DNA from: Solitalea longa
GTDB lineage: Bacteria; Bacteroidota; Bacteroidia; Sphingobacteriales; Sphingobacteriaceae
Reading direction: 5' to 3'
NCBI RefSeq assembly: GCF_002920915.1
Contig: NZ_PQVF01000002.1
Span: 62,375 to 126,374 of the forward strand
DNA length: 64,000 bases
Translations under genes and position numbers: made by a program
Notes under the pieces: model-generated
What the model saw: only the letters and a program-made list of their open reading frames with translations
Databases searched by the model: none
Told to the model about the DNA's origin: nothing
Shown here: one piece after another, positions 1-64,000 of the stretch
How positions within the stretch are numbered: the first letter of the stretch is position 1
Layout: each line of letters begins with the position of its first letter

Positions 1-116
1 TCAACCGAAAACCCATGAAACGGACTTTTGTGCAAACCGGTAATAAAACCCTCCACCACCTGGTTGGCCAATAGTTCAAGGTTTATTTGTTGAAGTTCTT
101 CTTTGTTTTCGAGCAT
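1..116 (-). CDS. DUF58 domain protein, N-terminal fragment
   Basis: The first 38 codons of a minus-strand gene that runs off the left edge of the window. Translation from the ATG at 116 gives a charged helix and then HKSPFHGFS. That resembles the opening of bacterial DUF58 proteins, where a similar stretch precedes the conserved segment with the REY/DIDW motif. DUF58 genes usually sit beside a MoxR AAA+ ATPase and von Willebrand A proteins; those partners would lie outside the window. Family assignment rests on this short N-terminus, so it is probable rather than certain. Confidence 0.6.
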   Translation of the reverse strand, partial: MLENKEELQQINLELLANQVVEGFITGLHKSPFHGFSV

Positions 117-250
117 CGTTGTTGAGATAAGAGATATGGGATTTGAGATATGCAAATCACTTTTCGTTTGAAAACGAATTAGGATAAACGCAAATAGCTA
201 TCAAATTTCATTCATTCAAATATAACCTTAAGAATGTATTCTGAAAACAA

Positions 251-285
251 AAATGGCCTTGGAAAAATCCAAGGCCATTTAATTA
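251..285 (-). terminator. rho-independent terminator of trxA
   Basis: Perfect 12-bp inverted repeat (251-262 with 269-280) and a 6-nt loop, just past the thioredoxin stop codon. Read on the minus strand the stem is followed by a T-rich tract. Confidence 0.8.
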
Positions 286-298
286 GTGCTTTATATGA

Positions 299-619
299 TT
301 ATCCTAATTGAGCTTCCAATTTACCGGCTAAAACCGATTTTGGAACTGCGCCAATTTGTTTATCTACAATTTCACCGTTTTTGAAGAATAATAAAGCAGG
401 AATGTTACGGATACCAAATTTCATTGATACTTCAGGATTGTTATCTACATCTACTTTTCCGATAACAGCTTTACCTTCGTATTCGCTTGCTAATTCTTCT
501 ACAACTGGACCAACCATGCGGCAAGGACCGCACCACTCTGCCCAGAAATCAACTAATACAGGTTTATCTGATTTCAATACAACTTCTTCGAAGTTTGCGT
601 CGGTAATTACTAAAGCCAT
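299..619 (-). CDS. trxA: thioredoxin
   Basis: Cytoplasmic thiol-disulfide oxidoreductase that keeps protein disulfides reduced using electrons from thioredoxin reductase. The product is 106 residues, the standard single-domain length. The active site WCGPC follows the usual FWAE strand, and the cis-proline loop is visible as RNIPALLFF. The reading frame stays open for 22 codons upstream, but the ATG at 619 gives the canonical N-terminus MALVITDANFEE, and a promoter-like element lies directly before it, so the longer version is rejected. It stands alone between a DUF58 gene and a glycosidase pair, with its own terminator. Confidence 0.95.
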   Translation of the reverse strand: MALVITDANFEEVVLKSDKPVLVDFWAEWCGPCRMVGPVVEELASEYEGKAVIGKVDVDNNPEVSMKFGIRNIPALLFFKNGEIVDKQIGAVPKSVLAGKLEAQLG

Positions 620-639
620 ATTTTTAAAATTTACGTTTG

Positions 640-673
640 CAAATATAACAGATTGACTGAATAATTGTTGCAA
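640..673 (-). promoter_or_regulatory. Bacteroidota-type promoter of trxA
   Basis: Minus-strand TATATTTG at 647-640 matches the Bacteroidota -7 consensus TAnnTTTG exactly. A TTG at 673-671 could be the -33 element, at the long end of normal spacing (23 nt). The -7 element lies about 20 nt before the chosen ATG. Confidence 0.5.
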
Positions 674-773
674 CGAATACATCAAGAAATTAGACTTACC
701 GAATTACTTTTTAAAGCCATGATGGCAGCGTTCAAATCCCATTTATTCTACCTTTATCCTGTTTATTTTAATT

Positions 774-3146
774 TCAACGTAACACTTCTTTTGAAACATT
801 AAACATTCCCTGCACTCTAATATCATCCGAAGAAGCCCCAACCATTAATGTAAATTGGCCAGGTTCAACAACTTTTCGCAGCTGATTATCAAAAATAGCA
901 AGGTCATCGGCGGTTAGTGAAAACTTAACTATTTTCGCCTCACCTACTTTTAAGTTAACTCTCTTAAAGCGTTTCAGCTGTTTAACTGCGGTAACCACCG
1001 AACTTACATTATCCTTAATGTATATCTGTATCACTTCATCACCATCAAACTTGCCGGTATTTACAAGCTTAAATTCCACCGCAACTTTTAAATCACGTTC
1101 TTCCTCCGAAACTTTAATTTCTAAATCACGATAATCAAACGAGGTGTAACTCAATCCATATCCAAAAGAATATAAGGGTTTCTCATCCATTTCAACATAT
1201 CCGTGAGGAGAGGGTTGTTTATGGTTATAATAAACAGGAAGCTGTCCCACTGATTTAGGCACAGAAACGGTTAATCGCCCTGCAGGGTTAAAGTCTCCAA
1301 ACAGCACATCCGCAATTGCATTACCACCTTCCTGACCGGGATACCATGCGTTGATTATAGCAGGAACATTCGTAGCAGGCCAATTCAGATTAAGTGGTCG
1401 CCCCTCAATCAAGACAAGGATTACCGGAGTACCGGTTTTAACGACTTCCTGCAACAGTTTAAGTTGATATCCCATCAGATCAAGGGTAGCACGATCAAAG
1501 CCTTCACCGCTTTCCATGTCACTTATCTTATCTGACACTATCGCTGCTCCGGTATTTTGATACTCGGTTTTAAAATCCCTTGCACTGGATCCTCCAAGCA
1601 CAACTATAGCTACTTCCGATTTTTTCGCGAGTTCTACAGCTTCTGCAATCGACTGTTCCGTTGTATCCCGGATATTGCAGCCCTTAACGTAAGTGACTTC
1701 TGCATTTTTACCGACCTTATTCCTGATACCCTCCAAAACCGTAACTACCCTATCTTCTTGCTGTGGAGCGGTATAATCACCTAGTTGATTATAACTATTA
1801 TTTGCATTTGGACCAATTACTGCAATTCTCTTCAAGTTCTTTTGAAGAGGCAATAAATGGTTTTCGTTTTTGAGTAAAATGATTGATTCTTTAGCCACCT
1901 GATTTGCCAATTGGGTATTCTGTGCCGACCCAACCAGTTTTGCAGCCTTATTTGGGTCGACGTAGGGTTGCTCGAATAACCCCATTTCAAATTTCAACCA
2001 GAGCACTCTAGCCACCGCCGAATCAAGTGTTTTTTGTGACACTTTACCTTGCTCTATTGCCTTTAGTAATTGGGCCCCATACCCATACCCTCCTAAATCC
2101 TGATCCAATCCGGAATTAATTGCCAAAGCTGCAGCATCTTCTTTGGAGGCCGCAACATTATGATTATTATATAAACCTGAAATACTGCCAAGATCAGAAA
2201 CAGTAAATCCATTAAACTTCCAGTTTTCTCTTAGCACTGTTTTAAGCAGAAAGGGATTTGCACTGCAAGGAATACCGTCAACAGAGTTATAGGCAGTCAT
2301 AACCGACCATGCACCAGCCTTTACAGCTTCTTCAAACGGAGGTAAATAAGATTCAAATAATTCTCGCTGACCCACCGAAATGCTCCCTCCGTTATGTCCT
2401 CCATCAGGATTTCCGTAAGCAACAAAATGTTTAAGGGTAGAAGCTAAATTGATTCCGCTTTTTAAGTTATTGCCTTGAAACCCTTTGACCATAGCCTTCC
2501 CCATTTCAGCATTCAGATAAGGATCTTCTCCATAAGTTTCCTCCATCCTTGACCAACGGGGTTCTCTTGCCAAATCGAGCACCGGACCATAGCCAATGTG
2601 TGCACCTTGTAGCCTGGCCTCAACGGCAATTGTTGATGCCATTTGTTCAATTAAGTCGGGATCCCAGGTACTAGCCTGACCAATGGCCGTTGGGAAAACC
2701 GTTGTACCAATTGCCATATGACCATGGGGACATTCTTCGGCCAATAACAATGGAATACCTAAGCGTGTGTTTTTAATAATATACCGTTGAAGCTCATTCG
2801 TTGCATTAGCCGCTAATTCAGGATTTAACCCGGTTTTCAAGGTCTTTTTTGTCCATGGATCGGCCCTTAATGTAGCCCAAAGCATCCCTATTTGCTGTTC
2901 TGCCACGGATTTTTTAAACAGATCGCTAACTTCAACCTGGTTCCCTTTTTTCAAATACATATCCCATCCAAGCAAAGCCGAAAGTTGACCTACTTTTTCT
3001 TCGATTGTCATTCTTGAAAGAAGATCATTTACTCTGCTTGTAATCGGTGTATTTGCATTTTTATAAAGAGGTGTTTGTACTTGTGAAAAAGCTGAACAGG
3101 CAATAAATATTGATAACAATAACAACAACCCATTTTTTAAATTCAT
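774..3146 (-). CDS. glycoside hydrolase family 3 beta-glycosidase, exported
   Basis: Retaining exo-beta-glycosidase of family GH3 (beta-glucosidase/beta-xylosidase type). The first 22 residues form a signal peptide ending in SAFSQ, so it acts in the periplasm or at the surface. The N-terminal TIM-barrel domain contains the catalytic nucleophile Asp in TVSDLGS near residue 317 and the substrate loop KHFVAYG. The alpha/beta sandwich domain follows, and a fibronectin-III-like domain ends the protein; the 790-residue length is normal for BglX-like enzymes. It lies 10 nt downstream of the GH2 gene, so the two are almost certainly one operon. Exact substrate cannot be read from sequence; glucosides, xylosides and glucosaminides all occur in this family. 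Confidence 0.9.
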   Translation of the reverse strand: MNLKNGLLLLLSIFIACSAFSQVQTPLYKNANTPITSRVNDLLSRMTIEEKVGQLSALLGWDMYLKKGNQVEVSDLFKKSVAEQQIGMLWATLRADPWTKKTLKTGLNPELAANATNELQRYIIKNTRLGIPLLLAEECPHGHMAIGTTVFPTAIGQASTWDPDLIEQMASTIAVEARLQGAHIGYGPVLDLAREPRWSRMEETYGEDPYLNAEMGKAMVKGFQGNNLKSGINLASTLKHFVAYGNPDGGHNGGSISVGQRELFESYLPPFEEAVKAGAWSVMTAYNSVDGIPCSANPFLLKTVLRENWKFNGFTVSDLGSISGLYNNHNVAASKEDAAALAINSGLDQDLGGYGYGAQLLKAIEQGKVSQKTLDSAVARVLWLKFEMGLFEQPYVDPNKAAKLVGSAQNTQLANQVAKESIILLKNENHLLPLQKNLKRIAVIGPNANNSYNQLGDYTAPQQEDRVVTVLEGIRNKVGKNAEVTYVKGCNIRDTTEQSIAEAVELAKKSEVAIVVLGGSSARDFKTEYQNTGAAIVSDKISDMESGEGFDRATLDLMGYQLKLLQEVVKTGTPVILVLIEGRPLNLNWPATNVPAIINAWYPGQEGGNAIADVLFGDFNPAGRLTVSVPKSVGQLPVYYNHKQPSPHGYVEMDEKPLYSFGYGLSYTSFDYRDLEIKVSEEERDLKVAVEFKLVNTGKFDGDEVIQIYIKDNVSSVVTAVKQLKRFKRVNLKVGEAKIVKFSLTADDLAIFDNQLRKVVEPGQFTLMVGASSDDIRVQGMFNVSKEVLR

Positions 3147-3156
3147 AAAAACCTTA

Positions 3157-5811
3157 TTAGTCTATTGTAATGACTTTCTCTGTTACATTCCACCCTTGTA
3201 ATTTGATTGCAAGCTCAGTTGAATTAAGTTTCGGATCGAACTCAACCACTACTTTCTTCTCCCCGCCCGGAGTAACAGAAAGATAATTATCAGAATAAAA
3301 CACCGGCAATATTCGATTTGATGATTCCTTATCAACAACGGACAATCTGTTAAAAAACGCCACAGGGTTAGTTGTTGGATTCTGGAGCGTAACTTCCAGT
3401 TTACCTGGAGCAATTTTCTTGGCATTTACCTGCAGATCTGCAGCTTTCATCTCTTGCAAACCCGTGTATTGTCCGCTCTCATTAGGTAACCAGTAAAAGT
3501 TATCACTTACTACTTTTTGATGCTCATCCAGTATTCTTAATGATAAAAAAGCACCTTTGGCTTTTGCCATCTCATCTACCTCTTTTTTGATGGATAGATA
3601 TTTTTTAGCGCTTGAAGCATCAATATTAGAAAACACCTGAGTTATCAGTTTTTCTTTCCCTTCCATATCGATCAATTTCACCTCTAGCATCAAATTCCGT
3701 TGAGCTTCAAAACCATTGTTTACCACCATTACCATTCCATCGACAGGATTACACATAATATGCAGTGCCTCACTTCCTGATCTTAAGCCATACAAACAAG
3801 CATTCGGATCGAGGTAATAATCATACATCTGTCCTCTCATTGCAGTCCAAGGATTTTGAGTTTTCCAGATGATCACGCCTGTATACCAATCCCAAATGTG
3901 AGAGCTAAACCCTTCAATTAATCCCCGATATTGATCATAATTTACCAATTGGGCTTTTAAAGCAAAGTCTCTTAAATCCTTCGGCTTTCCGTAGGGCTCT
4001 ATAAATTGATTATACCCAACACCAGTGTACTTATGGTATGTCCAAACCGAATCCGTTAACTCTTCCGGTTTCACCCCTGATTTAAAAACAGGGACTTTCA
4101 TATTTTCTTTTGGGATAAATCTCTCGAGTGATTCATAATCACCAATACCTACCGACCCCACTTCACTATTAAAGGGATAGGTTCTTTCTTCCCAAAACGT
4201 CTTGATATTTTGAATTCCATAGGGGCCATCGCCGTTTCCTCCAATAGAATTGTACGACATTTCGTCAGCGTTCGAATATTCAACAAACCAACGAGTACCA
4301 TCCAGTGTTGGCAAGATGGAGTCTCTTAATGGCACTAGTATATCCTCCGGCGGAGTCATTTCATTTCCCCCACACCACATGGCAAGCGAAGGATGATTGC
4401 GAACCATTTTAATCATATCTGCTGCCGATTCCAAAAACAGGTTATGATCTTCAGGGTATTTTCTGCGGGACCATTGATCCTCCAGTTTCATCGGGTCAAG
4501 CCAGCGTCCATTACAATCGCCGGATATCCAAAAATCCTGAAATACCAATAATCCATATTTATCGCAGGCCTCATAAAACTCAGGACGTTCAACCAATGCC
4601 CCTCCCCATATTCTGATCAGGTTTAGATTCATATCCCGATGAAAACGCACTTCGGCATCATAACGTTCTTTTGAAAACCGAAGCATCGCATCAGAAATAA
4701 TCCAGTTACCGCCTTTAATGAATATTTTCTGTCCATTAACCGATATCTGCTTGCTTCTTGTTCGTTCATTCCATTCAGTTTTGATCTCTCTTAATCCAAA
4801 AGAAATAGATTCAGAATCCGTGACAACTGCACCATTCTCTACAAATTCAAGTTTAATGTTATAAAGAGGCTGATCTCCATAACCAGCCGGCCACCATAAA
4901 CGAGGATTAGTAATGGTTAAATCGGGCAGTCGAACTGTTACGACAGTATTTGGCTTGATCAGTACTTGTTTGGATATTGTTTTTCCGTCGAAATTATATT
5001 TTAATACACCTTGTACCGTTTTATTCGAGGCATTTTGTAGGTCAGCAGAAAGCTTAATCTGCGCAGGAGCTTGTATTCCTGATGACTTCCTCTTACCAGG
5101 AACTACTGTGACCACAAGTGGATCTTTTATGTTTACAGCTGCGGTCCGTTCAATAAACACTTTATCCCAAATTCCGGTATTTCGGTCGCGAATAGGTTGG
5201 ATCCAGTCCCAACCGGCTACATATTGATGCGAAACATTTCGGGCAATAGTTCCATCACCGCCTTGTCCTCCGTTCGGGTTCCCAACCGGATCAGGCGGAT
5301 AAACGATCACGGCCAATCGGTTATTTCCGGTTGAAGAAAGTAACGAAGTAATATTGAAAGTCTTCCGAAGAAACATTCCTTTGTATGGCTCGACATTTAC
5401 TTTTTTCCCATTCAGGTAAATATCGCAGCTGTAATTAATCCCCCGAAAAGTTAACCAAACCTGCCGTGAACCTGTTGGCGCTTCCTCTTTAAAATCCTTA
5501 ACAAACCAATAAGTATAGTAATCTCTCCCGGTTTGATAGATATCTGGGATCAGGTTATTATTCATCCCGTAAAAAGGATCAGGAATTTCCTTGTTAGCAA
5601 GCATGGAAGTTAAAACCGTTCCGGGAACAAGAGCTGGTTTCCATGCTTTCAATGAATAGGATAAGGAGGAAATGGCATCCCCAGTTTCTTTTATTGATGT
5701 TATTGGAGCACATACCCAGCCCGAGTTTAATTCGTACCGGTTTTGGGCGGTTAATTTGAAAGATGCTATAGAGAGAATAATCAAAACGATTATGCCTAAT
5801 CTTTTCTTCAT
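3157..5811 (-). CDS. glycoside hydrolase family 2, beta-mannosidase-like (EBM-type)
   Basis: Exported GH2 enzyme of 884 residues with an N-terminal signal peptide (hydrophobic residues 6-20). Order of parts: jelly-roll sugar-binding domain, immunoglobulin-like domain, TIM barrel, C-terminal beta domains. The acid/base Glu is in WCGGNEMTPPED near residue 482 and the probable nucleophile Glu is in FNSEVGS near residue 549. The block around GVIIWKTQNPWTAMRGQ recalls plant mannosylglycoprotein endo-beta-mannosidases (EBM), which act on the Man-beta-1,4-GlcNAc of N-glycan cores. GH2 beta-mannosidases and exo-beta-glucosaminidases are the alternatives; the latter usually lack the GNE signature. It is the first gene of the pair with the GH3 enzyme. 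Confidence 0.85.
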   Translation of the reverse strand: MKKRLGIIVLIILSIASFKLTAQNRYELNSGWVCAPITSIKETGDAISSLSYSLKAWKPALVPGTVLTSMLANKEIPDPFYGMNNNLIPDIYQTGRDYYTYWFVKDFKEEAPTGSRQVWLTFRGINYSCDIYLNGKKVNVEPYKGMFLRKTFNITSLLSSTGNNRLAVIVYPPDPVGNPNGGQGGDGTIARNVSHQYVAGWDWIQPIRDRNTGIWDKVFIERTAAVNIKDPLVVTVVPGKRKSSGIQAPAQIKLSADLQNASNKTVQGVLKYNFDGKTISKQVLIKPNTVVTVRLPDLTITNPRLWWPAGYGDQPLYNIKLEFVENGAVVTDSESISFGLREIKTEWNERTRSKQISVNGQKIFIKGGNWIISDAMLRFSKERYDAEVRFHRDMNLNLIRIWGGALVERPEFYEACDKYGLLVFQDFWISGDCNGRWLDPMKLEDQWSRRKYPEDHNLFLESAADMIKMVRNHPSLAMWCGGNEMTPPEDILVPLRDSILPTLDGTRWFVEYSNADEMSYNSIGGNGDGPYGIQNIKTFWEERTYPFNSEVGSVGIGDYESLERFIPKENMKVPVFKSGVKPEELTDSVWTYHKYTGVGYNQFIEPYGKPKDLRDFALKAQLVNYDQYRGLIEGFSSHIWDWYTGVIIWKTQNPWTAMRGQMYDYYLDPNACLYGLRSGSEALHIMCNPVDGMVMVVNNGFEAQRNLMLEVKLIDMEGKEKLITQVFSNIDASSAKKYLSIKKEVDEMAKAKGAFLSLRILDEHQKVVSDNFYWLPNESGQYTGLQEMKAADLQVNAKKIAPGKLEVTLQNPTTNPVAFFNRLSVVDKESSNRILPVFYSDNYLSVTPGGEKKVVVEFDPKLNSTELAIKLQGWNVTEKVITID

Positions 5812-5863
5812 ACGTAATTGTTATAAACCTAACTAAATTTACAATATTATCAATTACAGTCAG

Positions 5864-5935
5864 CTTCGACTACGCTCAACGTGACAAAACAAACTACGTT
5901 TTAACAACTATTGATCAGCCTGAGCGTAGTGGAAG
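5864..5935. repeat. imperfect inverted repeat, REP-like
   Basis: Arms CTTCGACTACGCTCA (5864-5878) and TGAGCGTAGTGGAAG (5921-5935) are complementary with one mismatch across a 42-nt spacer. I recall the core TGAGCGTAGTCGAAG recurring between genes in Bacteroidota genomes. It lies in the 187-nt gap between dnaE and the GH2 gene; role unknown. Confidence 0.6.
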
Positions 5936-5943
5936 GCAATTAA

Positions 5944-5983
5944 AAAGACAAGGCAGTAATTAAAAAATCACTGCCTTGTCTTT
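5944..5983 (-). terminator. terminator after dnaE
   Basis: Perfect 14-bp stem (5944-5957 with 5970-5983), 12-nt loop, then a short T tract on the minus strand. It lies 16 nt past the dnaE stop codon. Confidence 0.8.
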
Positions 5984-5998
5984 ATATAATTAACCCAA

Positions 5999-8900
5999 TT
6001 AATTCAAGCTGAAGTTCACATTCTTAAACTTGCCTATCTCATTCATAAAATTATTATTCGGGTCGATCTTTATTGACTTAGATGGAAGATCGAGCACAAT
6101 ACGCTCAATTGCATCAATCACATTCAGTTTCAATTTACAATTACCCGGATGCGCTTTGCAAAGTGATTCCAGGTTATCAATAAACTCTAAAGTAAGTTCA
6201 TGCAGTGGAAAAGTCAAAGTGACATTTTTGGCCATCTTTTCTCGAATCTCCGAGAGCAATTGAATACTTTCTACCTTAAACTCGAGGTTATCTGCCTGAC
6301 CGAAACGTGGTTTAAAAGAGCCTTTAACAAACACACATAAGCCCGATTGGAAAAAGTGTTTATTTTTCAGGTAATCTTCTGAGAACATCATCATCCGATG
6401 ACTACCTGAATAATCTTCGAAAGTAAAACCGCCAAAAGGTTTACCGTGTTTTGTCAGACGTTCTTCGGCAGCAGTAATGATACCAGCAACCACTAATGTA
6501 CCTGGTTTAGGTGTAGCCAAATCCGTAATCCTTGCATTACAGAAATTGTCAATTTCCAATTTATAATCATCTAAAGGGTGGCCGGAAATATACATTCCCA
6601 CTACCTCTTTCTCAAAACTCAACTTTTGTAATAAACTCCATTCCTCTGAATCCGGCATAGGTGGCTCTGGAACATGAGCATCAGCGGTTCCTCCAAACAA
6701 AGAGTTTTGAGCACTATTCTGATTGGCCACAAAATCGTTCCCGAACTTTACTAAACGTTCAATACCATTCAACCGATCGGAAACATTGACACCAAAATAT
6801 TGCGCACGGTGGTATTCATCATAACAATCAAAGGCACCGGAATACACCAAATTCTCCCATGATTTTTTATTAACCGCCCGTAAGTTCACACGTTTGGCAA
6901 AATCATAAATCGATGCATAAGGTCCATTTTCTTTGCGCTCCGAAACCAAACTTTCAATGGCGGCCTCTCCCAAACCTTTAATTCCCGATAAACCGAAACG
7001 TATTTGTCCTTTTAAAGTTGCCGTAAAGTGGAGTGAACTTTCATTCACATCAGGCCCTAAAACAGGTACGCCAATACGCTTACACTCTTCCATAAAGAAA
7101 GTGATCTTATCAATCTGACCCTTTGTGTGCGTTAATACCGAAGCCATATATTCAGCGGGATAATGCGCTTTCAGATAGGCGGTTTGATAGGCTACGAAAG
7201 CATAACAAGTAGAGTGCGATTTATTGAACGCGTAGGATGCGAAGGCTTCCCAGTCGGTCCAGATCTTCTCTAATACTTTGGCATCATGACCTTTTTCCTT
7301 CGCGTTTTCAATAAATTGAGGTTTCAGCTTATCCAGCGTTTTACGATCTTTTTTACCCATCGCTTTACGCAACACGTCGGCATCACCTTTAGTAAAGTTG
7401 GCCAGTTTCTGCGAAAGCAACATCACCTGCTCCTGATAGACGGTAATTCCATAGGTATCAAACAAGTACTCTTCCATGTCGGCCAAGTCATACTCAACTG
7501 CCTTTCGACCGTGTTTACGTTCAATAAAGTCTGGAATGTACTCGATAGGTCCCGGGCGATACAGGGCGTTCATCGCAATTAAGTCTTCAAACTTATCCGG
7601 CACCAGGTCTTTCAGGTACTTCTGCATACCCGGGCTCTCAAACTGGAACGTACCGTTGGTTTCCCCGCGTTGATAAAGCCCAAACGTTTCCTGATCATCC
7701 AATGGAATATAATCGATATCGATCTCTACCCCATGATTCTCCTTTATCATCTTCAATGCGTCGCGAATGATGGTAAGGGTTTTCAGCCCCAAAAAGTCCA
7801 TCTTAATTACACCCGCATCTTCAATTACTTTTCCTTCATATTGTGTAACCAACAGATCAGAATCTTTGGCAACGGCAACCGGAACGATATTAGTTAAATC
7901 TTCCGGAGCGATAATAATACCCGCTGCGTGAATACCCGTTCCACGAATAGAGCCTTCGAGAATTAAAGCTTCCTTGATTACTTTGGAACGAAGATCTTTC
8001 CCTTCCCTGATCTCACGAAGCTGCTTAACGTTCTCAATATCTTCCGGCCCTAAACCTTCTTTATCCTTTAAAGACTTATCTCCATCAATAGGCGCATTCA
8101 TCACCCTATCCAAAGAAATACCGGGCTTATCAGGCACCAGTTTCGCCATGGCATTTGAATCAGGTAATGGTAAATCCAAGGCGCGAGCAACGTCTTTAAT
8201 CGACATTTTTGCAGCCATAGAACCATAGGTAATGATCTGTGCTACCTGATTTTTACCATACTTATCAACCACGTAATCAATTACACGCTGGCGTCCCTCG
8301 TCGTCAAAATCCGTATCAATATCGGGCATTGACTTACGATCGGGATTAAGGAAACGCTCAAACAGGAGATTGTATTTAATCGGGTCGATATTGGTAATTC
8401 CGATACAATAAGCCACCGCTGAGCCAGCAGCCGACCCACGGCCCGGACCAATAAATACGCCCATATCGCGGCCGGCCTTAATAAAGTCGGATACGATAAG
8501 GAAGTAACCCGCAAACCCCATAGTACGGATAGTATGCAGCTCAAAATTGATACGTTCTTCCTTATCAGCATCAAGCGTATCTCCATAACGGGCCCTTGCT
8601 CCTTCCCAGGTAATATGTTCCAGGTATTGCATCTGGTCAATAAATCCTGGAGGAATTGGGAAGTTTGGAAGTAAGATATCCTGCTTTAATTTAAGGAGGT
8701 CAACCTTATCAACAATTTCGTTGGTATTATCAATGGCTTCGGGAATGTCATGAAACAAGGCGTTCATTTGCGCCTGTGTTTTGAAGAAGAACTGATCGTT
8801 AGGGAACCCAAAACGGTAACCTTTACCGCCTTCTTCATCGGTTGCAATTGGTGTTGCCTGTATATCACCGGTGTTGATACACAATAATATATCGTGAGCG

Positions 8901-9556
8901 TTGGCATCTTCCTGATCCACATAGTGTGAATCGTTAGATGCAATAACTTTTACATTGTATTTTTTAGCAAAACGAAGCAAAACTTCATTCACTTTCTCTT
9001 GTTCGGGTAAGTTGTGTCGCTGTAATTCGATGTAATAATCTTCACCGAAAATATCCAGCCACCATTTAAATTCCTTCTCCCCTGCTTCTTCACCCTCATT
9101 TAAAATGGCCTGTGGAACCGATGCTCCAATACAACAGGTGGTAGCAATTAGTCCTTCGTGATATTGAAGGATCAATTCTTTATCAATACGCGGCCACTTG
9201 CTGTACAAACCCTCCATAAAACCATAAGAACATAGTTTGGTAAGGTTTTTATAACCCTGTGCATTTTTCGCCAAGAACAGCTGATGGTAACGTTTATCTT
9301 TTTTCTCTTTTGTAAATTTCTTTTCGTGACGATCAGTTACCACATAAAACTCACAACCAACAATAGGTTTTACTTTATTGTCGTGCTTACCAGCTTCGGC
9401 CACAAACTTGAACACCCCAAACATATTACCGTGGTCGGTAATTGCGAGGGCTTTCATGCCGTCATTGGCGGCCTTTTTAAATAGCTTGGAAATATCCGCC
9501 GCTCCATCGAGCAGGGAGAATTGAGTATGTACGTGGAGGTGACTGAATTCGGGCAT
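5999..9556 (-). CDS. dnaE: DNA polymerase III subunit alpha
   Basis: Replicative DNA polymerase catalytic subunit, 1185 residues, DnaE1 type. The N-terminal PHP domain opens with HLHVHTQFSLLDGA and continues to ITDHGNM. The palm carries PDIDTDFDD, which holds two catalytic aspartates. The fingers contain the NKSHSTCYAFVAYQTAYLK region, and the C-terminus has helix-hairpin-helix and OB-fold regions (GLSGIKGLGEAAIE, then VVAGIITAAEERLTKHGKPF). Length matches Bacteroidota orthologues. The ATG at 9556 starts directly on the PHP motif. It is monocistronic, with a hairpin terminator downstream and a repeat-bearing gap upstream. Confidence 0.98.
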   Translation of the reverse strand: MPEFSHLHVHTQFSLLDGAADISKLFKKAANDGMKALAITDHGNMFGVFKFVAEAGKHDNKVKPIVGCEFYVVTDRHEKKFTKEKKDKRYHQLFLAKNAQGYKNLTKLCSYGFMEGLYSKWPRIDKELILQYHEGLIATTCCIGASVPQAILNEGEEAGEKEFKWWLDIFGEDYYIELQRHNLPEQEKVNEVLLRFAKKYNVKVIASNDSHYVDQEDANAHDILLCINTGDIQATPIATDEEGGKGYRFGFPNDQFFFKTQAQMNALFHDIPEAIDNTNEIVDKVDLLKLKQDILLPNFPIPPGFIDQMQYLEHITWEGARARYGDTLDADKEERINFELHTIRTMGFAGYFLIVSDFIKAGRDMGVFIGPGRGSAAGSAVAYCIGITNIDPIKYNLLFERFLNPDRKSMPDIDTDFDDEGRQRVIDYVVDKYGKNQVAQIITYGSMAAKMSIKDVARALDLPLPDSNAMAKLVPDKPGISLDRVMNAPIDGDKSLKDKEGLGPEDIENVKQLREIREGKDLRSKVIKEALILEGSIRGTGIHAAGIIIAPEDLTNIVPVAVAKDSDLLVTQYEGKVIEDAGVIKMDFLGLKTLTIIRDALKMIKENHGVEIDIDYIPLDDQETFGLYQRGETNGTFQFESPGMQKYLKDLVPDKFEDLIAMNALYRPGPIEYIPDFIERKHGRKAVEYDLADMEEYLFDTYGITVYQEQVMLLSQKLANFTKGDADVLRKAMGKKDRKTLDKLKPQFIENAKEKGHDAKVLEKIWTDWEAFASYAFNKSHSTCYAFVAYQTAYLKAHYPAEYMASVLTHTKGQIDKITFFMEECKRIGVPVLGPDVNESSLHFTATLKGQIRFGLSGIKGLGEAAIESLVSERKENGPYASIYDFAKRVNLRAVNKKSWENLVYSGAFDCYDEYHRAQYFGVNVSDRLNGIERLVKFGNDFVANQNSAQNSLFGGTADAHVPEPPMPDSEEWSLLQKLSFEKEVVGMYISGHPLDDYKLEIDNFCNARITDLATPKPGTLVVAGIITAAEERLTKHGKPFGGFTFEDYSGSHRMMMFSEDYLKNKHFFQSGLCVFVKGSFKPRFGQADNLEFKVESIQLLSEIREKMAKNVTLTFPLHELTLEFIDNLESLCKAHPGNCKLKLNVIDAIERIVLDLPSKSIKIDPNNNFMNEIGKFKNVNFSLN

Positions 9557-9580
9557 TCTTTTTTATTTGCAGTTTTATGA

Positions 9581-9701
9581 TAGACCATAGACCATTGTCG
9601 ATAGTCGATGGAATTACATTAATGAACGTTAATGCTTAAAGCTCATTAGATATTAATTCACAGCTCTTTACCATCGTCTATTGACTATGGACCATGGACT
9701 A
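9581..9701. repeat. long imperfect inverted repeat upstream of dnaE
   Basis: Two 31-nt arms (9581-9611 and 9671-9701) match as reverse complements at 25 of 31 positions, separated by 59 nt. The arms are built from ATAGACCAT / GGTCCATAG units that also occur near miaA at 32888-32928. The rest of the 9557-9991 gap holds no convincing gene; an 8-codon ATG frame near 9948 is too short to credit. Confidence 0.6.
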
Positions 9702-9991
9702 AATAAGCGATTTCAAAGGTAAAGAAAAAAGGGAGTTGTTAAGCGGATGTGGAAAACGTGTATTTCGTGCTTAAGAAGACATATCGCAATGAATTTTATT
9801 CGGCAAGGGTTAAGTAATAGACAAAAACTTAAGCTAGTTCCCCGAAAAAAACTTATAGACATCTTTTCGTGATAATAATCGCGAACAATTCTTTATTTTT
9901 CAAATCAACATTCTCTAAAACTAACTTCATAACTAAAATTCAATACAATGAATACAGATAAGGAAAATTGAAACCCATAAATGAATTGCTA

Positions 9992-10444
9992 TTAACCTTT
10001 CTTATACACATCCACCGCTTTAATCTGCATAAAATTGTCGGCATCACTTAATAACGGTGTAAACCCAAATTGGGCATACAAACCGTGAGCATCGCGGGTT
10101 GCCAACAGCATTCGTCTTAATCCCTGTAAATCTGGATGTTCTTTAATAACTTGCATCAACCTTTTTGAAAGTCCCTGTCCCCGGTATTTTTCATCAATAA
10201 AAACATCCGCCAGATAAGCAAAGGTGGCCCCATCGGTAATCATCCGGGCAAAACCAACCTGCTGCTTTTCGTGATAAACGCCAAAACATAGGGAATTGGC
10301 AATTGACTTGGTGACAATTTCAATTGGAATACCGGCTGCCCAGTATGATTCTCTATTTAAATACTGGTGTATATAAATCACATCTAATTTTGATTTATCG
10401 GTAGATATCAAAAAATCGGAATAGGTAGCTTCAATTAATTGCAT
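9992..10444 (-). CDS. GNAT-family N-acetyltransferase
   Basis: Small acetyl-CoA-dependent acyltransferase of the GNAT superfamily, 150 residues. The acetyl-CoA pyrophosphate loop is visible as KYRGQGLSKRLM. It is preceded by the beta-4 strand (TFAYLADVFIDE) and followed by LYAQFGFTPL, the usual C-terminal motif. I start at the ATG at 10444; the open frame extends two codons to a TTG, which is less likely. It stands alone and divergently from the radical SAM gene. Substrate unknown: it could act on small amines, antibiotics or protein N-termini. Confidence 0.85.
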   Translation of the reverse strand: MQLIEATYSDFLISTDKSKLDVIYIHQYLNRESYWAAGIPIEIVTKSIANSLCFGVYHEKQQVGFARMITDGATFAYLADVFIDEKYRGQGLSKRLMQVIKEHPDLQGLRRMLLATRDAHGLYAQFGFTPLLSDADNFMQIKAVDVYKKG

Positions 10445-10672
10445 ACCCAAAGATAATTATTTGATTTAAAGCAGGTACTACAGTTCATCTTCAATTAATG
10501 TTACCAAACATTTAAACCTCCGGCAATAAAATAAACCCTAACGAAGGCTATAATAATTCATTAATAAATATTACCTTATATATAATAACCGCTTATTATA
10601 TTTTCTAACGTCTTTTTTTAGATCATTCCTATTTCCGGCTTTTCGGAGAATCTTGTTTTTAACATTAGCAAC

Positions 10673-12226
10673 ATGCCAAAACTTAAAATCGGAGTTATTG
10701 ATTTGGTTAGTAAAGGACCAACAAACACACTTTGGGCAAGAATAATGCATGCAAACATGGCTAGCATAATGCCTCAGGTGGTGGCAACCTGGTGCGAACA
10801 AGATGGTCATGATGTAAAACTGATTTGCTATACGGGGTTAGAAGATCTGCGCAAAGAAATTCCGCAGGGAATAGATTTGGTATTTATTTGCGGATTTACC
10901 CAGGCCGCCTTACTGGCCTATGCCTTAAGCAACTATTTCAGAAGCAAAGGTGTTGTAACTGTACTTGGAGGACCCCATGCACGCTGTTACCCTGACGATG
11001 CAGTTAAATATTTTGATTACGTAGTTGGTTTTGCACACAAATCAACCATTGCTGAAATCACCAATAACTGTACACCCCAACGACCAGAAGGAAAACACTT
11101 AACCGAAAAAGGACAACCTGGGCATTTTCCGGGGGTAGTTGAGCGGTGGAGGTTTATTGAGGAAACATTAAAGAAAGCTCCTTTCCTTAAAATTGTACCC
11201 ATGATTGGCAGCGTTGGCTGCCCTTATACCTGTTCATTTTGCATTGATGCCGAAGTTCCCTACCAGCCTTTAGACGTTGAAACTCTCAAAAAAGATCTGC
11301 GCTTTCTGTTAACTAAATTTAAAAAGCCGCTCATTGTGTGGCACGACCCTAATTTTGGGGTACGATTTGAACATTACATGAATGCGATAGCAAGTGTTGC
11401 ACCACCTAAAAGCTTTCAATTTATTGCCGAAAGCAGTTTATCCATTCTCACCGAAGATCATTTGAAAGTATTTCAACAGAATGGATTTCTGGCCATGTTA
11501 CCGGGCATTGAATCATGGTTTGAACTTGGCAATAAATCACGAACAGCCCATAATACTGGTATGGAAAAAATGATGCGCGTTTCGCAACATGTGAACACGA
11601 TCTTTAAATACATTCCATACATGCAAACAAACTTTGTTTTGGGGTTAGATTCTGACGAGGGATCGGACCCATTTGAAATCACAAAACAATTTATCGATCT
11701 ATCTCCTGCTGCTTTTCCAGGTTATTCATTGCTTTCGGCATTTGGAGAGGCTGCGCCATTGAACCTTGAATATCAAAAAGAAAACCGCGTTTTACCGTTT
11801 CCATTCCATTTCCTGAATAATCACCTGGCAATGAATGTGAAGCCAAAAAACTATGAGTGGGTTGATTTTTACGACAAAGTGATTGATCTAACTGAATATT
11901 CATTTTCTCAAAAAGCCATTTACCGTCGTTTTGCTGCAACACCAAAATTTACCTCAAAATGGATGAATTTTATGCGCGCCATTTCCTCGGAAGGCTGGGG
12001 ACGTTTAAAATTTTATCGTCAGGTACGTAAAAACCTTATTGAAGACAGAGCCTTTAGAGATTATTTTGAAGGAGAATCACAACAACTACCTGAATTTTAT
12101 ATCAATATTATTAAAAGAGACTTAGGAGATTGGTGGGACTGGCTCCCTCAGGACGCTATTTATCATAACCCCAATGCTTATTTGCACAAATCATCTAAAA
12201 AAGCACTAAGTCGCCTCAGTGAGTAA
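10673..12226 (+). CDS. B12-binding domain radical SAM protein
   Basis: A 517-residue protein with an N-terminal Rossmann-like, cobalamin-binding-type domain (residues 1-150, including VFICGF and LGGPHARCYPDD). A radical SAM core follows, with the [4Fe-4S] cysteines in the CxxxCxxC pattern GCPYTCSFCID near residue 183. The C-terminal third is less conserved and tryptophan-rich. Members of this class do methylations, ring contractions and tailoring steps, but substrate cannot be inferred. There are no obvious pathway partners: the neighbours are a divergent GNAT gene and a DUF5916 gene 280 nt downstream. Confidence 0.85.
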   Translation: MPKLKIGVIDLVSKGPTNTLWARIMHANMASIMPQVVATWCEQDGHDVKLICYTGLEDLRKEIPQGIDLVFICGFTQAALLAYALSNYFRSKGVVTVLGGPHARCYPDDAVKYFDYVVGFAHKSTIAEITNNCTPQRPEGKHLTEKGQPGHFPGVVERWRFIEETLKKAPFLKIVPMIGSVGCPYTCSFCIDAEVPYQPLDVETLKKDLRFLLTKFKKPLIVWHDPNFGVRFEHYMNAIASVAPPKSFQFIAESSLSILTEDHLKVFQQNGFLAMLPGIESWFELGNKSRTAHNTGMEKMMRVSQHVNTIFKYIPYMQTNFVLGLDSDEGSDPFEITKQFIDLSPAAFPGYSLLSAFGEAAPLNLEYQKENRVLPFPFHFLNNHLAMNVKPKNYEWVDFYDKVIDLTEYSFSQKAIYRRFAATPKFTSKWMNFMRAISSEGWGRLKFYRQVRKNLIEDRAFRDYFEGESQQLPEFYINIIKRDLGDWWDWLPQDAIYHNPNAYLHKSSKKALSRLSE

Positions 12227-12398
12227 ACAACTTAATAATTTCAATTGATCTTTTCTGTAGAACACAATTTTTCATGCCCTTCCTTCATTTATTGAATAGT
12301 TTCTTTCAATAAACACTCCTCATTTTCAAAATACAGGTCTTTTAACAAGCATTAAAACCTTTTTCCCTCCTCGTGCAACATACTCAAAGTTTTTTTGT

Positions 12399-12415
12399 CA
12401 TGCTAAAGGAGCATG
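12399..12415. repeat. short palindrome CATGCT/AGCATG in intergenic DNA
   Basis: A perfect 6-bp stem with a 5-nt loop inside GTCATGCTAAAGGAGCATG. The sequence recalls the GTCATGCTGAG...AGCATCT family of short intergenic repeats that I associate with Sphingobacteriia and Cytophagia. It lies in the 280-nt gap between the radical SAM gene and the DUF5916 gene, where no other structure is evident. Confidence 0.35.
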
Positions 12416-12506
12416 AAATCCAATCTATACTTTGCGAGCCTGCAAAGCCTCGATTTTGTTACAAACAGCTCGTGTTAAGTAGTCGAACAATTATTAATAT
12501 TGATAC

Positions 12507-15173
12507 ATGAACAAAACTTTTCTGCTATTAATTTGTACGCTTTTCACATTTAACGTTTATAGTCAAAAAAGTGACTCGACGATTACCAAAAAGAAGTACT
12601 TTACCAAACCTCTAAGCGGAAGTATAAACTTTGATGGCATTCCACAGGAAGAAGCTTGGAATGCTGTTGAATGGGGGGGCGATTTTACACAATGGCAGCC
12701 TAATGAAGGAAAATCGCCTTCGCAAAAAACCAATTTCAAAATTCTTTACGATAATCAATACCTATACATCGCTTATCGTTGCCATGATATGGCGCCTGAT
12801 TCGATCATAAAACGTATGGGCAGAAGAGATGAGTTTCCTGGTGATTGGGTAGAAATTAATATCGATAGTTACCATGATTTGCGCACCGCCTTTTCATTTA
12901 CCTTATCGGTTTCGGGGGTACGTAACGATGAATTTGTTTCAGAAAACGGCAATAATTGGGATGCGAACTGGAACCCCATTTGGTTTGCTAAAACCCATGT
13001 TGACGAGCAAGGTTGGACTGCCGAAGTTAAAATTCCGCTAAGTCAGCTTCGTTACGGCAATGAAACTGAAAAGGTTTGGGGCATCCAGGTTATGCGTCGC
13101 ATTTTCAGAAAAGAAGAACGTTCTACCTGGCAGTTTATTCCACAAAACTCCGGAGTTTGGGTAAGCAGTTTTGGCGAACTATATGGCCTCAAAAATATTC
13201 CTACACACCGTCAGATTGAAATTGCCCCTTATCTAGTTGCCCAAGCCGACAAATACCAGGCAACTCCGGGAAATCCCTTTGCTACCGGATCAGATAAAAA
13301 ACTGACCATGGGAGTAGACGGAAAATTTGCCGTAACAAATGACCTGATTCTCGATTTTACGGTAAACCCTGATTTCGGACAAGTGGAAGCTGACCCTTCA
13401 CAGGTTCGTATCGATGGTTTTCAGAATTATTTTGAAGAACGTCGCCCGTTCTTTATTGAAAGTCGGAATATATTTAGCTATCAGCTAACTGGCTCAGAAG
13501 CTGGAGGTGATTACGACTCAGATCTGCTTTTCTATTCCCGCCGTATTGGGAGTTCTCCGCACAGCTATCCAACTACCGGAGCTGGAGAGTTCGCTGATGT
13601 TCCCTTAAATACTTCTATTTTGGGGGCCGCTAAGTTTAGCGGGAAAACCCAAAAAGGCTGGAGTATTGGCGTGCTCGAAAGTGTAACCCAACGCGAGATG
13701 GCCACCATTGATAATTTGGGTGTAAGACGCGATGAATTGGTTGAACCATTAACCAACTACTTTGTTGGACGATTACAGAAAGATATAAATAGTGGCAATA
13801 CTGTTTTAGGAGGTATTTTCACGGCAGTTAACCGAGGAGAGGGCTTGAATAACATGTTGACTAAAAACGCCTTTTCTGGAGGCTTGGATTTTCTTCATTA
13901 CTGGAAAAAACGCACCTGGTACATAAGGGGTAATATGGTGTTTAGTCATTTAGAAGGAAGCAAAGAATCGATTCTAGGTGTTCAAACTGCCTTTGAGCAC
14001 TTATTTCAACGAGATGGAGCTCCAGAGGTTTCGGTAGATCCTAACCGCACCTCGTTGACAGGCACCGGAGGGACTTTCCGTTTGGGTAAAATAGGTGGAA
14101 AATCAGGCAATATGGGTCAGGTATTTAAATTTGAAACCGGCGTTACCTTCCGCTCTCCCGAACTCGAATTAAATGATATTGGTTTTATGTTAACATCAAA
14201 CGAAATCAATCATTTTACCTGGGCCGGATTACAATTTCAAAAACCATTTTCCATTTTCCGTAGCGCACGGATTAACTACAACCATTGGTCGCGGTGGGAT
14301 TTTGGCGGTCAATTCCTTTATCAAGCCTTCAACACCAATTCACATGCAACGTTCAAGAACAATTGGCAAACAGGTGTAGGGCTCACCTGGAATCCTTATG
14401 ATGTTTCAAACAATACTTTGCAGGGCACATCATCCTTACGCAAGCCGGCAGGAATAGCCCAAAACTGGTATGTTAACAGCGACTATCGTAAAAAAATATA
14501 TACTAATTTTTATTACAATAATTTCTGGGGGTTTGAAAATACTGTTAAAGGAAATGATTTGGGCATTGCCTTTACCTTCCAGCCTTTAAATGCACTTCAA
14601 TTGAGTTTAGGAGTTGATTATTCATACTATTGGCGCCGTCAGGATCAATTTGTAGCCAATGCTAAAGTCGATGATCAAGCTATGATCCGTTCAATTGTTA
14701 GCTCTGTAGATCAAAATACGCTTCGTTTTACAGGAAGAATGAATTTTAACATTACTCCCGATTTAACACTGCAATACTATGCGCAGCCTTACATTACCCG
14801 ACCGCTCTACAGCAACTTCGCATACGTATCAGATCCATTGGCTAAGCACTATAACGACCGGTTTACACCTTATACTTCCAGCCAAATAAGCGAAAGTGAT
14901 GGCCGCTATTATATTGATGAAAAGGGAGACGGAACGGTAAAATATGATTTCGCTAAGCCTGACTTCAACTTTGTACAATTCCGTTCGAACTTAATTGCCC
15001 GCTGGGAATACCGACCAGGTTCGGAACTATACCTGGTTTGGTCGCAAGGAAGTACTTCCAGTTCAAATTATGAACTCGATACACCAATAATGGGTAGTTT
15101 GTTCGACAATGCATTTACCGATCAGGGGCGCAATACATTTTTGATAAAGTGGACCTATCGATTCATACGATAA
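12507..15173 (+). CDS. DUF5916 protein with N-terminal CBM9-like domain
   Basis: Exported protein of 888 residues; the signal peptide ends at VYSQ (residue 19). Residues about 35-230 form a carbohydrate-binding family 9-like sandwich (LSGSINFDGIPQEEAW, then DNQYLYIAYRCHD). The rest is the DUF5916 region, starting around FTVNPDFGQVEADPSQV and NYFEERRPFF, and ends in alternating aromatic strands typical of an outer-membrane beta-barrel (final residues KWTYRFIR). Function is not established; family members are often near proteolysis or carbohydrate genes, which is not the case here. A strong bidirectional terminator follows. Confidence 0.85.
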   Translation: MNKTFLLLICTLFTFNVYSQKSDSTITKKKYFTKPLSGSINFDGIPQEEAWNAVEWGGDFTQWQPNEGKSPSQKTNFKILYDNQYLYIAYRCHDMAPDSIIKRMGRRDEFPGDWVEINIDSYHDLRTAFSFTLSVSGVRNDEFVSENGNNWDANWNPIWFAKTHVDEQGWTAEVKIPLSQLRYGNETEKVWGIQVMRRIFRKEERSTWQFIPQNSGVWVSSFGELYGLKNIPTHRQIEIAPYLVAQADKYQATPGNPFATGSDKKLTMGVDGKFAVTNDLILDFTVNPDFGQVEADPSQVRIDGFQNYFEERRPFFIESRNIFSYQLTGSEAGGDYDSDLLFYSRRIGSSPHSYPTTGAGEFADVPLNTSILGAAKFSGKTQKGWSIGVLESVTQREMATIDNLGVRRDELVEPLTNYFVGRLQKDINSGNTVLGGIFTAVNRGEGLNNMLTKNAFSGGLDFLHYWKKRTWYIRGNMVFSHLEGSKESILGVQTAFEHLFQRDGAPEVSVDPNRTSLTGTGGTFRLGKIGGKSGNMGQVFKFETGVTFRSPELELNDIGFMLTSNEINHFTWAGLQFQKPFSIFRSARINYNHWSRWDFGGQFLYQAFNTNSHATFKNNWQTGVGLTWNPYDVSNNTLQGTSSLRKPAGIAQNWYVNSDYRKKIYTNFYYNNFWGFENTVKGNDLGIAFTFQPLNALQLSLGVDYSYYWRRQDQFVANAKVDDQAMIRSIVSSVDQNTLRFTGRMNFNITPDLTLQYYAQPYITRPLYSNFAYVSDPLAKHYNDRFTPYTSSQISESDGRYYIDEKGDGTVKYDFAKPDFNFVQFRSNLIARWEYRPGSELYLVWSQGSTSSSNYELDTPIMGSLFDNAFTDQGRNTFLIKWTYRFIR

Positions 15174-15179
15174 ATATTT

Positions 15180-15217
15180 AAAAGCCCCCCAATGCTAATA
15201 CCACTGGGGGGGCTTTA
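15180..15217. terminator. bidirectional terminator between convergent genes
   Basis: GC-rich stem AAAGCCCCCC (from 15180) pairing with GGGGGGCTTT (ending 15216), flanked by A- and T-rich ends. It serves both the DUF5916 gene (+) and the AhpD-like gene (-). Confidence 0.85.
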
Positions 15218-15224
15218 ACAAAAA

Positions 15225-15665
15225 TTATCTTAGAGCAGGAGTCATTGATAAAGTAACCCCTATCCTATTCCAGGCGTTGATAATGATAATGGCCATGATC
15301 ACTTCGGCCAATAATTTTTCTCCTAAAACTTTTTCGGCATATTGGTAAGTAGCATCAGAAACACCTTTAGGTAACAAGGTCATCTCTTCTGTTAAAGCCA
15401 ATATTGCCTGCTCCTCTTCACTAAAAAACCGGGTTTCTCTCCAGGCACTTAAGGTATAGATGCGCTGTTCGGTTTCTCCCAACTCACGGGCATCATACGA
15501 ATGCATATCCAAACAATAAGCACAGCCGTTTATTTGCGAAGCCCTGATCTTAATTAGCTCTTTATGCAGCGGGTTAATTTCTGTAGTTTTTAAGTAGCTA
15601 TCGAAAGCCAACATTGCTTTATAGGCTGACGGTGCAACCTGGTTAATGTTAATTCTGTTACTCAT
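15225..15665 (-). CDS. carboxymuconolactone decarboxylase / AhpD-like family protein
   Basis: A 146-residue all-helical protein of the CMD/AhpD superfamily. The redox motif CAYCLDMHS (CxxC followed by His) is intact, which favours alkylhydroperoxidase-type activity over lactone decarboxylation. The surrounding pattern KIRASQINGCAYC matches the small Bacteroidota and proteobacterial relatives. The downstream position relative to a Crp/Fnr regulator on the same strand (155-nt gap) suggests, without proving, that the regulator controls it. A GC-rich terminator follows. Confidence 0.88.
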   Translation of the reverse strand: MSNRININQVAPSAYKAMLAFDSYLKTTEINPLHKELIKIRASQINGCAYCLDMHSYDARELGETEQRIYTLSAWRETRFFSEEEQAILALTEEMTLLPKGVSDATYQYAEKVLGEKLLAEVIMAIIIINAWNRIGVTLSMTPALR

Positions 15666-15820
15666 GACTTTTAATTTTTCAGATAATTGTTATTATTTAC
15701 AATTCAAAAGTCGTGAGCCTGCCGCTCAAAAAAATTAATCTAGTTTAAGAAATACTACAATTGTTAATAGTGCTTAACGGGGTGGTATTACCCACGTGCG
15801 ATAAGTCCACTTTAAGAGAT

Positions 15821-16429
15821 TTAGAGGTTCTTTTTCGCCCTTATTTTACTTAAAAACTCCAGTGTGATACCTAAGTAAGAAGCCAGCATATACTGCGGAA
15901 CACGCTGAACGAATGCAGGGAACTGCTCTACAAAGTTGCGGTACCGCTGCTCTGAAGAAATGGTATGGATCCAAAGTATTCGTCGTTGTGCAGCCACAAA
16001 GTTTTTTTGCAGGATGATCCGGAAATAACGTTCAACCTTTGGAACTTCATTGTATAAATTTTCCAAAGCATTTTTATCAATTGCAATCACCTCCGACTCT
16101 TCAACTGCCTGAATGAAAAAGGCCGAAGAAGTTTGATTTTCGAAACTGTCAAAATCCGTTATCCACCAATTTTCAATACCGAATTGGGTAATTTGCTCCA
16201 GTCCGGAATTGGTAATTAAGTAAACCCTCAAACAGCCTTTAACCACAAAATAATTATAGTTGCAAATTTGTCCTTCGGATAAAGGGTATTCCTTTTTCTT
16301 TACTTTTTTAAAAGAAAGCCTTCCAAGCAATAACTCTTTTTCAGACATATCAAGATCAACAAATCGACCAATATGATCCAAAAGAGGTTGGAACTGTTCA
16401 GGCAATGATGTATTTAGATAGTTTTTCAT
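15821..16429 (-). CDS. Crp/Fnr-family transcriptional regulator
   Basis: A 202-residue regulator with an N-terminal cyclic-nucleotide-binding beta-roll (residues about 20-120, including YFVVKGCLRVYL) and a C-terminal helix-turn-helix (QYMLASYLGITLEFLSKIRAKK). It lacks the Fnr cluster cysteines, so it is unlikely to be an oxygen sensor. Many Bacteroidota genomes carry many such small CRP-like proteins whose ligands are unknown. It is transcribed toward the AhpD-like gene and divergently from a SnoaL-like gene, making both plausible targets. Confidence 0.88.
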   Translation of the reverse strand: MKNYLNTSLPEQFQPLLDHIGRFVDLDMSEKELLLGRLSFKKVKKKEYPLSEGQICNYNYFVVKGCLRVYLITNSGLEQITQFGIENWWITDFDSFENQTSSAFFIQAVEESEVIAIDKNALENLYNEVPKVERYFRIILQKNFVAAQRRILWIHTISSEQRYRNFVEQFPAFVQRVPQYMLASYLGITLEFLSKIRAKKNL

Positions 16430-16539
16430 TAAGATCTCATTTCAAACAGAAACTATAAACAAATATTACATTTTATCAGCTTTTTAAAATACGAAATTGA
16501 TGCAAGCCCCTTAAATTGCATTAATTAAACTTTGTAAAA

Positions 16540-16902
16540 ATGAGCGCTGAAACAAATGAAAAAATTGCTTTAAACTGGTTTGAAGCTTTTAATGAACATA
16601 ATTTAGAGAAACTGTTATCACTTTATGCTGACGATGCCATCCACTTTAGCCCGAAATTAAAGGTAAGAAGGCCAGAAACGCATGGCTATGTAAAAGGTAA
16701 AGAGGCTTTACGCGAATGGTGGCACGATGCTTTTGATCGTTTACCTTCGCTGCATTATACTGTAACAACCTTAACAGCTAATAACAACCGGGTGTTCATG
16801 GAATATGTGCGTAGCGTTGAAGGAGAATTTGAAATGTTGGTTGCCGAAGTATTGGAAATAGAAAATGACAAAATTGTCTCCTCCAGGGTTTACCATGGAT
16901 AA
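16540..16902 (+). CDS. SnoaL-like / NTF2-fold protein
   Basis: A 120-residue protein with the NTF2-like cone fold: an N-terminal helix (ALNWFEAFNEHNLEKLLSLY), then a DDAIHFSP strand, a GKEALREWW helix and a curved beta sheet. The hydrophobic pocket of this fold may bind a small ligand or carry an isomerase or hydrolase activity, but no catalytic set is recognisable. It is divergent from the Crp/Fnr gene with 110 nt between starts. Confidence 0.75.
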   Translation: MSAETNEKIALNWFEAFNEHNLEKLLSLYADDAIHFSPKLKVRRPETHGYVKGKEALREWWHDAFDRLPSLHYTVTTLTANNNRVFMEYVRSVEGEFEMLVAEVLEIENDKIVSSRVYHG

Positions 16903-16972
16903 TAAAATTTGATCTATTGTATTTATCTTTACTGTAACATCTATTGTTATTGTCTATTTAAAAGATACTTTC

Positions 16973-17602
16973 ATGATTAAACATCTGGTATTACTTTCAG
17001 TGTTTGTTGTTGTTTTTAACTTTTTTGCAGATGCTCAAAATAATTCTAACGCAATGCCTGTATCTCAAGCTGAGCTGGATGAGTTATACAATCAACAAAC
17101 AAGTCGTCAAATGCGCGATAACTTTAATAACTTTTGGAAGAACAGAGGAAAAGAGCACCCTGATCAAAAAAGCTATTCTTTTAAAGTTATACTCAAAGAC
17201 AGTTCAGAGTTAAAATGCAAATCCAAGATCTATTTTTCTGATTCAGTAACTTACATTCTTTATAAATCAGAGAAAACGGGCGACAGTATAAAGATCACCC
17301 CTAAAGAAACCCAAAACATACTAATGGATGATGTTTTTCTAAGCAAAAATATCGAAGGGATCTCAACTGATAGTTGCTGGCTATTTAAAACTATAAAAGG
17401 AAAAATCAATGTTTATTCCTTCTACCCTATGGCTCCCAAAAACTCGACGGAAACTATTGCCTATTTACAAAAAGGAGATGGACCATTAGTTAGATATTCG
17501 CCAAAACAACTATTGCGTATGGTGGGTAAAAATAAACGTTCTGTAAAGCTTTGTGTCAAACAAAAGTATATGGATGCCCTTACTCAGTATAATGGTGATT
17601 AG
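16973..17602 (+). CDS. exported protein of unknown function
   Basis: A 209-residue protein with a clear signal peptide (residues 1-21, ending FADAQ). I do not recognise the mature part. Residues 70-130 are predicted strands rich in Ser and Lys (KVILKDSSELKCKSKIYFSD). The last 40 residues are basic. There are three cysteines in the mature chain. It follows the SnoaL-like gene by 70 nt and ends before a strong hairpin, so it may be cotranscribed with that gene. Confidence 0.65.
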   Translation: MIKHLVLLSVFVVVFNFFADAQNNSNAMPVSQAELDELYNQQTSRQMRDNFNNFWKNRGKEHPDQKSYSFKVILKDSSELKCKSKIYFSDSVTYILYKSEKTGDSIKITPKETQNILMDDVFLSKNIEGISTDSCWLFKTIKGKINVYSFYPMAPKNSTETIAYLQKGDGPLVRYSPKQLLRMVGKNKRSVKLCVKQKYMDALTQYNGD

Positions 17603-17625
17603 CTATCGAATTAATCAAAGCACTA

Positions 17626-17674
17626 TCACAAAGACACAAAGTTTGGTGCTCGTTATTTTTTTGTGTCTTTGTGA
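17626..17674. terminator. 15-bp inverted repeat, bidirectional terminator
   Basis: Perfect arms TCACAAAGACACAAA (17626-17640) and TTTGTGTCTTTGTGA (17660-17674) with a 19-nt loop, between two convergent genes. CACAAAGACACAAAG is also a common intergenic word in Bacteroidota, so this may be a repeat element that also terminates transcription. Confidence 0.7.
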
Positions 17675-17693
17675 CTTAGCCCGATCATTCTTT

Positions 17694-18332
17694 TTAACCT
17701 TTTTTGAACTTTTCTATCTCATCTACAAACTCTACGGCTTTAGATAAAGTTTTACCCCCAAAGCTTTCCATCATACTTTTCACCCACTTTATGTGCATAT
17801 TTTTGTAGGTAAGTTTTTGGTACAAATAAATAGAAGCAGCACAAAAGATCGCTACTACGCATAGATTAATTATCCAAAACTGCGGCCCTGCTTTTTGAAA
17901 CAGTTCGGTACTATACCAAAAGGTACAATAAAACGGTGTTTGCAAGATCAATATACGCCCCACATTCGATAAGGATATTCTTACTTCAGTAAGCTTCTGT
18001 TGAGTTACGGTTATACTTTCGGCGATATTAATGGAATTAAGTATAACAATGTGCTTAATATAAACCGCCACTGCGTAAATATTGAATAGAACAATTGCTC
18101 CAATGGATATTCTAAAGAAGATATTAGGCGTATGATATACTAAAAAGCCTAAAAACCATACCCATAAAATACCCAATACAACATAAACAGCCTGATTTCT
18201 TAAAAAAGCCCTGATTTTCGATTCGGCTTTTTGGGTTTGAATCTCTTCAATCAGTTTTCTGTTCAATGTTAATGTTTCCTCAAGCTTGCGACTTTGCTGC
18301 TGCCATAAGCTTTTTAATTCTAATTCGTCCAT
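17694..18332 (-). CDS. membrane protein encoded with ECF sigma factor
   Basis: A 212-residue protein. A charged N-terminal coiled segment (LKSLWQQQSRKLEETLTLNRKL) precedes four hydrophobic segments, a pair at about residues 50-95 and a second pair at about 135-175. The gene begins 5 nt after the sigma-factor stop codon. I use the ATG at 18332; the TTG three codons upstream would overlap the sigma gene. Position and topology suggest an anti-sigma factor or membrane sensor, but no zinc-binding anti-sigma motif (HxxxCxxC) is visible, so this role is inferred from context only. Confidence 0.7.
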   Translation of the reverse strand: MDELELKSLWQQQSRKLEETLTLNRKLIEEIQTQKAESKIRAFLRNQAVYVVLGILWVWFLGFLVYHTPNIFFRISIGAIVLFNIYAVAVYIKHIVILNSINIAESITVTQQKLTEVRISLSNVGRILILQTPFYCTFWYSTELFQKAGPQFWIINLCVVAIFCAASIYLYQKLTYKNMHIKWVKSMMESFGGKTLSKAVEFVDEIEKFKKG

Positions 18333-18337
18333 CGTTA

Positions 18338-18841
18338 TCAATTACTTACAAGTGAAAAACGTTGTTTTAATTTCTCTTTAATGCGACTAATCTTTGTAGC
18401 CACATTGGTTTCGGTAATACCTAAAATTTCAGCCATTTCTTTATAACTGCTTTCTTCGAGGTACAGAATCATTAAAGCCTTATCCAGCTCTTTTAACTCA
18501 TTAATAAACTGCTGCAGTAATCCAATATTGACCTCCAGATCTTCCGATAAATTTTCATCAGCAATTTCAATAAGTTCCTCCATTAAAGGCACACTCGCAT
18601 CTTTTCTTTTATGCTCCTTTCGGTAAAAGGAGATAGCAGTATTCAATGCAACCCGATACATCCATGTCGACAGCTTATAATTATGGTCGTAGCGTTCAAA
18701 TGACTTCCACAACTGAATAATAATTTCCTGAACCAGGTCTTTCCTATCCTCATTGTCTTTACAATAAGAATTGGCCACCTTGTAAACAAGTCCTTTATTT
18801 TTTTCGAGCAGTAATAGAAACTCTTCCTTACTCATTATCAT
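18338..18841 (-). CDS. ECF-type RNA polymerase sigma factor
   Basis: A 167-residue group IV sigma factor. Region 2 includes DLVQEIIIQLWKSFERYD and STWMYRVALNTAISFYRKE. Region 4 is a helix-turn-helix, SYKEMAEILGITETNVATKI. It would direct RNA polymerase to a small regulon in response to an envelope or other external signal. Two in-frame ATGs (18841 and 18835) are possible starts. It forms an operon with the following membrane protein gene. The upstream 448 nt hold no credible gene but do contain a terminator-like hairpin facing the OmpA gene. Confidence 0.92.
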   Translation of the reverse strand: MIMSKEEFLLLLEKNKGLVYKVANSYCKDNEDRKDLVQEIIIQLWKSFERYDHNYKLSTWMYRVALNTAISFYRKEHKRKDASVPLMEELIEIADENLSEDLEVNIGLLQQFINELKELDKALMILYLEESSYKEMAEILGITETNVATKISRIKEKLKQRFSLVSN

Positions 18842-19239
18842 TTTCTATTTTAAAAGAGTTGTTGCAGCAGAGAACCATGGACTCTCTTTGGAGAAATATA
18901 GTTTCTTTCAACATTAATTTGTTGCTCAATATTCCGTATTACAAACCTTACTTCAGTTTGCAACACTATTATTAATATAAGCACCATCATTAAATTCTGT
19001 CTTCTTGCAATTTCCTTTTCCATAAAACCATAAAATAACCAGTTAGGTAAAATCTTTACCAATTATTAACCTCATGTAGCAAAAAATCACATCATTCCCT
19101 ATTTTTTTATTTACTAAATCATCGATTTTAAGTCTTTGGTTTAAAGAGGGTTTCAACTTATTTAAACAACACCAGCACTTTTTCAGGCACTAGAAGTCAA
19201 AAATACAGCGTTAATAAACTATCATTTAACATAGTGGCT

Positions 19240-19272
19240 TGCCAATTGTATTACTTGGCAGGTATTTTTTTT
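19240..19272 (+). terminator. terminator-like hairpin just upstream of the OmpA-family gene
   Basis: Stem TGCCAA (19240-19245) pairing with TTGGCA (19255-19260), followed by GGTA and a run of eight T. It ends 17 nt before the ATG of the next gene. No plus-strand gene precedes it, since the upstream operon runs the other way. It may be a leader attenuator or the end of a small RNA. Confidence 0.5.
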
Positions 19273-19289
19273 AACAAAATTCTTTTGAT

Positions 19290-20138
19290 ATGAAAAAAGC
19301 AGCGATGGCTCTAACCATGTTTTGTACCGTTTTTTTGTTTTCATGTGTTAGCAATAAAAAGCTCAAACTGGTAAAAGCAGAAAAAGAGGATATAAATACT
19401 CAGTATCAGAATTTATTGGCCAAACAGCAAGATTGCGAATCGCAGTTAGGTAAGGCCAACTCACAAATTGAAAATTTAAATCAACAGATGGCTTACTTAA
19501 AAGAAAACAATACAGTGGCCATAAAACAATTGCAAGATCTATCGGTTATTTCGGCATCTCAAGCCGAAAGCATTAAAAAGTCGATGGAGAATATCGGCGC
19601 AAAGGACCTTTACATTCAGGATTTGCAAAAATCGATGGCACGTAAAGATTCATTAAATATGGCCCTGGTAATGAACCTGAAAGGTGCTGTTGGCGATTTA
19701 AACGATAAAGACATCAATATAAAAGTTGACAAAGGCGTAGTTTACATTGATATTTCTGATAAGCTTTTATTCAACAGTGGTAGTTACACGATAACTAACC
19801 AAGCGAAAGTTGTTTTAGGGAAAGTGGCTAAAGTATTACTTAATCAGCCAAATATTGAGTTTATGGTTGAAGGCCATACCGACAACAAACCAATTAAAAA
19901 TAATTCCATGGAAGATAATTGGGACCTGAGTGTTAAACGCGCCACATCAGTAGTAAGGGTCTTACAGAACGATTACGGCTTGCCGCCTGAACACATGACA
20001 GCCGCCGGAAGAAGTGAATTTATTCCAATTGCTGATAATTCGAGTGCCGAGGGCAGGGCTACTAATCGACGTACACGAATTGTGATCTTACCTCAACTCG
20101 ATCAATTCTTCAAGTTGTTGGAAACACAAAAAAAATAA
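19290..20138 (+). CDS. OmpA-family lipoprotein
   Basis: A 282-residue outer-membrane lipoprotein. The signal peptide ends in the lipobox LFSC (Cys 19). Residues about 30-130 form a long coiled coil, and the C-terminal OmpA domain binds peptidoglycan. Visible OmpA features are VEGHTDNKPI, NWDLSVKRATSVVRVL and GRATNRRTRIVI. It tethers the outer membrane to the cell wall. The architecture resembles a lipoprotein version of flagellar MotB-like OmpA proteins, but no motor partner is nearby. A tight hairpin terminator follows. Confidence 0.92.
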   Translation: MKKAAMALTMFCTVFLFSCVSNKKLKLVKAEKEDINTQYQNLLAKQQDCESQLGKANSQIENLNQQMAYLKENNTVAIKQLQDLSVISASQAESIKKSMENIGAKDLYIQDLQKSMARKDSLNMALVMNLKGAVGDLNDKDINIKVDKGVVYIDISDKLLFNSGSYTITNQAKVVLGKVAKVLLNQPNIEFMVEGHTDNKPIKNNSMEDNWDLSVKRATSVVRVLQNDYGLPPEHMTAAGRSEFIPIADNSSAEGRATNRRTRIVILPQLDQFFKLLETQKK

Positions 20139-20144
20139 GCCTTT

Positions 20145-20172
20145 AAAGGGACGAAAGTTTCGTCCCTTTTTC
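20145..20172 (+). terminator. terminator after the OmpA-family gene
   Basis: Self-complementary AAAGGGACG (20145-20153) with CGTCCCTTT (20161-20169), followed by a T-rich tract. Confidence 0.85.
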
Positions 20173-20443
20173 TATTTACCTGAGATACTTGATTCAAAAT
20201 CTTAGTCGCTACTTTAATTTGGTTCGACTATCTTAAAACAAACTAAATTTATTCGTGTTTAGATAATCACTTACAGGTCAATAGAAATAAGTTTTTTAAT
20301 TATGGCTTCAAACTTGTTACTATTCTGTAGGCTCACTACCATATAACCTTCTGATATTTTTATACTTTTGTATACAATATTAGCTGATACATAATTTTAG
20401 CACATTAAAATAAAAGAGAGAGACTTCTTCCTCGTTGCAGTAT

Positions 20444-20902
20444 ATGATTACAGAGAATGATATTCTACGTCGGAATAAAAGAGTTGTAGATTTTTTTACC
20501 CGTTCAGGCTTTTCAGTTAAATTATTAGGCGACCAAAATTGTCCCGCGATTATTTATAACGACCTTTTTTGTCTGTCGTGTTACGTAAAAAACTTTGATC
20601 TGATTTTTACTGACAAACCAAAAGCCGGTGCCGAGATTTTTAGAGTTAAGTTGGAAGCAGGAAGTTTCCTCCAACGCGCTGAATTAATGGATGTGCTAGA
20701 TCAGGCTGAGCACCGTAGAGTGTTCAAGGTAAAAGTTTCATCAGTTGATTTATTCCTTTCGGGGTATAACTTTTTAGATAAAACAAAACCCGAAACCCGA
20801 TATCCGGTATTTGCTAAGCATGGGGCCAAATTGTATTTCGACGAAGAATACGCCCGTCAAATTTGCGAAGACTACAATGAATACGATCTGGTTGTAGTTT
20901 AA
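20444..20902 (+). CDS. protein of unknown function
   Basis: A 152-residue cytoplasmic protein with no signal peptide or membrane segment. I do not recognise the family. It is compact, with five cysteines and a mixed alpha/beta pattern (FFTRSGFSVKLLGD, then FDLIFTDKP, then YDLVVV at the end). I start at the ATG at 20444; the frame reaches a TTG three codons earlier. A TACTTTTG element at 20363-20370, inside the short palindrome TATAC-N4-GTATA, may be its promoter; the remaining upstream sequence (20173-20443) shows nothing else. Hairpin 20924-20963 follows. Confidence 0.6.
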   Translation: MITENDILRRNKRVVDFFTRSGFSVKLLGDQNCPAIIYNDLFCLSCYVKNFDLIFTDKPKAGAEIFRVKLEAGSFLQRAELMDVLDQAEHRRVFKVKVSSVDLFLSGYNFLDKTKPETRYPVFAKHGAKLYFDEEYARQICEDYNEYDLVVV

Positions 20903-20923
20903 TCAGGTACAATTACTAATAGG

Positions 20924-20963
20924 CAAAGCACTAATAATTAATTTAAACATTATTAATGCTTTG
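20924..20963 (+). terminator. AT-rich hairpin after the unknown gene
   Basis: CAAAGCACTAATAAT (20924-20938) pairs with ATTATTAATGCTTTG (20949-20963) with one mismatch. The T-run is weak, so termination is possible but not assured. The remaining 284 nt to the AsmA gene show no gene or repeat. Confidence 0.5.
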
Positions 20964-21247
20964 TACTATGCGTATAATTATTATTAAAATCGATTGCTAC
21001 AGCATCCTGTCTTTCCAATCCCGTAAGTACCATTTCAAATCATCTGAGCAAGTACCAAGTTCTAATTTACCCCTCCTATTCTCACGGTAATTACTATTTT
21101 TTACAGCAAACAAGAGAAAGTCTAAAACCCTATTTTAGACCCCAATAAAATGAGCTGATTATTTTATCATATTTTATAACTCTTCCCCATTTTATTCGTT
21201 TAAGTAGTAAACAACAATAGTCAAATCAATAAACCATATTACCAAAC

Positions 21248-23860
21248 ATGCTAAAAAAAGTACTCATTACTTGTGCCATTGTAATAGCGGTATTACTGGC
21301 AGCAGCTACCGCTGTGCCCTTTTTTTTCAAAGACAGTATTGTAGCTAAAGTAAAATCGTCCATCAACGAAAACGTTAATGCGAAAGTTGATTTCAAAGAT
21401 TTCGATCTAACATTGATCAGCTCGTTTCCCAATTTAGGTTTGCAATTAAACAACCTTACCGTTATTGGAGTTGACAGTTTTGCAACAGACACACTTGCCA
21501 ATATTGAGCAACTCCAGATTGATGTTAATCTGATGAGTGTAATCAAAGGTGAAACTTATGATATCCGTTCGGTTTCATTGGATAAGCCTTCAATTTATGC
21601 TAAGGTGTTAAAAAGCGGAAAAGCCAACTGGGACATTGCTAAACCAGGTCCAGCAGAACCGACTCCATCACAACCAACCTCTTTTAAAGCTGCATTGAAA
21701 AAATACAGCATCAATGAAGGTAAAATAATCTACGAGGATGCTTCTTTAGGATTTTTCATGGAGCTCGACAACCTTAATCACAGTGGTAAAGGTGATTTTA
21801 CCCAGGATTTATTCGTTCTTGAAACCGAATCATCAATTGAAAAATTAACGGTTAAATACGGAGGAATTCCTTACCTGAATAAAGTAAACCTAGCAGCCAC
21901 GTTGCCAATTGAAATGGACATGAAGCAGATGAAGTTTACGCTGAAGGAAAATGAAATTAAGTTGAATGAGCTGTTACTTTCATTTGTTGGAAGCCTTGCT
22001 ATGCCATCTAATGGTGATATGGTGATCGACTTTAAATTTGATGCGCAAAAATCTGAATTGAAAAACTTCCTTTCACTAATTCCTGCTATTTACGCAGCTA
22101 ACTTCAAAGACCTTCAGGCTTCGGGTAAGTTTGCAATGAGCGGTTTTACCAAAGGTATTTATAATGAAAAATCGTTGCCTGCCTTTAATTTGAATATGGC
22201 GATTGAAAATGGTAAGATCAAATACCCTTCATTACCCTCAGCTATCAACAATATTCAGGTTAAAACCACCATCAACAATCCTGATGGGGTAATTGACCAC
22301 ACCGAAGTTAATGTTCCTGCTTTCCACCTGGAATTCGGCAGTGCTCCTATCGACGGCCGGTTATTGGTTAAAACGCCTGTTTCCGATCCTTATGTTGAAA
22401 TGGCAATGAAAGGTAAACTGGACCTGAAACAATTGACTACCATTTTCCCGATGAAGGATATGCAGTTAAGTGGACTTTTGGATGCAGATTTAACAGCAAA
22501 TGGCCATAAATCATCAATTGACAAAGGGAAATATGAAGAATTCAAAGCAGCGGGAAAATTGGCATTAACCTCATTTAATTATTCAGGTGCTAATGTTCCG
22601 AAACCGGTAAGCATTCCATCGGCTAACATGACCTTCAATCCTAAAAACATTACCTTAAGTAATTTATCGGCTAAAGTTGGTGCAAGTGATTTTCAGGCTA
22701 ATGGAACAGTTAATAATTACCTGGCTTATGTATTTAAGAAAAATCAGCCTTTACAAGGTACTTTTAACGTTTCTTCAAACCTCATCAACGTAAACGAATT
22801 GATGGGTCCTGCAGCTGTTGAAACCAAAAACGATACTACTAAACTTACGGTGGTTGAAGTTCCGGGAAATATCGATTTCACCATGACAGCTAAAGTTGCC
22901 CGTGTTTTATACGATAACATGGACATACAAAATGCACATGGCGCAATGATCGTAAAAGACAAAACGATTTTCTTCAAGGATATGTCGCTGAACATGTTGG
23001 ATGGTTCGGTAACCATGAACGGTTCATATGCCACTACCGATGCTAAAAAACCAAAAGTGGATATTGCTTTCGGTATTGATAAAATGAATATCCAAAAAGC
23101 ATTTGCAACGTTTAATACCGTTAAAATGCTGGCGCCGATTGCTAAGTACACCAACGGTTCGTTCTCAACTAACCTTAAATTCAATACGGATTTAGATCAT
23201 AACATGATGCCTGTTTATTCTTCGATCAATGCCGAAGGTATAACGAATATTATTCAGGCGATTGTTGAAGGCTTTGAGCCAATGAATAAGCTTTCAATGG
23301 CTTTAAACACTGATAAATTCAAAAAACTGGAAGTGAATAACCTGCTGGCAAAATTCAGAATTGAAGAAGGTCGTTTAAAGGTTTCTCCTTTTGATATTAA
23401 AAAAGGTGATTTCTTGATGAATGTTCAGGGTTCTAACGGCATTGACCAGTCGATGGATTATAAGCTGGCCTTAAATGTACCTCGCAGCATGCTGGGCTCA
23501 CAAGCTAATGCAACAGTAAATTCGTTGGTTTCACAATTTAACAGCAAAACCGGCACAAACGTTTCGGTGGGTGAAACGGTTAAAGTAAATGCCATTTTAG
23601 GTGGTAGCATTACCAAGCCAACTGTTAAACTACAGTTAGCAGGAGGTAGCGACGGTAAATCAGCTGCACAAACGGTACTGGCACAAGCAGTTGACCAAAA
23701 GAAAGCCGAAGTGGAAACTAAAGCCAAGGAAGAAGTTGCAAAACTAAAAGAGCAGGCAACTGAACAGGCTAAACAAAAAGTTGACACCGTTAAAAAACAA
23801 GCAACTGAAAAGGTAAAATCAGAAATTAAAAACAAGTTAAAAGGCTTCTTTGGAAGTTAA
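21248..23860 (+). CDS. AsmA-family protein
   Basis: An 870-residue envelope protein anchored by one N-terminal membrane helix (residues 4-28). It continues as the repetitive beta-rich AsmA fold: the N-terminal AsmA domain starts around DSIVAKVKSSINENV, and the C-terminal AsmA-like region ends near GSITKPTVKLQLAGG. This superfamily, related to TamB and VPS13-like proteins, is thought to move or organise lipids between the inner and outer membrane. The last 70 residues form a Lys/Glu/Ala-rich helix (AKEEVAKLKEQATEQAKQK), a tail common in Bacteroidota members. It is monocistronic, with a strong terminator. Confidence 0.88.
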   Translation: MLKKVLITCAIVIAVLLAAATAVPFFFKDSIVAKVKSSINENVNAKVDFKDFDLTLISSFPNLGLQLNNLTVIGVDSFATDTLANIEQLQIDVNLMSVIKGETYDIRSVSLDKPSIYAKVLKSGKANWDIAKPGPAEPTPSQPTSFKAALKKYSINEGKIIYEDASLGFFMELDNLNHSGKGDFTQDLFVLETESSIEKLTVKYGGIPYLNKVNLAATLPIEMDMKQMKFTLKENEIKLNELLLSFVGSLAMPSNGDMVIDFKFDAQKSELKNFLSLIPAIYAANFKDLQASGKFAMSGFTKGIYNEKSLPAFNLNMAIENGKIKYPSLPSAINNIQVKTTINNPDGVIDHTEVNVPAFHLEFGSAPIDGRLLVKTPVSDPYVEMAMKGKLDLKQLTTIFPMKDMQLSGLLDADLTANGHKSSIDKGKYEEFKAAGKLALTSFNYSGANVPKPVSIPSANMTFNPKNITLSNLSAKVGASDFQANGTVNNYLAYVFKKNQPLQGTFNVSSNLINVNELMGPAAVETKNDTTKLTVVEVPGNIDFTMTAKVARVLYDNMDIQNAHGAMIVKDKTIFFKDMSLNMLDGSVTMNGSYATTDAKKPKVDIAFGIDKMNIQKAFATFNTVKMLAPIAKYTNGSFSTNLKFNTDLDHNMMPVYSSINAEGITNIIQAIVEGFEPMNKLSMALNTDKFKKLEVNNLLAKFRIEEGRLKVSPFDIKKGDFLMNVQGSNGIDQSMDYKLALNVPRSMLGSQANATVNSLVSQFNSKTGTNVSVGETVKVNAILGGSITKPTVKLQLAGGSDGKSAAQTVLAQAVDQKKAEVETKAKEEVAKLKEQATEQAKQKVDTVKKQATEKVKSEIKNKLKGFFGS

Positions 23861-23882
23861 TATAAACGAACCTTTTCCTTTT

Positions 23883-23916
23883 AAAGACCATCAGTTATGC
23901 TGATGGTCTTTTTTTA
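23883..23916 (+). terminator. terminator after the AsmA gene
   Basis: Perfect 12-bp stem (23883-23894 with 23900-23911), 5-nt loop, long T run. Confidence 0.9.
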
Positions 23917-24017
23917 TTTATTTAACCAGCAGCTCTTCAAAATAATACAGCAAAACATTTAAAATTATTTTATTTTAACATTTTAAATATTGCTTATTTT
24001 TTAAAAAGACAATTGCA

Positions 24018-25187
24018 ATGACCATAAAAAGCAACCGTTTAGCTTCAATTGATGTGCTTCGCGCCTTAACCATGTTCCTGATGATCTTTGTAAATGATTT
24101 GTGGACATTAATAGGCATTCCAAAATGGCTTGAGCATGTTGACGTAAACACTGATGGAATGGGTTTAGCGGATACCGTTTTTCCGGCATTTTTATTCATT
24201 GTAGGTTTATCAATTCCCTTTGCTGTAGAAAGCCGATTGAAAAAGGGTGACTCAACTTTTGAAATTCTAAAGCATATTGGCTTTCGCTCATTAGCGTTAT
24301 TGATCATTGGTTTTTTCCATGTCAATCTCGAAACTTATAATCCGGAAGCAATTCTTTCAAAACCTATATGGGAAATACTCATCACCATTGCTTTCTTCTT
24401 AATCTGGTTATCTTATCCAAAAGATTTCGATAAGCGTAAAAAACAATTGTTACAAGGAACCGGAATTTTAATGCTTATTATTCTGGCTGCTATTTATAAA
24501 GGAGGAGACGCCGCACATCCAACTTGGATGACTCACCAATGGTGGGGAATTTTAGGTTTGATTGGTTGGGCGTACCTACTTTGCAGTTCAATTTATGTTC
24601 TTAGTAAAGGAAACATTGTACCGGTAATTATCAGTTTAATTGCATTAATCGCTATTAATTCTGCTTTTCATTTGAACTACCTACCTAAAAATCTTCATTT
24701 CTGGCTTATTGGCGACGGTTCAAACGCTACTCTGGTAATGGGAGGTATTCTGGCTGGTCTTATCTATAAAAAGAATAGCGATAAAAATAGCAGTCTTTGG
24801 TTGCTTTTAGGAGGTTTTGCTTTGCTGATGTTTATTTACGGTTTTAGTACCCGCCCGCTATGGGGAATCTCTAAGTTGCGCAGCACTCCTTCATGGACCA
24901 CTATCTGTTCGGGTATTACACTTATTGCTTTTATGCTTTTAATCTGGTTGGTTGATATTAAGAGTAAAGAAAACTGGTTCAATAGTTTAAAACCCGCAGG
25001 AACCGCTACTTTAACCGCTTATTTATTGCCTTACATTCATTACCCTATATTTACCCTTATTGGTTGGCAGTTACCTGAAATATTACGAACCGGAGGAATA
25101 GGCATTATTAAATGTTTATTGTATTCATTGATTATTATTTTGATTACCGGTTGGTTGGAGAAAAGGAAGATTAAGTTGAAGTTGTAA
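24018..25187 (+). CDS. DUF5009 / HGSNAT-like acyltransferase membrane protein
   Basis: A 389-residue integral membrane protein with about ten hydrophobic segments. The N-terminus SIDVLRALTMFLMIFVNDLW is diagnostic of the YeiB/HGSNAT-related acyltransferase superfamily; it is followed by FPAFLFIVGLSIPFAVESR. Eukaryotic HGSNAT acetylates heparan glucosamine across the lysosomal membrane, and bacterial relatives are assumed to acylate envelope sugars, but the substrate here is unknown. The gene after it begins 29 nt downstream, so cotranscription is likely. Confidence 0.85.
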   Translation: MTIKSNRLASIDVLRALTMFLMIFVNDLWTLIGIPKWLEHVDVNTDGMGLADTVFPAFLFIVGLSIPFAVESRLKKGDSTFEILKHIGFRSLALLIIGFFHVNLETYNPEAILSKPIWEILITIAFFLIWLSYPKDFDKRKKQLLQGTGILMLIILAAIYKGGDAAHPTWMTHQWWGILGLIGWAYLLCSSIYVLSKGNIVPVIISLIALIAINSAFHLNYLPKNLHFWLIGDGSNATLVMGGILAGLIYKKNSDKNSSLWLLLGGFALLMFIYGFSTRPLWGISKLRSTPSWTTICSGITLIAFMLLIWLVDIKSKENWFNSLKPAGTATLTAYLLPYIHYPIFTLIGWQLPEILRTGGIGIIKCLLYSLIIILITGWLEKRKIKLKL

Positions 25188-25216
25188 GGATGAATATTAT
25201 GTGTATTTAATGTTTT

Positions 25217-25915
25217 ATGAAGATTAAACTCTTGCGGTCAGCTAGACTGGCATTGCTTTTATTTATAACCACATTGAAGGTTTATGGACAGGATTCCTTT
25301 TTTGTTTCTGAAACCTGCAAACAGATTCAGGCATTAAAAAACAAAGATGACGTTGAAGAACAATTAAAAATCTTTCGTCAGCAATCCGAAAAACATGGAC
25401 CTGATCAATTAAAAAATGCTTTGGAAAAAGGCCATGTTAAATCCCCATTTATCTTTTATTACAAGTTTACAAGAGACCTGGATAAGTCTTGTTCGAACTA
25501 TAAACTAGGAATTTTCCCCATCAAGGCTCTTCACGTAATAGATATAGAAAACAAGTTAACAAAGGTCGAGACAGATTCATTAAAAAGCTTAGTAAGTGAA
25601 ATTGGCAAGGAGAAAAAGGTCTATTTATTAGTAACAACCATAGATGATTACTACCCTGATACAACCATTAAAGAATTTTGTCAGAGAAATATTAATAGTT
25701 GGGGCAATGGGCGATATTTTGAAAAAGACAATATACTGATCGCAATTAGTCTAAAAAACAGAGATATATACATCTGTACAACGAGTATTTCTATGAAACA
25801 TTTGACCAACGAAGAATGCATTGAAGTAATACAAACAATAAAGCCTTATCTAAAAAACAATGAATTATATAATGGACTTGCAAATGGCTTAATTGCCATA
25901 AAAGAAAAACTATAG
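25217..25915 (+). CDS. exported TPM-domain protein
   Basis: A 232-residue protein with a signal peptide (residues 1-24, ending KVYGQ). The C-terminal half follows the TPM fold pattern: a strand-rich VYLLVTTIDD segment, the KDNILIAISLKNRDIYICT strand pair, and a C-terminal helix (ELYNGLANGLIAIKEKL) typical of TPM_phosphatase domains. Such domains are found in photosystem repair and in membrane-tethered proteins; enzymatic activity is uncertain and the acidic residues are only partly conserved. It may be cotranscribed with the acyltransferase-like gene. Confidence 0.65.
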   Translation: MKIKLLRSARLALLLFITTLKVYGQDSFFVSETCKQIQALKNKDDVEEQLKIFRQQSEKHGPDQLKNALEKGHVKSPFIFYYKFTRDLDKSCSNYKLGIFPIKALHVIDIENKLTKVETDSLKSLVSEIGKEKKVYLLVTTIDDYYPDTTIKEFCQRNINSWGNGRYFEKDNILIAISLKNRDIYICTTSISMKHLTNEECIEVIQTIKPYLKNNELYNGLANGLIAIKEKL

Positions 25916-25957
25916 TAATAATCAGACACCACATTATTGATGAATAATTTATGGTTG

Positions 25958-25997
25958 TTAAGCAAAATTGCTTCAACAGATAGCAATTTTTGCTTAA
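25958..25997. terminator. hairpin after the TPM-domain gene
   Basis: TTAAGCAAAATTGCT (25958-25972) pairs with AGCAATTTTTGCTTAA (25982-25997), with a one-base bulge. No strong T run follows on the plus strand. The rest of the gap to 26336 contains only an unsupported 66-codon frame (26003-26203). Confidence 0.5.
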
Positions 25998-26336
25998 CAT
26001 AGATGAAAAAGTTCTTTCTCCGAAAGGAAAATTTCATTGAAAAAAAAGGACTTTTTCCATGCGATGAGGCAATGTTCCTTAAACAAATGACCACAACCTC
26101 CTACTCAAAGGGGAACTGCTCCACTTGTTCCGCAATTATGCCTTACAACAATGAAAATAGCTATTCTTTACAAACAAAAATCCTTTGTATTCATCCAAAT
26201 TAGCCCAAGCAATCTGATGCTCCAATTAATTGCCATATTATTTCTATATTAACTGCCCAAACATTCTACTGTTAACATTCATATTTTTTAAGGTGTCGAA
26301 TCGCTCTGCTTCAGTTTACAAGCTTCTTCCTAAAAA

Positions 26337-27458
26337 ATGACAAGTCTATTTAACAAAAAAACCATACTACTGGCATTTACCCTCTTCGCCATGGTCAATT
26401 GTAAATCAGAAAAGACAGGTGATGATCCCAACCCTGTTCCTCCGGTTGCACCACCTGTCGATAAACCCAATCATCCGCCTCAAACGCCTACCATCTATAA
26501 CGGATACTCACTTATTTGGAACGATGAGTTTGACGGTGAAACTATTGATGCAGAGAAATGGAATTCTGAAACAGGTACCGGTATTAACGGTGATTTTGGA
26601 ACTGGCCAATTGGATAGGGCCACCAACCGCTCAGAAAATGCAGTAATTGCCAAAAATGTTGCTGATGCTTACGGAAACTGTTTAGCCATTACTACACAAA
26701 ACGAAAACTATATTGACCGTAATTATACCAGCGCCCGACTAAATACCCAAAACAAAGGGTCATGGGGACCAGGCACGCGTATTGAAGCCCGGGTTTGGGC
26801 ACGTGATGTTTTGTACAAGGGCCAGGGATTTGCTTTTTGGATGATGCCCAGTGAAATACCTGAAGGTCAGGATCACCTAATGTGGCCGCAGGGAGGCGAA
26901 ATTGATATAATGGAATATGTTGGCAGTGTACCCTATCACAACCTGGGAAGTGTGCATTATGCCTGGTTTTGGGAAAACAACGAATACAAAGATTGGAACC
27001 ATGCCCATAAAGGCGCTTATTATTCTTATGCAGATAAACAAGTCCCTACAGTGAACCCACAATACGGAAATTGGCCTGCAACTGCCAACGACCCTAAAAG
27101 CGGAAGTGGTGGATTTCATCTTTACCGCATCGACTGGTTTACCGACCGTATAGAGTTTAGCGTTGATGAGCAGGTTTATCACATCCATTATATCAAAGAT
27201 GGAGATGCTTTTGCCAATGGTGTAGCTGATGGTCAGGATAAAGATGCTGTAATAACCAAAAATGGAAAAAGGGTTTTCCTTTCTGAATATTCACAACATT
27301 TTACGGAATGGAATCCTTTTAGTCATAAATTTTATTTGCTGCTAACTGCCGGAGTGGGAGGCAATGATAATTTAACCTATGGTGGTTCTATTGTTCAAAA
27401 CGCTAAATTCCCATGCAGCACCTATATTGACTATGTACGTGTTTATAAACGTAACTAG
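26337..27458 (+). CDS. GH16 beta-glucanase lipoprotein (laminarinase type)
   Basis: A 373-residue surface or periplasmic lipoprotein. The signal peptide ends at the lipobox AMVNC. A proline-rich linker (residues 30-55) joins it to a GH16 catalytic domain beginning YSLIWNDEFDG. The GH16 signature GGEIDIMEYVG carries the catalytic pair Glu-x-Asp-x-x-Glu near residue 190. This pattern and the following HYAW strand fit beta-1,3(4)-glucanases; agarases and carrageenases share the signature but differ in the surrounding loops. No SusC/SusD genes lie nearby, so it is not part of a polysaccharide utilisation locus here. Confidence 0.92.
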   Translation: MTSLFNKKTILLAFTLFAMVNCKSEKTGDDPNPVPPVAPPVDKPNHPPQTPTIYNGYSLIWNDEFDGETIDAEKWNSETGTGINGDFGTGQLDRATNRSENAVIAKNVADAYGNCLAITTQNENYIDRNYTSARLNTQNKGSWGPGTRIEARVWARDVLYKGQGFAFWMMPSEIPEGQDHLMWPQGGEIDIMEYVGSVPYHNLGSVHYAWFWENNEYKDWNHAHKGAYYSYADKQVPTVNPQYGNWPATANDPKSGSGGFHLYRIDWFTDRIEFSVDEQVYHIHYIKDGDAFANGVADGQDKDAVITKNGKRVFLSEYSQHFTEWNPFSHKFYLLLTAGVGGNDNLTYGGSIVQNAKFPCSTYIDYVRVYKRN

Positions 27459-27648
27459 CTGCAACAGACAATATATTTACCTATAATTCCACCCGCTTCA
27501 AACACGTAGTTATACTTTTAAATATCAGGTATTTACACCTTTAATACCACTGCTTAACCCCCTTACATTTGACTAACGAATCAACGGAGATCCGCCGAAA
27601 ATCCATTGAAAAGAGTAGGCAATTACATTCACCTTAAAACATTTTATT

Positions 27649-28170
27649 ATGTCAAACAAGCTCTCATCACAGTTATCATTTCTGCTAAAATTCAAGATCT
27701 ATCCTCCAGAAGCAGAAGATGCAATTAATCCTCATGGACCAAAATTTTCAGTAGCCATTAGGGAATATATGATAGCAGGATTGGTCCGCGATATCGCTCA
27801 GAAAATTCCTAAACGAGAAATTAAAGCAAAACTATTATCTGTTGGAAAAGCTCTTGTAGGGGTTGCTTCCAAAGGTTTGATAGTTGCATGGGAAGACGGA
27901 GATGATATTTGTCCGCCTTATTTCCCTCACCGTTTCCCGCCACCTCCTCCAGGTCCATATCCCGATCCTGATCCTCAACCCTACCCTTGGCGCACTGCAT
28001 TTGAAGTTGACTCAGCATTTGATCGTGTCATCGAACAAAAGCAACTGATTGGTGCAATTAAGCTTTTAGCCATCTTAACTTCGCAAAAAGAACTGGGCGA
28101 ACAATTAGGTGATATTGGTTCCGAATTGGACCAGCATTTAAATAAAGGCGAATTTGTTAACGCCAATTAA
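27649..28170 (+). CDS. protein of unknown function with a proline-rich segment
   Basis: A 173-residue protein with no signal peptide. Three parts are visible: an N-terminal helical region with FKIYPPEAEDAINPHGP, a proline/aspartate-rich middle (residues about 87-116, PPYFPHRFPPPPPGPYPDPD) and a helical C-terminus (QLIGAIKLLAILTSQKELGE). I do not recognise a family. The proline segment looks like a flexible linker. It lies between the GH16 gene and a DUF6600 gene and has its own terminator. Confidence 0.6.
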   Translation: MSNKLSSQLSFLLKFKIYPPEAEDAINPHGPKFSVAIREYMIAGLVRDIAQKIPKREIKAKLLSVGKALVGVASKGLIVAWEDGDDICPPYFPHRFPPPPPGPYPDPDPQPYPWRTAFEVDSAFDRVIEQKQLIGAIKLLAILTSQKELGEQLGDIGSELDQHLNKGEFVNAN

Positions 28171-28197
28171 CCACACTATTTTATTCTACTTATGATC

Positions 28198-28232
28198 AAA
28201 AAGCCATTGTTTAACGATGGCTTTTTTGTTTT
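28198..28232 (+). terminator. terminator after the proline-rich protein gene
   Basis: AAAAGCCAT / ATGGCTTTT stem spanning 28199-28225, followed by a long T run. Confidence 0.85.
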
Positions 28233-28461
28233 TTTGGAGATTCGAGTGTTCAACTTATAGTATCTTTTTGTAACGTTTAAAATACATTTTAAAGCAAAAA
28301 AATATCTAACCAGTTAAATAACAAGCTTTTAACACTACTTATCATTTACATTCGAAATGTCAGCCCAGTTTTTCATCTTCTTATCATACAACCTTCTTTT
28401 ATTTGAATCGTCATAGTAATAGAAACACCGCTTAAGGCGGTTATTAAAGAAAGGATTCAAT

Positions 28462-29706
28462 ATGAAAACGATAAAATTTACATTGGTAGCTGCATTAACC
28501 GTGTTAAGCATGTCCTTTTGCATGAATATTAGCAAAGCATCAGCGCAAGGTTTCGAAGGACAATATGAGGAGGGTGACAGAGATGTTAGCTACCAAACTT
28601 TTTACGATGAATTAAGCCCATACGGCGATTGGGTTTACGACAATCAGTATGGGTACGTTTGGCGACCAAATATGGGTCCTGATTTTATGCCATACCGTAC
28701 CAACGGTCACTGGGTCTCGAGTGAAATTGGCTGGACCTGGGCGTCTGATTATCAATGGGGGTGGGCTCCTTTCCATTACGGTCGCTGGAAATTTGATACT
28801 TATTTAGGCTGGTATTGGATACCGGGTTATGAATGGGCGCCAGCCTGGGTAGTTTGGAGTTCAAATACTGATTACTATGGATGGGCACCAATGGCACCGG
28901 GATGGAACATTAGCGTTTCAATTAACCTTGGCAGCATTCCAAGTAATTACTGGGTTTTCGCCCCACCTAGATATTTATGCCATGTACGCATGTATGATTA
29001 TTGTGCGCCGGTTTACAATAATGTAACTATTGTTAGAAATGTAACCGTGATCAATAACTATGGTTACTATAATCGCACTCGCTACGTTTGTGGCCCTAGA
29101 GTACATGAATACAATACCCGTCCGGGCTGTCATGCCCGTCCGGTTCCGGTTCGCGAGTGCCATGAGCCACGCAGCACCAGATGCGATAATAAGAATATGT
29201 ATGTATATCGTCCACGCATAGTTAATCATCCAAGTTGTCGTCCACCGGAAGTAAGAGGTCGCGAATATTTTGCTAATCGTGATGCACAACCTCGCAGCCG
29301 TGGTGAATACCCTGGAAATAGCAGACCTGATAATCGTTATGAAAACAATCGTCAACGGACTGAGGCTCCACAACAAGATAATCGCAGGAACGACAATTGG
29401 ACCAACCAACAGCGAGACAACAACAATGAGCGTCAGCAACGGGAAAGGGCAGTACAGTATGCTCAGCAGCAACAGGAACGCCGTTCTCAAGCAGAATCTC
29501 GTCAAGCGCCACAGCAAACAGAACGCTATGCGCAACGACAGCCACAGCAAGAACGTCGTTCTCAGACTGAATATCGCCAGGTTTCACAATCACAAGAACG
29601 ACACAGCAGAGAAAACAGCAGTTATCAAAGTGCTGAGCGTTCATCAAGAGGTCAACAGCAACGCAGTGAATCACACAGCGAAGGCCGACCAAGAGGCAGA
29701 AATTAG
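28462..29706 (+). CDS. DUF6600 (YXWGXW-type) exported protein
   Basis: A 414-residue protein with a signal peptide ending at KASAQ. Residues about 40-150 form a Trp/Tyr/Gly/Pro-rich module with repeating units such as YGDWVY, GYVWRP, GWTWASDYQWGWAP and YGWAPMAPG; this matches DUF6600. The middle (residues 170-270) is Cys/Arg-rich. The last 130 residues are almost entirely Gln, Arg, Asn, Ser and Glu, a disordered low-complexity tail. Several out-of-frame open frames overlap this tail because of the biased codons; they are shadows. Function unknown; probably periplasmic or surface associated. Confidence 0.82.
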   Translation: MKTIKFTLVAALTVLSMSFCMNISKASAQGFEGQYEEGDRDVSYQTFYDELSPYGDWVYDNQYGYVWRPNMGPDFMPYRTNGHWVSSEIGWTWASDYQWGWAPFHYGRWKFDTYLGWYWIPGYEWAPAWVVWSSNTDYYGWAPMAPGWNISVSINLGSIPSNYWVFAPPRYLCHVRMYDYCAPVYNNVTIVRNVTVINNYGYYNRTRYVCGPRVHEYNTRPGCHARPVPVRECHEPRSTRCDNKNMYVYRPRIVNHPSCRPPEVRGREYFANRDAQPRSRGEYPGNSRPDNRYENNRQRTEAPQQDNRRNDNWTNQQRDNNNERQQRERAVQYAQQQQERRSQAESRQAPQQTERYAQRQPQQERRSQTEYRQVSQSQERHSRENSSYQSAERSSRGQQQRSESHSEGRPRGRN

Positions 29707-29737
29707 TGTTTGATCGACATAAAGTTTAGTTTGTAAT

Positions 29738-29768
29738 GGCCCGGAATAGTTTCGGGCCTTTTTTATAA
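29738..29768 (+). terminator. terminator after the DUF6600 gene
   Basis: GGCCCG (29739-29744) / CGGGCC (29754-29759) stem extended by A/T and G-U pairs, followed by six T. Confidence 0.85.
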
Positions 29769-29830
29769 CCCGTAAATAAAAGTGCTACAGCAGATTTGTA
29801 TATTTAAGTGAAATGCTCTAACACCGGCAG

Positions 29831-31243
29831 ATGAAAAACAAATATGTTATTCTGTCAACCCTAATGATAGGAACCCTTATGGGTTCACTCGACTCGAGCA
29901 TTGTTAACGTTTCCCTCCCAATTATTCGCAAAGATTTCAACTGCCGCATGGATGAGATTCAATGGGTTGTTACCGCCTATATGCTGAGTTTCTCTTTATT
30001 TATGCCCCTAACCAGTTGGCTAAAAGACCGTATCGGCTTTTTTAATTTATACGTTGGAGGCCTAGCTGTTTTTACACTTGCTTCTTTACTATGTGGTATT
30101 TCAACTGACTTAACAACTCTTGTGGGAGCGCGTGTGATACAAGCCATTGGAGGCGGAAGCCTTCCTCCTACTGCAATGGCCATCATGTCAACCGTTTTTC
30201 CAAAAGAAGAAAGGGGAAAAGCGCTGGGATGGTGGGGCATGGGTTCTGTTGTTGGACCAACAATTGGCCCGACATTGGGCGGTTTTTTAACCCGTGAATT
30301 CGGCTGGCACAGTATCTTTCTGATCAATCTCCCTATAAGTGTAATTGCCATTGGTATGTGCTTTTATTCCCTCGGATTTTTACGACAGGTACCTAAGAAA
30401 TATGTAAAATTTGATTTTAAAGGATTCGTAAGCCTAACCGCATTCCTTATCCTTATTCAATTGGTGTTGGTTAGAATGGAACAAGCCGGTATACTTTCTT
30501 TTGAAACGCTTGGCGTTTTGATCTTACTTATTGCCTCATTCATCTTTTTTATTCGGGTTGAAAAGAAAGCAGAGTCGCCAATTATCAATTTAAGACTCTT
30601 TAAAAACCGTCGATTTGTGAGTTGTATTTTGGTAACCATAGCCCGTTCGGCAGCCTTGTTTGGAGGATTGTTTCTAGCACCCTTCTTATTACAGGGACTT
30701 TTAAAATACAATGAATTGCAATCGGGTTTAATCTTATTCCCTGGAGCTTTATTAATGGGAGCTTTAATGCCCTTTTCAGGTACTTTAGCCGACCGTTATG
30801 GATCAAGAGGTCTGACCATGTCAGGACTGGTAATTGTAGCGATTTCTATGCTTCAATTTTCAATGTTGGGAGCAGAAAGTGTTTTAGCCACTATTTTGTT
30901 AGCTGTATGTTTACGGGGTATTGGATTAGGGCTATTGATCACTCCTGTGTCATCGGCAACCGTTAATTCAGTAAAACTCGAGCAGGTTTCCATGGCTTCA
31001 TCCATTAATAGTTTATTGCTACAGGTAGGTGGCTCGTTGGGTATTGCCATGCTAACCTTTATCCACCAAAATGTTTATAATCATAAAATTGAGCTTGGTC
31101 TTTCAACTGTTGAAGCAGAACAATTTGCCCTGAACAGAGGTTTTACTGTTTCCATGATCCTGGTTTTACTGGCCCTGATCCCTGCAAGCAAGATCCCCGC
31201 AAAAAATATTGTAACAGCTAAAAAAGAGCATCACGACATTTGA
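29831..31243 (+). CDS. MFS efflux transporter, DHA2 (EmrB/QacA) family
   Basis: A 470-residue proton-driven drug exporter with about 14 membrane helices. The N-terminus LMGSLDSSIVNVSLPII is the DHA2 motif D1-like sequence (acidic residue in helix 1). Loop 2-3 motif A reads WLKDRIGFF. The region GMGSVVGPTIGPTLGG is the antiporter motif C. No membrane-fusion partner (EmrA) or outer-membrane channel lies next to it, so it probably acts alone in the inner membrane. Substrate unknown. Confidence 0.92.
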   Translation: MKNKYVILSTLMIGTLMGSLDSSIVNVSLPIIRKDFNCRMDEIQWVVTAYMLSFSLFMPLTSWLKDRIGFFNLYVGGLAVFTLASLLCGISTDLTTLVGARVIQAIGGGSLPPTAMAIMSTVFPKEERGKALGWWGMGSVVGPTIGPTLGGFLTREFGWHSIFLINLPISVIAIGMCFYSLGFLRQVPKKYVKFDFKGFVSLTAFLILIQLVLVRMEQAGILSFETLGVLILLIASFIFFIRVEKKAESPIINLRLFKNRRFVSCILVTIARSAALFGGLFLAPFLLQGLLKYNELQSGLILFPGALLMGALMPFSGTLADRYGSRGLTMSGLVIVAISMLQFSMLGAESVLATILLAVCLRGIGLGLLITPVSSATVNSVKLEQVSMASSINSLLLQVGGSLGIAMLTFIHQNVYNHKIELGLSTVEAEQFALNRGFTVSMILVLLALIPASKIPAKNIVTAKKEHHDI

Positions 31244-31294
31244 GGCGAAGGTTTTAGTTTGAAATAGTATCTTTAAGCACCTATCCATTTCGTT

Positions 31295-31942
31295 GTGCAT
31301 TTTCAGTCATTCATCAATAAGCTAGCTACTCAACTTAGGCAACCCTTACCTGGTAAAGAAGCGCATTTACAAATGATTCCGGCGGTGCGATTACCTGATT
31401 ATGATAAAGGTTATGATCTTGAGAATGCCCGACAAAGCAGCGTTCTAATTTTACTTTACCCTTCTTCTACTTCTATCTTTATTCCCTTTATTCAGCGGCC
31501 AATTTACGAAGGTGTTCATAGTGGACAAATTGGGTTACCTGGAGGAAAAATGGAGACCTATGATCCCTCACCTGAAGCAACAGCCTTGCGGGAAGCCAAT
31601 GAAGAAATAGGTATTATTGAAGCAGAGGTTGAAATTATTGGAGCCCTTACCCCTGTATATGTTCCCCCAAGTCGTTTTCTGATCAATGTGCTGGTAGGTT
31701 ATCAGAATTCTTCACCCATTTTTATTAAAGACGATAAGGAGGTTGATGAGATCATTACCATCTCAGTGGATGATGTGTTGAACGATTTAACCATGGGTTC
31801 CGTTCCGGTAACCAATTCAATGGGATTGCATTTCGATGCTCCCTGTTTTCTGATTGAAAACAAAACCATTTGGGGAGCCACCGCAATGATCATCAATGAA
31901 TTTAAATGGATCTTAAAGAAGACTGATCTGGAAACTGACTGA
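31295..31942 (+). CDS. Nudix hydrolase, CoA-pyrophosphatase type
   Basis: A 215-residue enzyme that hydrolyses pyrophosphate bonds, probably coenzyme A or its derivatives. The Nudix box is complete: GGKMETYDPSPEATALREAN followed by EEIGI. The segment upstream (RQSSVLILLYP, then GQIGLPGG) fits the CoA-specific subgroup seen in NUDT7/YeaB. The frame starts at a GTG (31295); the next ATG lies 26 codons in and would remove the first part of the fold, so GTG is favoured. It is convergent with miaA across 17 nt. Confidence 0.85.
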   Translation: MHFQSFINKLATQLRQPLPGKEAHLQMIPAVRLPDYDKGYDLENARQSSVLILLYPSSTSIFIPFIQRPIYEGVHSGQIGLPGGKMETYDPSPEATALREANEEIGIIEAEVEIIGALTPVYVPPSRFLINVLVGYQNSSPIFIKDDKEVDEIITISVDDVLNDLTMGSVPVTNSMGLHFDAPCFLIENKTIWGATAMIINEFKWILKKTDLETD

Positions 31943-31959
31943 TGACTTGCGACTGATAA

Positions 31960-32883
31960 CTAACCTTTTACTCCGTACTCCTTTTGTAAAAGTTCAATAA
32001 TTGCATTTACTTCCTCTGGTTGAAACCAATGGGTGCCTTTATCGCGGTTAAACCAGGTAATTTGTCGTTTGGCAAACCTTCGGGTATTTTGTTTTATTAA
32101 ATCAATGGCTTTTTGCAAGTCATGTTTTCCTTCAAAGTAATCGAACAACTCGGTGTAACCTACAGTTTGTAAAGCATAAATATGTTTACTCGCCTCCATT
32201 GATTGCACCTCTTCAACTAAACCAGCATTCACCATCAGATCAACACGATGATTTATGCGCTGATAAAGCTCTTCGCGCGGAAGATTTAACCCAATTTTTA
32301 TGATCTGAAACGGCCGGTTTTTAGTTTCTTTCGTTCTAAAAGTAGAAAAAGGTTCTCCAGTCATTAAACAAACTTCGAGTGCCCTCATTAAACGTTGCGG
32401 ATTATTCACATCCACTTGCTTAAAGTATTCCGGATCCAATCGCTCAACTTCCTGCTGAAGATAACTCAAGCCTTCATTTTCGTAGCGCTCCACAATTTGC
32501 TGACGTAATGATTCATCGGCCTTGGGTAAATCATCTAATCCATCGCACAACGCATTGATATACAATCCAGAGCCGCCAACCATTATTAAGGTATCGTATT
32601 TCTGAAATAATTGTTCGAGTAAAGCCAGTGCTTCAACCTCAAAACGGCCTGCATTTATCTCATCGAAAATAGAATGTGAGTTGATAAAATGATGTTTTGC
32701 TTCAGCAAGTTCAGCATCCTCGGGTTTTGCGGTGCCGATGCTTATTTCTTTAAAAAACTGGCGGGAATCAGCAGAAAGAATTTCTGTTTTGAAGTGTTTT
32801 GCCAACTCAATGGCAGTGCGGGTTTTGCCAACGGCCGTAGGGCCTACAACAACTATTAATTTTTTAATCTTTTCTTTTAGCAC
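31960..32883 (-). CDS. miaA: tRNA dimethylallyltransferase
   Basis: Transfers a dimethylallyl group from DMAPP to A37 of tRNAs reading UNN codons, the first step of i6A/ms2i6A formation. The P-loop GPTAVGKT, the ILSADSRQ motif and the SIGTAKP segment are all typical. The tail (RRFAKRQITWFNRD) is also characteristic. I start at the GTG at 32883. An in-frame ATG at 32919 exists, but it lies inside an 18-bp-stem palindrome and adds a non-homologous MVHGLWTIDLLN leader. With the GTG start the product is 307 residues, a normal MiaA length. Confidence 0.93.
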   Translation of the reverse strand: MLKEKIKKLIVVVGPTAVGKTRTAIELAKHFKTEILSADSRQFFKEISIGTAKPEDAELAEAKHHFINSHSIFDEINAGRFEVEALALLEQLFQKYDTLIMVGGSGLYINALCDGLDDLPKADESLRQQIVERYENEGLSYLQQEVERLDPEYFKQVDVNNPQRLMRALEVCLMTGEPFSTFRTKETKNRPFQIIKIGLNLPREELYQRINHRVDLMVNAGLVEEVQSMEASKHIYALQTVGYTELFDYFEGKHDLQKAIDLIKQNTRRFAKRQITWFNRDKGTHWFQPEEVNAIIELLQKEYGVKG

Positions 32884-32887
32884 GTTT

Positions 32888-32928
32888 AATAAGTCTATGG
32901 TCCATAGTCCATGGACCATGGACTTATT
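32888..32928. repeat. palindromic repeat upstream of miaA
   Basis: An 18-nt arm (32888-32905) is complementary to 32911-32928 with a single mismatch, around a 5-nt loop. It is built from GTCCATGG/CCATGGAC units like those at 9581-9701. It fills almost all of the gap between the stop of the pRiA4b-ORF3-like gene and miaA and may also act as a transcript end or stabiliser. Confidence 0.75.
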
Positions 32929-32934
32929 TATTTA

Positions 32935-33597
32935 CTAATAGTCATCGCGATCGCCGTATTCATCGTCGGAGCCACTTCCATAGCCCATTTCACCAAATTC
33001 ATCATCACCTTCTTCTTCCTCTCCCGACTCTTCACTTTCTTCCTCTCCCTCAGATTTCGATGCGGATGAAAAATCCTCGACATCAATGCCAAACTCATCT
33101 AATTCTTCCGGCTCTTCAATATCAAACTCATCTTCTAGTGATTCAAGCGGATCTTTATTTGCTGCAGCAGCTGAAACGGCCGAAAGACGGAACTGCTTAG
33201 GTGCATCTCCCGTTGATTTTGTACATACCGGATATTCAACCCCTGCTTCAGGCTCTAAAAAGATCTTTGAAAGTTCAACATGGAAATCAAACGGACGATC
33301 AAAGTTGGAGATATAATAGAATTTCTGGTGTGGATCGTCAATGAATTTGCTAAGCTTAAAGTCTTTCATCAACTTCACTTCCTGCGCAACTTTTCGTGCA
33401 TTTGGCATAAAGGCCAACTCTTCACCTTTTATCCATTGGTCATTACTTACATAAAATGACGAAGGATGCTGCGCATCATAATTGATTGACTTATGAATGG
33501 CGTAGTGAAAATCCTCGAATGTATGATTCGATTTTATGTCGATTTCTCTAACCGCGTCGTAATCTTCAAAAGCAACTCTGAATCGATAAATAGCCAT
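32935..33597 (-). CDS. pRiA4b ORF-3-like family protein with acidic tail
   Basis: A 220-residue protein. Residues 1-140 match the pattern of the plasmid pRiA4b ORF-3-like family: IYRFRVAFEDYDAVREIDI, TFEDFHYAIHKSINYD, and ASSFYVSNDQW-like segments. The last 60 residues are highly acidic and disordered (runs of Glu, Asp and Ser). The family name comes from a plasmid gene, but chromosomal copies are widespread in Bacteroidota and no mobile-element gene is seen here. Function unknown. It precedes miaA on the same strand with a palindrome between them. Confidence 0.8.
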   Translation of the reverse strand: MAIYRFRVAFEDYDAVREIDIKSNHTFEDFHYAIHKSINYDAQHPSSFYVSNDQWIKGEELAFMPNARKVAQEVKLMKDFKLSKFIDDPHQKFYYISNFDRPFDFHVELSKIFLEPEAGVEYPVCTKSTGDAPKQFRLSAVSAAAANKDPLESLEDEFDIEEPEELDEFGIDVEDFSSASKSEGEEESEESGEEEEGDDEFGEMGYGSGSDDEYGDRDDY

Positions 33598-33846
33598 TAT
33601 ATATACTGTTTATGAAATTCTATTTGTTTATTAATAGGTTAAATACCCGGCTTCGATTAATTTCTCTGAACGTCACACACCTGCCGGTTTTTTTTGCAAA
33701 AATAGGAAACTCACCCGAATCAATGAACAATGCCTTACAAAAAGTACATAAGACACTGTTAAACAAGGGCTTTCATAAGCACAAGTCAGACCATTCTCTA
33801 CTTCCCGGCCGATAAAATTTTCGATCTAATTTTTTTTCAATCAAAT

Positions 33847-33876
33847 TTGGCGTTTTCATTCTCATTTATAACTTTG
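33847..33876 (+). promoter_or_regulatory. promoter of the CreD module
   Basis: TTG at 33847-33849, a 19-nt spacer, then TAACTTTG at 33869-33876. Both elements and spacing match the Bacteroidota housekeeping consensus TTG-N19-TAnnTTTG. It lies 20 nt before the first ATG of the module. Confidence 0.75.
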
Positions 33877-33888
33877 CAATACAAAGTT
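33870..33888. promoter_or_regulatory. operator palindrome 1 of the CreD module
   Basis: AACTTTG (33870-33876), 5-nt spacer, CAAAGTT (33882-33888), a perfect 7-bp inverted repeat. It overlaps the -7 promoter element, as expected for a repressor site. The same core recurs at 34889-34905. The winged-helix regulator encoded at 34570-34872 is the likely binder. Confidence 0.7.
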
Positions 33889-33896
33889 CTTTTTAA

Positions 33897-34541
33897 ATGG
33901 ACATCAACGTAAACAAGCACCTTGAATCGTTAACCGAGATCAGGAGCTTAATGGAGAAATCTTCAAAATTTATTTCGCTAAGTGGTTTATCGGGCATTTT
34001 TGCCGGTGGTTATGCTTTATTGGGCGCCGCTGCTGCATTTTGGGCTAATATCCATTATAATCAGTTAAGAATCCCTATTAAAGAATTTTCTCCAGAGTTT
34101 TCGCTTCAAAACAGTTTTTTATTATTCTGCCTGATCGACGCTTTGCTCATTTTGCTTTTATCCATAGTAACCGCTTTTATTTTCTCCAAACAAAAAGCAG
34201 CTAAAACGCAGCAATCTATTTGGGATAAATCGGCGCAACGATTAGCTATTAACCTTGCCATTCCATTAGCCACAGGTGGTGTTTTCGCTATTTATTTATT
34301 GCTCGATGGCAATTATAAACTGATTGCTCCAAGCATGCTGATTTTTTACGGATTAGCACTTTTTAACGCCAGCAAATATACCATTGGCGACATCAGGTAT
34401 TTAGGCTTAACTGAAATTGCTCTTGGATTGATCAACCTTTTTGTAACCGGATATGGATTTTGGTTTTGGTGCTTCGGATTTGGAGTAATGCACATTATAT
34501 ATGGCTTAGTGATGTACCGCAAATATGATTCGGCAGCCTAA
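33897..34541 (+). CDS. multi-span membrane protein, first gene of the CreD module
   Basis: A 214-residue inner-membrane protein with about six hydrophobic segments in three pairs (residues 27-50, 75-97, 115-135, 142-158, 172-185, 188-205). No named family is recognised. It is followed after 28 nt by a winged-helix regulator, then by a Coq4-like gene and creD, all on the same strand. This gene pair of membrane protein and small regulator in front of creD seems recurrent in Sphingobacteriales, from memory. Promoter and operator are described separately. Confidence 0.75.
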   Translation: MDINVNKHLESLTEIRSLMEKSSKFISLSGLSGIFAGGYALLGAAAAFWANIHYNQLRIPIKEFSPEFSLQNSFLLFCLIDALLILLLSIVTAFIFSKQKAAKTQQSIWDKSAQRLAINLAIPLATGGVFAIYLLLDGNYKLIAPSMLIFYGLALFNASKYTIGDIRYLGLTEIALGLINLFVTGYGFWFWCFGFGVMHIIYGLVMYRKYDSAA

Positions 34542-34569
34542 ACTTAAAACGCTTAATTAAGAAAAACCA

Positions 34570-34872
34570 ATGGTCGTAAATCTGTTTAACAATTTCAATA
34601 AAGCCTTTGAAAGCAAGGTCAGATTGGGCATTATGTCGGTTTTAATGGTAAACGAAACCATTGATTTTACAACCTTAAAAGAACTATTGAATGTAACCGA
34701 TGGTAATTTGGCCAGCCATTCAAAAGCACTCGAAGAACTTAAATACATTATGATAACTAAACAATTTATCGGTAAAAAGCCGAACACCACCTATTCAGTA
34801 ACTGAATTAGGCAAAAAGGCTTTTGTTGAACACTTGAACAGCCTTGAGCAGTTATTGAATTCTAACAGATAA
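34570..34872 (+). CDS. winged-helix transcriptional regulator
   Basis: A 100-residue single-domain regulator with a winged helix-turn-helix in the PF13601-like/MarR-ArsR fold. Visible parts: an N-terminal helix (FESKVRLGIMSVLM), DFTTLKELLNVTDGNLASHS as helix-turn-helix, then the wing IGKKPNTTYSVTELG. It has no metal-binding cysteines, so an ArsR-type metal sensor is unlikely. Two identical-core palindromes flank its transcription unit, which suggests it represses both the whole operon and an internal promoter before the Coq4-like gene. Confidence 0.9.
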   Translation: MVVNLFNNFNKAFESKVRLGIMSVLMVNETIDFTTLKELLNVTDGNLASHSKALEELKYIMITKQFIGKKPNTTYSVTELGKKAFVEHLNSLEQLLNSNR

Positions 34873-34887
34873 TTTTTTTTGTATAAC

Positions 34888-34906
34888 AACTTTGAATTAC
34901 AAAGTA
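34888..34906. promoter_or_regulatory. operator palindrome 2, before the Coq4-like gene
   Basis: ACTTTG (34889-34894), 5-nt spacer, CAAAGT (34900-34905). It has the same half-sites and spacing as the palindrome at 33870-33888. It overlaps a near-consensus -7 element (CAACTTTG) and ends 17 nt before the next ATG. Confidence 0.65.
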
Positions 34907-34922
34907 CTTTTAATTATAAAAA

Positions 34923-35465
34923 ATGAAAAAATTCATCATTATCGGTCTTTATAATCTTAGCAAAAAACCTTATCAAGCTCTTTTTAAAAACAATAAGGCT
35001 TGGAACATTTCGTCTCAAGAATTACGTGACTTTCCGGAAGGATCATTAGGAAATGAATTAGGCTGTTTTCTAACAGAAAATGATTTCGAGCTACAAGCCA
35101 AATTAGAAAATCATGATGTTTTTCATGTTTTAGCTGGCATAGGCACTTCAGTGATCGAAGAAATTGCTTTGCAATATTATTTGCTTGGAAATGGTAAGAG
35201 GAGTATTTATCTAAAACTGGTGATTCTTTTAGGCACTTTGTCCTACCCTAACCAATTTTCGCTGTTTTTTAGTAAATACAAGGAAGGTAAATCATTCTCC
35301 GCTTTTCATAACCTTGATTTCTTCCCTCTTCTTCATCATCCAATTGCGGAAATAAAAAAACACCAGCCCAGTATCGCTTTAAAATACACCAATAAAGGCA
35401 AATTCTATTCGCCCTTAAAACCTATAGCAATTACTGTTCAACGACAAGAATTTATTAAATATTAA
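34923..35465 (+). CDS. Coq4-like protein
   Basis: A 180-residue soluble protein. Residues 78-95 contain HDVFH followed after eleven residues by Glu, exactly the HDxxHx11E metal motif of the Coq4 family. The preceding segment FPEGSLGNELGCFL also matches Coq4 (PEGTLG). In mitochondria and proteobacteria Coq4 supports ubiquinone synthesis. Bacteroidota use menaquinone, so the role here must be different, perhaps lipid or quinone binding or chemistry at the membrane. It lies 13 nt before creD and has its own operator-like site. Family assignment by motif; function unknown. Confidence 0.7.
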   Translation: MKKFIIIGLYNLSKKPYQALFKNNKAWNISSQELRDFPEGSLGNELGCFLTENDFELQAKLENHDVFHVLAGIGTSVIEEIALQYYLLGNGKRSIYLKLVILLGTLSYPNQFSLFFSKYKEGKSFSAFHNLDFFPLLHHPIAEIKKHQPSIALKYTNKGKFYSPLKPIAITVQRQEFIKY

Positions 35466-35478
35466 CACAAATAGAATC

Positions 35479-36906
35479 ATGGAAACCTTAGAAACAAAAC
35501 AACCCGCACCAACCTTCTTCGAGCGTAATGCCATTATTATTAAACTGATGATGGTCGGTTTTATCAGCCTGTTATTACTTATCCCGTCGGTAATGATTCA
35601 GAACCTGGTTATTGAACGTTCTGAAAGCAGAGATCATGCAGTAAACGATATCTATTCGAAATGGGGACAGACGCAAACCTTGGCCGGGCCAATTCTAAAT
35701 GTGCCTTATCGAACGTTAACAAAAGATGCGAATGGCAAGGAAGAGATCACGCTCGATTACCTTCATTTTTTACCGGAACGACTTGATGTAAAGGGAAATA
35801 TTGACCCTTCAATTCGGTATTATGGAATTTACGAGGCGATCTTGTACAACGGAAAACTTAATTTTTCAGGGAATTTTACCTCTCCTGATTTGAACGGATT
35901 GAAAGTAGTTCCTGAAAGTATCTCATGGAAAGACGCTTTTATAACCATTGGCATTAGTGATTTAAGAGGTATAAAAGAAAGCGTTTTAGTTAATCTGAAC
36001 GATAAAGCATATACGGTAAATCCGGGTATAGAAAGAGGTGGCGTTTTTGATTCGGGTTTAAGTATTCCATTTCCATTGGAGGGTGCTCAATTACTGTCTG
36101 GAGTAAAATTTGGCTTTAGTATTAACTTAAACGGAAGCAGTAAATTAAGCTTCTGGCCATTAGGCAAGGAAACCAATATCCAACTGAACTCTCCTTGGAC
36201 TACGCCTAGTTTTTCTGGAGCATTTTTACCAGAGAGCCGTGAAGTCTCTGAAAAAGGATTTTCGGCCAAATGGAAAGTACTGGAGCTAAATAGAAATTTC
36301 CCGCAAAAATGGACAGGAGATCTGTATAGCTTTGCAAACGCTGATGAAGATACAGATGCTACCTCCCTAGCCATTGATACTAGAGAACATAAAACAAAGA
36401 ACGCAGTTATCGACAATTATTCTTTTGGTGTTGACCTGTTGATGCCAGTTGATTTCTATCAAAAAGTATATCGCTCGGCAAAGTATGCGCTTATGTTTAT
36501 CGGCCTCACCTTTACTGCCTTCTTCTTTATTGAATTGGTTAACAAAAAGCGAATACACCCTGTTCAGTATATTTTGGTTGGATTTGCCCTGGTGATCTTT
36601 TACACGCTGTTGCTTTCATTCACCGAGCATTTATCATTTGGAATAGCTTATTCAATCGCATCGGCGGCAACCATTTTACTGATTACCTGGTTCTCGGGAA
36701 CAGTGCTTAAAAGTAAAGGTCTCTCTATTCTAATGGGATCCTTACTTTCTGCGCTTTATTTATTCCTCTACATTTTATTGCAAATGGAAGATTATTCGCT
36801 GTTAATTGGCAGTATCGGCTTATTTGTAATATTAGGATTGGTGATGTTTATTTCGAGAAAAGTAGACTGGTACGATTTCAGAAAAACGGAAGTACAGGTC
36901 AATTAG
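35479..36906 (+). CDS. creD: cell envelope integrity protein CreD
   Basis: A 475-residue inner-membrane protein. One N-terminal helix (residues 22-46) precedes a large periplasmic beta-rich domain (residues 50-320, with QTLAGPILNVPYR), and a helical C-terminal region follows with about five spans. In E. coli CreD belongs to the CreBC regulon and its loss or excess alters envelope and colicin sensitivity; biochemical activity is not known. Here it is the last gene of the module and ends at a strong terminator. There is no CreBC two-component pair nearby, so control is presumably by the winged-helix regulator. Confidence 0.92.
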   Translation: METLETKQPAPTFFERNAIIIKLMMVGFISLLLLIPSVMIQNLVIERSESRDHAVNDIYSKWGQTQTLAGPILNVPYRTLTKDANGKEEITLDYLHFLPERLDVKGNIDPSIRYYGIYEAILYNGKLNFSGNFTSPDLNGLKVVPESISWKDAFITIGISDLRGIKESVLVNLNDKAYTVNPGIERGGVFDSGLSIPFPLEGAQLLSGVKFGFSINLNGSSKLSFWPLGKETNIQLNSPWTTPSFSGAFLPESREVSEKGFSAKWKVLELNRNFPQKWTGDLYSFANADEDTDATSLAIDTREHKTKNAVIDNYSFGVDLLMPVDFYQKVYRSAKYALMFIGLTFTAFFFIELVNKKRIHPVQYILVGFALVIFYTLLLSFTEHLSFGIAYSIASAATILLITWFSGTVLKSKGLSILMGSLLSALYLFLYILLQMEDYSLLIGSIGLFVILGLVMFISRKVDWYDFRKTEVQVN

Positions 36907-36916
36907 CTTTCAGTAA

Positions 36917-36952
36917 AAAAGCCGCAAAACAATATATTTTGCGGCTTTTCTA
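36917..36952 (+). terminator. terminator after creD
   Basis: Perfect 13-bp stem (36917-36929 with 36937-36949), 7-nt loop, ending in four T. Confidence 0.9.
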
Positions 36953-37014
36953 TCTCTAAACTTACTATTATGAAAATATGTTTTTTTAAAATCCTTAAAC
37001 AAAACGCGAGTTGG

Positions 37015-38469
37015 TTAAACAGCATTTTTATCTTTTTCTTCTTCAGGTATCGGAGCTCTGTCGTAAACAATCAGTCCCATTTCAACTCCTTTTTGAACAA
37101 TAAAACCTAGCGCTTCTTCCCTGTCGTTTTTAATTTCGCCTTCTAAAATGGCTTCACGTACTAAATTCTTCAAAACTCCAACTTCCTTACCTGCAGGCAA
37201 CTGAAACATGGTCATAATATCAGTTCCGGTTACCGGAGGTTGCCAGTTGCGGATCTTATCACGTTCTTCAACATCCTTCAGCTTTTGCTGAACGAGTTCG
37301 AAATTACGTTTGTATTTTTTGATCTTGAACTCATTTTTAGTGGTTACATCTGCGTGGCAAAGTTTCATTAAGGCGTCAATGTCTTCACCTGCATCAAACA
37401 ACAACCTTCTAACGGCCGAATCAGTAACGACTTCCTGGGCCAAAACAATTGGCCGTAAATGCAGCAACACCAACTTTTCCACCAGTTTCATCTTTTCATT
37501 CAACGGAAGTTTTAACTGACGGAAAATCTTAGGTACCATACGAGCACCTTTATCCTCATGCCCATGGAAAGTCCAGCCATGCACAGGATCGTATCGTTTG
37601 GTTGCAGGTTTGGCAATATCATGTAAAATAGCCGCCCAGCGTAGCCATAGATCATCAGTGCTTTTACAGATGTTATCCAGCACCTCGAGCGTGTGGTAAA
37701 AATTGTCTTTATGCGATCGGCCATTGATGGTTTCAACCCCATGCAGAGCCACCATTTGTGGGAATATCAGCTCCAGCAAACCTGTATCGAACAAAAGATT
37801 AAAACCAATTGACGGTTTTTTAGAAAGGATAATTTTGTTCAGTTCGTCTGTTATACGCTCTGCAGAAACAATTTTAATGCGGTCTTTATTCTTGGTGATA
37901 GCCTTCAGTGATTTTTCTTCAATCTCAAAATGCAACTGGCTAGCAAAACGAATGGCCCTCATCATTCGCAAGGGATCGTCAGAATAGGTAATATCCGGAT
38001 CTAATGGCGTACGGATCGTTTTATATTCCAGATCAATAACACCATTGAATGGATCAACGAGTTCGCCAAAAGTGCTTCCATCATTTAAACGGATGGCCAT
38101 TGCATTGATGGTAAAGTCTCTGCGATTTTGATCATCCTGCAGTGTACCTTCTTCCACAATTGGTTTGCGGGAATGTGAGCGGTACGATTCTTTACGGGCA
38201 CCTACAAACTCCACCTCCAGGTCCTCAAGCTTTAACATAGCCGTTCCGAAATTCTTAAAAACAGCCAAACGCTTTTCCAAACCTACTTTTTTTGCTACTG
38301 CAGTGGCAAATTCAACACCATTGCCCAGCACCAAAATATCAACATCCTTTGATGGTCTTTTTAAAAAAATATCGCGCACAAAACCACCAATCACAAATGC
38401 CTCAATATTTAACCGTTGCGCTTCCTCTGATATCGTTTTAAAAATCGGATGATTGAGATGTTTTCTCAT
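37015..38469 (-). CDS. cca: CCA tRNA nucleotidyltransferase with HD domain
   Basis: Adds or repairs the CCA end of tRNAs. The nucleotidyltransferase head holds GGFVRDIFLKRPSKDVDI, with the catalytic DxD, near residue 30. The RRDFTINAMAI motif (residues about 120-130) and the neck with the (D)DPLRMMRAIRFASQL segment follow. The C-terminal half contains an HD phosphohydrolase domain (AAILHDIAKPATKRYDP, with TFHGHEDKGA). Length 484 is normal for the HD-containing class II enzyme. It is followed on the same strand by a short unstructured gap to the upstream Sua5/YrdC gene. Confidence 0.95.
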   Translation of the reverse strand: MRKHLNHPIFKTISEEAQRLNIEAFVIGGFVRDIFLKRPSKDVDILVLGNGVEFATAVAKKVGLEKRLAVFKNFGTAMLKLEDLEVEFVGARKESYRSHSRKPIVEEGTLQDDQNRRDFTINAMAIRLNDGSTFGELVDPFNGVIDLEYKTIRTPLDPDITYSDDPLRMMRAIRFASQLHFEIEEKSLKAITKNKDRIKIVSAERITDELNKIILSKKPSIGFNLLFDTGLLELIFPQMVALHGVETINGRSHKDNFYHTLEVLDNICKSTDDLWLRWAAILHDIAKPATKRYDPVHGWTFHGHEDKGARMVPKIFRQLKLPLNEKMKLVEKLVLLHLRPIVLAQEVVTDSAVRRLLFDAGEDIDALMKLCHADVTTKNEFKIKKYKRNFELVQQKLKDVEERDKIRNWQPPVTGTDIMTMFQLPAGKEVGVLKNLVREAILEGEIKNDREEALGFIVQKGVEMGLIVYDRAPIPEEEKDKNAV

Positions 38470-38566
38470 TCTAATTAGGTTGTTAGCTTTTAGTTATGAG
38501 CAGTTAGCTGATCTAAAAGATCCATCTTCCCTGTACTTCTAACTCTGTACTTTTATCTTCTTTATA

Positions 38567-39124
38567 CTATTTTCTCAAGATCTTAATCAGGCCACCGTTA
38601 CCTAATTTAATGATCGACGATGGAGCGGCCGATTTTTTACTTCTTTCAAAATCAACAACATAATCAACCCCTTGTTTAATTTCTTCGGAAATTTCATCAA
38701 AACTCATTGCCGATGGATTTCCGCTTATATTGGCTGAAGTGGAGACTATAGGCTTTCTGAACTTACGGATCAGTTGCTCGCAAAAGGGATGTTTTACCAC
38801 TCTGATACCTACACTTCCGTCCGCGTTCAAAACATTTGGAGCCAGCCCTTTTCCACCGTCAAAAACAACGGTTAAAGGTTTTTCTGATAGTTCAATCAGT
38901 TCATAGGCCACATCAGGAACTTCCTTTACGTATCTGAATAAATCATTAAGATTCTCGAGTAAAACAATAAAGCTTTTCCCTTCACGCTTTTTAATTTGTA
39001 TGATCTTTTCTACAGCTTCAGGATTTGTGGCATCGCAACCCAAGCCCCAGATCGTATCAGTTGGGTACAAAAGGATACCTCCAGACTTCAGGACTTCTAA
39101 TGATTTCTCAATTTCTTTCTGCAT
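38567..39124 (-). CDS. L-threonylcarbamoyladenylate synthase (Sua5/YrdC/YciO family)
   Basis: Makes threonylcarbamoyl-AMP from threonine, bicarbonate and ATP for t6A37 of tRNA. The single-domain 185-residue length fits TsaC/YrdC. Visible motifs are LYPTDTIWGLGCDA near residue 20, the KKREGKSF segment, and STSANISGNPS near residue 135. A YciO-type paralogue without this activity cannot be fully excluded. It lies upstream of cca on the same strand; both act on tRNA. Confidence 0.9.
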   Translation of the reverse strand: MQKEIEKSLEVLKSGGILLYPTDTIWGLGCDATNPEAVEKIIQIKKREGKSFIVLLENLNDLFRYVKEVPDVAYELIELSEKPLTVVFDGGKGLAPNVLNADGSVGIRVVKHPFCEQLIRKFRKPIVSTSANISGNPSAMSFDEISEEIKQGVDYVVDFERSKKSAAPSSIIKLGNGGLIKILRK

Positions 39125-39198
39125 TATTGATTGTATTCAATAGTTTCAGGCAAAACTACCTTTTAATTTTGTTTGGATGAAACTGAGCGCTAATTAAA

Positions 39199-39831
39199 CT
39201 AGTCAACCAGGTTAAAAACCGTCATCGTCTTTATCTTTTTATAATTCCCTTCGGATGGGATAAAATAAGAAACCTCTGTAAAGTTGATCTTCACCTTTTT
39301 CCCTACGTATTTATTCGGATCGGGTAATAACTTTTCGGCGCCGCAGTTTTGCAACCAATAGAATGTTTCTTGCAGTCCTTGCTCGCTGGTGCAAATAAAT
39401 CTATAGAAATCCCCTTTTACCACTTTCGTGAGTTTTCCATTAAAATTGGAGCTTACACTTTCTGTTCCGGCTGAAGAGGAAGAAGACGTTTCATCTGTAG
39501 CGGCCATTTTCATCGCAAAATCAACAAAGGCCGGACAGGATTTCATCAGTTGTTTAGCCACGTCGTTGCCCAGCTGTGTTCCGGCTTCATTAGCGTTGGG
39601 CCCCATCAAATCATAATATTCCATAAGACTGCCCATATGCTCCAAACACACCTTCGTCATCGTTTTTTCAAAAAGGTTACTAGCAGAATCAGCTGAAAGT
39701 TTATCAATATTAACGCCCTTCAGTTCTAAACAAATTTTTTGAGTGATGGTATCGACCAATGCTTCTTTTTGGGCAAAAACATGGGAAACCGAAAAAAGCA
39801 GAATAGCGAGAATCAGTAAATTTTTCTTCAT
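39199..39831 (-). CDS. exported protein of unknown function
   Basis: A 210-residue protein with a signal peptide (residues 1-20, ending HVFAQ). I start at the ATG at 39831, which places the signal peptide at the N-terminus; the longer frame adds nine unlikely residues. The mature part is helical with several cysteines, followed by a serine linker (SSSSSAG, about residue 119) and a C-terminal strand-rich section (VGKKVKINFTEVSYFIP). Family not recognised. It stands between the dapD terminator and the Sua5/YrdC gene. Confidence 0.65.
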   Translation of the reverse strand: MKKNLLILAILLFSVSHVFAQKEALVDTITQKICLELKGVNIDKLSADSASNLFEKTMTKVCLEHMGSLMEYYDLMGPNANEAGTQLGNDVAKQLMKSCPAFVDFAMKMAATDETSSSSSAGTESVSSNFNGKLTKVVKGDFYRFICTSEQGLQETFYWLQNCGAEKLLPDPNKYVGKKVKINFTEVSYFIPSEGNYKKIKTMTVFNLVD

Positions 39832-39850
39832 AAAACAAGTATTAAAAAAA

Positions 39851-39881
39851 TAGTCCATAAAGTAATTGACTTTATGGACTA
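39851..39881 (-). terminator. terminator after dapD
   Basis: Perfect 12-bp stem (39851-39862 with 39870-39881), 7-nt loop. On the minus strand it is followed by seven T. Confidence 0.9.
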
Positions 39882-39908
39882 CATCTATAATTTACAATAA
39901 ATTCAGCA

Positions 39909-40730
39909 TTAAACGGCTACGTTATAATCACGTAATGCATTGTTCAATGATGTTTTTAGATCTGTACTTTCTTTACGTTTTCCAATGATCAATGCGCAAG
40001 GAACCTGATAACTGCCGGCAGCGAATTCTTTTGTATAACTACCAGGAATTACAACTGAACGAGATGGAACAAAACCTTTATATTCTTTAGGTTCTAAACC
40101 GGTAACATCAATTATTTTTGTTGATGCTGTTAATACCACGTTAGCCCCTAAAACGGCCTCTTTTTCAACGTGAACACCTTCTACTACGATAGCACGTGAA
40201 CCAAGGAAACAGCCATCTTCGATAATAACCGGAGAAGCCTGAACTGGTTCCAACACACCGCCGATACCAACACCACCACTTAAATGCACATCTTTACCAA
40301 TTTGCGCACATGAACCCACAGTAGCCCAGGTATCAACCATAGTACCCGAATCAACATAGGCACCGATATTTACATATGAAGGCATCATAATAACACCTTT
40401 CGCAAGGTAAGATCCGTAACGAGCCAAACCATGAGGTACAACGCGAACACCAGCCTCTTTGAAATTGGTTTTTAATTTTATTTTATCGTGGAATACGAAA
40501 GGACCGGCCTTGATTTCTTCCATTTCGCGGGTAGGGAAATACATAATAACTGCTTTTTTCACCCATTCGTTTACATGCCAGCCGCCCATTACTGGTTCGG
40601 CAACACGTAGCTTACCTTTATCAAGTAATTCTATAACTTCTTCGATAGCTAAAATAATGTCGCTGTAGTTAAGCAGGGAACGATCTTCCCAAGCTTTCTC
40701 AACTTTGTCTTTTAAAGCACTTAAAGGCAT
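39909..40730 (-). CDS. dapD: 2,3,4,5-tetrahydropyridine-2,6-dicarboxylate N-succinyltransferase
   Basis: Succinyl-CoA-dependent step of the DAP pathway to lysine and meso-diaminopimelate for peptidoglycan. The 273-residue length is standard. The C-terminal half is a left-handed beta helix of hexapeptide repeats (VNIGAYVDSGTMVDTWATV, then GVGIGGVLEP, then VIIEDGCFLGSRAIVVEGV). The substrate-binding segment around MPSYVNIGA is intact. The gene is alone with its own terminator; start codon ATG at 40730. Confidence 0.96.
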   Translation of the reverse strand: MPLSALKDKVEKAWEDRSLLNYSDIILAIEEVIELLDKGKLRVAEPVMGGWHVNEWVKKAVIMYFPTREMEEIKAGPFVFHDKIKLKTNFKEAGVRVVPHGLARYGSYLAKGVIMMPSYVNIGAYVDSGTMVDTWATVGSCAQIGKDVHLSGGVGIGGVLEPVQASPVIIEDGCFLGSRAIVVEGVHVEKEAVLGANVVLTASTKIIDVTGLEPKEYKGFVPSRSVVIPGSYTKEFAAGSYQVPCALIIGKRKESTDLKTSLNNALRDYNVAV

Positions 40731-40895
40731 TTGTAGAGGAATTTTAAAAATGAACTAATTCTTTTGAATACAATTAAGATTTAAGGTTAAATCTTTCGGC
40801 AAAGATGCGCAATTTTTAAATAAAAACTTTGAACCTGAAATTCATTTAACTGTCAATTCTATAACTTGTAAGCTTCATAATTATTAATTTGCAGC

Positions 40896-41285
40896 ATGAA
40901 TGAGAATGAAAAACTGAGGGTTGATAAATATTTATGGGCCATCCGGATTTTTAAAACCCGAAGCCTGGCAACAGAAGCATGCAAAGGTGGAAAAGTGAAA
41001 TTGGATGGAAACAATTTAAAGCCGGCCCATGTGGTTAAGGTTGACGATGTTTATCATATTCAAAAAGGCATTGAGAAAAAAATTGTAAAGGTAACCGGCT
41101 TACTTGAGAACCGTGTAGAGGCCAAAAAAGCAGTTTTATATTACGAAGATCTGAGTCCGGTGAACACCGAACCTCGGAATATGTCGATATTTACAGCTCC
41201 TGTTTTCACCCGCGAGCGCGGAACAGGAAGGCCTACTAAGCGCGAACGACGTGATCTGGATGATTTAAGAAATAGTGGAGACTGA
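40896..41285 (+). CDS. S4-domain RNA-binding protein (Hsp15-like)
   Basis: A 129-residue protein with an N-terminal S4 RNA-binding domain (LRVDKYLWAIRIFKTRSLAT, followed by GGKVKLDGNNLKPAHVVKVDD). The C-terminal tail is basic (TRERGTGRPTKRERRDLDDL). Hsp15 (HslR) in E. coli recycles 50S subunits that carry blocked nascent chains; the domain arrangement here matches. Transcribed divergently from dapD. Confidence 0.88.
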   Translation: MNENEKLRVDKYLWAIRIFKTRSLATEACKGGKVKLDGNNLKPAHVVKVDDVYHIQKGIEKKIVKVTGLLENRVEAKKAVLYYEDLSPVNTEPRNMSIFTAPVFTRERGTGRPTKRERRDLDDLRNSGD

Positions 41286-41286
41286 A

Positions 41287-41336
41287 AATCAGTCGGCAGT
41301 GGTCAGTCGACCTTGTACTTGCTGATTCTGCAATCA
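41287..41336. repeat. degenerate short repeats downstream of the S4 gene
   Basis: CAGTCGGCAGTGGTCAGTCG, followed by a hairpin TGCTGATT-N4-AATCAGCA (41319-41338). This microsatellite-like CAGT(C/T)GGCAGT pattern is common between genes in Bacteroidota, from memory. No coding potential. Confidence 0.4.
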
Positions 41337-41363
41337 GCAATCCAAAACCTAACTTTAATAAAA

Positions 41364-41397
41364 ACGGGTTGCAAACATTCTTTTGTTCGCAACCCGT
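41364..41397 (-). terminator. hairpin between the S4 gene and the OmpH-like gene
   Basis: ACGGGTTGC (41364-41372) pairs with GCAACCCGT (41389-41397). On the minus strand it is followed by T-rich sequence; it lies 22 nt past the OmpH-like stop codon and probably serves both convergent genes. Confidence 0.75.
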
Positions 41398-41419
41398 AAC
41401 TTGAAATAAGAAAAATAAA

Positions 41420-42028
41420 TTATTTCTTATCCGCTTTATATTCTTCGTTCAAACCCTTTAACACATCATTGGTAACATCCAGGCTTTCATCAGCATATAA
41501 TATATTGCTATTGCCTTTTGAGTAAGAAACCACCATTTTGTAGTTATGGTCTTTGGCATATTTCTTCAAGTAATCAGTGATTTTTCCATATAATTTTTCA
41601 GTTTCTTCCTGCTCTTCCTTAGCTGCTTGTCCGGCTAAGCTTTGCTGTAACTGACCTAAATCTTGTTGTTTCTTTTGTAGCTGTAAGCTTAACTGTTGCT
41701 GTTGCTCTTGGGTCATGCCCTGAGCAGCACGTTGAGCGTTTGCCACTTCTTGCTGAAATGAACGGCCCTTACCTTCAAACTGCTGTTGACGAAGTGTGTT
41801 CTTATCATCAAGCTTCTTTTTAACATCAACAAAATATGTGTAATGCTTTTGCAATGAATCAGAGTTCACATACACAATTACTTCTGATTTTGCCACATCA
41901 GTTTTTGCTGCGGTTGAATCAGCTTTTTTAGTCGTAGTGTTGCCGTTATCGTTAGAACATGCAGCCATAATACCTAAAAAGGTAATGCCACATATTGGTA
42001 AAAGAGCAATTGATTTTTTAAGGTTCAT
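41420..42028 (-). CDS. OmpH/Skp-like lipoprotein
   Basis: A 202-residue lipoprotein with signal peptide and lipobox IMAAC near residue 23. After a Thr/Lys linker (GNTTTKKADSTAAK) comes an OmpH/Skp domain: a starting strand (VIVYVNSDSLQ), a long Gln/Glu-rich helical hairpin (residues about 70-150), and ending strands (YKMVVSYSKGNSNILYAD). Skp-like proteins chaperone outer-membrane proteins in the periplasm; the lipid anchor is common in Bacteroidota versions. I start at the ATG at 42028. Confidence 0.85.
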   Translation of the reverse strand: MNLKKSIALLPICGITFLGIMAACSNDNGNTTTKKADSTAAKTDVAKSEVIVYVNSDSLQKHYTYFVDVKKKLDDKNTLRQQQFEGKGRSFQQEVANAQRAAQGMTQEQQQQLSLQLQKKQQDLGQLQQSLAGQAAKEEQEETEKLYGKITDYLKKYAKDHNYKMVVSYSKGNSNILYADESLDVTNDVLKGLNEEYKADKK

Positions 42029-42047
42029 ATTTAAAACGAGTTTGCGG

Positions 42048-42075
42048 CAAATATAAATATTCAAACCATTTTCAA
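42048..42075 (-). promoter_or_regulatory. promoter of the OmpH-like gene
   Basis: Minus-strand TTG (42075-42073), 17-nt spacer, TATATTTG (42055-42048), 19 nt before the ATG. Exact match to the Bacteroidota -33/-7 consensus. Confidence 0.7.
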
Positions 42076-42129
42076 AATTTTTTCTGAACCTACTTTTAAA
42101 AAAAAATCAGCGCCCATATTACAATAAAA

Positions 42130-42169
42130 AGAGTTGCGAAGATTGATCTGCATCAATGGTCGCAACTCT
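42130..42169 (-). terminator. hairpin after the Rieske gene
   Basis: AGAGTTGCGA (42130-42139) pairs with TCGCAACTCT (42160-42169), and an inner ATTGAT/ATCAAT stem adds more pairing. It lies 31 nt past the Rieske stop codon. Confidence 0.75.
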
Positions 42170-42200
42170 CTAACATTTACTTAACACTCTATAACTACAA

Positions 42201-42650
42201 TTATTCGGTAATGGTAATTACATTTCCATTAATGGCAATATTGTATTTTTTCAAAGCGCGGGTTGAACCGGCAGAGTTAACAGGTCCATTAATTACCGAA
42301 CCATCTAACTGATAACGGCTATGATGCAATGCACATTCGAAACGATTATTCGTTTCGTCGTACATTATTGAGCCTTGTTCATGTGGGCAAATAGCATCAA
42401 GTGCAACAAAGGAGCTCGCCACTATAGTAGCAGCAGTTCGTACAACAATTACCCCCTGCTTAACCTTAGAGCTACCTATGTTTGGAAAATCGGTGCTGGC
42501 ATCAAATGTAAAATTCACCGGATTGCCGTTGTTACCACCATTGTTACTTGGGCCAGCATCATCTCCTCCGCCACAAGCATGTAATACCCCCCCGGTACAA
42601 ACCAGTGCTGCACCAATACCTAACTTAGACAAGAATTCATTGCGTTTCAT
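42201..42650 (-). CDS. Rieske [2Fe-2S] lipoprotein
   Basis: A 149-residue exported protein. The N-terminal signal ends in a lipobox (LHAC, about residue 26) followed by a Gly/Asn linker. The Rieske cluster ligands are present as CPH (in ICPHEQGS) and CxxH (in CALHHSRY), giving the Cys2His2 set. Such small stand-alone Rieske lipoproteins are electron carriers of unknown partner; no cytochrome b gene is nearby. The TTG-initiated extension to 42668 is less likely. It precedes the OmpH-like gene on the same strand but is separated by a terminator hairpin. Confidence 0.88.
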   Translation of the reverse strand: MKRNEFLSKLGIGAALVCTGGVLHACGGGDDAGPSNNGGNNGNPVNFTFDASTDFPNIGSSKVKQGVIVVRTAATIVASSFVALDAICPHEQGSIMYDETNNRFECALHHSRYQLDGSVINGPVNSAGSTRALKKYNIAINGNVITITE

Positions 42651-42915
42651 ATTGTAATTGTTTATCAAAGTGGTTTACGTTAGTCTTATTGCAAAAGTTG
42701 CCTCACTGCGGAAAAGAAATTTAAAAAATTGCCTATTGAAAAGAATCTGTGATTCTTGTTTTAAAAATTCAGTTTCAGGTTGAATCATACCGGACATTTC
42801 TCCTTTTTAAAATGTTAATAAATAGCATTTATTACGGCTTTATAAATCGGCAATAAATTACTAATATCGAGGTCTTAATAGGCACTTTTCATTTCGGCAA
42901 GAGGCCTAAAAACAG

Positions 42916-42923
42916 TATCTTTG
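42916..42923 (+). promoter_or_regulatory. -7 promoter element of gyrB
   Basis: TATCTTTG, an exact match to TAnnTTTG, 23 nt before the gyrB ATG. No clear TTG is found at the expected -33 distance. Confidence 0.5.
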
Positions 42924-42946
42924 AACTTTTGTAACTATAGGATAAC

Positions 42947-44908
42947 ATGAGCGAAACAGCAGAAACAAAAGCTGCGAATTATTCAGCGGATAATATTCAG
43001 GTTCTTGAAGGATTAGAAGCCGTACGCAAACGCCCAGCCATGTACATTGGCGATGTTGGCGTAAAAGGCTTGCACCATTTGGTTTATGAAGTTGTTGACA
43101 ACTCAATTGACGAGGCTTTAGCCGGATATTGTAACGATATAAACGTTACCATTCAACAAAATAATTCTATCTCAGTAAAGGACAACGGCCGTGGTATTCC
43201 AACGGGTATGCATACTAAAGAGAAAAAATCAGCTTTAGAAGTTGTAATGACTGTATTGCACGCCGGGGGTAAATTTGATAAAGACACTTATAAAGTTTCC
43301 GGAGGTTTGCACGGTGTGGGGGTTTCCTGCGTGAACGCCTTATCTACCCATTTAAAAGCCGAAGTGCACCGTGACGGGAAAGTTTGGGTACAAGAATACG
43401 AGCGTGGTAAGCCACAATATGATGTTAAAACTGTTGGTGAAACCAGTGTTACCGGTACCATTGTAACCTTCACTCCTGACGCAGAGATTTTCACTCTTAC
43501 TACCACTTACAATTACGACACACTTGCTGCTCGTTTACGTGAGCTTGCTTTTTTAAATAAAGGTATTCGCTTAACCTTAACCGATGAGCGCGAAACAGAT
43601 GATGATGGCGCTTTTATCACTAATACATTTTATTCAGATGGTGGGTTAAGAGAGTTTGTTGCTTATTTGGACGGCACTCGTGAACCGTTGATCCCCGAGC
43701 CGATATACATTGACGGCACCAAAGCGGGAATTCCGGTTGAGCTTGCTCTGCAGTATAACAGTACTTACTCTGAAAACGTTCACTCGTACGTAAACAACAT
43801 TAATACCATTGAAGGTGGAACGCACGTAGCCGGTTTCCGTAGAGGCTTAACCCGTACGCTCAAAAGTTATGCTGATAAAAGTGGTTTACTGAAAAACCTT
43901 AAGGTAGAAATTACAGGTGATGACTTCCGCGAAGGATTAACCGCGGTAATTTCTGTTAAAGTTCAAGAGCCGCAGTTTGAGGGTCAGACTAAAACCAAAT
44001 TAGGAAACAACGAGGTTACCGGAGCGGTTGATCAGGCGGTTGGGGAAATTTTAAATATTTATTTAGAAGAACACCCTAAAGAAGCACGATTAATTGTACA
44101 AAAGGTTGTCCTTGCTGCTACAGCTCGTGCTGCAGCCCGTAAGGCCCGTGAAATGGTGCAACGTAAAACAGTTATGACCGGCTCGGGTTTACCTGGCAAA
44201 CTTTCGGATTGTTCAAATAATGACCCTGAAGCATGTGAGTTATATTTGGTAGAGGGTGACTCGGCAGGCGGTACAGCCAAACAAGGCCGAAACCGTAATT
44301 TCCAGGCCATTTTACCACTAAAAGGAAAGATCCTTAACGTGGAAAAAGCCATGGAACACAAGATCTACGAAAACGATGAGATCAAGAATATCTTTACCGC
44401 CATGGGCGTAAGTATTGGCACTCCAGAAGATGATAAAGCTCTTAACATAGTTAAACTACGTTACCATAAGATCATCATCATGACGGATGCCGACGTGGAC
44501 GGTTCTCACATTACAACACTGATCCTTACCTTCTTCTTCCGTTACATGAAAGAACTGATCGAGTTTGGATACATTTATATTGCTACGCCGCCATTATACA
44601 TGGTTAAAAAAGGTAAGGAATTTGAATACGCATGGACCGAAGACCAACGCTTAGCGGCTATTGAACGCTTAAAAGGTGGCGGTAAAGAAGACAGTGTACA
44701 TACACAACGATACAAAGGTTTGGGAGAGATGAACGCGGAGCAGTTATGGGAAACAACCATGAATCCTGATACACGTACGCTTCGTCAGGTAACCATTGAA
44801 AACGCTGCCGAATGTGATCACATCTTCTCGGTACTAATGGGCGATGAAGTAGCACCACGCCGCGAGTTCATTGAAAAACATGCGAAATACGCTAAAATTG
44901 ATGCTTAA
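42947..44908 (+). CDS. gyrB: DNA gyrase subunit B
   Basis: ATPase subunit of DNA gyrase; with GyrA it introduces negative supercoils. The GHKL ATPase starts with VLEGLEAVRKRPAMYIGD and carries NSIDEALAGY and the glycine-rich lid GGLHGVGVSCVNAL. The transducer domain is followed by the TOPRIM domain, EGDSAGGTAKQGR and TDADVDGSHI (Mg2+ ligands). The C-terminus has QRYKGLGEMN. At 653 residues it lacks the insert of proteobacterial GyrB, as usual in this phylum. ParE is a possible alternative, but the match to gyrase is closer in the ATPase and C-terminal parts. Confidence 0.93.
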   Translation: MSETAETKAANYSADNIQVLEGLEAVRKRPAMYIGDVGVKGLHHLVYEVVDNSIDEALAGYCNDINVTIQQNNSISVKDNGRGIPTGMHTKEKKSALEVVMTVLHAGGKFDKDTYKVSGGLHGVGVSCVNALSTHLKAEVHRDGKVWVQEYERGKPQYDVKTVGETSVTGTIVTFTPDAEIFTLTTTYNYDTLAARLRELAFLNKGIRLTLTDERETDDDGAFITNTFYSDGGLREFVAYLDGTREPLIPEPIYIDGTKAGIPVELALQYNSTYSENVHSYVNNINTIEGGTHVAGFRRGLTRTLKSYADKSGLLKNLKVEITGDDFREGLTAVISVKVQEPQFEGQTKTKLGNNEVTGAVDQAVGEILNIYLEEHPKEARLIVQKVVLAATARAAARKAREMVQRKTVMTGSGLPGKLSDCSNNDPEACELYLVEGDSAGGTAKQGRNRNFQAILPLKGKILNVEKAMEHKIYENDEIKNIFTAMGVSIGTPEDDKALNIVKLRYHKIIIMTDADVDGSHITTLILTFFFRYMKELIEFGYIYIATPPLYMVKKGKEFEYAWTEDQRLAAIERLKGGGKEDSVHTQRYKGLGEMNAEQLWETTMNPDTRTLRQVTIENAAECDHIFSVLMGDEVAPRREFIEKHAKYAKIDA

Positions 44909-44929
44909 CAGCATTATAAAATAATTCGA

Positions 44930-44962
44930 ATAAAGGCTCCTCTACCGGAGCCTTTATTTTTG
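44930..44962 (+). terminator. terminator after gyrB
   Basis: TAAAGGCTCC (44931-44940) with GGAGCCTTTA (44947-44956), then a T run. Confidence 0.88.
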
Positions 44963-45122
44963 AATATAAATTGTATACAAAGCAACCAAATAAAAAACCT
45001 GTCCGTACTAGCAGTACAGTTCTTCGGGTAAACCAGCTACTCTTAACAATTCATACACTCTATTTCTATTTCCTTTCGAAGAATTGACAATTAACCAATT
45101 TGTTAATCTAATTTCTTCAATT

Positions 45123-45983
45123 ATGAGAAAATCTGATTTAATGATGGTGAAAAGCATCGGATGTTTTTTACTGCTTGGATTTCTTAACACATCTTGTCAG
45201 GAGGACGGCCAGGTGGCGACCTTAAATGATTCGCCAAAATTGGCCAAAGAGTTTGAGGATTCTCCTATTTCGCCTCGCTTTGAAGTTCCGGCCCATATGG
45301 ATAGAAATGAAAACGGTGAGGCTTGTGTTCATTTATATAATAACCGAAAGCTGTATTTTGAAATATCTGTTAACAACCTTGACCCTACTGATCATCTTAC
45401 CGTTGCCCATATTCATGAAGGCGGAACCTTGGAAACGGGCCCTGTGTTGGTAGGGCTTGTGGATAACAATGTGTTAAAATTCGACTCAAATAATAGTATA
45501 AAAGACACGATAGATGTTACGGAAGAACAGTACCAACGGATATTGGCCGGAAATGATTTGTACATAAACATCCACTCTATGCAAAAACCCGGAGGATTAT
45601 TACGTAATCAATTGGACCACCCGCTTAAGTTTGGTGCCGATATTAACCTGTTACCAGGCAACCAGGTTCCTGCAGTTAACAGTACCGCTAACGGAATGGC
45701 TCAAATCAGGATTTCGGAAGATAAAATGTTGTTTTCGAAGGTTACTGTTGCCGATTTAGAAGCTGGAGACAACCTGGTGATTGCCCATATACACAAAGGA
45801 ACAGCCACTGAAAATGGACCGGTAATTATTAACGTGGCAGATAATGTCGGTCAAATAGGATCAATCCAATCAAGAACGATCAATGACACTCAGTTTGCTG
45901 ATCTTTTTGGTAATCCGCTTTACGTTAATGTGCATTCAACAAATTTCCCGGGAGGAATTATCAGGGGACAACTGAAAGACTAA
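45123..45983 (+). CDS. lipoprotein with two CHRD domains
   Basis: A 286-residue lipoprotein; signal peptide with lipobox NTSC. The mature part contains two similar CHRD modules. Each has the pattern (L/I)AHIHxG followed by GP and a C-terminal NxH(S)xxxPGGxxRxQL: AHIHEGGTLETGPVLVGL and IAHIHKGTATENGPVIINV in the middle, NIHSMQKPGGLLRNQL and NVHSTNFPGGIIRGQL at the ends. CHRD domains occur in animal chordin and many bacterial surface proteins; molecular role unknown. I start at the ATG at 45123 rather than the upstream TTG frame. Confidence 0.88.
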   Translation: MRKSDLMMVKSIGCFLLLGFLNTSCQEDGQVATLNDSPKLAKEFEDSPISPRFEVPAHMDRNENGEACVHLYNNRKLYFEISVNNLDPTDHLTVAHIHEGGTLETGPVLVGLVDNNVLKFDSNNSIKDTIDVTEEQYQRILAGNDLYINIHSMQKPGGLLRNQLDHPLKFGADINLLPGNQVPAVNSTANGMAQIRISEDKMLFSKVTVADLEAGDNLVIAHIHKGTATENGPVIINVADNVGQIGSIQSRTINDTQFADLFGNPLYVNVHSTNFPGGIIRGQLKD

Positions 45984-46003
45984 TTTTGCGCTCTCTCTAA
46001 GTG

Positions 46004-46025
46004 AAGGAGGCCTCGCCTCCTTTGC
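46004..46025. terminator. bidirectional hairpin between CHRD and protease genes
   Basis: AAGGAGGC (46004-46011) pairs with GCCTCCTT (46015-46022) across a 3-nt loop, between convergent genes. Confidence 0.75.
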
Positions 46026-46027
46026 TT

Positions 46028-46486
46028 TTAGGCTTTTAGTACCAATACTTTATTGGCGTAATCAATAACCGCATTGTATCTGACTAAAATATCACTGCCA
46101 ATAACACCTATAACCTTTTCAAAACCCAGTTTTTCATATGCAATATTGATATGTGACAGATCGAGGACGGCCGCATCATACTTCTTTATGCTTAAATCTC
46201 CGAGTTTTAAATCAATAGTTGCCCTAAAACACTGCATTGAATTAGTGCCCAAACCCGTAGAAAGTTTTTCATCCAAATGAAAAGCCTGTTCACCTGCTAT
46301 TGCTTGCAACAGATCATGATCAAATGCAGTTTTCGACGCACCGGTATCTAAAATTGCCTTTTGTCTTACCCCATTAATCTCAATTTCAATTTTAGGGTGA
46401 TACCCTTCTCCATCCAAACTGAAAATGTTTAGCGGGAGTGTATATGTTTTTACACCAAAAATGAGTGTTGAAAGATTAAAGACCAT
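46028..46486 (-). CDS. retropepsin-like aspartyl protease
   Basis: A 152-residue single-domain protein with the aspartic protease motif DTGAS (in KAILDTGASKTAFD) near residue 45 and the second conserved VIGSDIL near residue 125. It has no signal peptide, so it is likely cytoplasmic, and would function as a homodimer like retroviral protease. Homologues of this clan (PF13650/PF13975-like) are common in Bacteroidota and their substrates are unknown. Start at the ATG at 46486. Confidence 0.85.
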   Translation of the reverse strand: MVFNLSTLIFGVKTYTLPLNIFSLDGEGYHPKIEIEINGVRQKAILDTGASKTAFDHDLLQAIAGEQAFHLDEKLSTGLGTNSMQCFRATIDLKLGDLSIKKYDAAVLDLSHINIAYEKLGFEKVIGVIGSDILVRYNAVIDYANKVLVLKA

Positions 46487-46595
46487 AGTAAAATTAACTT
46501 AAACAAGAACTGCTCTTTACGGACTATAAATTTCCAAATTAAAAACAGCATACAAAGGAACAAAAGAAAATGATGAACTACGTATTTAAAACAAT

Positions 46596-46623
46596 AAAGC
46601 CTGATCGGTTTCGATCAGGCTTT
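46596..46623 (-). terminator. terminator after mdh
   Basis: Perfect 12-bp stem (46596-46607 with 46612-46623), 4-nt loop, T-rich tail on the minus strand; 24 nt after the mdh stop codon. Confidence 0.88.
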
Positions 46624-46646
46624 AAATTATTTTTATTGGCTAGTGA

Positions 46647-47585
46647 TTAAACCAATTTCATATCTGATAATACATTGTTCATTGCACGAACAGCGTCAGC
46701 GCTTTTTGCAAAAGCTGCTTTTTCTTCTTCGTTCAATTCGAAATCAATGATTTTTTCCCAACCATTTCTTCCTACTACCACTGGAACTCCCATACAGATA
46801 TCTGACTGACCATATTCACCTTCTAAGAAAACTGAAGAAGCGAATACACGTTTCTCGTCACGAACAATAGACTCAACCATTGCAGCACCGGCAGCACCTG
46901 GAGCATACCATGCTGAAGTACCCAATAAACCGGTTAAGGTAGCACCACCCACCATTGTATCAGCAGCAACTTTTTTCAATGTATCAGCATCTAAAAATTT
47001 AGAAACCGGTACACCATTATAAGTAGCAAGGCGAGTTAAAGGAATCATGGTGGTATCACCGTGACCGCCAATAACAGTTCCATGAAGTTCATTTGATGAA
47101 CAGTTCATTGCCTGACCTAAGAAATATTTAAAACGAGATGAATCCAATGCTCCACCCATACCAATTACACGGTTTTTAGGCAAGCCTAAAGCCTTGTAAG
47201 TAAGATAAGTCATCGTATCCATTGGGTTTGAAATAATAAGGAAGATAGCATTTGGGGAATGCTTTAAGATGTTTTCTGCAACACCTTTAACAATACCAGC
47301 ATTAATACCGATCAACTCTTCGCGAGTCATGCCTGGTTTACGTGGTAAACCTGAAGTAATAACTACTACATCCGAACCTGCTGTTTTTGAATAGTCGTTA
47401 GTAGTACCAACAATTTTGGTATCAAAACCTAACAACATAGCAGTTTGCATCATGTCCATTGCTTTACCTTCGGCAAAGCCTTCTTTGATATCTAATAAAA
47501 CTACTTCAGAGGCAAGCTCTTTACGAGCGATGTTGTCTGCACAGGTAGCACCCACGGCGCCTGCACCAACTACTGTTATTTTCAT
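46647..47585 (-). CDS. mdh: malate dehydrogenase (LDH-like type)
   Basis: NAD-dependent conversion of malate and oxaloacetate in the TCA cycle. The N-terminal Rossmann motif is GAGAVGATCADN, and the substrate loop GLPRKPGMTREE has the Arg residues that favour malate over lactate. The catalytic His is in IGGHGDTT. The 312-residue length from the ATG at 47585 is standard; the upstream frame to 47618 is discarded because it adds eleven residues that do not fit the family. Alone, with its own terminator. Confidence 0.95.
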   Translation of the reverse strand: MKITVVGAGAVGATCADNIARKELASEVVLLDIKEGFAEGKAMDMMQTAMLLGFDTKIVGTTNDYSKTAGSDVVVITSGLPRKPGMTREELIGINAGIVKGVAENILKHSPNAIFLIISNPMDTMTYLTYKALGLPKNRVIGMGGALDSSRFKYFLGQAMNCSSNELHGTVIGGHGDTTMIPLTRLATYNGVPVSKFLDADTLKKVAADTMVGGATLTGLLGTSAWYAPGAAGAAMVESIVRDEKRVFASSVFLEGEYGQSDICMGVPVVVGRNGWEKIIDFELNEEEKAAFAKSADAVRAMNNVLSDMKLV

Positions 47586-47828
47586 AATAAAAGTATTTAT
47601 TGGGTTATAAAAGTGCACGAATATATGACTTTCGGCATGAAAAATTTATGATTTAAGACAACTTAATACAGCGAAAAATTGCATATATAAAATCAACCAA
47701 CATCACTTCCTTAAAAGGAAATACTGTCTTCTAGAACAAGCCATTTGCAATCCTTTTCTTTAAATAAAGATGAGCTGATTAACCACTTTGTCATTTTAAC
47801 TGATACAGAGTGATTTACTTCGAATTTA

Positions 47829-49346
47829 TTAAGAAATCGTTTTAGGTTGAAGTTTAACCTTTGGCTTTTTCTTTTTATACCAAATTACCAGCAACACAGT
47901 TCCTGTAAGTGCAGCGAGTAAATTAACGAGGGCAGCAAAAACAAGAAGTAGGTCACGCGTAGATTTACCCATTCCATGGGAAAAATGAAACATATGCAGC
48001 TTTGAAAAACTGAAGCGTTCTCTTGCATCCACATCATTAACCTTTGTGGCCAGTTTACCCGATGAGGTTTCTACATACCAGCGTTCATTGTTGTTGGCAT
48101 TAAATTGAACCTTGTAAACCGGCAAACGTTTGTTCATCATGCTGTAGTCATCATCAAAAGCTGTTACAGAAGTAACCGAAATAATATTTTCAGGAGATTG
48201 CCGACTGAAATTACAAGCCATATTTTTAGCGAATGCCTCCTCTCCATCAGGCAGTTCTTTCAAATCAGTAATCGATACGTATTGAATAACATCCGGCAAG
48301 GATTTCATTTCCATATGATGTTGGGAAGCGTCCTTGTCCTTTTTGTGGCATTCCGCATTGGTAGCATTTGGGGGCGAAACAATTCTCAAATAGTTGGTAC
48401 CATTTAATTTCGCTAATGAAACATTTTTTACCGAATAACGCTTCGCAATAGAATCAAACGAAAATGATAGATGTGCCGCCTTAAACTCATCATTTATAGA
48501 ATAGAGCTGACGCGTGTCGGGTTCTAATTTCACAAAAGCACGGTAGGCACCGCTAAACGTAAACATCAGCATGGTTATAGATGCGATAATTCCAATTTGG
48601 CGATGCAAACGGCGATATTTCAGTGAAGAATTCGAAGAGTTTACTTTTTTACTTTTTGTTATACAGACTATATAAATCCCCATAACGGCTGTGATAAAAG
48701 AAATACCAGCCAGGAAAACTAAGACTGCACTGCGAAAAGGACCTAACTTTTCTAGAAACTGCCAGCTATGAAAATTGCGAAAGAAAATTGAGAAAGCAGC
48801 CCTGCTATCGTTAGTTGCAAGCCCCATACGATCACTGGCCGGATCAACATATAAGCGAGTATTATCATACCGATTAAAATCAACCCTGTAAACAGGCAGC
48901 AATCGGTTGTTATCAAGGTATTCCTCATCAAAATTCTGAATAAAAGAAACCCCGGTAACCTTGGCTGTTGAATCCCCTAAAAACTGTTTAGCGATCTTCA
49001 TTGCATAGTTTTCAGCTGCGGCCGAATCAATGGCTGCCGATTGGGCATCAATATAGGTTAGCCGGTTATCCGCAACCTTTCTAATTTGATAATAGATCTT
49101 ACCATCTAATTCAACCAATCGAAAATTTGAAATGCACTCAATACGATTCTTAAGTAAAGCGGAATCTAATGAGACCTTAACTTTTGAAAGATCAATTGAT
49201 TTGGATGCCAGAAATTGATTTTTAACTTTCGGTTTAAAGGAGCTCATGATGGGACTCATGAACCCGCTTAAAGTCCACATAATAACCGGAATGGCAATGA
49301 TGATACTTAACATTCGATGCCATTTATATATATTTTTCCTGATCAT
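47829..49346 (-). CDS. PepSY-associated TM helix protein
   Basis: A 505-residue inner-membrane protein of the PepSY_TM family, often coupled to TonB receptors for siderophore or metal uptake. Four hydrophobic spans are visible: residues 12-30, about 205-230, about 250-275 and about 467-490. The periplasmic loop after the third span contains a short Cys/His/Met-rich stretch (ECHKKDKDASQHHMEM, residues about 331-346), which looks like a metal-binding site. It follows the TonB receptor gene after 34 nt, so they are cotranscribed. Substrate unproven; copper is a candidate, iron-siderophore the usual one. Confidence 0.88.
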   Translation of the reverse strand: MIRKNIYKWHRMLSIIIAIPVIMWTLSGFMSPIMSSFKPKVKNQFLASKSIDLSKVKVSLDSALLKNRIECISNFRLVELDGKIYYQIRKVADNRLTYIDAQSAAIDSAAAENYAMKIAKQFLGDSTAKVTGVSFIQNFDEEYLDNNRLLPVYRVDFNRYDNTRLYVDPASDRMGLATNDSRAAFSIFFRNFHSWQFLEKLGPFRSAVLVFLAGISFITAVMGIYIVCITKSKKVNSSNSSLKYRRLHRQIGIIASITMLMFTFSGAYRAFVKLEPDTRQLYSINDEFKAAHLSFSFDSIAKRYSVKNVSLAKLNGTNYLRIVSPPNATNAECHKKDKDASQHHMEMKSLPDVIQYVSITDLKELPDGEEAFAKNMACNFSRQSPENIISVTSVTAFDDDYSMMNKRLPVYKVQFNANNNERWYVETSSGKLATKVNDVDARERFSFSKLHMFHFSHGMGKSTRDLLLVFAALVNLLAALTGTVLLVIWYKKKKPKVKLQPKTIS

Positions 49347-49380
49347 TTGCTGTTCTAAATATGCTATTACTGAAAATCAA

Positions 49381-51714
49381 CTACATTTTGCTTAGCTGAT
49401 AGCTTACCCCAAACACCAGGGTTCGAGGTGCTGCAGCTGTATAAGTTGTACGATCGGTAGTGTTATTACCCCTTGATGCGTTGCTTGCGTACAATTCATC
49501 GGTAAGATTCATCAAATTTGAGTACACTTCAATGCCTCTCCATTGATAACCCACCCTTGCATTTAGCAGATCATAGCCGGAATAACTAACCATGTTGATT
49601 TGATTTTGATACCAGGCCGAAACATGTTGCCACTCTATAGAGCTTCGGAAGTTTTTAAACCATTTCGGATAATAACTCAATTCATTATTCCAAACCCAGC
49701 GCGGCGACGAAGGCATATCATAACCATTCAGGTTTTTAAGTTGATCAGCAGCTTTATTGCTCACCTGGAAATCTTCAAAACGATGGATAGCATAGGTACC
49801 TCCCAAACGGAAACTTAGTTCTTTTACTGGTTTTAGCGTAGTGCTAAACTCAATCCCTTTATGCAGGGTTTTTCCTGCAGATTGGTAATCATAAGAATTA
49901 TCAGGCTGACGGATATTCAGTAATTCATTCTGCCCATCCATTTGGTATATAGCCACATCAACATAAACCTTATTTTGCAGGAAGGATGCCCATGCACCAA
50001 GTTCATAGTTTTGAAACAGTGCCGGTTTTAGGTTATAGTAAAACTCTGCAGGGCTGGTATTTGGTTTTTTACGAAAAATAGCGGTTAATGCCGGAGGAGC
50101 AAATCCTTGTGAATAGTTGGCATACAAACCTTTGTCATGACCCAAATCATAAGTTAAACCGACTTTTGGTGTAAAGCGTTGATATTCTTTGCTGCCTGCT
50201 GATGCATCTAAAAAATTATCATAGGTAAACGACATCAAATCGTAACGTAAACCTGTTGAAAAGCGCAAATTCTTCAAAGGCTCAAAATCATATTGTAAAT
50301 AAGCCGCAGCATTTCTGATTTTGGCAGCATAATCAGACAGTTTAATATCCGGGCGCTCCTTAATAATGGTGTATTTCTCTACAGATTTACCGTCAGGACG
50401 TAACTGCGCATTTAAATCTACCTGATAAGCTGAATAATCATTAGGGGAATAATCGAACATACCTCCCGTAATCAGTTTTGAGTTTAAGAAACCAAAACGC
50501 TGGCTGTGCTGCCCTACTATACCATAACTGGTAAAATCATTTGAATTGATTTCTCCTGTGGCAGTTGTTTGCCCCGATTTCCATTTTATGCTATACGAAG
50601 GATTTTGTCCATGCTCGTTAAAACGATTAAACAGCGTAATAAAACTCTTAGACCCGTTCGTCCAATCGTGTTCTAATGTAATACGTGAGCGACTGGCGGT
50701 TGATTTTCTGTACGTAAAATCGTTTGTACTGGTGTAGTTTCGGTTAAAAAAGGCAATACTATCAACGCTACCACTGGTTTGCGAATAGTAATCGCCATAC
50801 ATTAAAGTACCGATCAGACGAGTTTTATCTGACAATTGGTATTCTAAGCGGGTATTAATAGATGTTTTATTATAATCAGAATAAGTCATCCAGGCGCCCT
50901 TCTGTTGGCTTCTCAACCCTCCTATATATATACCAAATTTTCCAATTTGCGCTCCGGCACCAAACTGCAAACGTTGGTAGCCCCATTGATCAAACTGAAC
51001 ACCCACCCGGGCCGATGGAACAGCTGTTGGGCGTTGGGTTATAAAATTAACGGCTCCGCCTACTGCTTCAGGGCCATAAATAGACGAGACCGGACCTTTT
51101 ACAACTTCTATAGAACTAACGGTATATTGGTTAACTTCCAACAAGGCATTATGATTAAAAACACCCATTGGCCTGATACCAATACCATCTTCCATATACA
51201 GATAATAACCTGAAGTAGTCATTGGCTGGCGAATAGACATGCTGTGCTGCTCATTGCTTAAATTCACCATCAACACACCCGACACCTTGTTCATCACCTC
51301 ATAAAAAGCAGTAGGCTTGGTTTCTTCTAACAATTTAGCCGAAACCTTGCTAATAGCAATCGGTGCCTGACTACGCAATTGTGTTTCTCGGCTCGCAGTT
51401 ACAATTACCTCCTGCATATTAGCCGTCAAAGGATTTAAGCCGATGGAAAGATCTTTAGTTTCAACAGGTGTGGTTACTGTTTGATACCCAAGCAATGAAA
51501 CGGTAATCGAATTAACTTTTTCTGTTGCAGAAAGCTTGAAATTCCCCTGAGCATTTGTTTGTGCACCGATCGTTGAATTAGGCACAAAAACGTTTACTCC
51601 CGATAGTGGCTCACGGGTAATGGCATCGTAAATTTTCCCTTTTATTAATTGCTGGGCATAAGTGTTTGCAAACACACTTATTAAAAGTATAGTAAAGTAT
51701 AACTTCAGTCTCAT
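49381..51714 (-). CDS. TonB-dependent receptor
   Basis: A 777-residue outer-membrane receptor. After the signal peptide (ending TYAQ) comes a carboxypeptidase-regulatory-like domain (residues about 22-105, IKGKIYDAITREPLSGVNVF). The plug domain follows (VIVTASRETQLRSQAPIAI, then SGVLMVNLSNEQHSMSIRQP and GPEAVGGAVNF), then a 22-strand type barrel ending LVFGVSYQLSKM. It lacks a SusD partner, so it is not a polysaccharide importer. Upstream is a Cys-rich small exported protein and downstream a PepSY protein, which points to metal or siderophore uptake. Confidence 0.92.
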   Translation of the reverse strand: MRLKLYFTILLISVFANTYAQQLIKGKIYDAITREPLSGVNVFVPNSTIGAQTNAQGNFKLSATEKVNSITVSLLGYQTVTTPVETKDLSIGLNPLTANMQEVIVTASRETQLRSQAPIAISKVSAKLLEETKPTAFYEVMNKVSGVLMVNLSNEQHSMSIRQPMTTSGYYLYMEDGIGIRPMGVFNHNALLEVNQYTVSSIEVVKGPVSSIYGPEAVGGAVNFITQRPTAVPSARVGVQFDQWGYQRLQFGAGAQIGKFGIYIGGLRSQQKGAWMTYSDYNKTSINTRLEYQLSDKTRLIGTLMYGDYYSQTSGSVDSIAFFNRNYTSTNDFTYRKSTASRSRITLEHDWTNGSKSFITLFNRFNEHGQNPSYSIKWKSGQTTATGEINSNDFTSYGIVGQHSQRFGFLNSKLITGGMFDYSPNDYSAYQVDLNAQLRPDGKSVEKYTIIKERPDIKLSDYAAKIRNAAAYLQYDFEPLKNLRFSTGLRYDLMSFTYDNFLDASAGSKEYQRFTPKVGLTYDLGHDKGLYANYSQGFAPPALTAIFRKKPNTSPAEFYYNLKPALFQNYELGAWASFLQNKVYVDVAIYQMDGQNELLNIRQPDNSYDYQSAGKTLHKGIEFSTTLKPVKELSFRLGGTYAIHRFEDFQVSNKAADQLKNLNGYDMPSSPRWVWNNELSYYPKWFKNFRSSIEWQHVSAWYQNQINMVSYSGYDLLNARVGYQWRGIEVYSNLMNLTDELYASNASRGNNTTDRTTYTAAAPRTLVFGVSYQLSKM

Positions 51715-51893
51715 AAACTCATTTCTTGCCCATAAGCACCCTGTACGGCATTAGGTATAAGCATATACCGGTACACTTAGCTCAACTTGGGCTGATAATT
51801 CAAAAACTAAAAAGATGAATGTTGATTTCGGAATAATAAAGTATAGGATCACATTGATAAAAATCAATAGACCAATTCCGAAATGAATAGAAG

Positions 51894-52265
51894 TTAAACC
51901 TGGGGAGGCTGATAGATGGAAAGGGAAACTGTACATGTTTCTTTCTGCAGGAAGAAACGTTGTTGAGTTAACTCGATATAGGTACTATCAATAAAATTTT
52001 GCACAACCGAATGTTCAAAAAGGTTGATCTCAAACTTTTCTCTAAGTGAATTATTGGCCTTTTGCTCCTGCTCTGCTGCTTCTTTCTTCAAGGCTTTCAT
52101 CAAGTAACATTGACCATTACAATGAAGTTTAGGCTTATTTTTATTTTCACAAAGATAGGTGGAAATGAAACTTTTATTTACCTCATAGCCCGAAACAATG
52201 ACCAAGCTGCTAAATGTTTGCAGTAGTATGGCTATCATTAAAACTATGGATAAAATTCTTTTCAT
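51894..52265 (-). CDS. small Cys-rich membrane-anchored protein, metal-locus type
   Basis: A 123-residue protein with an N-terminal hydrophobic signal or anchor (residues 5-25). A conserved block reads CENKNKPKLHCNGQCYLMKAL (residues about 39-59), with three cysteines and one histidine, a pattern I recall from Bacteroidota proteins next to TonB receptors and PepSY genes. The C-terminal half is not conserved. It is the first gene of the operon with the receptor (179-nt gap). The Cys block suggests metal binding, but no function is established. Confidence 0.7.
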   Translation of the reverse strand: MKRILSIVLMIAILLQTFSSLVIVSGYEVNKSFISTYLCENKNKPKLHCNGQCYLMKALKKEAAEQEQKANNSLREKFEINLFEHSVVQNFIDSTYIELTQQRFFLQKETCTVSLSIYQPPQV

Positions 52266-52442
52266 TGATTTTCTTTAATCCCTTACGATTATTTGTACTT
52301 AAGGAATACGTCAACAAAATTAGAAAAGAAAAACAATTTAGAACTGATTTAAATCATTTGCTTTTATGAATAAATAGATTATGACTTAGGTATAACTTTT
52401 CAAACAGTTTACCAGCAATACATTGGAAATTTTATGATTTAC

Positions 52443-53618
52443 TTATAATTTTTCGAGCAGTTTCCTGACAACGGTAATATTTTGCGATTCGGGGAATAAA
52501 TAGTTTATGGCATCAGCAAATTCACGCCGCCAAAACCATTCGGCGTGGCGGCCATCGGGCTTAAATACAACCTTTAATTGCTCTTCATTCAATCCTTTGT
52601 GCCTAAGTATGGACTCCATTTTTCGTACTTCATAAACCAGTGAGTCACTTTCTTTTTCTCCAGCCAAAATATACAAATGTGTTTTACGTATTGGTTTCCA
52701 TTTAGCGGCATAACTGTAAATAATAGGATGAAACCAAAAAGAAGGCGAAAACACTCCTATCTTTCCAAATACTTTATCGTATTTCAAGCCACCGTAAAAA
52801 GAGATCAATCCCCCCATTGAACTACCCATGATGCCGGTATTTTCAACATCTTTTAAGGTTCGGTAGTGTTCATTAATATAAGGCCGCAGGGTATTTACCA
52901 TAAATTCGAGGTACAAATTGCCATTGCCACCTCCATATTTTAAATTCTGATAAGGAGAGTAATCATTCAGTCGTTCTTTTCCACCATGGTCAATACCTAC
53001 CACGATTAATTCCTTATTAAGACTGTCGAGGGTTTCATCAACATTCCATTCGCCATAAGGGGCGTAAAAATCATCAAATAAATTCTGACCGTCCTGCATA
53101 TATAACACCGGATAGCGTTTCTTTTTTACTGATTTATCGAAATAAGATTTAGGGAGATAGATCCATACCCGGCGATGGGTTTTCAGCTGTGGAATATAAA
53201 AAACCGAATCCACCAACCTAACATTAGCTGATGCGGTATGAATCATTTCTTTTTCATAAGTATCACTCCAGCCATCAACATCAATTATCATCTCGGTATC
53301 GCCATTTACTTCTACATAACGGTTGACTTTGGAATTGCCCAGGCTGTCAACTTCAACCTTATCCCAGGTACCTCGTGTGACCTTAAACTCATATTTACCA
53401 GGCTTTAAATCGGCAGTTAATGAATAAGTACCGTTTGCCTTACGTTTAAAACAGTAATTTGAATCACCGGGGTTCCATCCGTTAAAATTGCCGGCGAGGT
53501 AAAGCTTGTCGGAAGAAGATGTATTTTCAGGTACAGATTGTATATGAACTGTTAACTGGGCATTACATAAAATGCTCAAAAACAGAAAGAACGCCAACAA
53601 AAGGATTCTTTTTTGCAT
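52443..53618 (-). CDS. exported esterase with N-terminal glycogen-binding-like domain
   Basis: A 391-residue exported enzyme. Signal peptide ends LCNAQ. Residues about 22-110 form an immunoglobulin-like CBM48/E-set domain (KLYLAGNFNGWNPGD and GKYEFKVTRGTW). The rest is an alpha/beta hydrolase of the esterase D/enterochelin esterase family, with RYPVLYMQDGQNLFDD, the nucleophile elbow GSSMGG and the terminal His in GRHAEWFW. Such proteins may hydrolyse acylated sugars, feruloyl esters or siderophores. I start at the ATG at 53618; the longer frame to 53684 adds a Cys/Lys segment that does not fit a signal peptide. Confidence 0.85.
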   Translation of the reverse strand: MQKRILLLAFFLFLSILCNAQLTVHIQSVPENTSSSDKLYLAGNFNGWNPGDSNYCFKRKANGTYSLTADLKPGKYEFKVTRGTWDKVEVDSLGNSKVNRYVEVNGDTEMIIDVDGWSDTYEKEMIHTASANVRLVDSVFYIPQLKTHRRVWIYLPKSYFDKSVKKKRYPVLYMQDGQNLFDDFYAPYGEWNVDETLDSLNKELIVVGIDHGGKERLNDYSPYQNLKYGGGNGNLYLEFMVNTLRPYINEHYRTLKDVENTGIMGSSMGGLISFYGGLKYDKVFGKIGVFSPSFWFHPIIYSYAAKWKPIRKTHLYILAGEKESDSLVYEVRKMESILRHKGLNEEQLKVVFKPDGRHAEWFWRREFADAINYLFPESQNITVVRKLLEKL

Positions 53619-53722
53619 AGTTCTAAAATAGAAAATGGAAAATGGTTTGCAACATTTTTTAGGGTATTTAATTCTTAAAAGCAAAGCTTAAGGGTTATTT
53701 ACCCATAGGCAACTTTACCGAA

Positions 53723-54019
53723 TCAGTGGCTAACATCAATCCCTTTCTTTTGAGTTACAGTTGATTTTACCTGAAGTAGGTTTGCGATCATAGAAAAAGA
53801 AAAATCGCTTTTGATGGGCTTATTTTCAACATGATCAGAATATTTTGAAGAACGGTAAAATAATGCTTCAACATTTTCATTATCTGTCGTAATTTTATGT
53901 TGCTGAACGGCTGTCTTACCATTTTTAATATTTCCGAGCCGATCAACAGGATTCAGCCGGGCTTTTTCAATACCCCCTATCTCTCCAACACTGACAGCAT
54001 GCGAAATATTCCTACAAAA
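53723..54019 (-). pseudogene. open frame without a start codon, possible gene remnant
   Basis: A 99-codon minus-strand frame stays open between stop codons at 54022 and 53725. It has no usable start (the only ATG is near its end). Its translation reads protein-like, with segments such as EIGGIEKARLNPVDRLGNIK and SDFSFSMIANLLQVKSTV. It is in a 722-nt gap between the esterase and sugar-kinase genes; the rest of that gap is AT-rich and empty except for a TATTTTTG promoter-like word at 54272-54279. It could be a decayed fragment or chance. Confidence 0.35.
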
Positions 54020-54340
54020 CTATGTAAAAAACCTCATTAGGAACCAAAAGGGGCTGTTTTAGAAATTAAATCACTTAGGCTAATTCGAAGTTAAATCTTA
54101 GTGTAATTCATACAAAATGAAAATTATTTATTCTGCTTACAGCAAAATATTTATTACTGAAAATCAGTATATTATATGATTATAAGCGCTCAATTGTGTA
54201 ATCAATTAAAAAACAATAGTCGACTTTTTAATATTTTTTTAATTCTCCCATTAATAAATCTTTTTTTTTGCTATTTTTGAAATGTTTCTGATGATTCATT
54301 AAACAAACAACGGATAGGATTAATATTAACGGAATATATT

Positions 54341-55204
54341 ATGATAATTATTGCTGATGGTGGTTCTACAAAAACTAACTGGTGTCTGTTGAATAAAGAG
54401 AACAAGAAGGTTTATTTTAATACAGAGGGCTACAACCCTTATTTTATTGACACTCCTGGAATTATTCAGTCATTAAAAAATAACCTTCCGGATAATCTTG
54501 ATATTAACAGCATTGATCATGTTAGTTTTTACGGTGCTGGATGTTCGAATGAAGAGAAAAACGAGGTTGTCGCTTTAGCATTACGTACCGTTTTCACAAA
54601 AGCAAAGGTTTTTGTGAGCCACGACTTATTGGCTGCAGCAAGAGCTTTACTAGGCAATCAACCCGGATTTGCTGCTATTTTAGGCACAGGCACCAATACC
54701 TGTTATTATGATGGGCGCGAAATTACCTTAAATATCGACTCGTTAGGTTATATGTTGGGTGATGAAGGCAGTGGCTCGCACATTGGCCGCCGACTATTGC
54801 GCGATTATATGCGTGGAGTAATGCCTAAAGAGTTAAGTGACGCTTTCGATCGAACGTACGGATATTCACACAGCGATATTTTAGATCGTATATATAAAAA
54901 GCCATTACCTAACCGTTTCCTGGCTAGTTTCAGTAAATTTTTATACGATAACAGCAACGTTCAGCCCTATACCCGAACTATAATTAAAGATTCGTTCGAT
55001 GCATTTTTCAAGGACCTGGTAAGTCGTTATCCTGATTATCAAAAACATACGTTTAATTGTATTGGTTCAGTTGGCTATAATTTCCGTGATGTGTTACTTG
55101 AAGTAAGTACCGAATACGGAATGCAGGTGGGCAAAATTGTTCGCTCGCCAATAGATGACCTTGTTCATTATCATATTAATGAATTAAAGCTTAGTACAGT
55201 TTAA
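54341..55204 (+). CDS. BadF/BadG/BcrA/BcrD-type N-acetylglucosamine kinase
   Basis: A 287-residue sugar kinase of the ASKHA superfamily. The phosphate-1 loop IIADGGSTKTNW starts the protein; the phosphate-2 region has FAAILGTGTN, and GYMLGDEGSGSHIGR follows, a signature of the GlcNAc kinase group. It would convert N-acetylglucosamine (or N-acetylmuramic-type sugars) to the 6-phosphate for cell-wall recycling or chitin use. No transport or deacetylase gene is adjacent. It has its own terminator downstream. Confidence 0.88.
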   Translation: MIIIADGGSTKTNWCLLNKENKKVYFNTEGYNPYFIDTPGIIQSLKNNLPDNLDINSIDHVSFYGAGCSNEEKNEVVALALRTVFTKAKVFVSHDLLAAARALLGNQPGFAAILGTGTNTCYYDGREITLNIDSLGYMLGDEGSGSHIGRRLLRDYMRGVMPKELSDAFDRTYGYSHSDILDRIYKKPLPNRFLASFSKFLYDNSNVQPYTRTIIKDSFDAFFKDLVSRYPDYQKHTFNCIGSVGYNFRDVLLEVSTEYGMQVGKIVRSPIDDLVHYHINELKLSTV

Positions 55205-55235
55205 TTTTTCCTGATAATTTATTATCACACTTCAT

Positions 55236-55264
55236 GGCTGCTTTTCCCAGAGCGGCCTTTTTTA
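55236..55264 (+). terminator. terminator after the sugar kinase gene
   Basis: GGCTGCT (55236-55242) pairs with AGCGGCC (55251-55257), one G-U pair, then seven T. Confidence 0.85.
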
Positions 55265-55339
55265 TTTTAAAAACCGCCAAGTTTTATAATCAATATTTTA
55301 ATAAATAAACTTTCAGTTATAAAAAAATATTTCTACAAT

Positions 55340-55369
55340 TATAGTGTACTAGTAAACCATAACACTATA
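55340..55369. promoter_or_regulatory. operator-like palindrome before the ABC operon
   Basis: TATAGTGT (55340-55347), 14-nt spacer, ACACTATA (55362-55369), perfect 8-bp arms, 10 nt before the ABC ATG. Arms with AGTGT/ACACT and TACTA resemble sites of YtrA-type GntR repressors, as I remember them from Firmicutes. The regulator encoded two genes downstream is the likely binder. Confidence 0.6.
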
Positions 55370-55379
55370 TCAATCTTAC

Positions 55380-56213
55380 ATGTTAAACATTTATCAATTA
55401 AAATTTGGCTACAAGGCTAAGCAGCATCTCTTTGAAAAATTAGATCTGGAATTATCAGCAGGACATATTTATGGGCTTTTAGGAAAAAATGGAGCGGGAA
55501 AGTCTTCTCTATTAAGAATGATGTGTGGTTTGGTATTTCCTAAAGAAGGCTCAGTTGAAGCTTTTGCCTTTAACCCTATGCAACGTCATCCTGCGTTTTT
55601 GCAACAAGTATTTTTCGTACCGGAAGAAGTGGAACTTCCCAATTTAAAAATCAAGCAGTTTGCAAAAATAAATGGCGCTTTCTACCCTGGTTTTGATAGA
55701 GAGAAGTTCAACCTTCTGTTAACTGAATTTGAATTAAACATCGACTCCCACATCAAAGACCTATCCTACGGACAACAAAAAAAAGTAAGCATTTCATTTG
55801 CGATCGCTACTAATGCCAAATTGTTATTGCTCGATGAACCAACCAATGGATTGGACATTCCATCGAAAGCACAGTTGAGAAAAATATTGGCAGGTCATAT
55901 CAATGAAGATAGCTGCATAGTTATTTCCACCCATCAGGTGAGGGACCTGGACAACCTGATTGACAGCATTATTATTTTGGAAAACGGGGCAATTATTCTA
56001 AACGAAAACACTGAACGCATTACCGAAAAGCTGGCATTTAAAGTTTTGCAACAAGAAACTAGTTCCAATGTGTTATACGCAGAGCCCTCACTGGCCGGAC
56101 AACTTTCTGTTCTGGAAAACACACGTAACGAAGCAAGCAAATTGGACATTGAACTGCTGTTTAACGCCGCCATTGAAAACAAACCTGAAATACTACGAAT
56201 CTTTAACAACTAA
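55380..56213 (+). CDS. ABC transporter ATP-binding protein
   Basis: A 277-residue ATPase. Walker A is GKNGAGKSS near residue 39, the signature motif LSYGQ, and Walker B LLLLDEPTNGLD. The C-terminal 60 residues are longer than a minimal domain and resemble the YtrB/YxlF-type exporter group. It is followed within 3 nt by a membrane protein and then a GntR regulator, the classic YtrA-type exporter operon. Probably a small-molecule or antibiotic-peptide exporter in the inner membrane. Confidence 0.92.
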   Translation: MLNIYQLKFGYKAKQHLFEKLDLELSAGHIYGLLGKNGAGKSSLLRMMCGLVFPKEGSVEAFAFNPMQRHPAFLQQVFFVPEEVELPNLKIKQFAKINGAFYPGFDREKFNLLLTEFELNIDSHIKDLSYGQQKKVSISFAIATNAKLLLLDEPTNGLDIPSKAQLRKILAGHINEDSCIVISTHQVRDLDNLIDSIIILENGAIILNENTERITEKLAFKVLQQETSSNVLYAEPSLAGQLSVLENTRNEASKLDIELLFNAAIENKPEILRIFNN

Positions 56214-56216
56214 ACC

Positions 56217-57086
56217 ATGAACAACACATTTAGCTTTTATCGACTTAAATTGCTTTTTCAGAAAGACTGGGCGGAGAATAAGAAATTATATCTGCTCGCT
56301 TTACCGGGTTTATTGATTCTAATAACCTTAGTTTATAGAACTCAAAGTAACTTTAAATTTGATATAAATTGGATTAAGGAAATCCATAATACAAGTCAAT
56401 GGTATATAAATGATTTGGAGTATCAAAATGAAAAGATTTTTTTTGGAGGCTGGTTTTTAACAAGCCTAGTAGCCATTTTTATAAGATGGAATAAGTTATT
56501 GACTAGAAAATCTTTAATTGACTTTTTACTTTTACCTGCTACATCGACTGAAAAATTCATATTTAACTGGCTTTGGATATTTCTAATACCATTTTTTATT
56601 TATGTAATACTCTTTCAGATTGTTGATTTCTTATTTATAAGCAGCTACATAGAGAAGATAAAGGAAGCGAATATTCCTCAATTAGTTGAAAAGCTCAAAT
56701 ACTTTAACATTAGTCATTTTATACAAAACGGGTGGTATGCTCTAGGCTATTTAACTATCATTTTTTCAGCATTATTACTAAGTCCTTTTATATTTAAAAA
56801 ATATTCAATTCTAAAAGGAATCCTCATTATTCCTGTTTTCTCATATTTACTGAATTTATTTAGCGATAAACTTCTGAAATATTTATACCCTTTTCAGCAT
56901 GGTGTTAATGGTTTATACTTTTCGATTAGTATTAGACTACCTCAGCATATTGAAAACGAAGGCTTCCTCCAAGAATATTCCTTGTCAGAAAATCACAAAA
57001 TATTAATAGGACTCATCCTATTTGGAACCGTCCCAATACTTATTTGGTTAGCCAATTGGTATAAGATCAAAGAAAAACAAATCTAA
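56217..57086 (+). CDS. ABC transporter membrane subunit
   Basis: A 289-residue polytopic inner-membrane protein with about six hydrophobic spans (residues 25-42, 77-93, 114-138, 171-190, 198-215, 262-280). Cysteines are absent and aromatic residues plentiful. It begins 3 nt after the ATP-binding gene and is the transport partner of that subunit. Not closely related to ABC-2 or FtsX types by eye, so the transport family cannot be given. Confidence 0.8.
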   Translation: MNNTFSFYRLKLLFQKDWAENKKLYLLALPGLLILITLVYRTQSNFKFDINWIKEIHNTSQWYINDLEYQNEKIFFGGWFLTSLVAIFIRWNKLLTRKSLIDFLLLPATSTEKFIFNWLWIFLIPFFIYVILFQIVDFLFISSYIEKIKEANIPQLVEKLKYFNISHFIQNGWYALGYLTIIFSALLLSPFIFKKYSILKGILIIPVFSYLLNLFSDKLLKYLYPFQHGVNGLYFSISIRLPQHIENEGFLQEYSLSENHKILIGLILFGTVPILIWLANWYKIKEKQI

Positions 57087-57097
57087 AACAGAGCGAT

Positions 57098-57472
57098 ATG
57101 CAATTCCGGGAACAACAAGCTATTTATTTACAAATTGTAGATTATGCTTGCGAACAAATATTGCGTGGCATCTGGCTGCCTGAACAGCGTATCCCATCTG
57201 TACGCGAATTGGCTATTACGCTGGAAGTGAATCCCAATACCATTATGCGTGCGTATGAAATATTGCAGGATGAAACTATTTGCAGTAATAAACGTGGTGT
57301 TGGTTTTTTTACGAGTTTAGATACATATGAAAAAGTACAGCTTTACAAACGCAAACAGTTTATTGAAAATGACTTGCCTCCTTTATTTAAAAACATGCAT
57401 CTGTTAGGTATATCAATTAGAGAATTGGAGGAGCGTTACCAAAATTATACCGCTAACCTAAACGTAAATTAA
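57098..57472 (+). CDS. GntR-family regulator, YtrA subfamily
   Basis: A 124-residue regulator. The N-terminal winged helix-turn-helix shows IYLQIVDYACEQILRGIW, QRIPSVRELAITLEVNPNTI and MRAYEILQDETI. The short C-terminal helix (residues 90-118) without an effector domain is the hallmark of the YtrA subfamily. It probably represses its own ABC operon through the palindrome at 55340-55369 and releases when a cell-envelope-active compound is present, by analogy with YtrA. Its stop codon overlaps the next start by one base. Confidence 0.92.
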   Translation: MQFREQQAIYLQIVDYACEQILRGIWLPEQRIPSVRELAITLEVNPNTIMRAYEILQDETICSNKRGVGFFTSLDTYEKVQLYKRKQFIENDLPPLFKNMHLLGISIRELEERYQNYTANLNVN

Positions 57473-58134
57473 TGAAGACTTCAAATAAAATATTATTAAT
57501 TGTTTGTGCCATCTTAATTGGGCTAATACCGATTTCGGCACAGTTATTAAAAACACAGCTACCATCACGTGCTATTAACATGATAAATGACCCTTTCGAT
57601 GGGGAAATAAATGTGGTTGTAATTGAAAAACTAAATTATTCCCATTTAGAAATTAAACCTGGCAAAAATGCAATTGAAATGCCTGATTTTTTAAAGGATT
57701 CAATTCTTATAAAAACACGCAAAGATACCTTGTACATTAAAGATGAGAGACATTCGCCTAATAATACCGGATATTTTCTTCATTTGAACCTAGTTAATTG
57801 TCCTAATGTCATAGTTAATAAAGTAAACAGTGGGGCGGGCACTATTGAAATTAGAAATTTCAATAGCGCTAAAAGAATGTTAGACTTTACACTTCAAAGC
57901 GGACAACTGGTCTTAGACTCTTTTACTGCGGATTCAATTGATTTCGATATTAAAAATGGATCGATAATATTAAGAAGGAATACAAAATTCGATTACATGA
58001 ATTTGAAAGCTACCGAATCTGAATTAACTCTTGATTCAGAAGAAATAAAAACAATAAATGGCAAAGTAGATTCAACTGTCAGCGTCAGTGGCCTAATGAA
58101 AAATATAAGGTTGTTGCTAAACAGTACAAAGTAA
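57472..58134 (+). CDS. beta-helix (GIN/DUF2807-like) membrane-anchored protein
   Basis: A 220-residue exported or anchored protein. N-terminal hydrophobic segment (residues 6-23). The rest is a series of short strands (IEIRNFNSAKRMLDFTLQSG, LVLDSFTADSIDFDIKNGSI, LTLDSEEIKTINGKV) of the kind seen in DUF2807/GIN beta-helix proteins. It starts at the last base of the regulator stop codon (TAATG), so it is translationally coupled to it and is the last gene of the ABC operon. Function unknown. Confidence 0.7.
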   Translation: MKTSNKILLIVCAILIGLIPISAQLLKTQLPSRAINMINDPFDGEINVVVIEKLNYSHLEIKPGKNAIEMPDFLKDSILIKTRKDTLYIKDERHSPNNTGYFLHLNLVNCPNVIVNKVNSGAGTIEIRNFNSAKRMLDFTLQSGQLVLDSFTADSIDFDIKNGSIILRRNTKFDYMNLKATESELTLDSEEIKTINGKVDSTVSVSGLMKNIRLLLNSTK

Positions 58135-58140
58135 ATAAAA

Positions 58141-58168
58141 AAAAGAGGGAAGCTCTTCCCTCTTTTTT
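58141..58168. terminator. bidirectional terminator
   Basis: AGAGGGAAG (58144-58152) with CTTCCCTCT (58155-58163) and A- and T-runs on each side, between convergent genes. Confidence 0.88.
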
Positions 58169-58186
58169 CTATTGATTCCAATAAAA

Positions 58187-58882
58187 TTACAACTCAAAAG
58201 AAAATCCCATTTTCTTTAAATTATTATAGCGGGTTTTATTAAATTTATAAAGTTTTGCGGCCCGATGCGATACATTCTTTTGCTTTTCGTCAAGCTCAAT
58301 TAAAAGTCCAAAACTTAAAATTTTCTTTCTAAAATTTCGTTTATCAATAGGCTTCTCTAAAATCACTTCATACAATTGCTGTAACTGGCTTAAAGTAAAT
58401 TTTTCGGGAAGCAACTCAAAACCTATAGGCTGATACCTTATTTTATTTTGAAGGCGCTTATAGGCTTTTTCCAAGATCAGTTGGTGGTCGAATGCCAAAG
58501 GTGGCAAATCAGCAACCGCACACCACTGCGCTTTTTTAGCATAAGTACTTAACGGATTGAGTGTGTGCTTTTTCACTTTGATCAGTGAAAAATAAGCTAC
58601 TGTAATTACTCTCCCCTGGGGATGTCGGTTAACATCTCCAAAAGTGTAGAGTTGTTCCATGTATACATCATTCAAACTGGTCAACTCAGTTAATACGCGA
58701 TTAGCCGCCTGATCAATATTTTCATTGTCGTAAACAAGGTTACCGGGTAATGCTAAATAATCTTTAAAAGGTTCTTCAGCACGTTCAATCAGCAGGATTC
58801 TGAGCTCCCCCTTGTCAAAACCGAACACTACACAGTCAACTGAAAAGTCGGAATGTAGTTTAGGCAGGTCATTAATTTCCAT
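58187..58882 (-). CDS. Nudix-winged-helix transcriptional regulator (NrtR/AraR type)
   Basis: A 231-residue regulator with an N-terminal Nudix domain and a C-terminal winged helix (residues about 150-231, ending RYNNLKKMGFSF). The Nudix box GNLVYDNENIDQAANRVLTE followed by LTSLN has lost the catalytic REUxEExGU residues (RV and EL in place of RE and EE), so it should sense a ligand rather than hydrolyse it. This family includes NrtR (ADP-ribose) and Bacteroidota regulators of sugar catabolism. It is divergent from pfkA and gapA, which may be its targets. I start at the ATG at 58882; a TTG precedes it. Confidence 0.88.
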   Translation of the reverse strand: MEINDLPKLHSDFSVDCVVFGFDKGELRILLIERAEEPFKDYLALPGNLVYDNENIDQAANRVLTELTSLNDVYMEQLYTFGDVNRHPQGRVITVAYFSLIKVKKHTLNPLSTYAKKAQWCAVADLPPLAFDHQLILEKAYKRLQNKIRYQPIGFELLPEKFTLSQLQQLYEVILEKPIDKRNFRKKILSFGLLIELDEKQKNVSHRAAKLYKFNKTRYNNLKKMGFSFEL

Positions 58883-58897
58883 CAAAAAAATAGGATA

Positions 58898-58923
58898 TTG
58901 TATAAATTACACTAAGTTTACAA
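58898..58923. promoter_or_regulatory. possible operator between the Nudix regulator and pfkA
   Basis: TTGTATA (58898-58904) and TTTACAA (58917-58923) form an inverted repeat with one mismatch over a 12-nt spacer. A TATTTTTG promoter word for pfkA lies at 58943-58950. Confidence 0.35.
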
Positions 58924-59026
58924 AATAAAACCACAATATTATTATTTTTGCACGAGAGACAAAATACAGAATGAAATATTAAAAGTACTCAATGTTTCTC
59001 GATAAATTTTGTAATTTTATCGCTTT

Positions 59027-60007
59027 ATGGGGAAAAAAATTGAAAGAATTGCAGTATTAACATCCGGAGGCGATGCTCCCGGAATGAATGCCTGTATAAG
59101 ATCAGTTGTACGAACAGGTATTTACCATGGCGCCAAAATGTTTGGCGTAATGCAAGGTTATCAGGGCCTGATCAACAACGAGATCATGCCTCTAAACTCA
59201 AAATCAGTGAGTAACATCGTACAACGAGGGGGAACCATCCTGAAAACTGCCCGTTGTTTAGAATTCAAAACTCCCGAAGGTCGAAAAACAGCCTATGACA
59301 ATTTAGTTAAGCACGAAATTGATGCATTGGTAGTAATTGGCGGAGATGGTAGCTTTACCGGAGCCGAAATATTATCCCGAGAATATGATATAAAGGTGAT
59401 TGGTGTACCTGGGACAATTGACAACGACCTGTTTGGAACTGACTTTACTATTGGTTTTGATACGGCTAATAATACCGTTATCGAAGCCATTGACAAAATA
59501 AGAGATACAGCAGCCTCACATGATCGTTTATTCTTTGTTGAGGTGATGGGCCGCGATGCAGGTTATATTGCATTATGGTCGGCAATTGGCGGAGGAGCCG
59601 AAGCGGTATTAATTCCAGAAAAAGAAACCTCAGTTGATGATCTTGTTGATAAATTAATGGTGGATTTAGGAAACCATAAGACCTCAAGTATTGTTGTTGT
59701 AGCTGAAGGAGAACACGGAGGAGGTGCAATTGCTATTGCTGAAAAGGTAAAAGAACGCTTTAACTACGACACTAAAGTAAGCATTTTGGGCCATTTTCAA
59801 CGCGGAGGAAGTCCAACCAGCTTCGACCGTGTACTTGCCAGTCGTTTAGGTCAGGCGGCAGTAGAAGCCTTATTAAAGGGCCATAACCGTAAAATGGCAG
59901 GAATGATCAGCAACCATGTTGCCCTTACCAGTATTGATTTAGCCATTAAGAATAAAACCGAAATGGATGATTCATTAATTGAACTGGTTAACATCCTGGC
60001 TATTTAA
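59027..60007 (+). CDS. pfkA: 6-phosphofructokinase
   Basis: ATP-dependent phosphorylation of fructose 6-phosphate, the committed step of glycolysis. Motifs: ATP-binding GGDAPGMNACIR near residue 14, catalytic PGTIDND near residue 125, and substrate loop VEVMGRDAGYIAL near residue 167. Length 326 fits the bacterial ATP-type enzyme. The Gly in GGDGSF (residues about 104-109) favours ATP over pyrophosphate. It lies 51 nt before gapA; both on the same strand, so a glycolytic operon is likely. Confidence 0.96.
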   Translation: MGKKIERIAVLTSGGDAPGMNACIRSVVRTGIYHGAKMFGVMQGYQGLINNEIMPLNSKSVSNIVQRGGTILKTARCLEFKTPEGRKTAYDNLVKHEIDALVVIGGDGSFTGAEILSREYDIKVIGVPGTIDNDLFGTDFTIGFDTANNTVIEAIDKIRDTAASHDRLFFVEVMGRDAGYIALWSAIGGGAEAVLIPEKETSVDDLVDKLMVDLGNHKTSSIVVVAEGEHGGGAIAIAEKVKERFNYDTKVSILGHFQRGGSPTSFDRVLASRLGQAAVEALLKGHNRKMAGMISNHVALTSIDLAIKNKTEMDDSLIELVNILAI

Positions 60008-60052
60008 GCAGCAAAAAACGCAAGCAAATTTCACAAACTATTATAAAATTAG

Positions 60053-61057
<1,005 letters not shown>

Positions 61058-61078
61058 TCCGATAAGAAATTATAATAC

Positions 61079-61113
61079 AAAAAACGCCTTGCAGGAACCT
61101 GCAAGGCGTTTTT
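61079..61113. terminator. bidirectional terminator after gapA
   Basis: Stem AAAAACGCCTTGCAGG (61080-61095) with CCTGCAAGGCGTTTTT (61098-61113), only a 2-nt loop, flanked by A- and T-runs. It also ends the convergent lipoprotein gene. Confidence 0.92.
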
Positions 61114-61159
61114 CATTACCCTCTCTTTAAAAGCATAGCTTTGATTAGACTATATATTT

Positions 61160-62056
61160 CTAGAAAACAGTTTGGTATTTTATCGAAATATTCACTTGCT
61201 CAGTGGAAATAATTTCCGCAGGTTCAAAAGCAAGATTTTTCTCTACTGTTGTTATAACTCCATTTACAGGGTAACCACATCTGTTATAGTTTAAAACATA
61301 ACTCGAATCAAAAACATGATTATTATTTAACCAATACCGTTGTGACAAAAAATTGTTTCTGTTATTAAAAATTGGGAAATCCAGATTTGGACCTCTTCTG
61401 AAAACCTGAGAAAAAACCCAATCAATGTATTTTACATTTCTGAAAATGCCATTCTTGTTGTCGTAGTTATCAAATTGATAGGATTGCCAATCCACAGGAA
61501 ATACCTCATCAAGTCCCTGAAGGTTTTTAGAGGTAACATTCCAAAAATCTAAATAAATTTTATCTTCTGTATCATAGGCAGAGCCATATGGAGGTTCATA
61601 CTGATCAATAGTACCATTGGGATTGAATGTAATTTTTACTTCACCCACTAAGGTTCCATTGCCACTATACAGTTCGGTTTTAGAATAAGCAAGCCCGTTA
61701 TAGTAATATTTATAAAAATGATGCAATACTCCACTGCCATCTTCAATGTTCACTCGAGTAAGTTTTAAAAATTTGTTATACTGAAATTGGATAATCCGGT
61801 TAACCACTCCTGAAGTGCTTATCGTTATTTTCTTGGGTAGATTCGTTTTTTTAACATATAAAAATTTATGCATCCGATCTCCGAATGTTATTTCTGTTGG
61901 AAGCAATAAGCATTGTGGATTTAAATTTAAATCCAAGGCTTCCACTTCTTTTTGCTTTTCAGGATTTACACTTTGATCTTCCTGTAAAGTTTGAGTTTTT
62001 TCACAACCAGTTATTGCAAAGAATAACATTAGTGCAGCGATTAATTTAGATTTCAT
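61160..62056 (-). CDS. tandem-family lipoprotein 1
   Basis: A 298-residue lipoprotein; signal peptide with lipobox AITGC. The mature protein repeats a pattern of strand, G-rich turn and strand (IQFQYNKFLKLTRVNIEDGSG; KITFNPNGTIDQYEPPYGS; KNGIFRNVKYIDWVF). It resembles DUF4595-like or YD-repeat-like beta proteins in Bacteroidota, though I cannot name the exact family. It is closely related to the two genes upstream on the same strand, so the three are a tandem duplication. Function unknown; likely surface exposed. Confidence 0.75.
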   Translation of the reverse strand: MKSKLIAALMLFFAITGCEKTQTLQEDQSVNPEKQKEVEALDLNLNPQCLLLPTEITFGDRMHKFLYVKKTNLPKKITISTSGVVNRIIQFQYNKFLKLTRVNIEDGSGVLHHFYKYYYNGLAYSKTELYSGNGTLVGEVKITFNPNGTIDQYEPPYGSAYDTEDKIYLDFWNVTSKNLQGLDEVFPVDWQSYQFDNYDNKNGIFRNVKYIDWVFSQVFRRGPNLDFPIFNNRNNFLSQRYWLNNNHVFDSSYVLNYNRCGYPVNGVITTVEKNLAFEPAEIISTEQVNISIKYQTVF

Positions 62057-62238
62057 AGTAAACAAATTAGGTTTAGTAGAAGAATTAAAATTCGTTTATT
62101 AAGGTATAATTAGAGCTGGGCAATGAACAATCAGACAGAAAAATTCCAGCATTAAAATTTAAAATAAACACCTGTATATAAGCATGTTAAACAAAAACAT
62201 TGCAGTTTATCTCAAGTCGATTTTATTTTCTAATCTAA

Positions 62239-63129
62239 TCAGGGTAAACTTTTATATTCAACCGAAAGGGCATCGACAGCGATAAGATGTGGTATATCAT
62301 CAGGTATAAGAGTAATATAGGTTGAGATATAAACTGTTCCGATCGATGGATAGCCACATTTATTGTAGCCAAATCTGTATGTTGTTTCATAAATTTCAGT
62401 ATCGTTAGGCCAGTATTTAACAAACCTGAAATTATTTTGATTGTTGAAAAGAAAAGTGGAGGAATTGAAATAATAATCCTTGTTTATACTGGTAAATGCC
62501 CAATCCATGTATAACACATTTTTAAAGATCCCATTCTTGCCATCATAGTTGTTAAACTCGAACCCCTGCCCTTCTATTATTATCGATTCAATTAACATGT
62601 GCAAGTTTCTGCCAGGATGATAGCCAAGTAGTGTATAATTAGTTTCTTCATAAGAATCCTCTAATGCATCAAATTTGTTGATGGTACCATCCGGATTAAA
62701 TGTGATAATGAGCTTATTAATCAAGGCATTTTGTGCATTATAAATCGCAGTATTTGCTAACTGGCCGGTTCTGCTTGAATATTTAAATAAATAGTAATGA
62801 CTAATAACGTCCTGACCATCTTTAACTGTAATCTTATTTAACCTGTAATTAGCCAAATATTCAAAGAATATTTTCTTAGTGGTATCAATGCCTTCCATAA
62901 ATTTAATTGAAGCTATCCGTGCTGAAGTATCATTAGCATAAGTAAAAAAGTATCGCTTGTTTCCAATAATAAGTTTAGTCGGAACCAATCGACAACTTGT
63001 GATTGTTGTTGCAGCTTCTGCACTTTTAGCCTTACTTTCATTTGATGGTGGTTCATCTAAGACCTGGTCTTTTTTGCAGCTGACAATTGCGACAAACAAC
63101 ACCAATACTATTACAAATTTTGCTTTCAT
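62239..63129 (-). CDS. tandem-family lipoprotein 2
   Basis: A 296-residue lipoprotein; lipobox AIVSC. Paralogue of its two neighbours: shared blocks are KLIITFNPDGTINKFD, NYDGKNGIFKNVLYMDWAF, NNQNNFRFVKYW and YNKCGYPSIGTV. The N-terminal ligand or linker segment differs most, with a GIDTTKKI part not seen in the others. Start at the ATG at 63129. Confidence 0.72.
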   Translation of the reverse strand: MKAKFVIVLVLFVAIVSCKKDQVLDEPPSNESKAKSAEAATTITSCRLVPTKLIIGNKRYFFTYANDTSARIASIKFMEGIDTTKKIFFEYLANYRLNKITVKDGQDVISHYYLFKYSSRTGQLANTAIYNAQNALINKLIITFNPDGTINKFDALEDSYEETNYTLLGYHPGRNLHMLIESIIIEGQGFEFNNYDGKNGIFKNVLYMDWAFTSINKDYYFNSSTFLFNNQNNFRFVKYWPNDTEIYETTYRFGYNKCGYPSIGTVYISTYITLIPDDIPHLIAVDALSVEYKSLP

Positions 63130-63277
63130 AATGATTAGATACAATTTGGTTAGTTCAACAATTGACTATCAATCAACACATTGTTAATCAAGGTGATATA
63201 AAAGTATTAAATAATAAAGGTCTAATTATGAGTAGAAATACGGCAAATAGAATAAACCGTTTAAAGTCATTCAAAAA

Positions 63278-63306
63278 AAACACCCGGTAAATTGCCGGGT
63301 GTTTCC
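63278..63306 (-). terminator. hairpin after lipoprotein 3
   Basis: AAACACCCGG (63278-63287) pairs with CCGGGTGTTT (63295-63304), 13 nt past the stop of the third lipoprotein; on the minus strand it is followed by a T run. Confidence 0.82.
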
Positions 63307-63318
63307 GATAAAAAGAAC

Positions 63319-64000
63319 CTATAGTGATTTATATTTTACTGATATATTCCTTATTTCAGCAGGAGGATCATTTTCTGGGTAAGTAGTATTATGAAATTGA
63401 ACTGAAGCTACTCCACTTACAGGATATCCGCAATTGTCATATGTAAAGGAATAACTTGATTCGTACATAATGTTATCATTGAACCAAAAATCTTGTGACA
63501 AAACATTATTTTGGTTATTAAAGATGAAAAAAGGACCATCAACAGCACGTTCATTAATGTTATTACATAACCAGTCTATATATTTTACATGTTTAAAAAT
63601 ACCACTCTTCGTATCATAACTTTCGAAAAAATAGGCCTGATTATCCATATAAGGATCAGTTACCTCCCACATTTGCTCTAGATTAAAATTATTTGCAGCC
63701 TTATAAGTAAATCTTAAGTAATCATCCGAATCATATTGCCCACAATCAGCTGGAGGATCATACTTGTTAATTGTACCATTGGCGTTATAGGTTGTTAATA
63801 GGTTACCAATTAAAGTCCCATTACCTTTATATAATTCTGTTTTTGACAACGCTGGAATAACTGTTGAATAGGTGAATTTATAATAATGGGATAAAACTCC
63901 GGCGCCATCTGTTACATTTATACGGATTGGTTTAAGTGATCTGTTATATTGAAGTGATATAACTCTTTTAATAGTCCCGGCTTTGCTAATGGTCACTTTA
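63319..64000 (-). CDS. tandem-family lipoprotein 3, truncated by window edge
   Basis: The C-terminal 227 residues of the third paralogue; its signal peptide lies outside the window. Shared blocks with the others: YNRSLKPIRINVTDGAGVL, TYNANGTINKYDPPADCG, SGIFKHVKYIDWLC, FNNQNNVLSQDFWFND and YDNCGYPVSGV. The frame reaches the window end without a stop, and the first internal start codon at the edge is not the true start. Confidence 0.7.
   Translation of the reverse strand, partial: KVTISKAGTIKRVISLQYNRSLKPIRINVTDGAGVLSHYYKFTYSTVIPALSKTELYKGNGTLIGNLLTTYNANGTINKYDPPADCGQYDSDDYLRFTYKAANNFNLEQMWEVTDPYMDNQAYFFESYDTKSGIFKHVKYIDWLCNNINERAVDGPFFIFNNQNNVLSQDFWFNDNIMYESSYSFTYDNCGYPVSGVASVQFHNTTYPENDPPAEIRNISVKYKSL

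Follow-up and report, generated by a model that had tools for sequence, protein, structure and literature searches.

Small winged-helix regulators with a membrane gene alongside are known from PadR and similar local repressors, and the CreB tag has the form TTCACN6TTCAC. For the family HTH_34, literature searches on HTH_34, PF13601 or PH1061 yielded no operator or regulon, the matches being unrelated by title. The creD genes of proteobacteria that are linked to CreBC are also targets of regulation, and a creD mutant of Stenotrophomonas maltophilia is impaired in cell division and in the integrity of its envelope, according to the part of the source consulted (PMC4689548). The creD locus described here lies on a window of 64,000 nucleotides from Solitalea longa (contig NZ_PQVF01000002.1), to which all positions refer. 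It looks like one copy of an undescribed regulon and membrane-protein/repressor cassette family found in many Bacteroidota.

Genes for a membrane protein, a winged-helix regulator, a Coq4-like protein, and CreD form a tight run at 33897-36906, as the first-pass annotation had it; all four ORFs are on the plus strand (Table 1). Both neighbours, a PRiA4_ORF3-like gene and a PolyA_pol/HD-domain gene, are on the minus strand; they belong to families other than creB and creC, neither of which stands beside creD. The CreB tag matches nowhere exactly in the window; a single match with a mismatch lies at 14328. The regulator matches HTH_34 (PF13601) over positions 1-80 of 80 with 96.2 bits (cut-off 27, E 1.3e-27), and its residues 15-96 match PDB 1ub9 (PH1061), a protein of equal length, with E 2.5e-8. 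CreD matches PF06123 (533.5 bits, cut-off 23) and NF008712 (cut-off 275), both over full length. The model of the membrane protein (pLDDT 88.0) has an N-terminal helix, which is conserved, and six long helices, and a structure search with it matched nothing in the PDB at an E of up to 0.001; likeness to helical bundles reached middling Z values, with a designed barrel on top (8.0), and was taken as a common arrangement only. A defence role was dropped, as PADLOC matched only the regulator among the four proteins, with two hits of winged-helix type, the better being Csa3 at E 1.1e-5. Scans for sigma-70 type promoters and simple terminators gave no signal above shuffles, and the hairpin behind CreD is absent from the output of the latter.

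Table 1. Features of the locus, in window positions.
Feature	Position	Strand	Description
Candidate -33 box of first promoter	33846..33849	+	TTTG; putative, read from the sequence
Operator 1	33869..33892	+	-7 box TAACTTTG 33869-33876; dyad 33871-33887; third half-site TCTTT 33888-33892
Membrane protein gene	33897..34541	+	214 aa; no Pfam family; proposed signal partner
HTH_34 winged-helix regulator gene	34570..34872	+	100 aa; DGNLASH in presumed recognition helix
T tract right after regulator stop	34873..34880	+	conserved 5' of operator 2, not of operator 1
Operator 2	34887..34910	+	dyad 34889-34905; third half-site ACTTT 34906-34910
Coq4-like gene	34923..35465	+	180 aa; motif H64-D65-x-x-H68-X11-E80
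CreD gene	35479..36906	+	475 aa; PF06123 E 4.9e-160; NF008712 505.7 bits
Terminator-like hairpin 3' of CreD	36913..36953	+	fold -17.2 kcal/mol, z -5.8

The palindrome ACTTTG-N5-CAAAGT, noted earlier at 33870-33888 over the first promoter, is exact there, with the dyad at 33871-33887 and one extra flanking base per side in the earlier span. Its second copy ends 17 nt 5' of the Coq4-like ATG, as annotated. The half-site starts are 11 bp apart, which is about one helical turn. The element is longer than first noted, and comparison across genomes gave the form TWACTTTG-N5-CAAAGTWCTTT, which at up to two mismatches occurs in the window at these two places only (0.02 expected). Exact sites number three in the host genome (4.5 Mb), two of them at this locus, and one for the backwards control. 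With up to two mismatches allowed, the window shows no enrichment of the 17-mer (seven found, 5.9 expected), and neither does the host genome at up to one mismatch, where its ten sites are fewer than those of the control (22). This lack of enrichment would suit a palindrome that is either a general feature of promoters or just the Bacteroidota -7 box, inverted a second time by chance. The left half indeed holds the TTTG of TAnnTTTG, which in a flavobacterium forms the -7 box of sigma-A promoters, at -12 to -5, according to the part of the source consulted (PMC9723704). Such an origin of the palindrome is nevertheless extremely improbable, since the right arm and the third half-site are conserved to the same degree as the left arm in regulator-found cassettes, exact sites track the regulator across 395 genomes, and paralogous cassettes carry a different palindrome in the same region.

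Among the 33 orthologous cassettes found through the regulator (L081 was left out, as its regulator was not recovered on re-search), operator 1 stands 5' of the membrane gene in 32 and operator 2 stands 3' of the regulator in 29, at up to one mismatch. The third half-site CTTT accompanies each of these (32/32 and 29/29). Operator 2 is absent in L053, L059, and L060; L077 has neither site, and its genome, G037, retains three exact sites elsewhere. The tree set is a mix of loci found through the regulator, Coq4, and the motif. In 395 genomes of the class, with a regulator match in 177 and the site in 179, at least two exact sites are present in 93 of 127 genomes with the orthologue (E at most 1.3e-23) versus 14 of 268 without it, in a comparison of genomes that share descent and are not independent, so that the Fisher value overstates the case. 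The exact sites total 258 versus 83 for the backwards control in genomes with the orthologue, and 86 versus 128 in those without it; by hand count in a 60-genome set, the figures are 75 versus 24 and 4 versus 12, respectively. Of the 127 genomes, 34 fall short of two exact sites, 12 of these lacking any, while 64 of the 268 have at least one, among them G354 with five, one of which was examined. The palindrome, whose co-occurrence with the regulator had been proposed from the window's sequence, is thus present at orthologous loci and is not equally common away from the regulator.

The paralogous regulator has its own membrane partner and the operator GTTTA-N5-TAAAC. At 25 paralogous loci (five from one search and 20 weaker matches of the 395-genome regulator search), the exact GTTTA site is found upstream in 14 and downstream in four, with 11 having no exact site upstream. 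Upstream of the 33 orthologous cassettes it was not found in exact form, and the ACTTTG site (up to one mismatch) stands upstream of none of the 25 paralogous regulators, versus 32/33 orthologous cassettes. With an operator of its own for each subfamily, and presumed recognition helices that differ (DGNLASH versus AGNLSVQ), the pair represents a natural experiment in winged-helix target change. The site and its tie to the regulator subfamily are supported by comparison, and so, strongly, is the view of the first-pass annotation that one small regulator serves two operators. The regulator very probably binds the site, judging from these sequence comparisons.

Placing the TAnnTTTG box at -12 to -5, as in the consulted part of the flavobacterial source, gives a predicted transcription start at 33881, inside the dyad, and the dyad with the third half-site extends from roughly -12 to roughly +12 relative to that start. 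Because the element overlaps the core of the predicted promoter, it probably serves repression. The same start bears on whether the site acts as RNA, a leader hairpin governing termination or translation. By eye, ACUUUG-N5-CAAAGU could form a stem of six pairs, and the direction of the element is fixed relative to the gene. A start inside the palindrome would, however, leave the left arm untranscribed from its own promoter, and two palindromes for two regulator subfamilies are as expected of DNA read by a protein, which makes an RNA role very improbable.

At operator 2, the promoter is less clear, as CA here replaces the TA that opens the -7 box and a T tract replaces the TTG box. Among the matches listed, from loci found via the motif itself and hence not independent, TTG at -25 to -20 occurs in 42/58 operator 1 and 0/58 operator 2 contexts, and T6 or longer in 4/58 and 46/58, respectively. 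A T tract precedes operator 2 in 28/29 regulator-found cassettes. Operator 2 thus resembles a promoter needing help, which would fit an activator or dual regulator, positioned by the site to recruit or remodel RNA polymerase. We regard this as unlikely, as the span around the start is a usual place for a repressor, and the operator 1 promoter is consensus-like and drives the regulator itself. Of the earlier claim of a repressor at two promoters, the two operators are upheld by comparison, and repression, which follows from the predicted overlap with the promoter core, is probable.

As a repressor cassette, the unit would have the order operator 1, membrane protein, HTH_34 repressor, operator 2, and cargo. 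A repressor dimer would bind ACTTTG-N5-CAAAGT and maybe also the gene-side third half-site; because this half-site is almost always gene-side, it may instead belong to the first transcribed bases, with no protein touching it. The bound site would cover the -7 box and the predicted start, and the promoters of the cassette itself and of the cargo would be shut off. A few promoters elsewhere would also be repressed. Expressed from the same promoter as the repressor, the membrane protein would most likely sense the state of the membrane or envelope and relieve or enforce repression by contact with the repressor; we give its role as signal partner about even chances. Overall, a self-contained repressor cassette with twin operators and exchangeable cargo is the likely reading of the locus.

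The constant part of the cassettes appears, from their sequences, to be operator, membrane gene, regulator, and operator, while the cargo changes by lineage. Within the stretches taken, some of which stop at contig ends, so that the counts are lower bounds, CreD is present in at least 15 and a Coq4-like gene in at least five of the 33 regulator-found cassettes. A fixed CreD-Coq4 pair was dropped on these counts, by which the earlier label of a CreD module is also too narrow; an envelope stress unit is likewise too narrow a frame, CreD and the Coq4-like protein being changing cargo. Other cargo includes DUF4153, exosortase N with its VIT partner, DUF2809, MpaB-like, and small membrane proteins. 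Among the papers listed, none deals with the regulation of exosortase N, and none was found that joins any two of exosortase N/XrtN, CreD, DUF4153, and DUF2809.

Exact sites also occur outside cassettes. The third exact site of the host stands before the gene for a 96-aa membrane protein, whose promoter would be among those repressed. In regulator-bearing genomes, 19 of 28 extra-cassette sites lie outside ORFs of 100 aa and beside a full third half-site, versus 0/22 sites examined in genomes without the orthologue (4/4 of the 60-genome set, and 18/33 from 13 of the 14 genomes with at least two sites in the 395 set). A different 19 of the 28 precede, by reading, families found inside cassettes elsewhere; at those 19 lone sites, the third half-site faces the gene in 15, as in the cassette, and lies on the far side in one. 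The other nine precede nothing seen in cassettes. In G052, a genome without the orthologue, the identical palindrome stands 5' of a PadR gene (L142). Common regulon members and cargo exchange are supported by comparison of the sequences.

The Coq4-like protein matches PF05019 with E 7.6e-5 and 22.5 bits, just under the cut-off of 22.9, over residues 62-92 only, and a Coq4 family search of the host genome gave no match at E 0.001. Residues H64, H68, and E80 of the HDxxH-X11-E metal motif are invariant in 26 sequences, and D65 nearly so. A Foldseek search with its model (pLDDT 83.4) puts Coq4 homologues from Nostoc in the first three places among PDB chains (3msq and, twice, 6e12; E from 1.3e-5 to 1.3e-4). 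The modelled Coq4 fold and the metal motif would agree with an ordinary ubiquinone biosynthesis enzyme, here by chance. This is quite unlikely, as the gene lies at most 2.5 kb downstream of a site (up to one mismatch) in 22/28 genomes of a class search, which ties it to the ACTTTG regulon, and no host protein reaches the cut-off for ubiquinone hydroxylases, although MenB is likewise below its own. In literature searches that covered few subscription journals, no paper treating Coq4 and CreD together was found, and no description of the cassette appeared among the papers listed. The first-pass annotation took a Coq4 homologue with CreD to be undescribed, which agrees with that search, but other genomes have the pairing too, so this locus is no isolated case.

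If the cassette works as proposed, a single switch, and hence a single condition, would govern DUF4153, DUF2809, the exosortase N system, small Coq4-like proteins, and the CreD of this phylum, and the signal of one repressor would yield the condition for all of these families. The cassette thereby opens several envelope proteins to experimental test. More tentatively, and with somewhat less than even chances, HTH_34 regulators and distantly related six-helix partners form a plug-in family of membrane-sensing cassettes in Bacteroidota, with N5 operators per subfamily (ACTTTG/GTTTA) and lineage-specific membrane cargo, in which the ACTTTG branch would be the switch of a shared envelope programme uniting CreD, exosortase N, DUF4153, Coq4-like, and MpaB-like proteins, perhaps for membrane isoprenoids or quinones.

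Compared with PadR-type repressors, the likeness is a small regulator beside a membrane gene, and the difference is the family of the regulator. Members of the exosortase N system (TIGR04476, TIGR04477) occur as cargo, either following operator 2 or controlled from a lone site by position, and are absent from the four genes of the window. Coq4 homologue Alr8543 of Nostoc (PDB 6E12) has the fold (Foldseek E 1.3e-5) and the HDxxH-X11-E motif in common with the Coq4-like protein, which is shorter, under the Pfam cut-off, and linked to a regulon that consists mainly of genes for membrane proteins, as compared with the consulted part of the source (PMC9774615). In CreBC systems, as far as the consulted part of the source describes them (PMC4689548), a two-component system adjoins creD, whereas here its place is taken by a membrane protein with a regulator of the HTH_34 family, and creD is just one cargo among many.

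The palindrome ACTTTG-N5-CAAAGT is present in two exact copies, as read in the first-pass annotation, one before the membrane protein gene (operator 1) and one after the HTH_34 regulator gene (operator 2). The tight run of four genes described there agrees with the ORF calls and family matches, and a terminator-like hairpin is located 3' of CreD. The 17-mer at two mismatches is not rare within the window, and one-mismatch sites in the host genome are rarer than those of the control (10 versus 22). The 4.5 Mb host genome has three exact sites, of which two are these operators.

Coordinates of the cassette features and of further palindromes, counted along the window
Feature	Position	Strand	Size	Remark
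Four-ORF run	33897-36906	+		flanked on both sides by - strand genes
Membrane protein		+	214 aa	no Pfam family
HTH_34 regulator		+	100 aa	E 1.3e-27
Coq4-like protein		+	180 aa	E 7.6e-5, 0.4 bits below family cut-off
CreD		+		E 4.9e-160
Operator 1	33871-33887			exact
Predicted transcription start	33881			within the dyad of operator 1
T tract	34873-34880			lies ahead of operator 2 at a constant spacing; not characteristic of operator 1
Operator 2	34889-34905			exact
Two GTTTA-N5-TAAAC palindromes	21198-21212; 47336-47350			exact; 0.33 expected

A search of 60 related genomes for the regulator gave a strong match (E 3.8e-26 or better) in 33. When these 33 orthologous cassettes, window included, were scanned ahead of the membrane gene and behind the regulator gene, the palindrome was found to accompany the regulator in the relatives: within one mismatch, operator 1 is present in 32 (24 exact) and operator 2 in 29 (23 exact). 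Operator 2 is missing in L053, L059, and L060, and both operators are missing in L077. In all 32 and 29 of these sites, respectively, CTTT starts one base past the right arm and is thus regarded as a third half-site. The dyad of the first-pass annotation stands, and the conserved element extends beyond it. Within the window, the longer form matches only at the two operators, with 0.02 expected. The five middle bases vary across cassettes, a T is at position -2 ahead of operator 1 in 32/32, and a run of seven T precedes operator 2 in 28 of 29 cassettes. In each of the cassettes L073, L074, and L075, one variant base (CAAAGC or AAAAGT) is shared by the two operators, as if they tracked a changed regulator.

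Weaker regulator matches represent a paralogous subfamily, with presumed recognition helix mostly AGNLSVQ, versus DGNLASH in the orthologues. The ACTTTG site, at up to one mismatch, is absent from all 25 paralogous loci. Exact GTTTA-N5-TAAAC precedes their own upstream membrane gene in 14 of the 25 (L078, L334, L340, L352, and 10 more), in four of these also follows the regulator, and is found in 0/33 orthologous cassettes. The comparison with paralogues is the best control available, and it argues that the operator goes with the regulator rather than marking promoters in general. Profiles of the two membrane-protein families aligned over most of their length (E 3.6e-5, probability 71), which is suggestive of distant kinship.

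In a class-wide set of 395 genomes, an orthologue (E 1.3e-23 or better) is present in 127, of which 115 have an exact site, 93 at least two, and 12 none. Among the 268 genomes without orthologue, 64 have an exact site and 14 at least two. Exact sites number 258 versus 83 for the reversed motif in genomes with the orthologue, and 86 versus 128 in those without it. The Fisher value for co-occurrence is extreme, but it takes no account of descent. In genomes without orthologue 22 sites were examined, 18 of 33 sites being taken in 13 multi-site genomes; 0/22 are outside 100-aa ORFs and beside a full third half-site, while 19 of the 28 non-cassette sites in genomes with the regulator are. One genome without orthologue (G052) has the same palindrome 26 nt before a PadR gene (L142, 1501-1517), perhaps a similar site of another regulator.

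Those 28 sites are the exact ones outside the cassette in the regulator-bearing genomes among the 60. According to our reading of the sequences, 19 precede genes of families found inside the cassette elsewhere. Families behind such lone sites are membrane proteins of 112, 96, 415, and 95 aa, XrtN-system VIT protein (TIGR04477), exosortase K (TIGR04287), DUF2809, and MpaB-like oxygenase. The third half-site is on the gene side in 15 of these 19, as in the cassette, and on the far side in one. The third site of the host, one of the 19, precedes a 96-aa membrane protein (L140) resembling proteins within cassettes L054 and L074. The remaining nine sites are inside ORFs or before nothing known from the cassette. 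Tandem operators precede one gene in L120 and L129 (XrtN-system VIT protein; 112-aa membrane protein). Scanning named genomes for the motif gave at least 117 stretches, with Bacteroidota titles in 68 of 80 among the matches listed; 84 of the stretches have a regulator match in a broad search, and 69 both membrane protein and regulator genes at stricter limits. Motif loci L202, L207, L218, L221, and L275, titled as other phyla, also have HTH_34 matches.

The CreD module with Coq4-like protein exists in the window but is not the general make-up: within the stretches taken, CreD is present in 15 and Coq4-like protein in 5 of the 33 regulator-found cassettes. Other cargo comprises DUF4153, exosortase N with its VIT partner, DUF6688, DUF2809, and MpaB-like genes. 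A tree of membrane protein plus regulator from 114 cassettes, with support of at least 80 on 67 of 112 branches, gives rough counts: over 105 labelled rows, the first recognised cargo changed at least 40 times, compared with a mean of 60.7 and a minimum of 54 in shuffles, and over 90 rows CreD presence changed at least 18 times, compared with a mean of 28.7 and a minimum of 23 in shuffles. The cargo is thus partly passed down and frequently exchanged. After operator 2 of L062, a short match to the CreD end (residues 435-464, at 3149-3220) is possibly the leftover of a lost creD.

A profile search found Coq4-like protein in 28 of the 395 genomes, and in 22 of these a same-strand site (at most one mismatch) precedes the gene by no more than 2.5 kb, in a cassette or alone. 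Genomes G117, G359, G219, G358, G280, and G407 have no such site, G280 and G407 being weak matches, nor has the second Coq4-like locus of G338 (L194). The metal motif HDxxH-X11-E of COQ4 (PMC9774615) is retained, with H64, H68, and E80 invariant in 26 sequences. The best matches of the structure model are Nostoc Coq4 homologues; the protein is named Coq4-like because fold and motif are present but the family cut-off is missed. Coq4 and MpaB/Lcp-type proteins have isoprenoid links, only a hint that the substrate may be isoprenoid-linked.

In Flavobacterium psychrophilum, the -7 box of sigma-A promoters is described as TAnnTTTG and spans -12 to -5 (PMC9723704). Aligned to operator 1, this box predicts a transcription start within the dyad, and the element would span about -12 to +12. 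In the simplest reading, the regulator would repress by blocking the promoter. Half-site starts are 11 bp apart, a spacing that fits a winged-helix dimer. An extra contact, or else early transcribed sequence, may explain the third half-site. The membrane protein model (pLDDT 88.0) has no soluble domain, and many conserved residues are in the N-terminal helix and first membrane helix. This protein would pass a membrane signal to the regulator.

The finding of the first-pass annotation is real, and larger than stated: comparison of sequences points to a regulon found widely in the class and built around an unusual cassette whose cargo can be exchanged. No description of this regulon was found in the literature that could be searched. 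Envelope defects are reported for a Stenotrophomonas maltophilia creD mutant (PMC4689548), which makes an envelope role of the CreD unit plausible by analogy. The parts of the system belong to known families or to a familiar kind of circuit.
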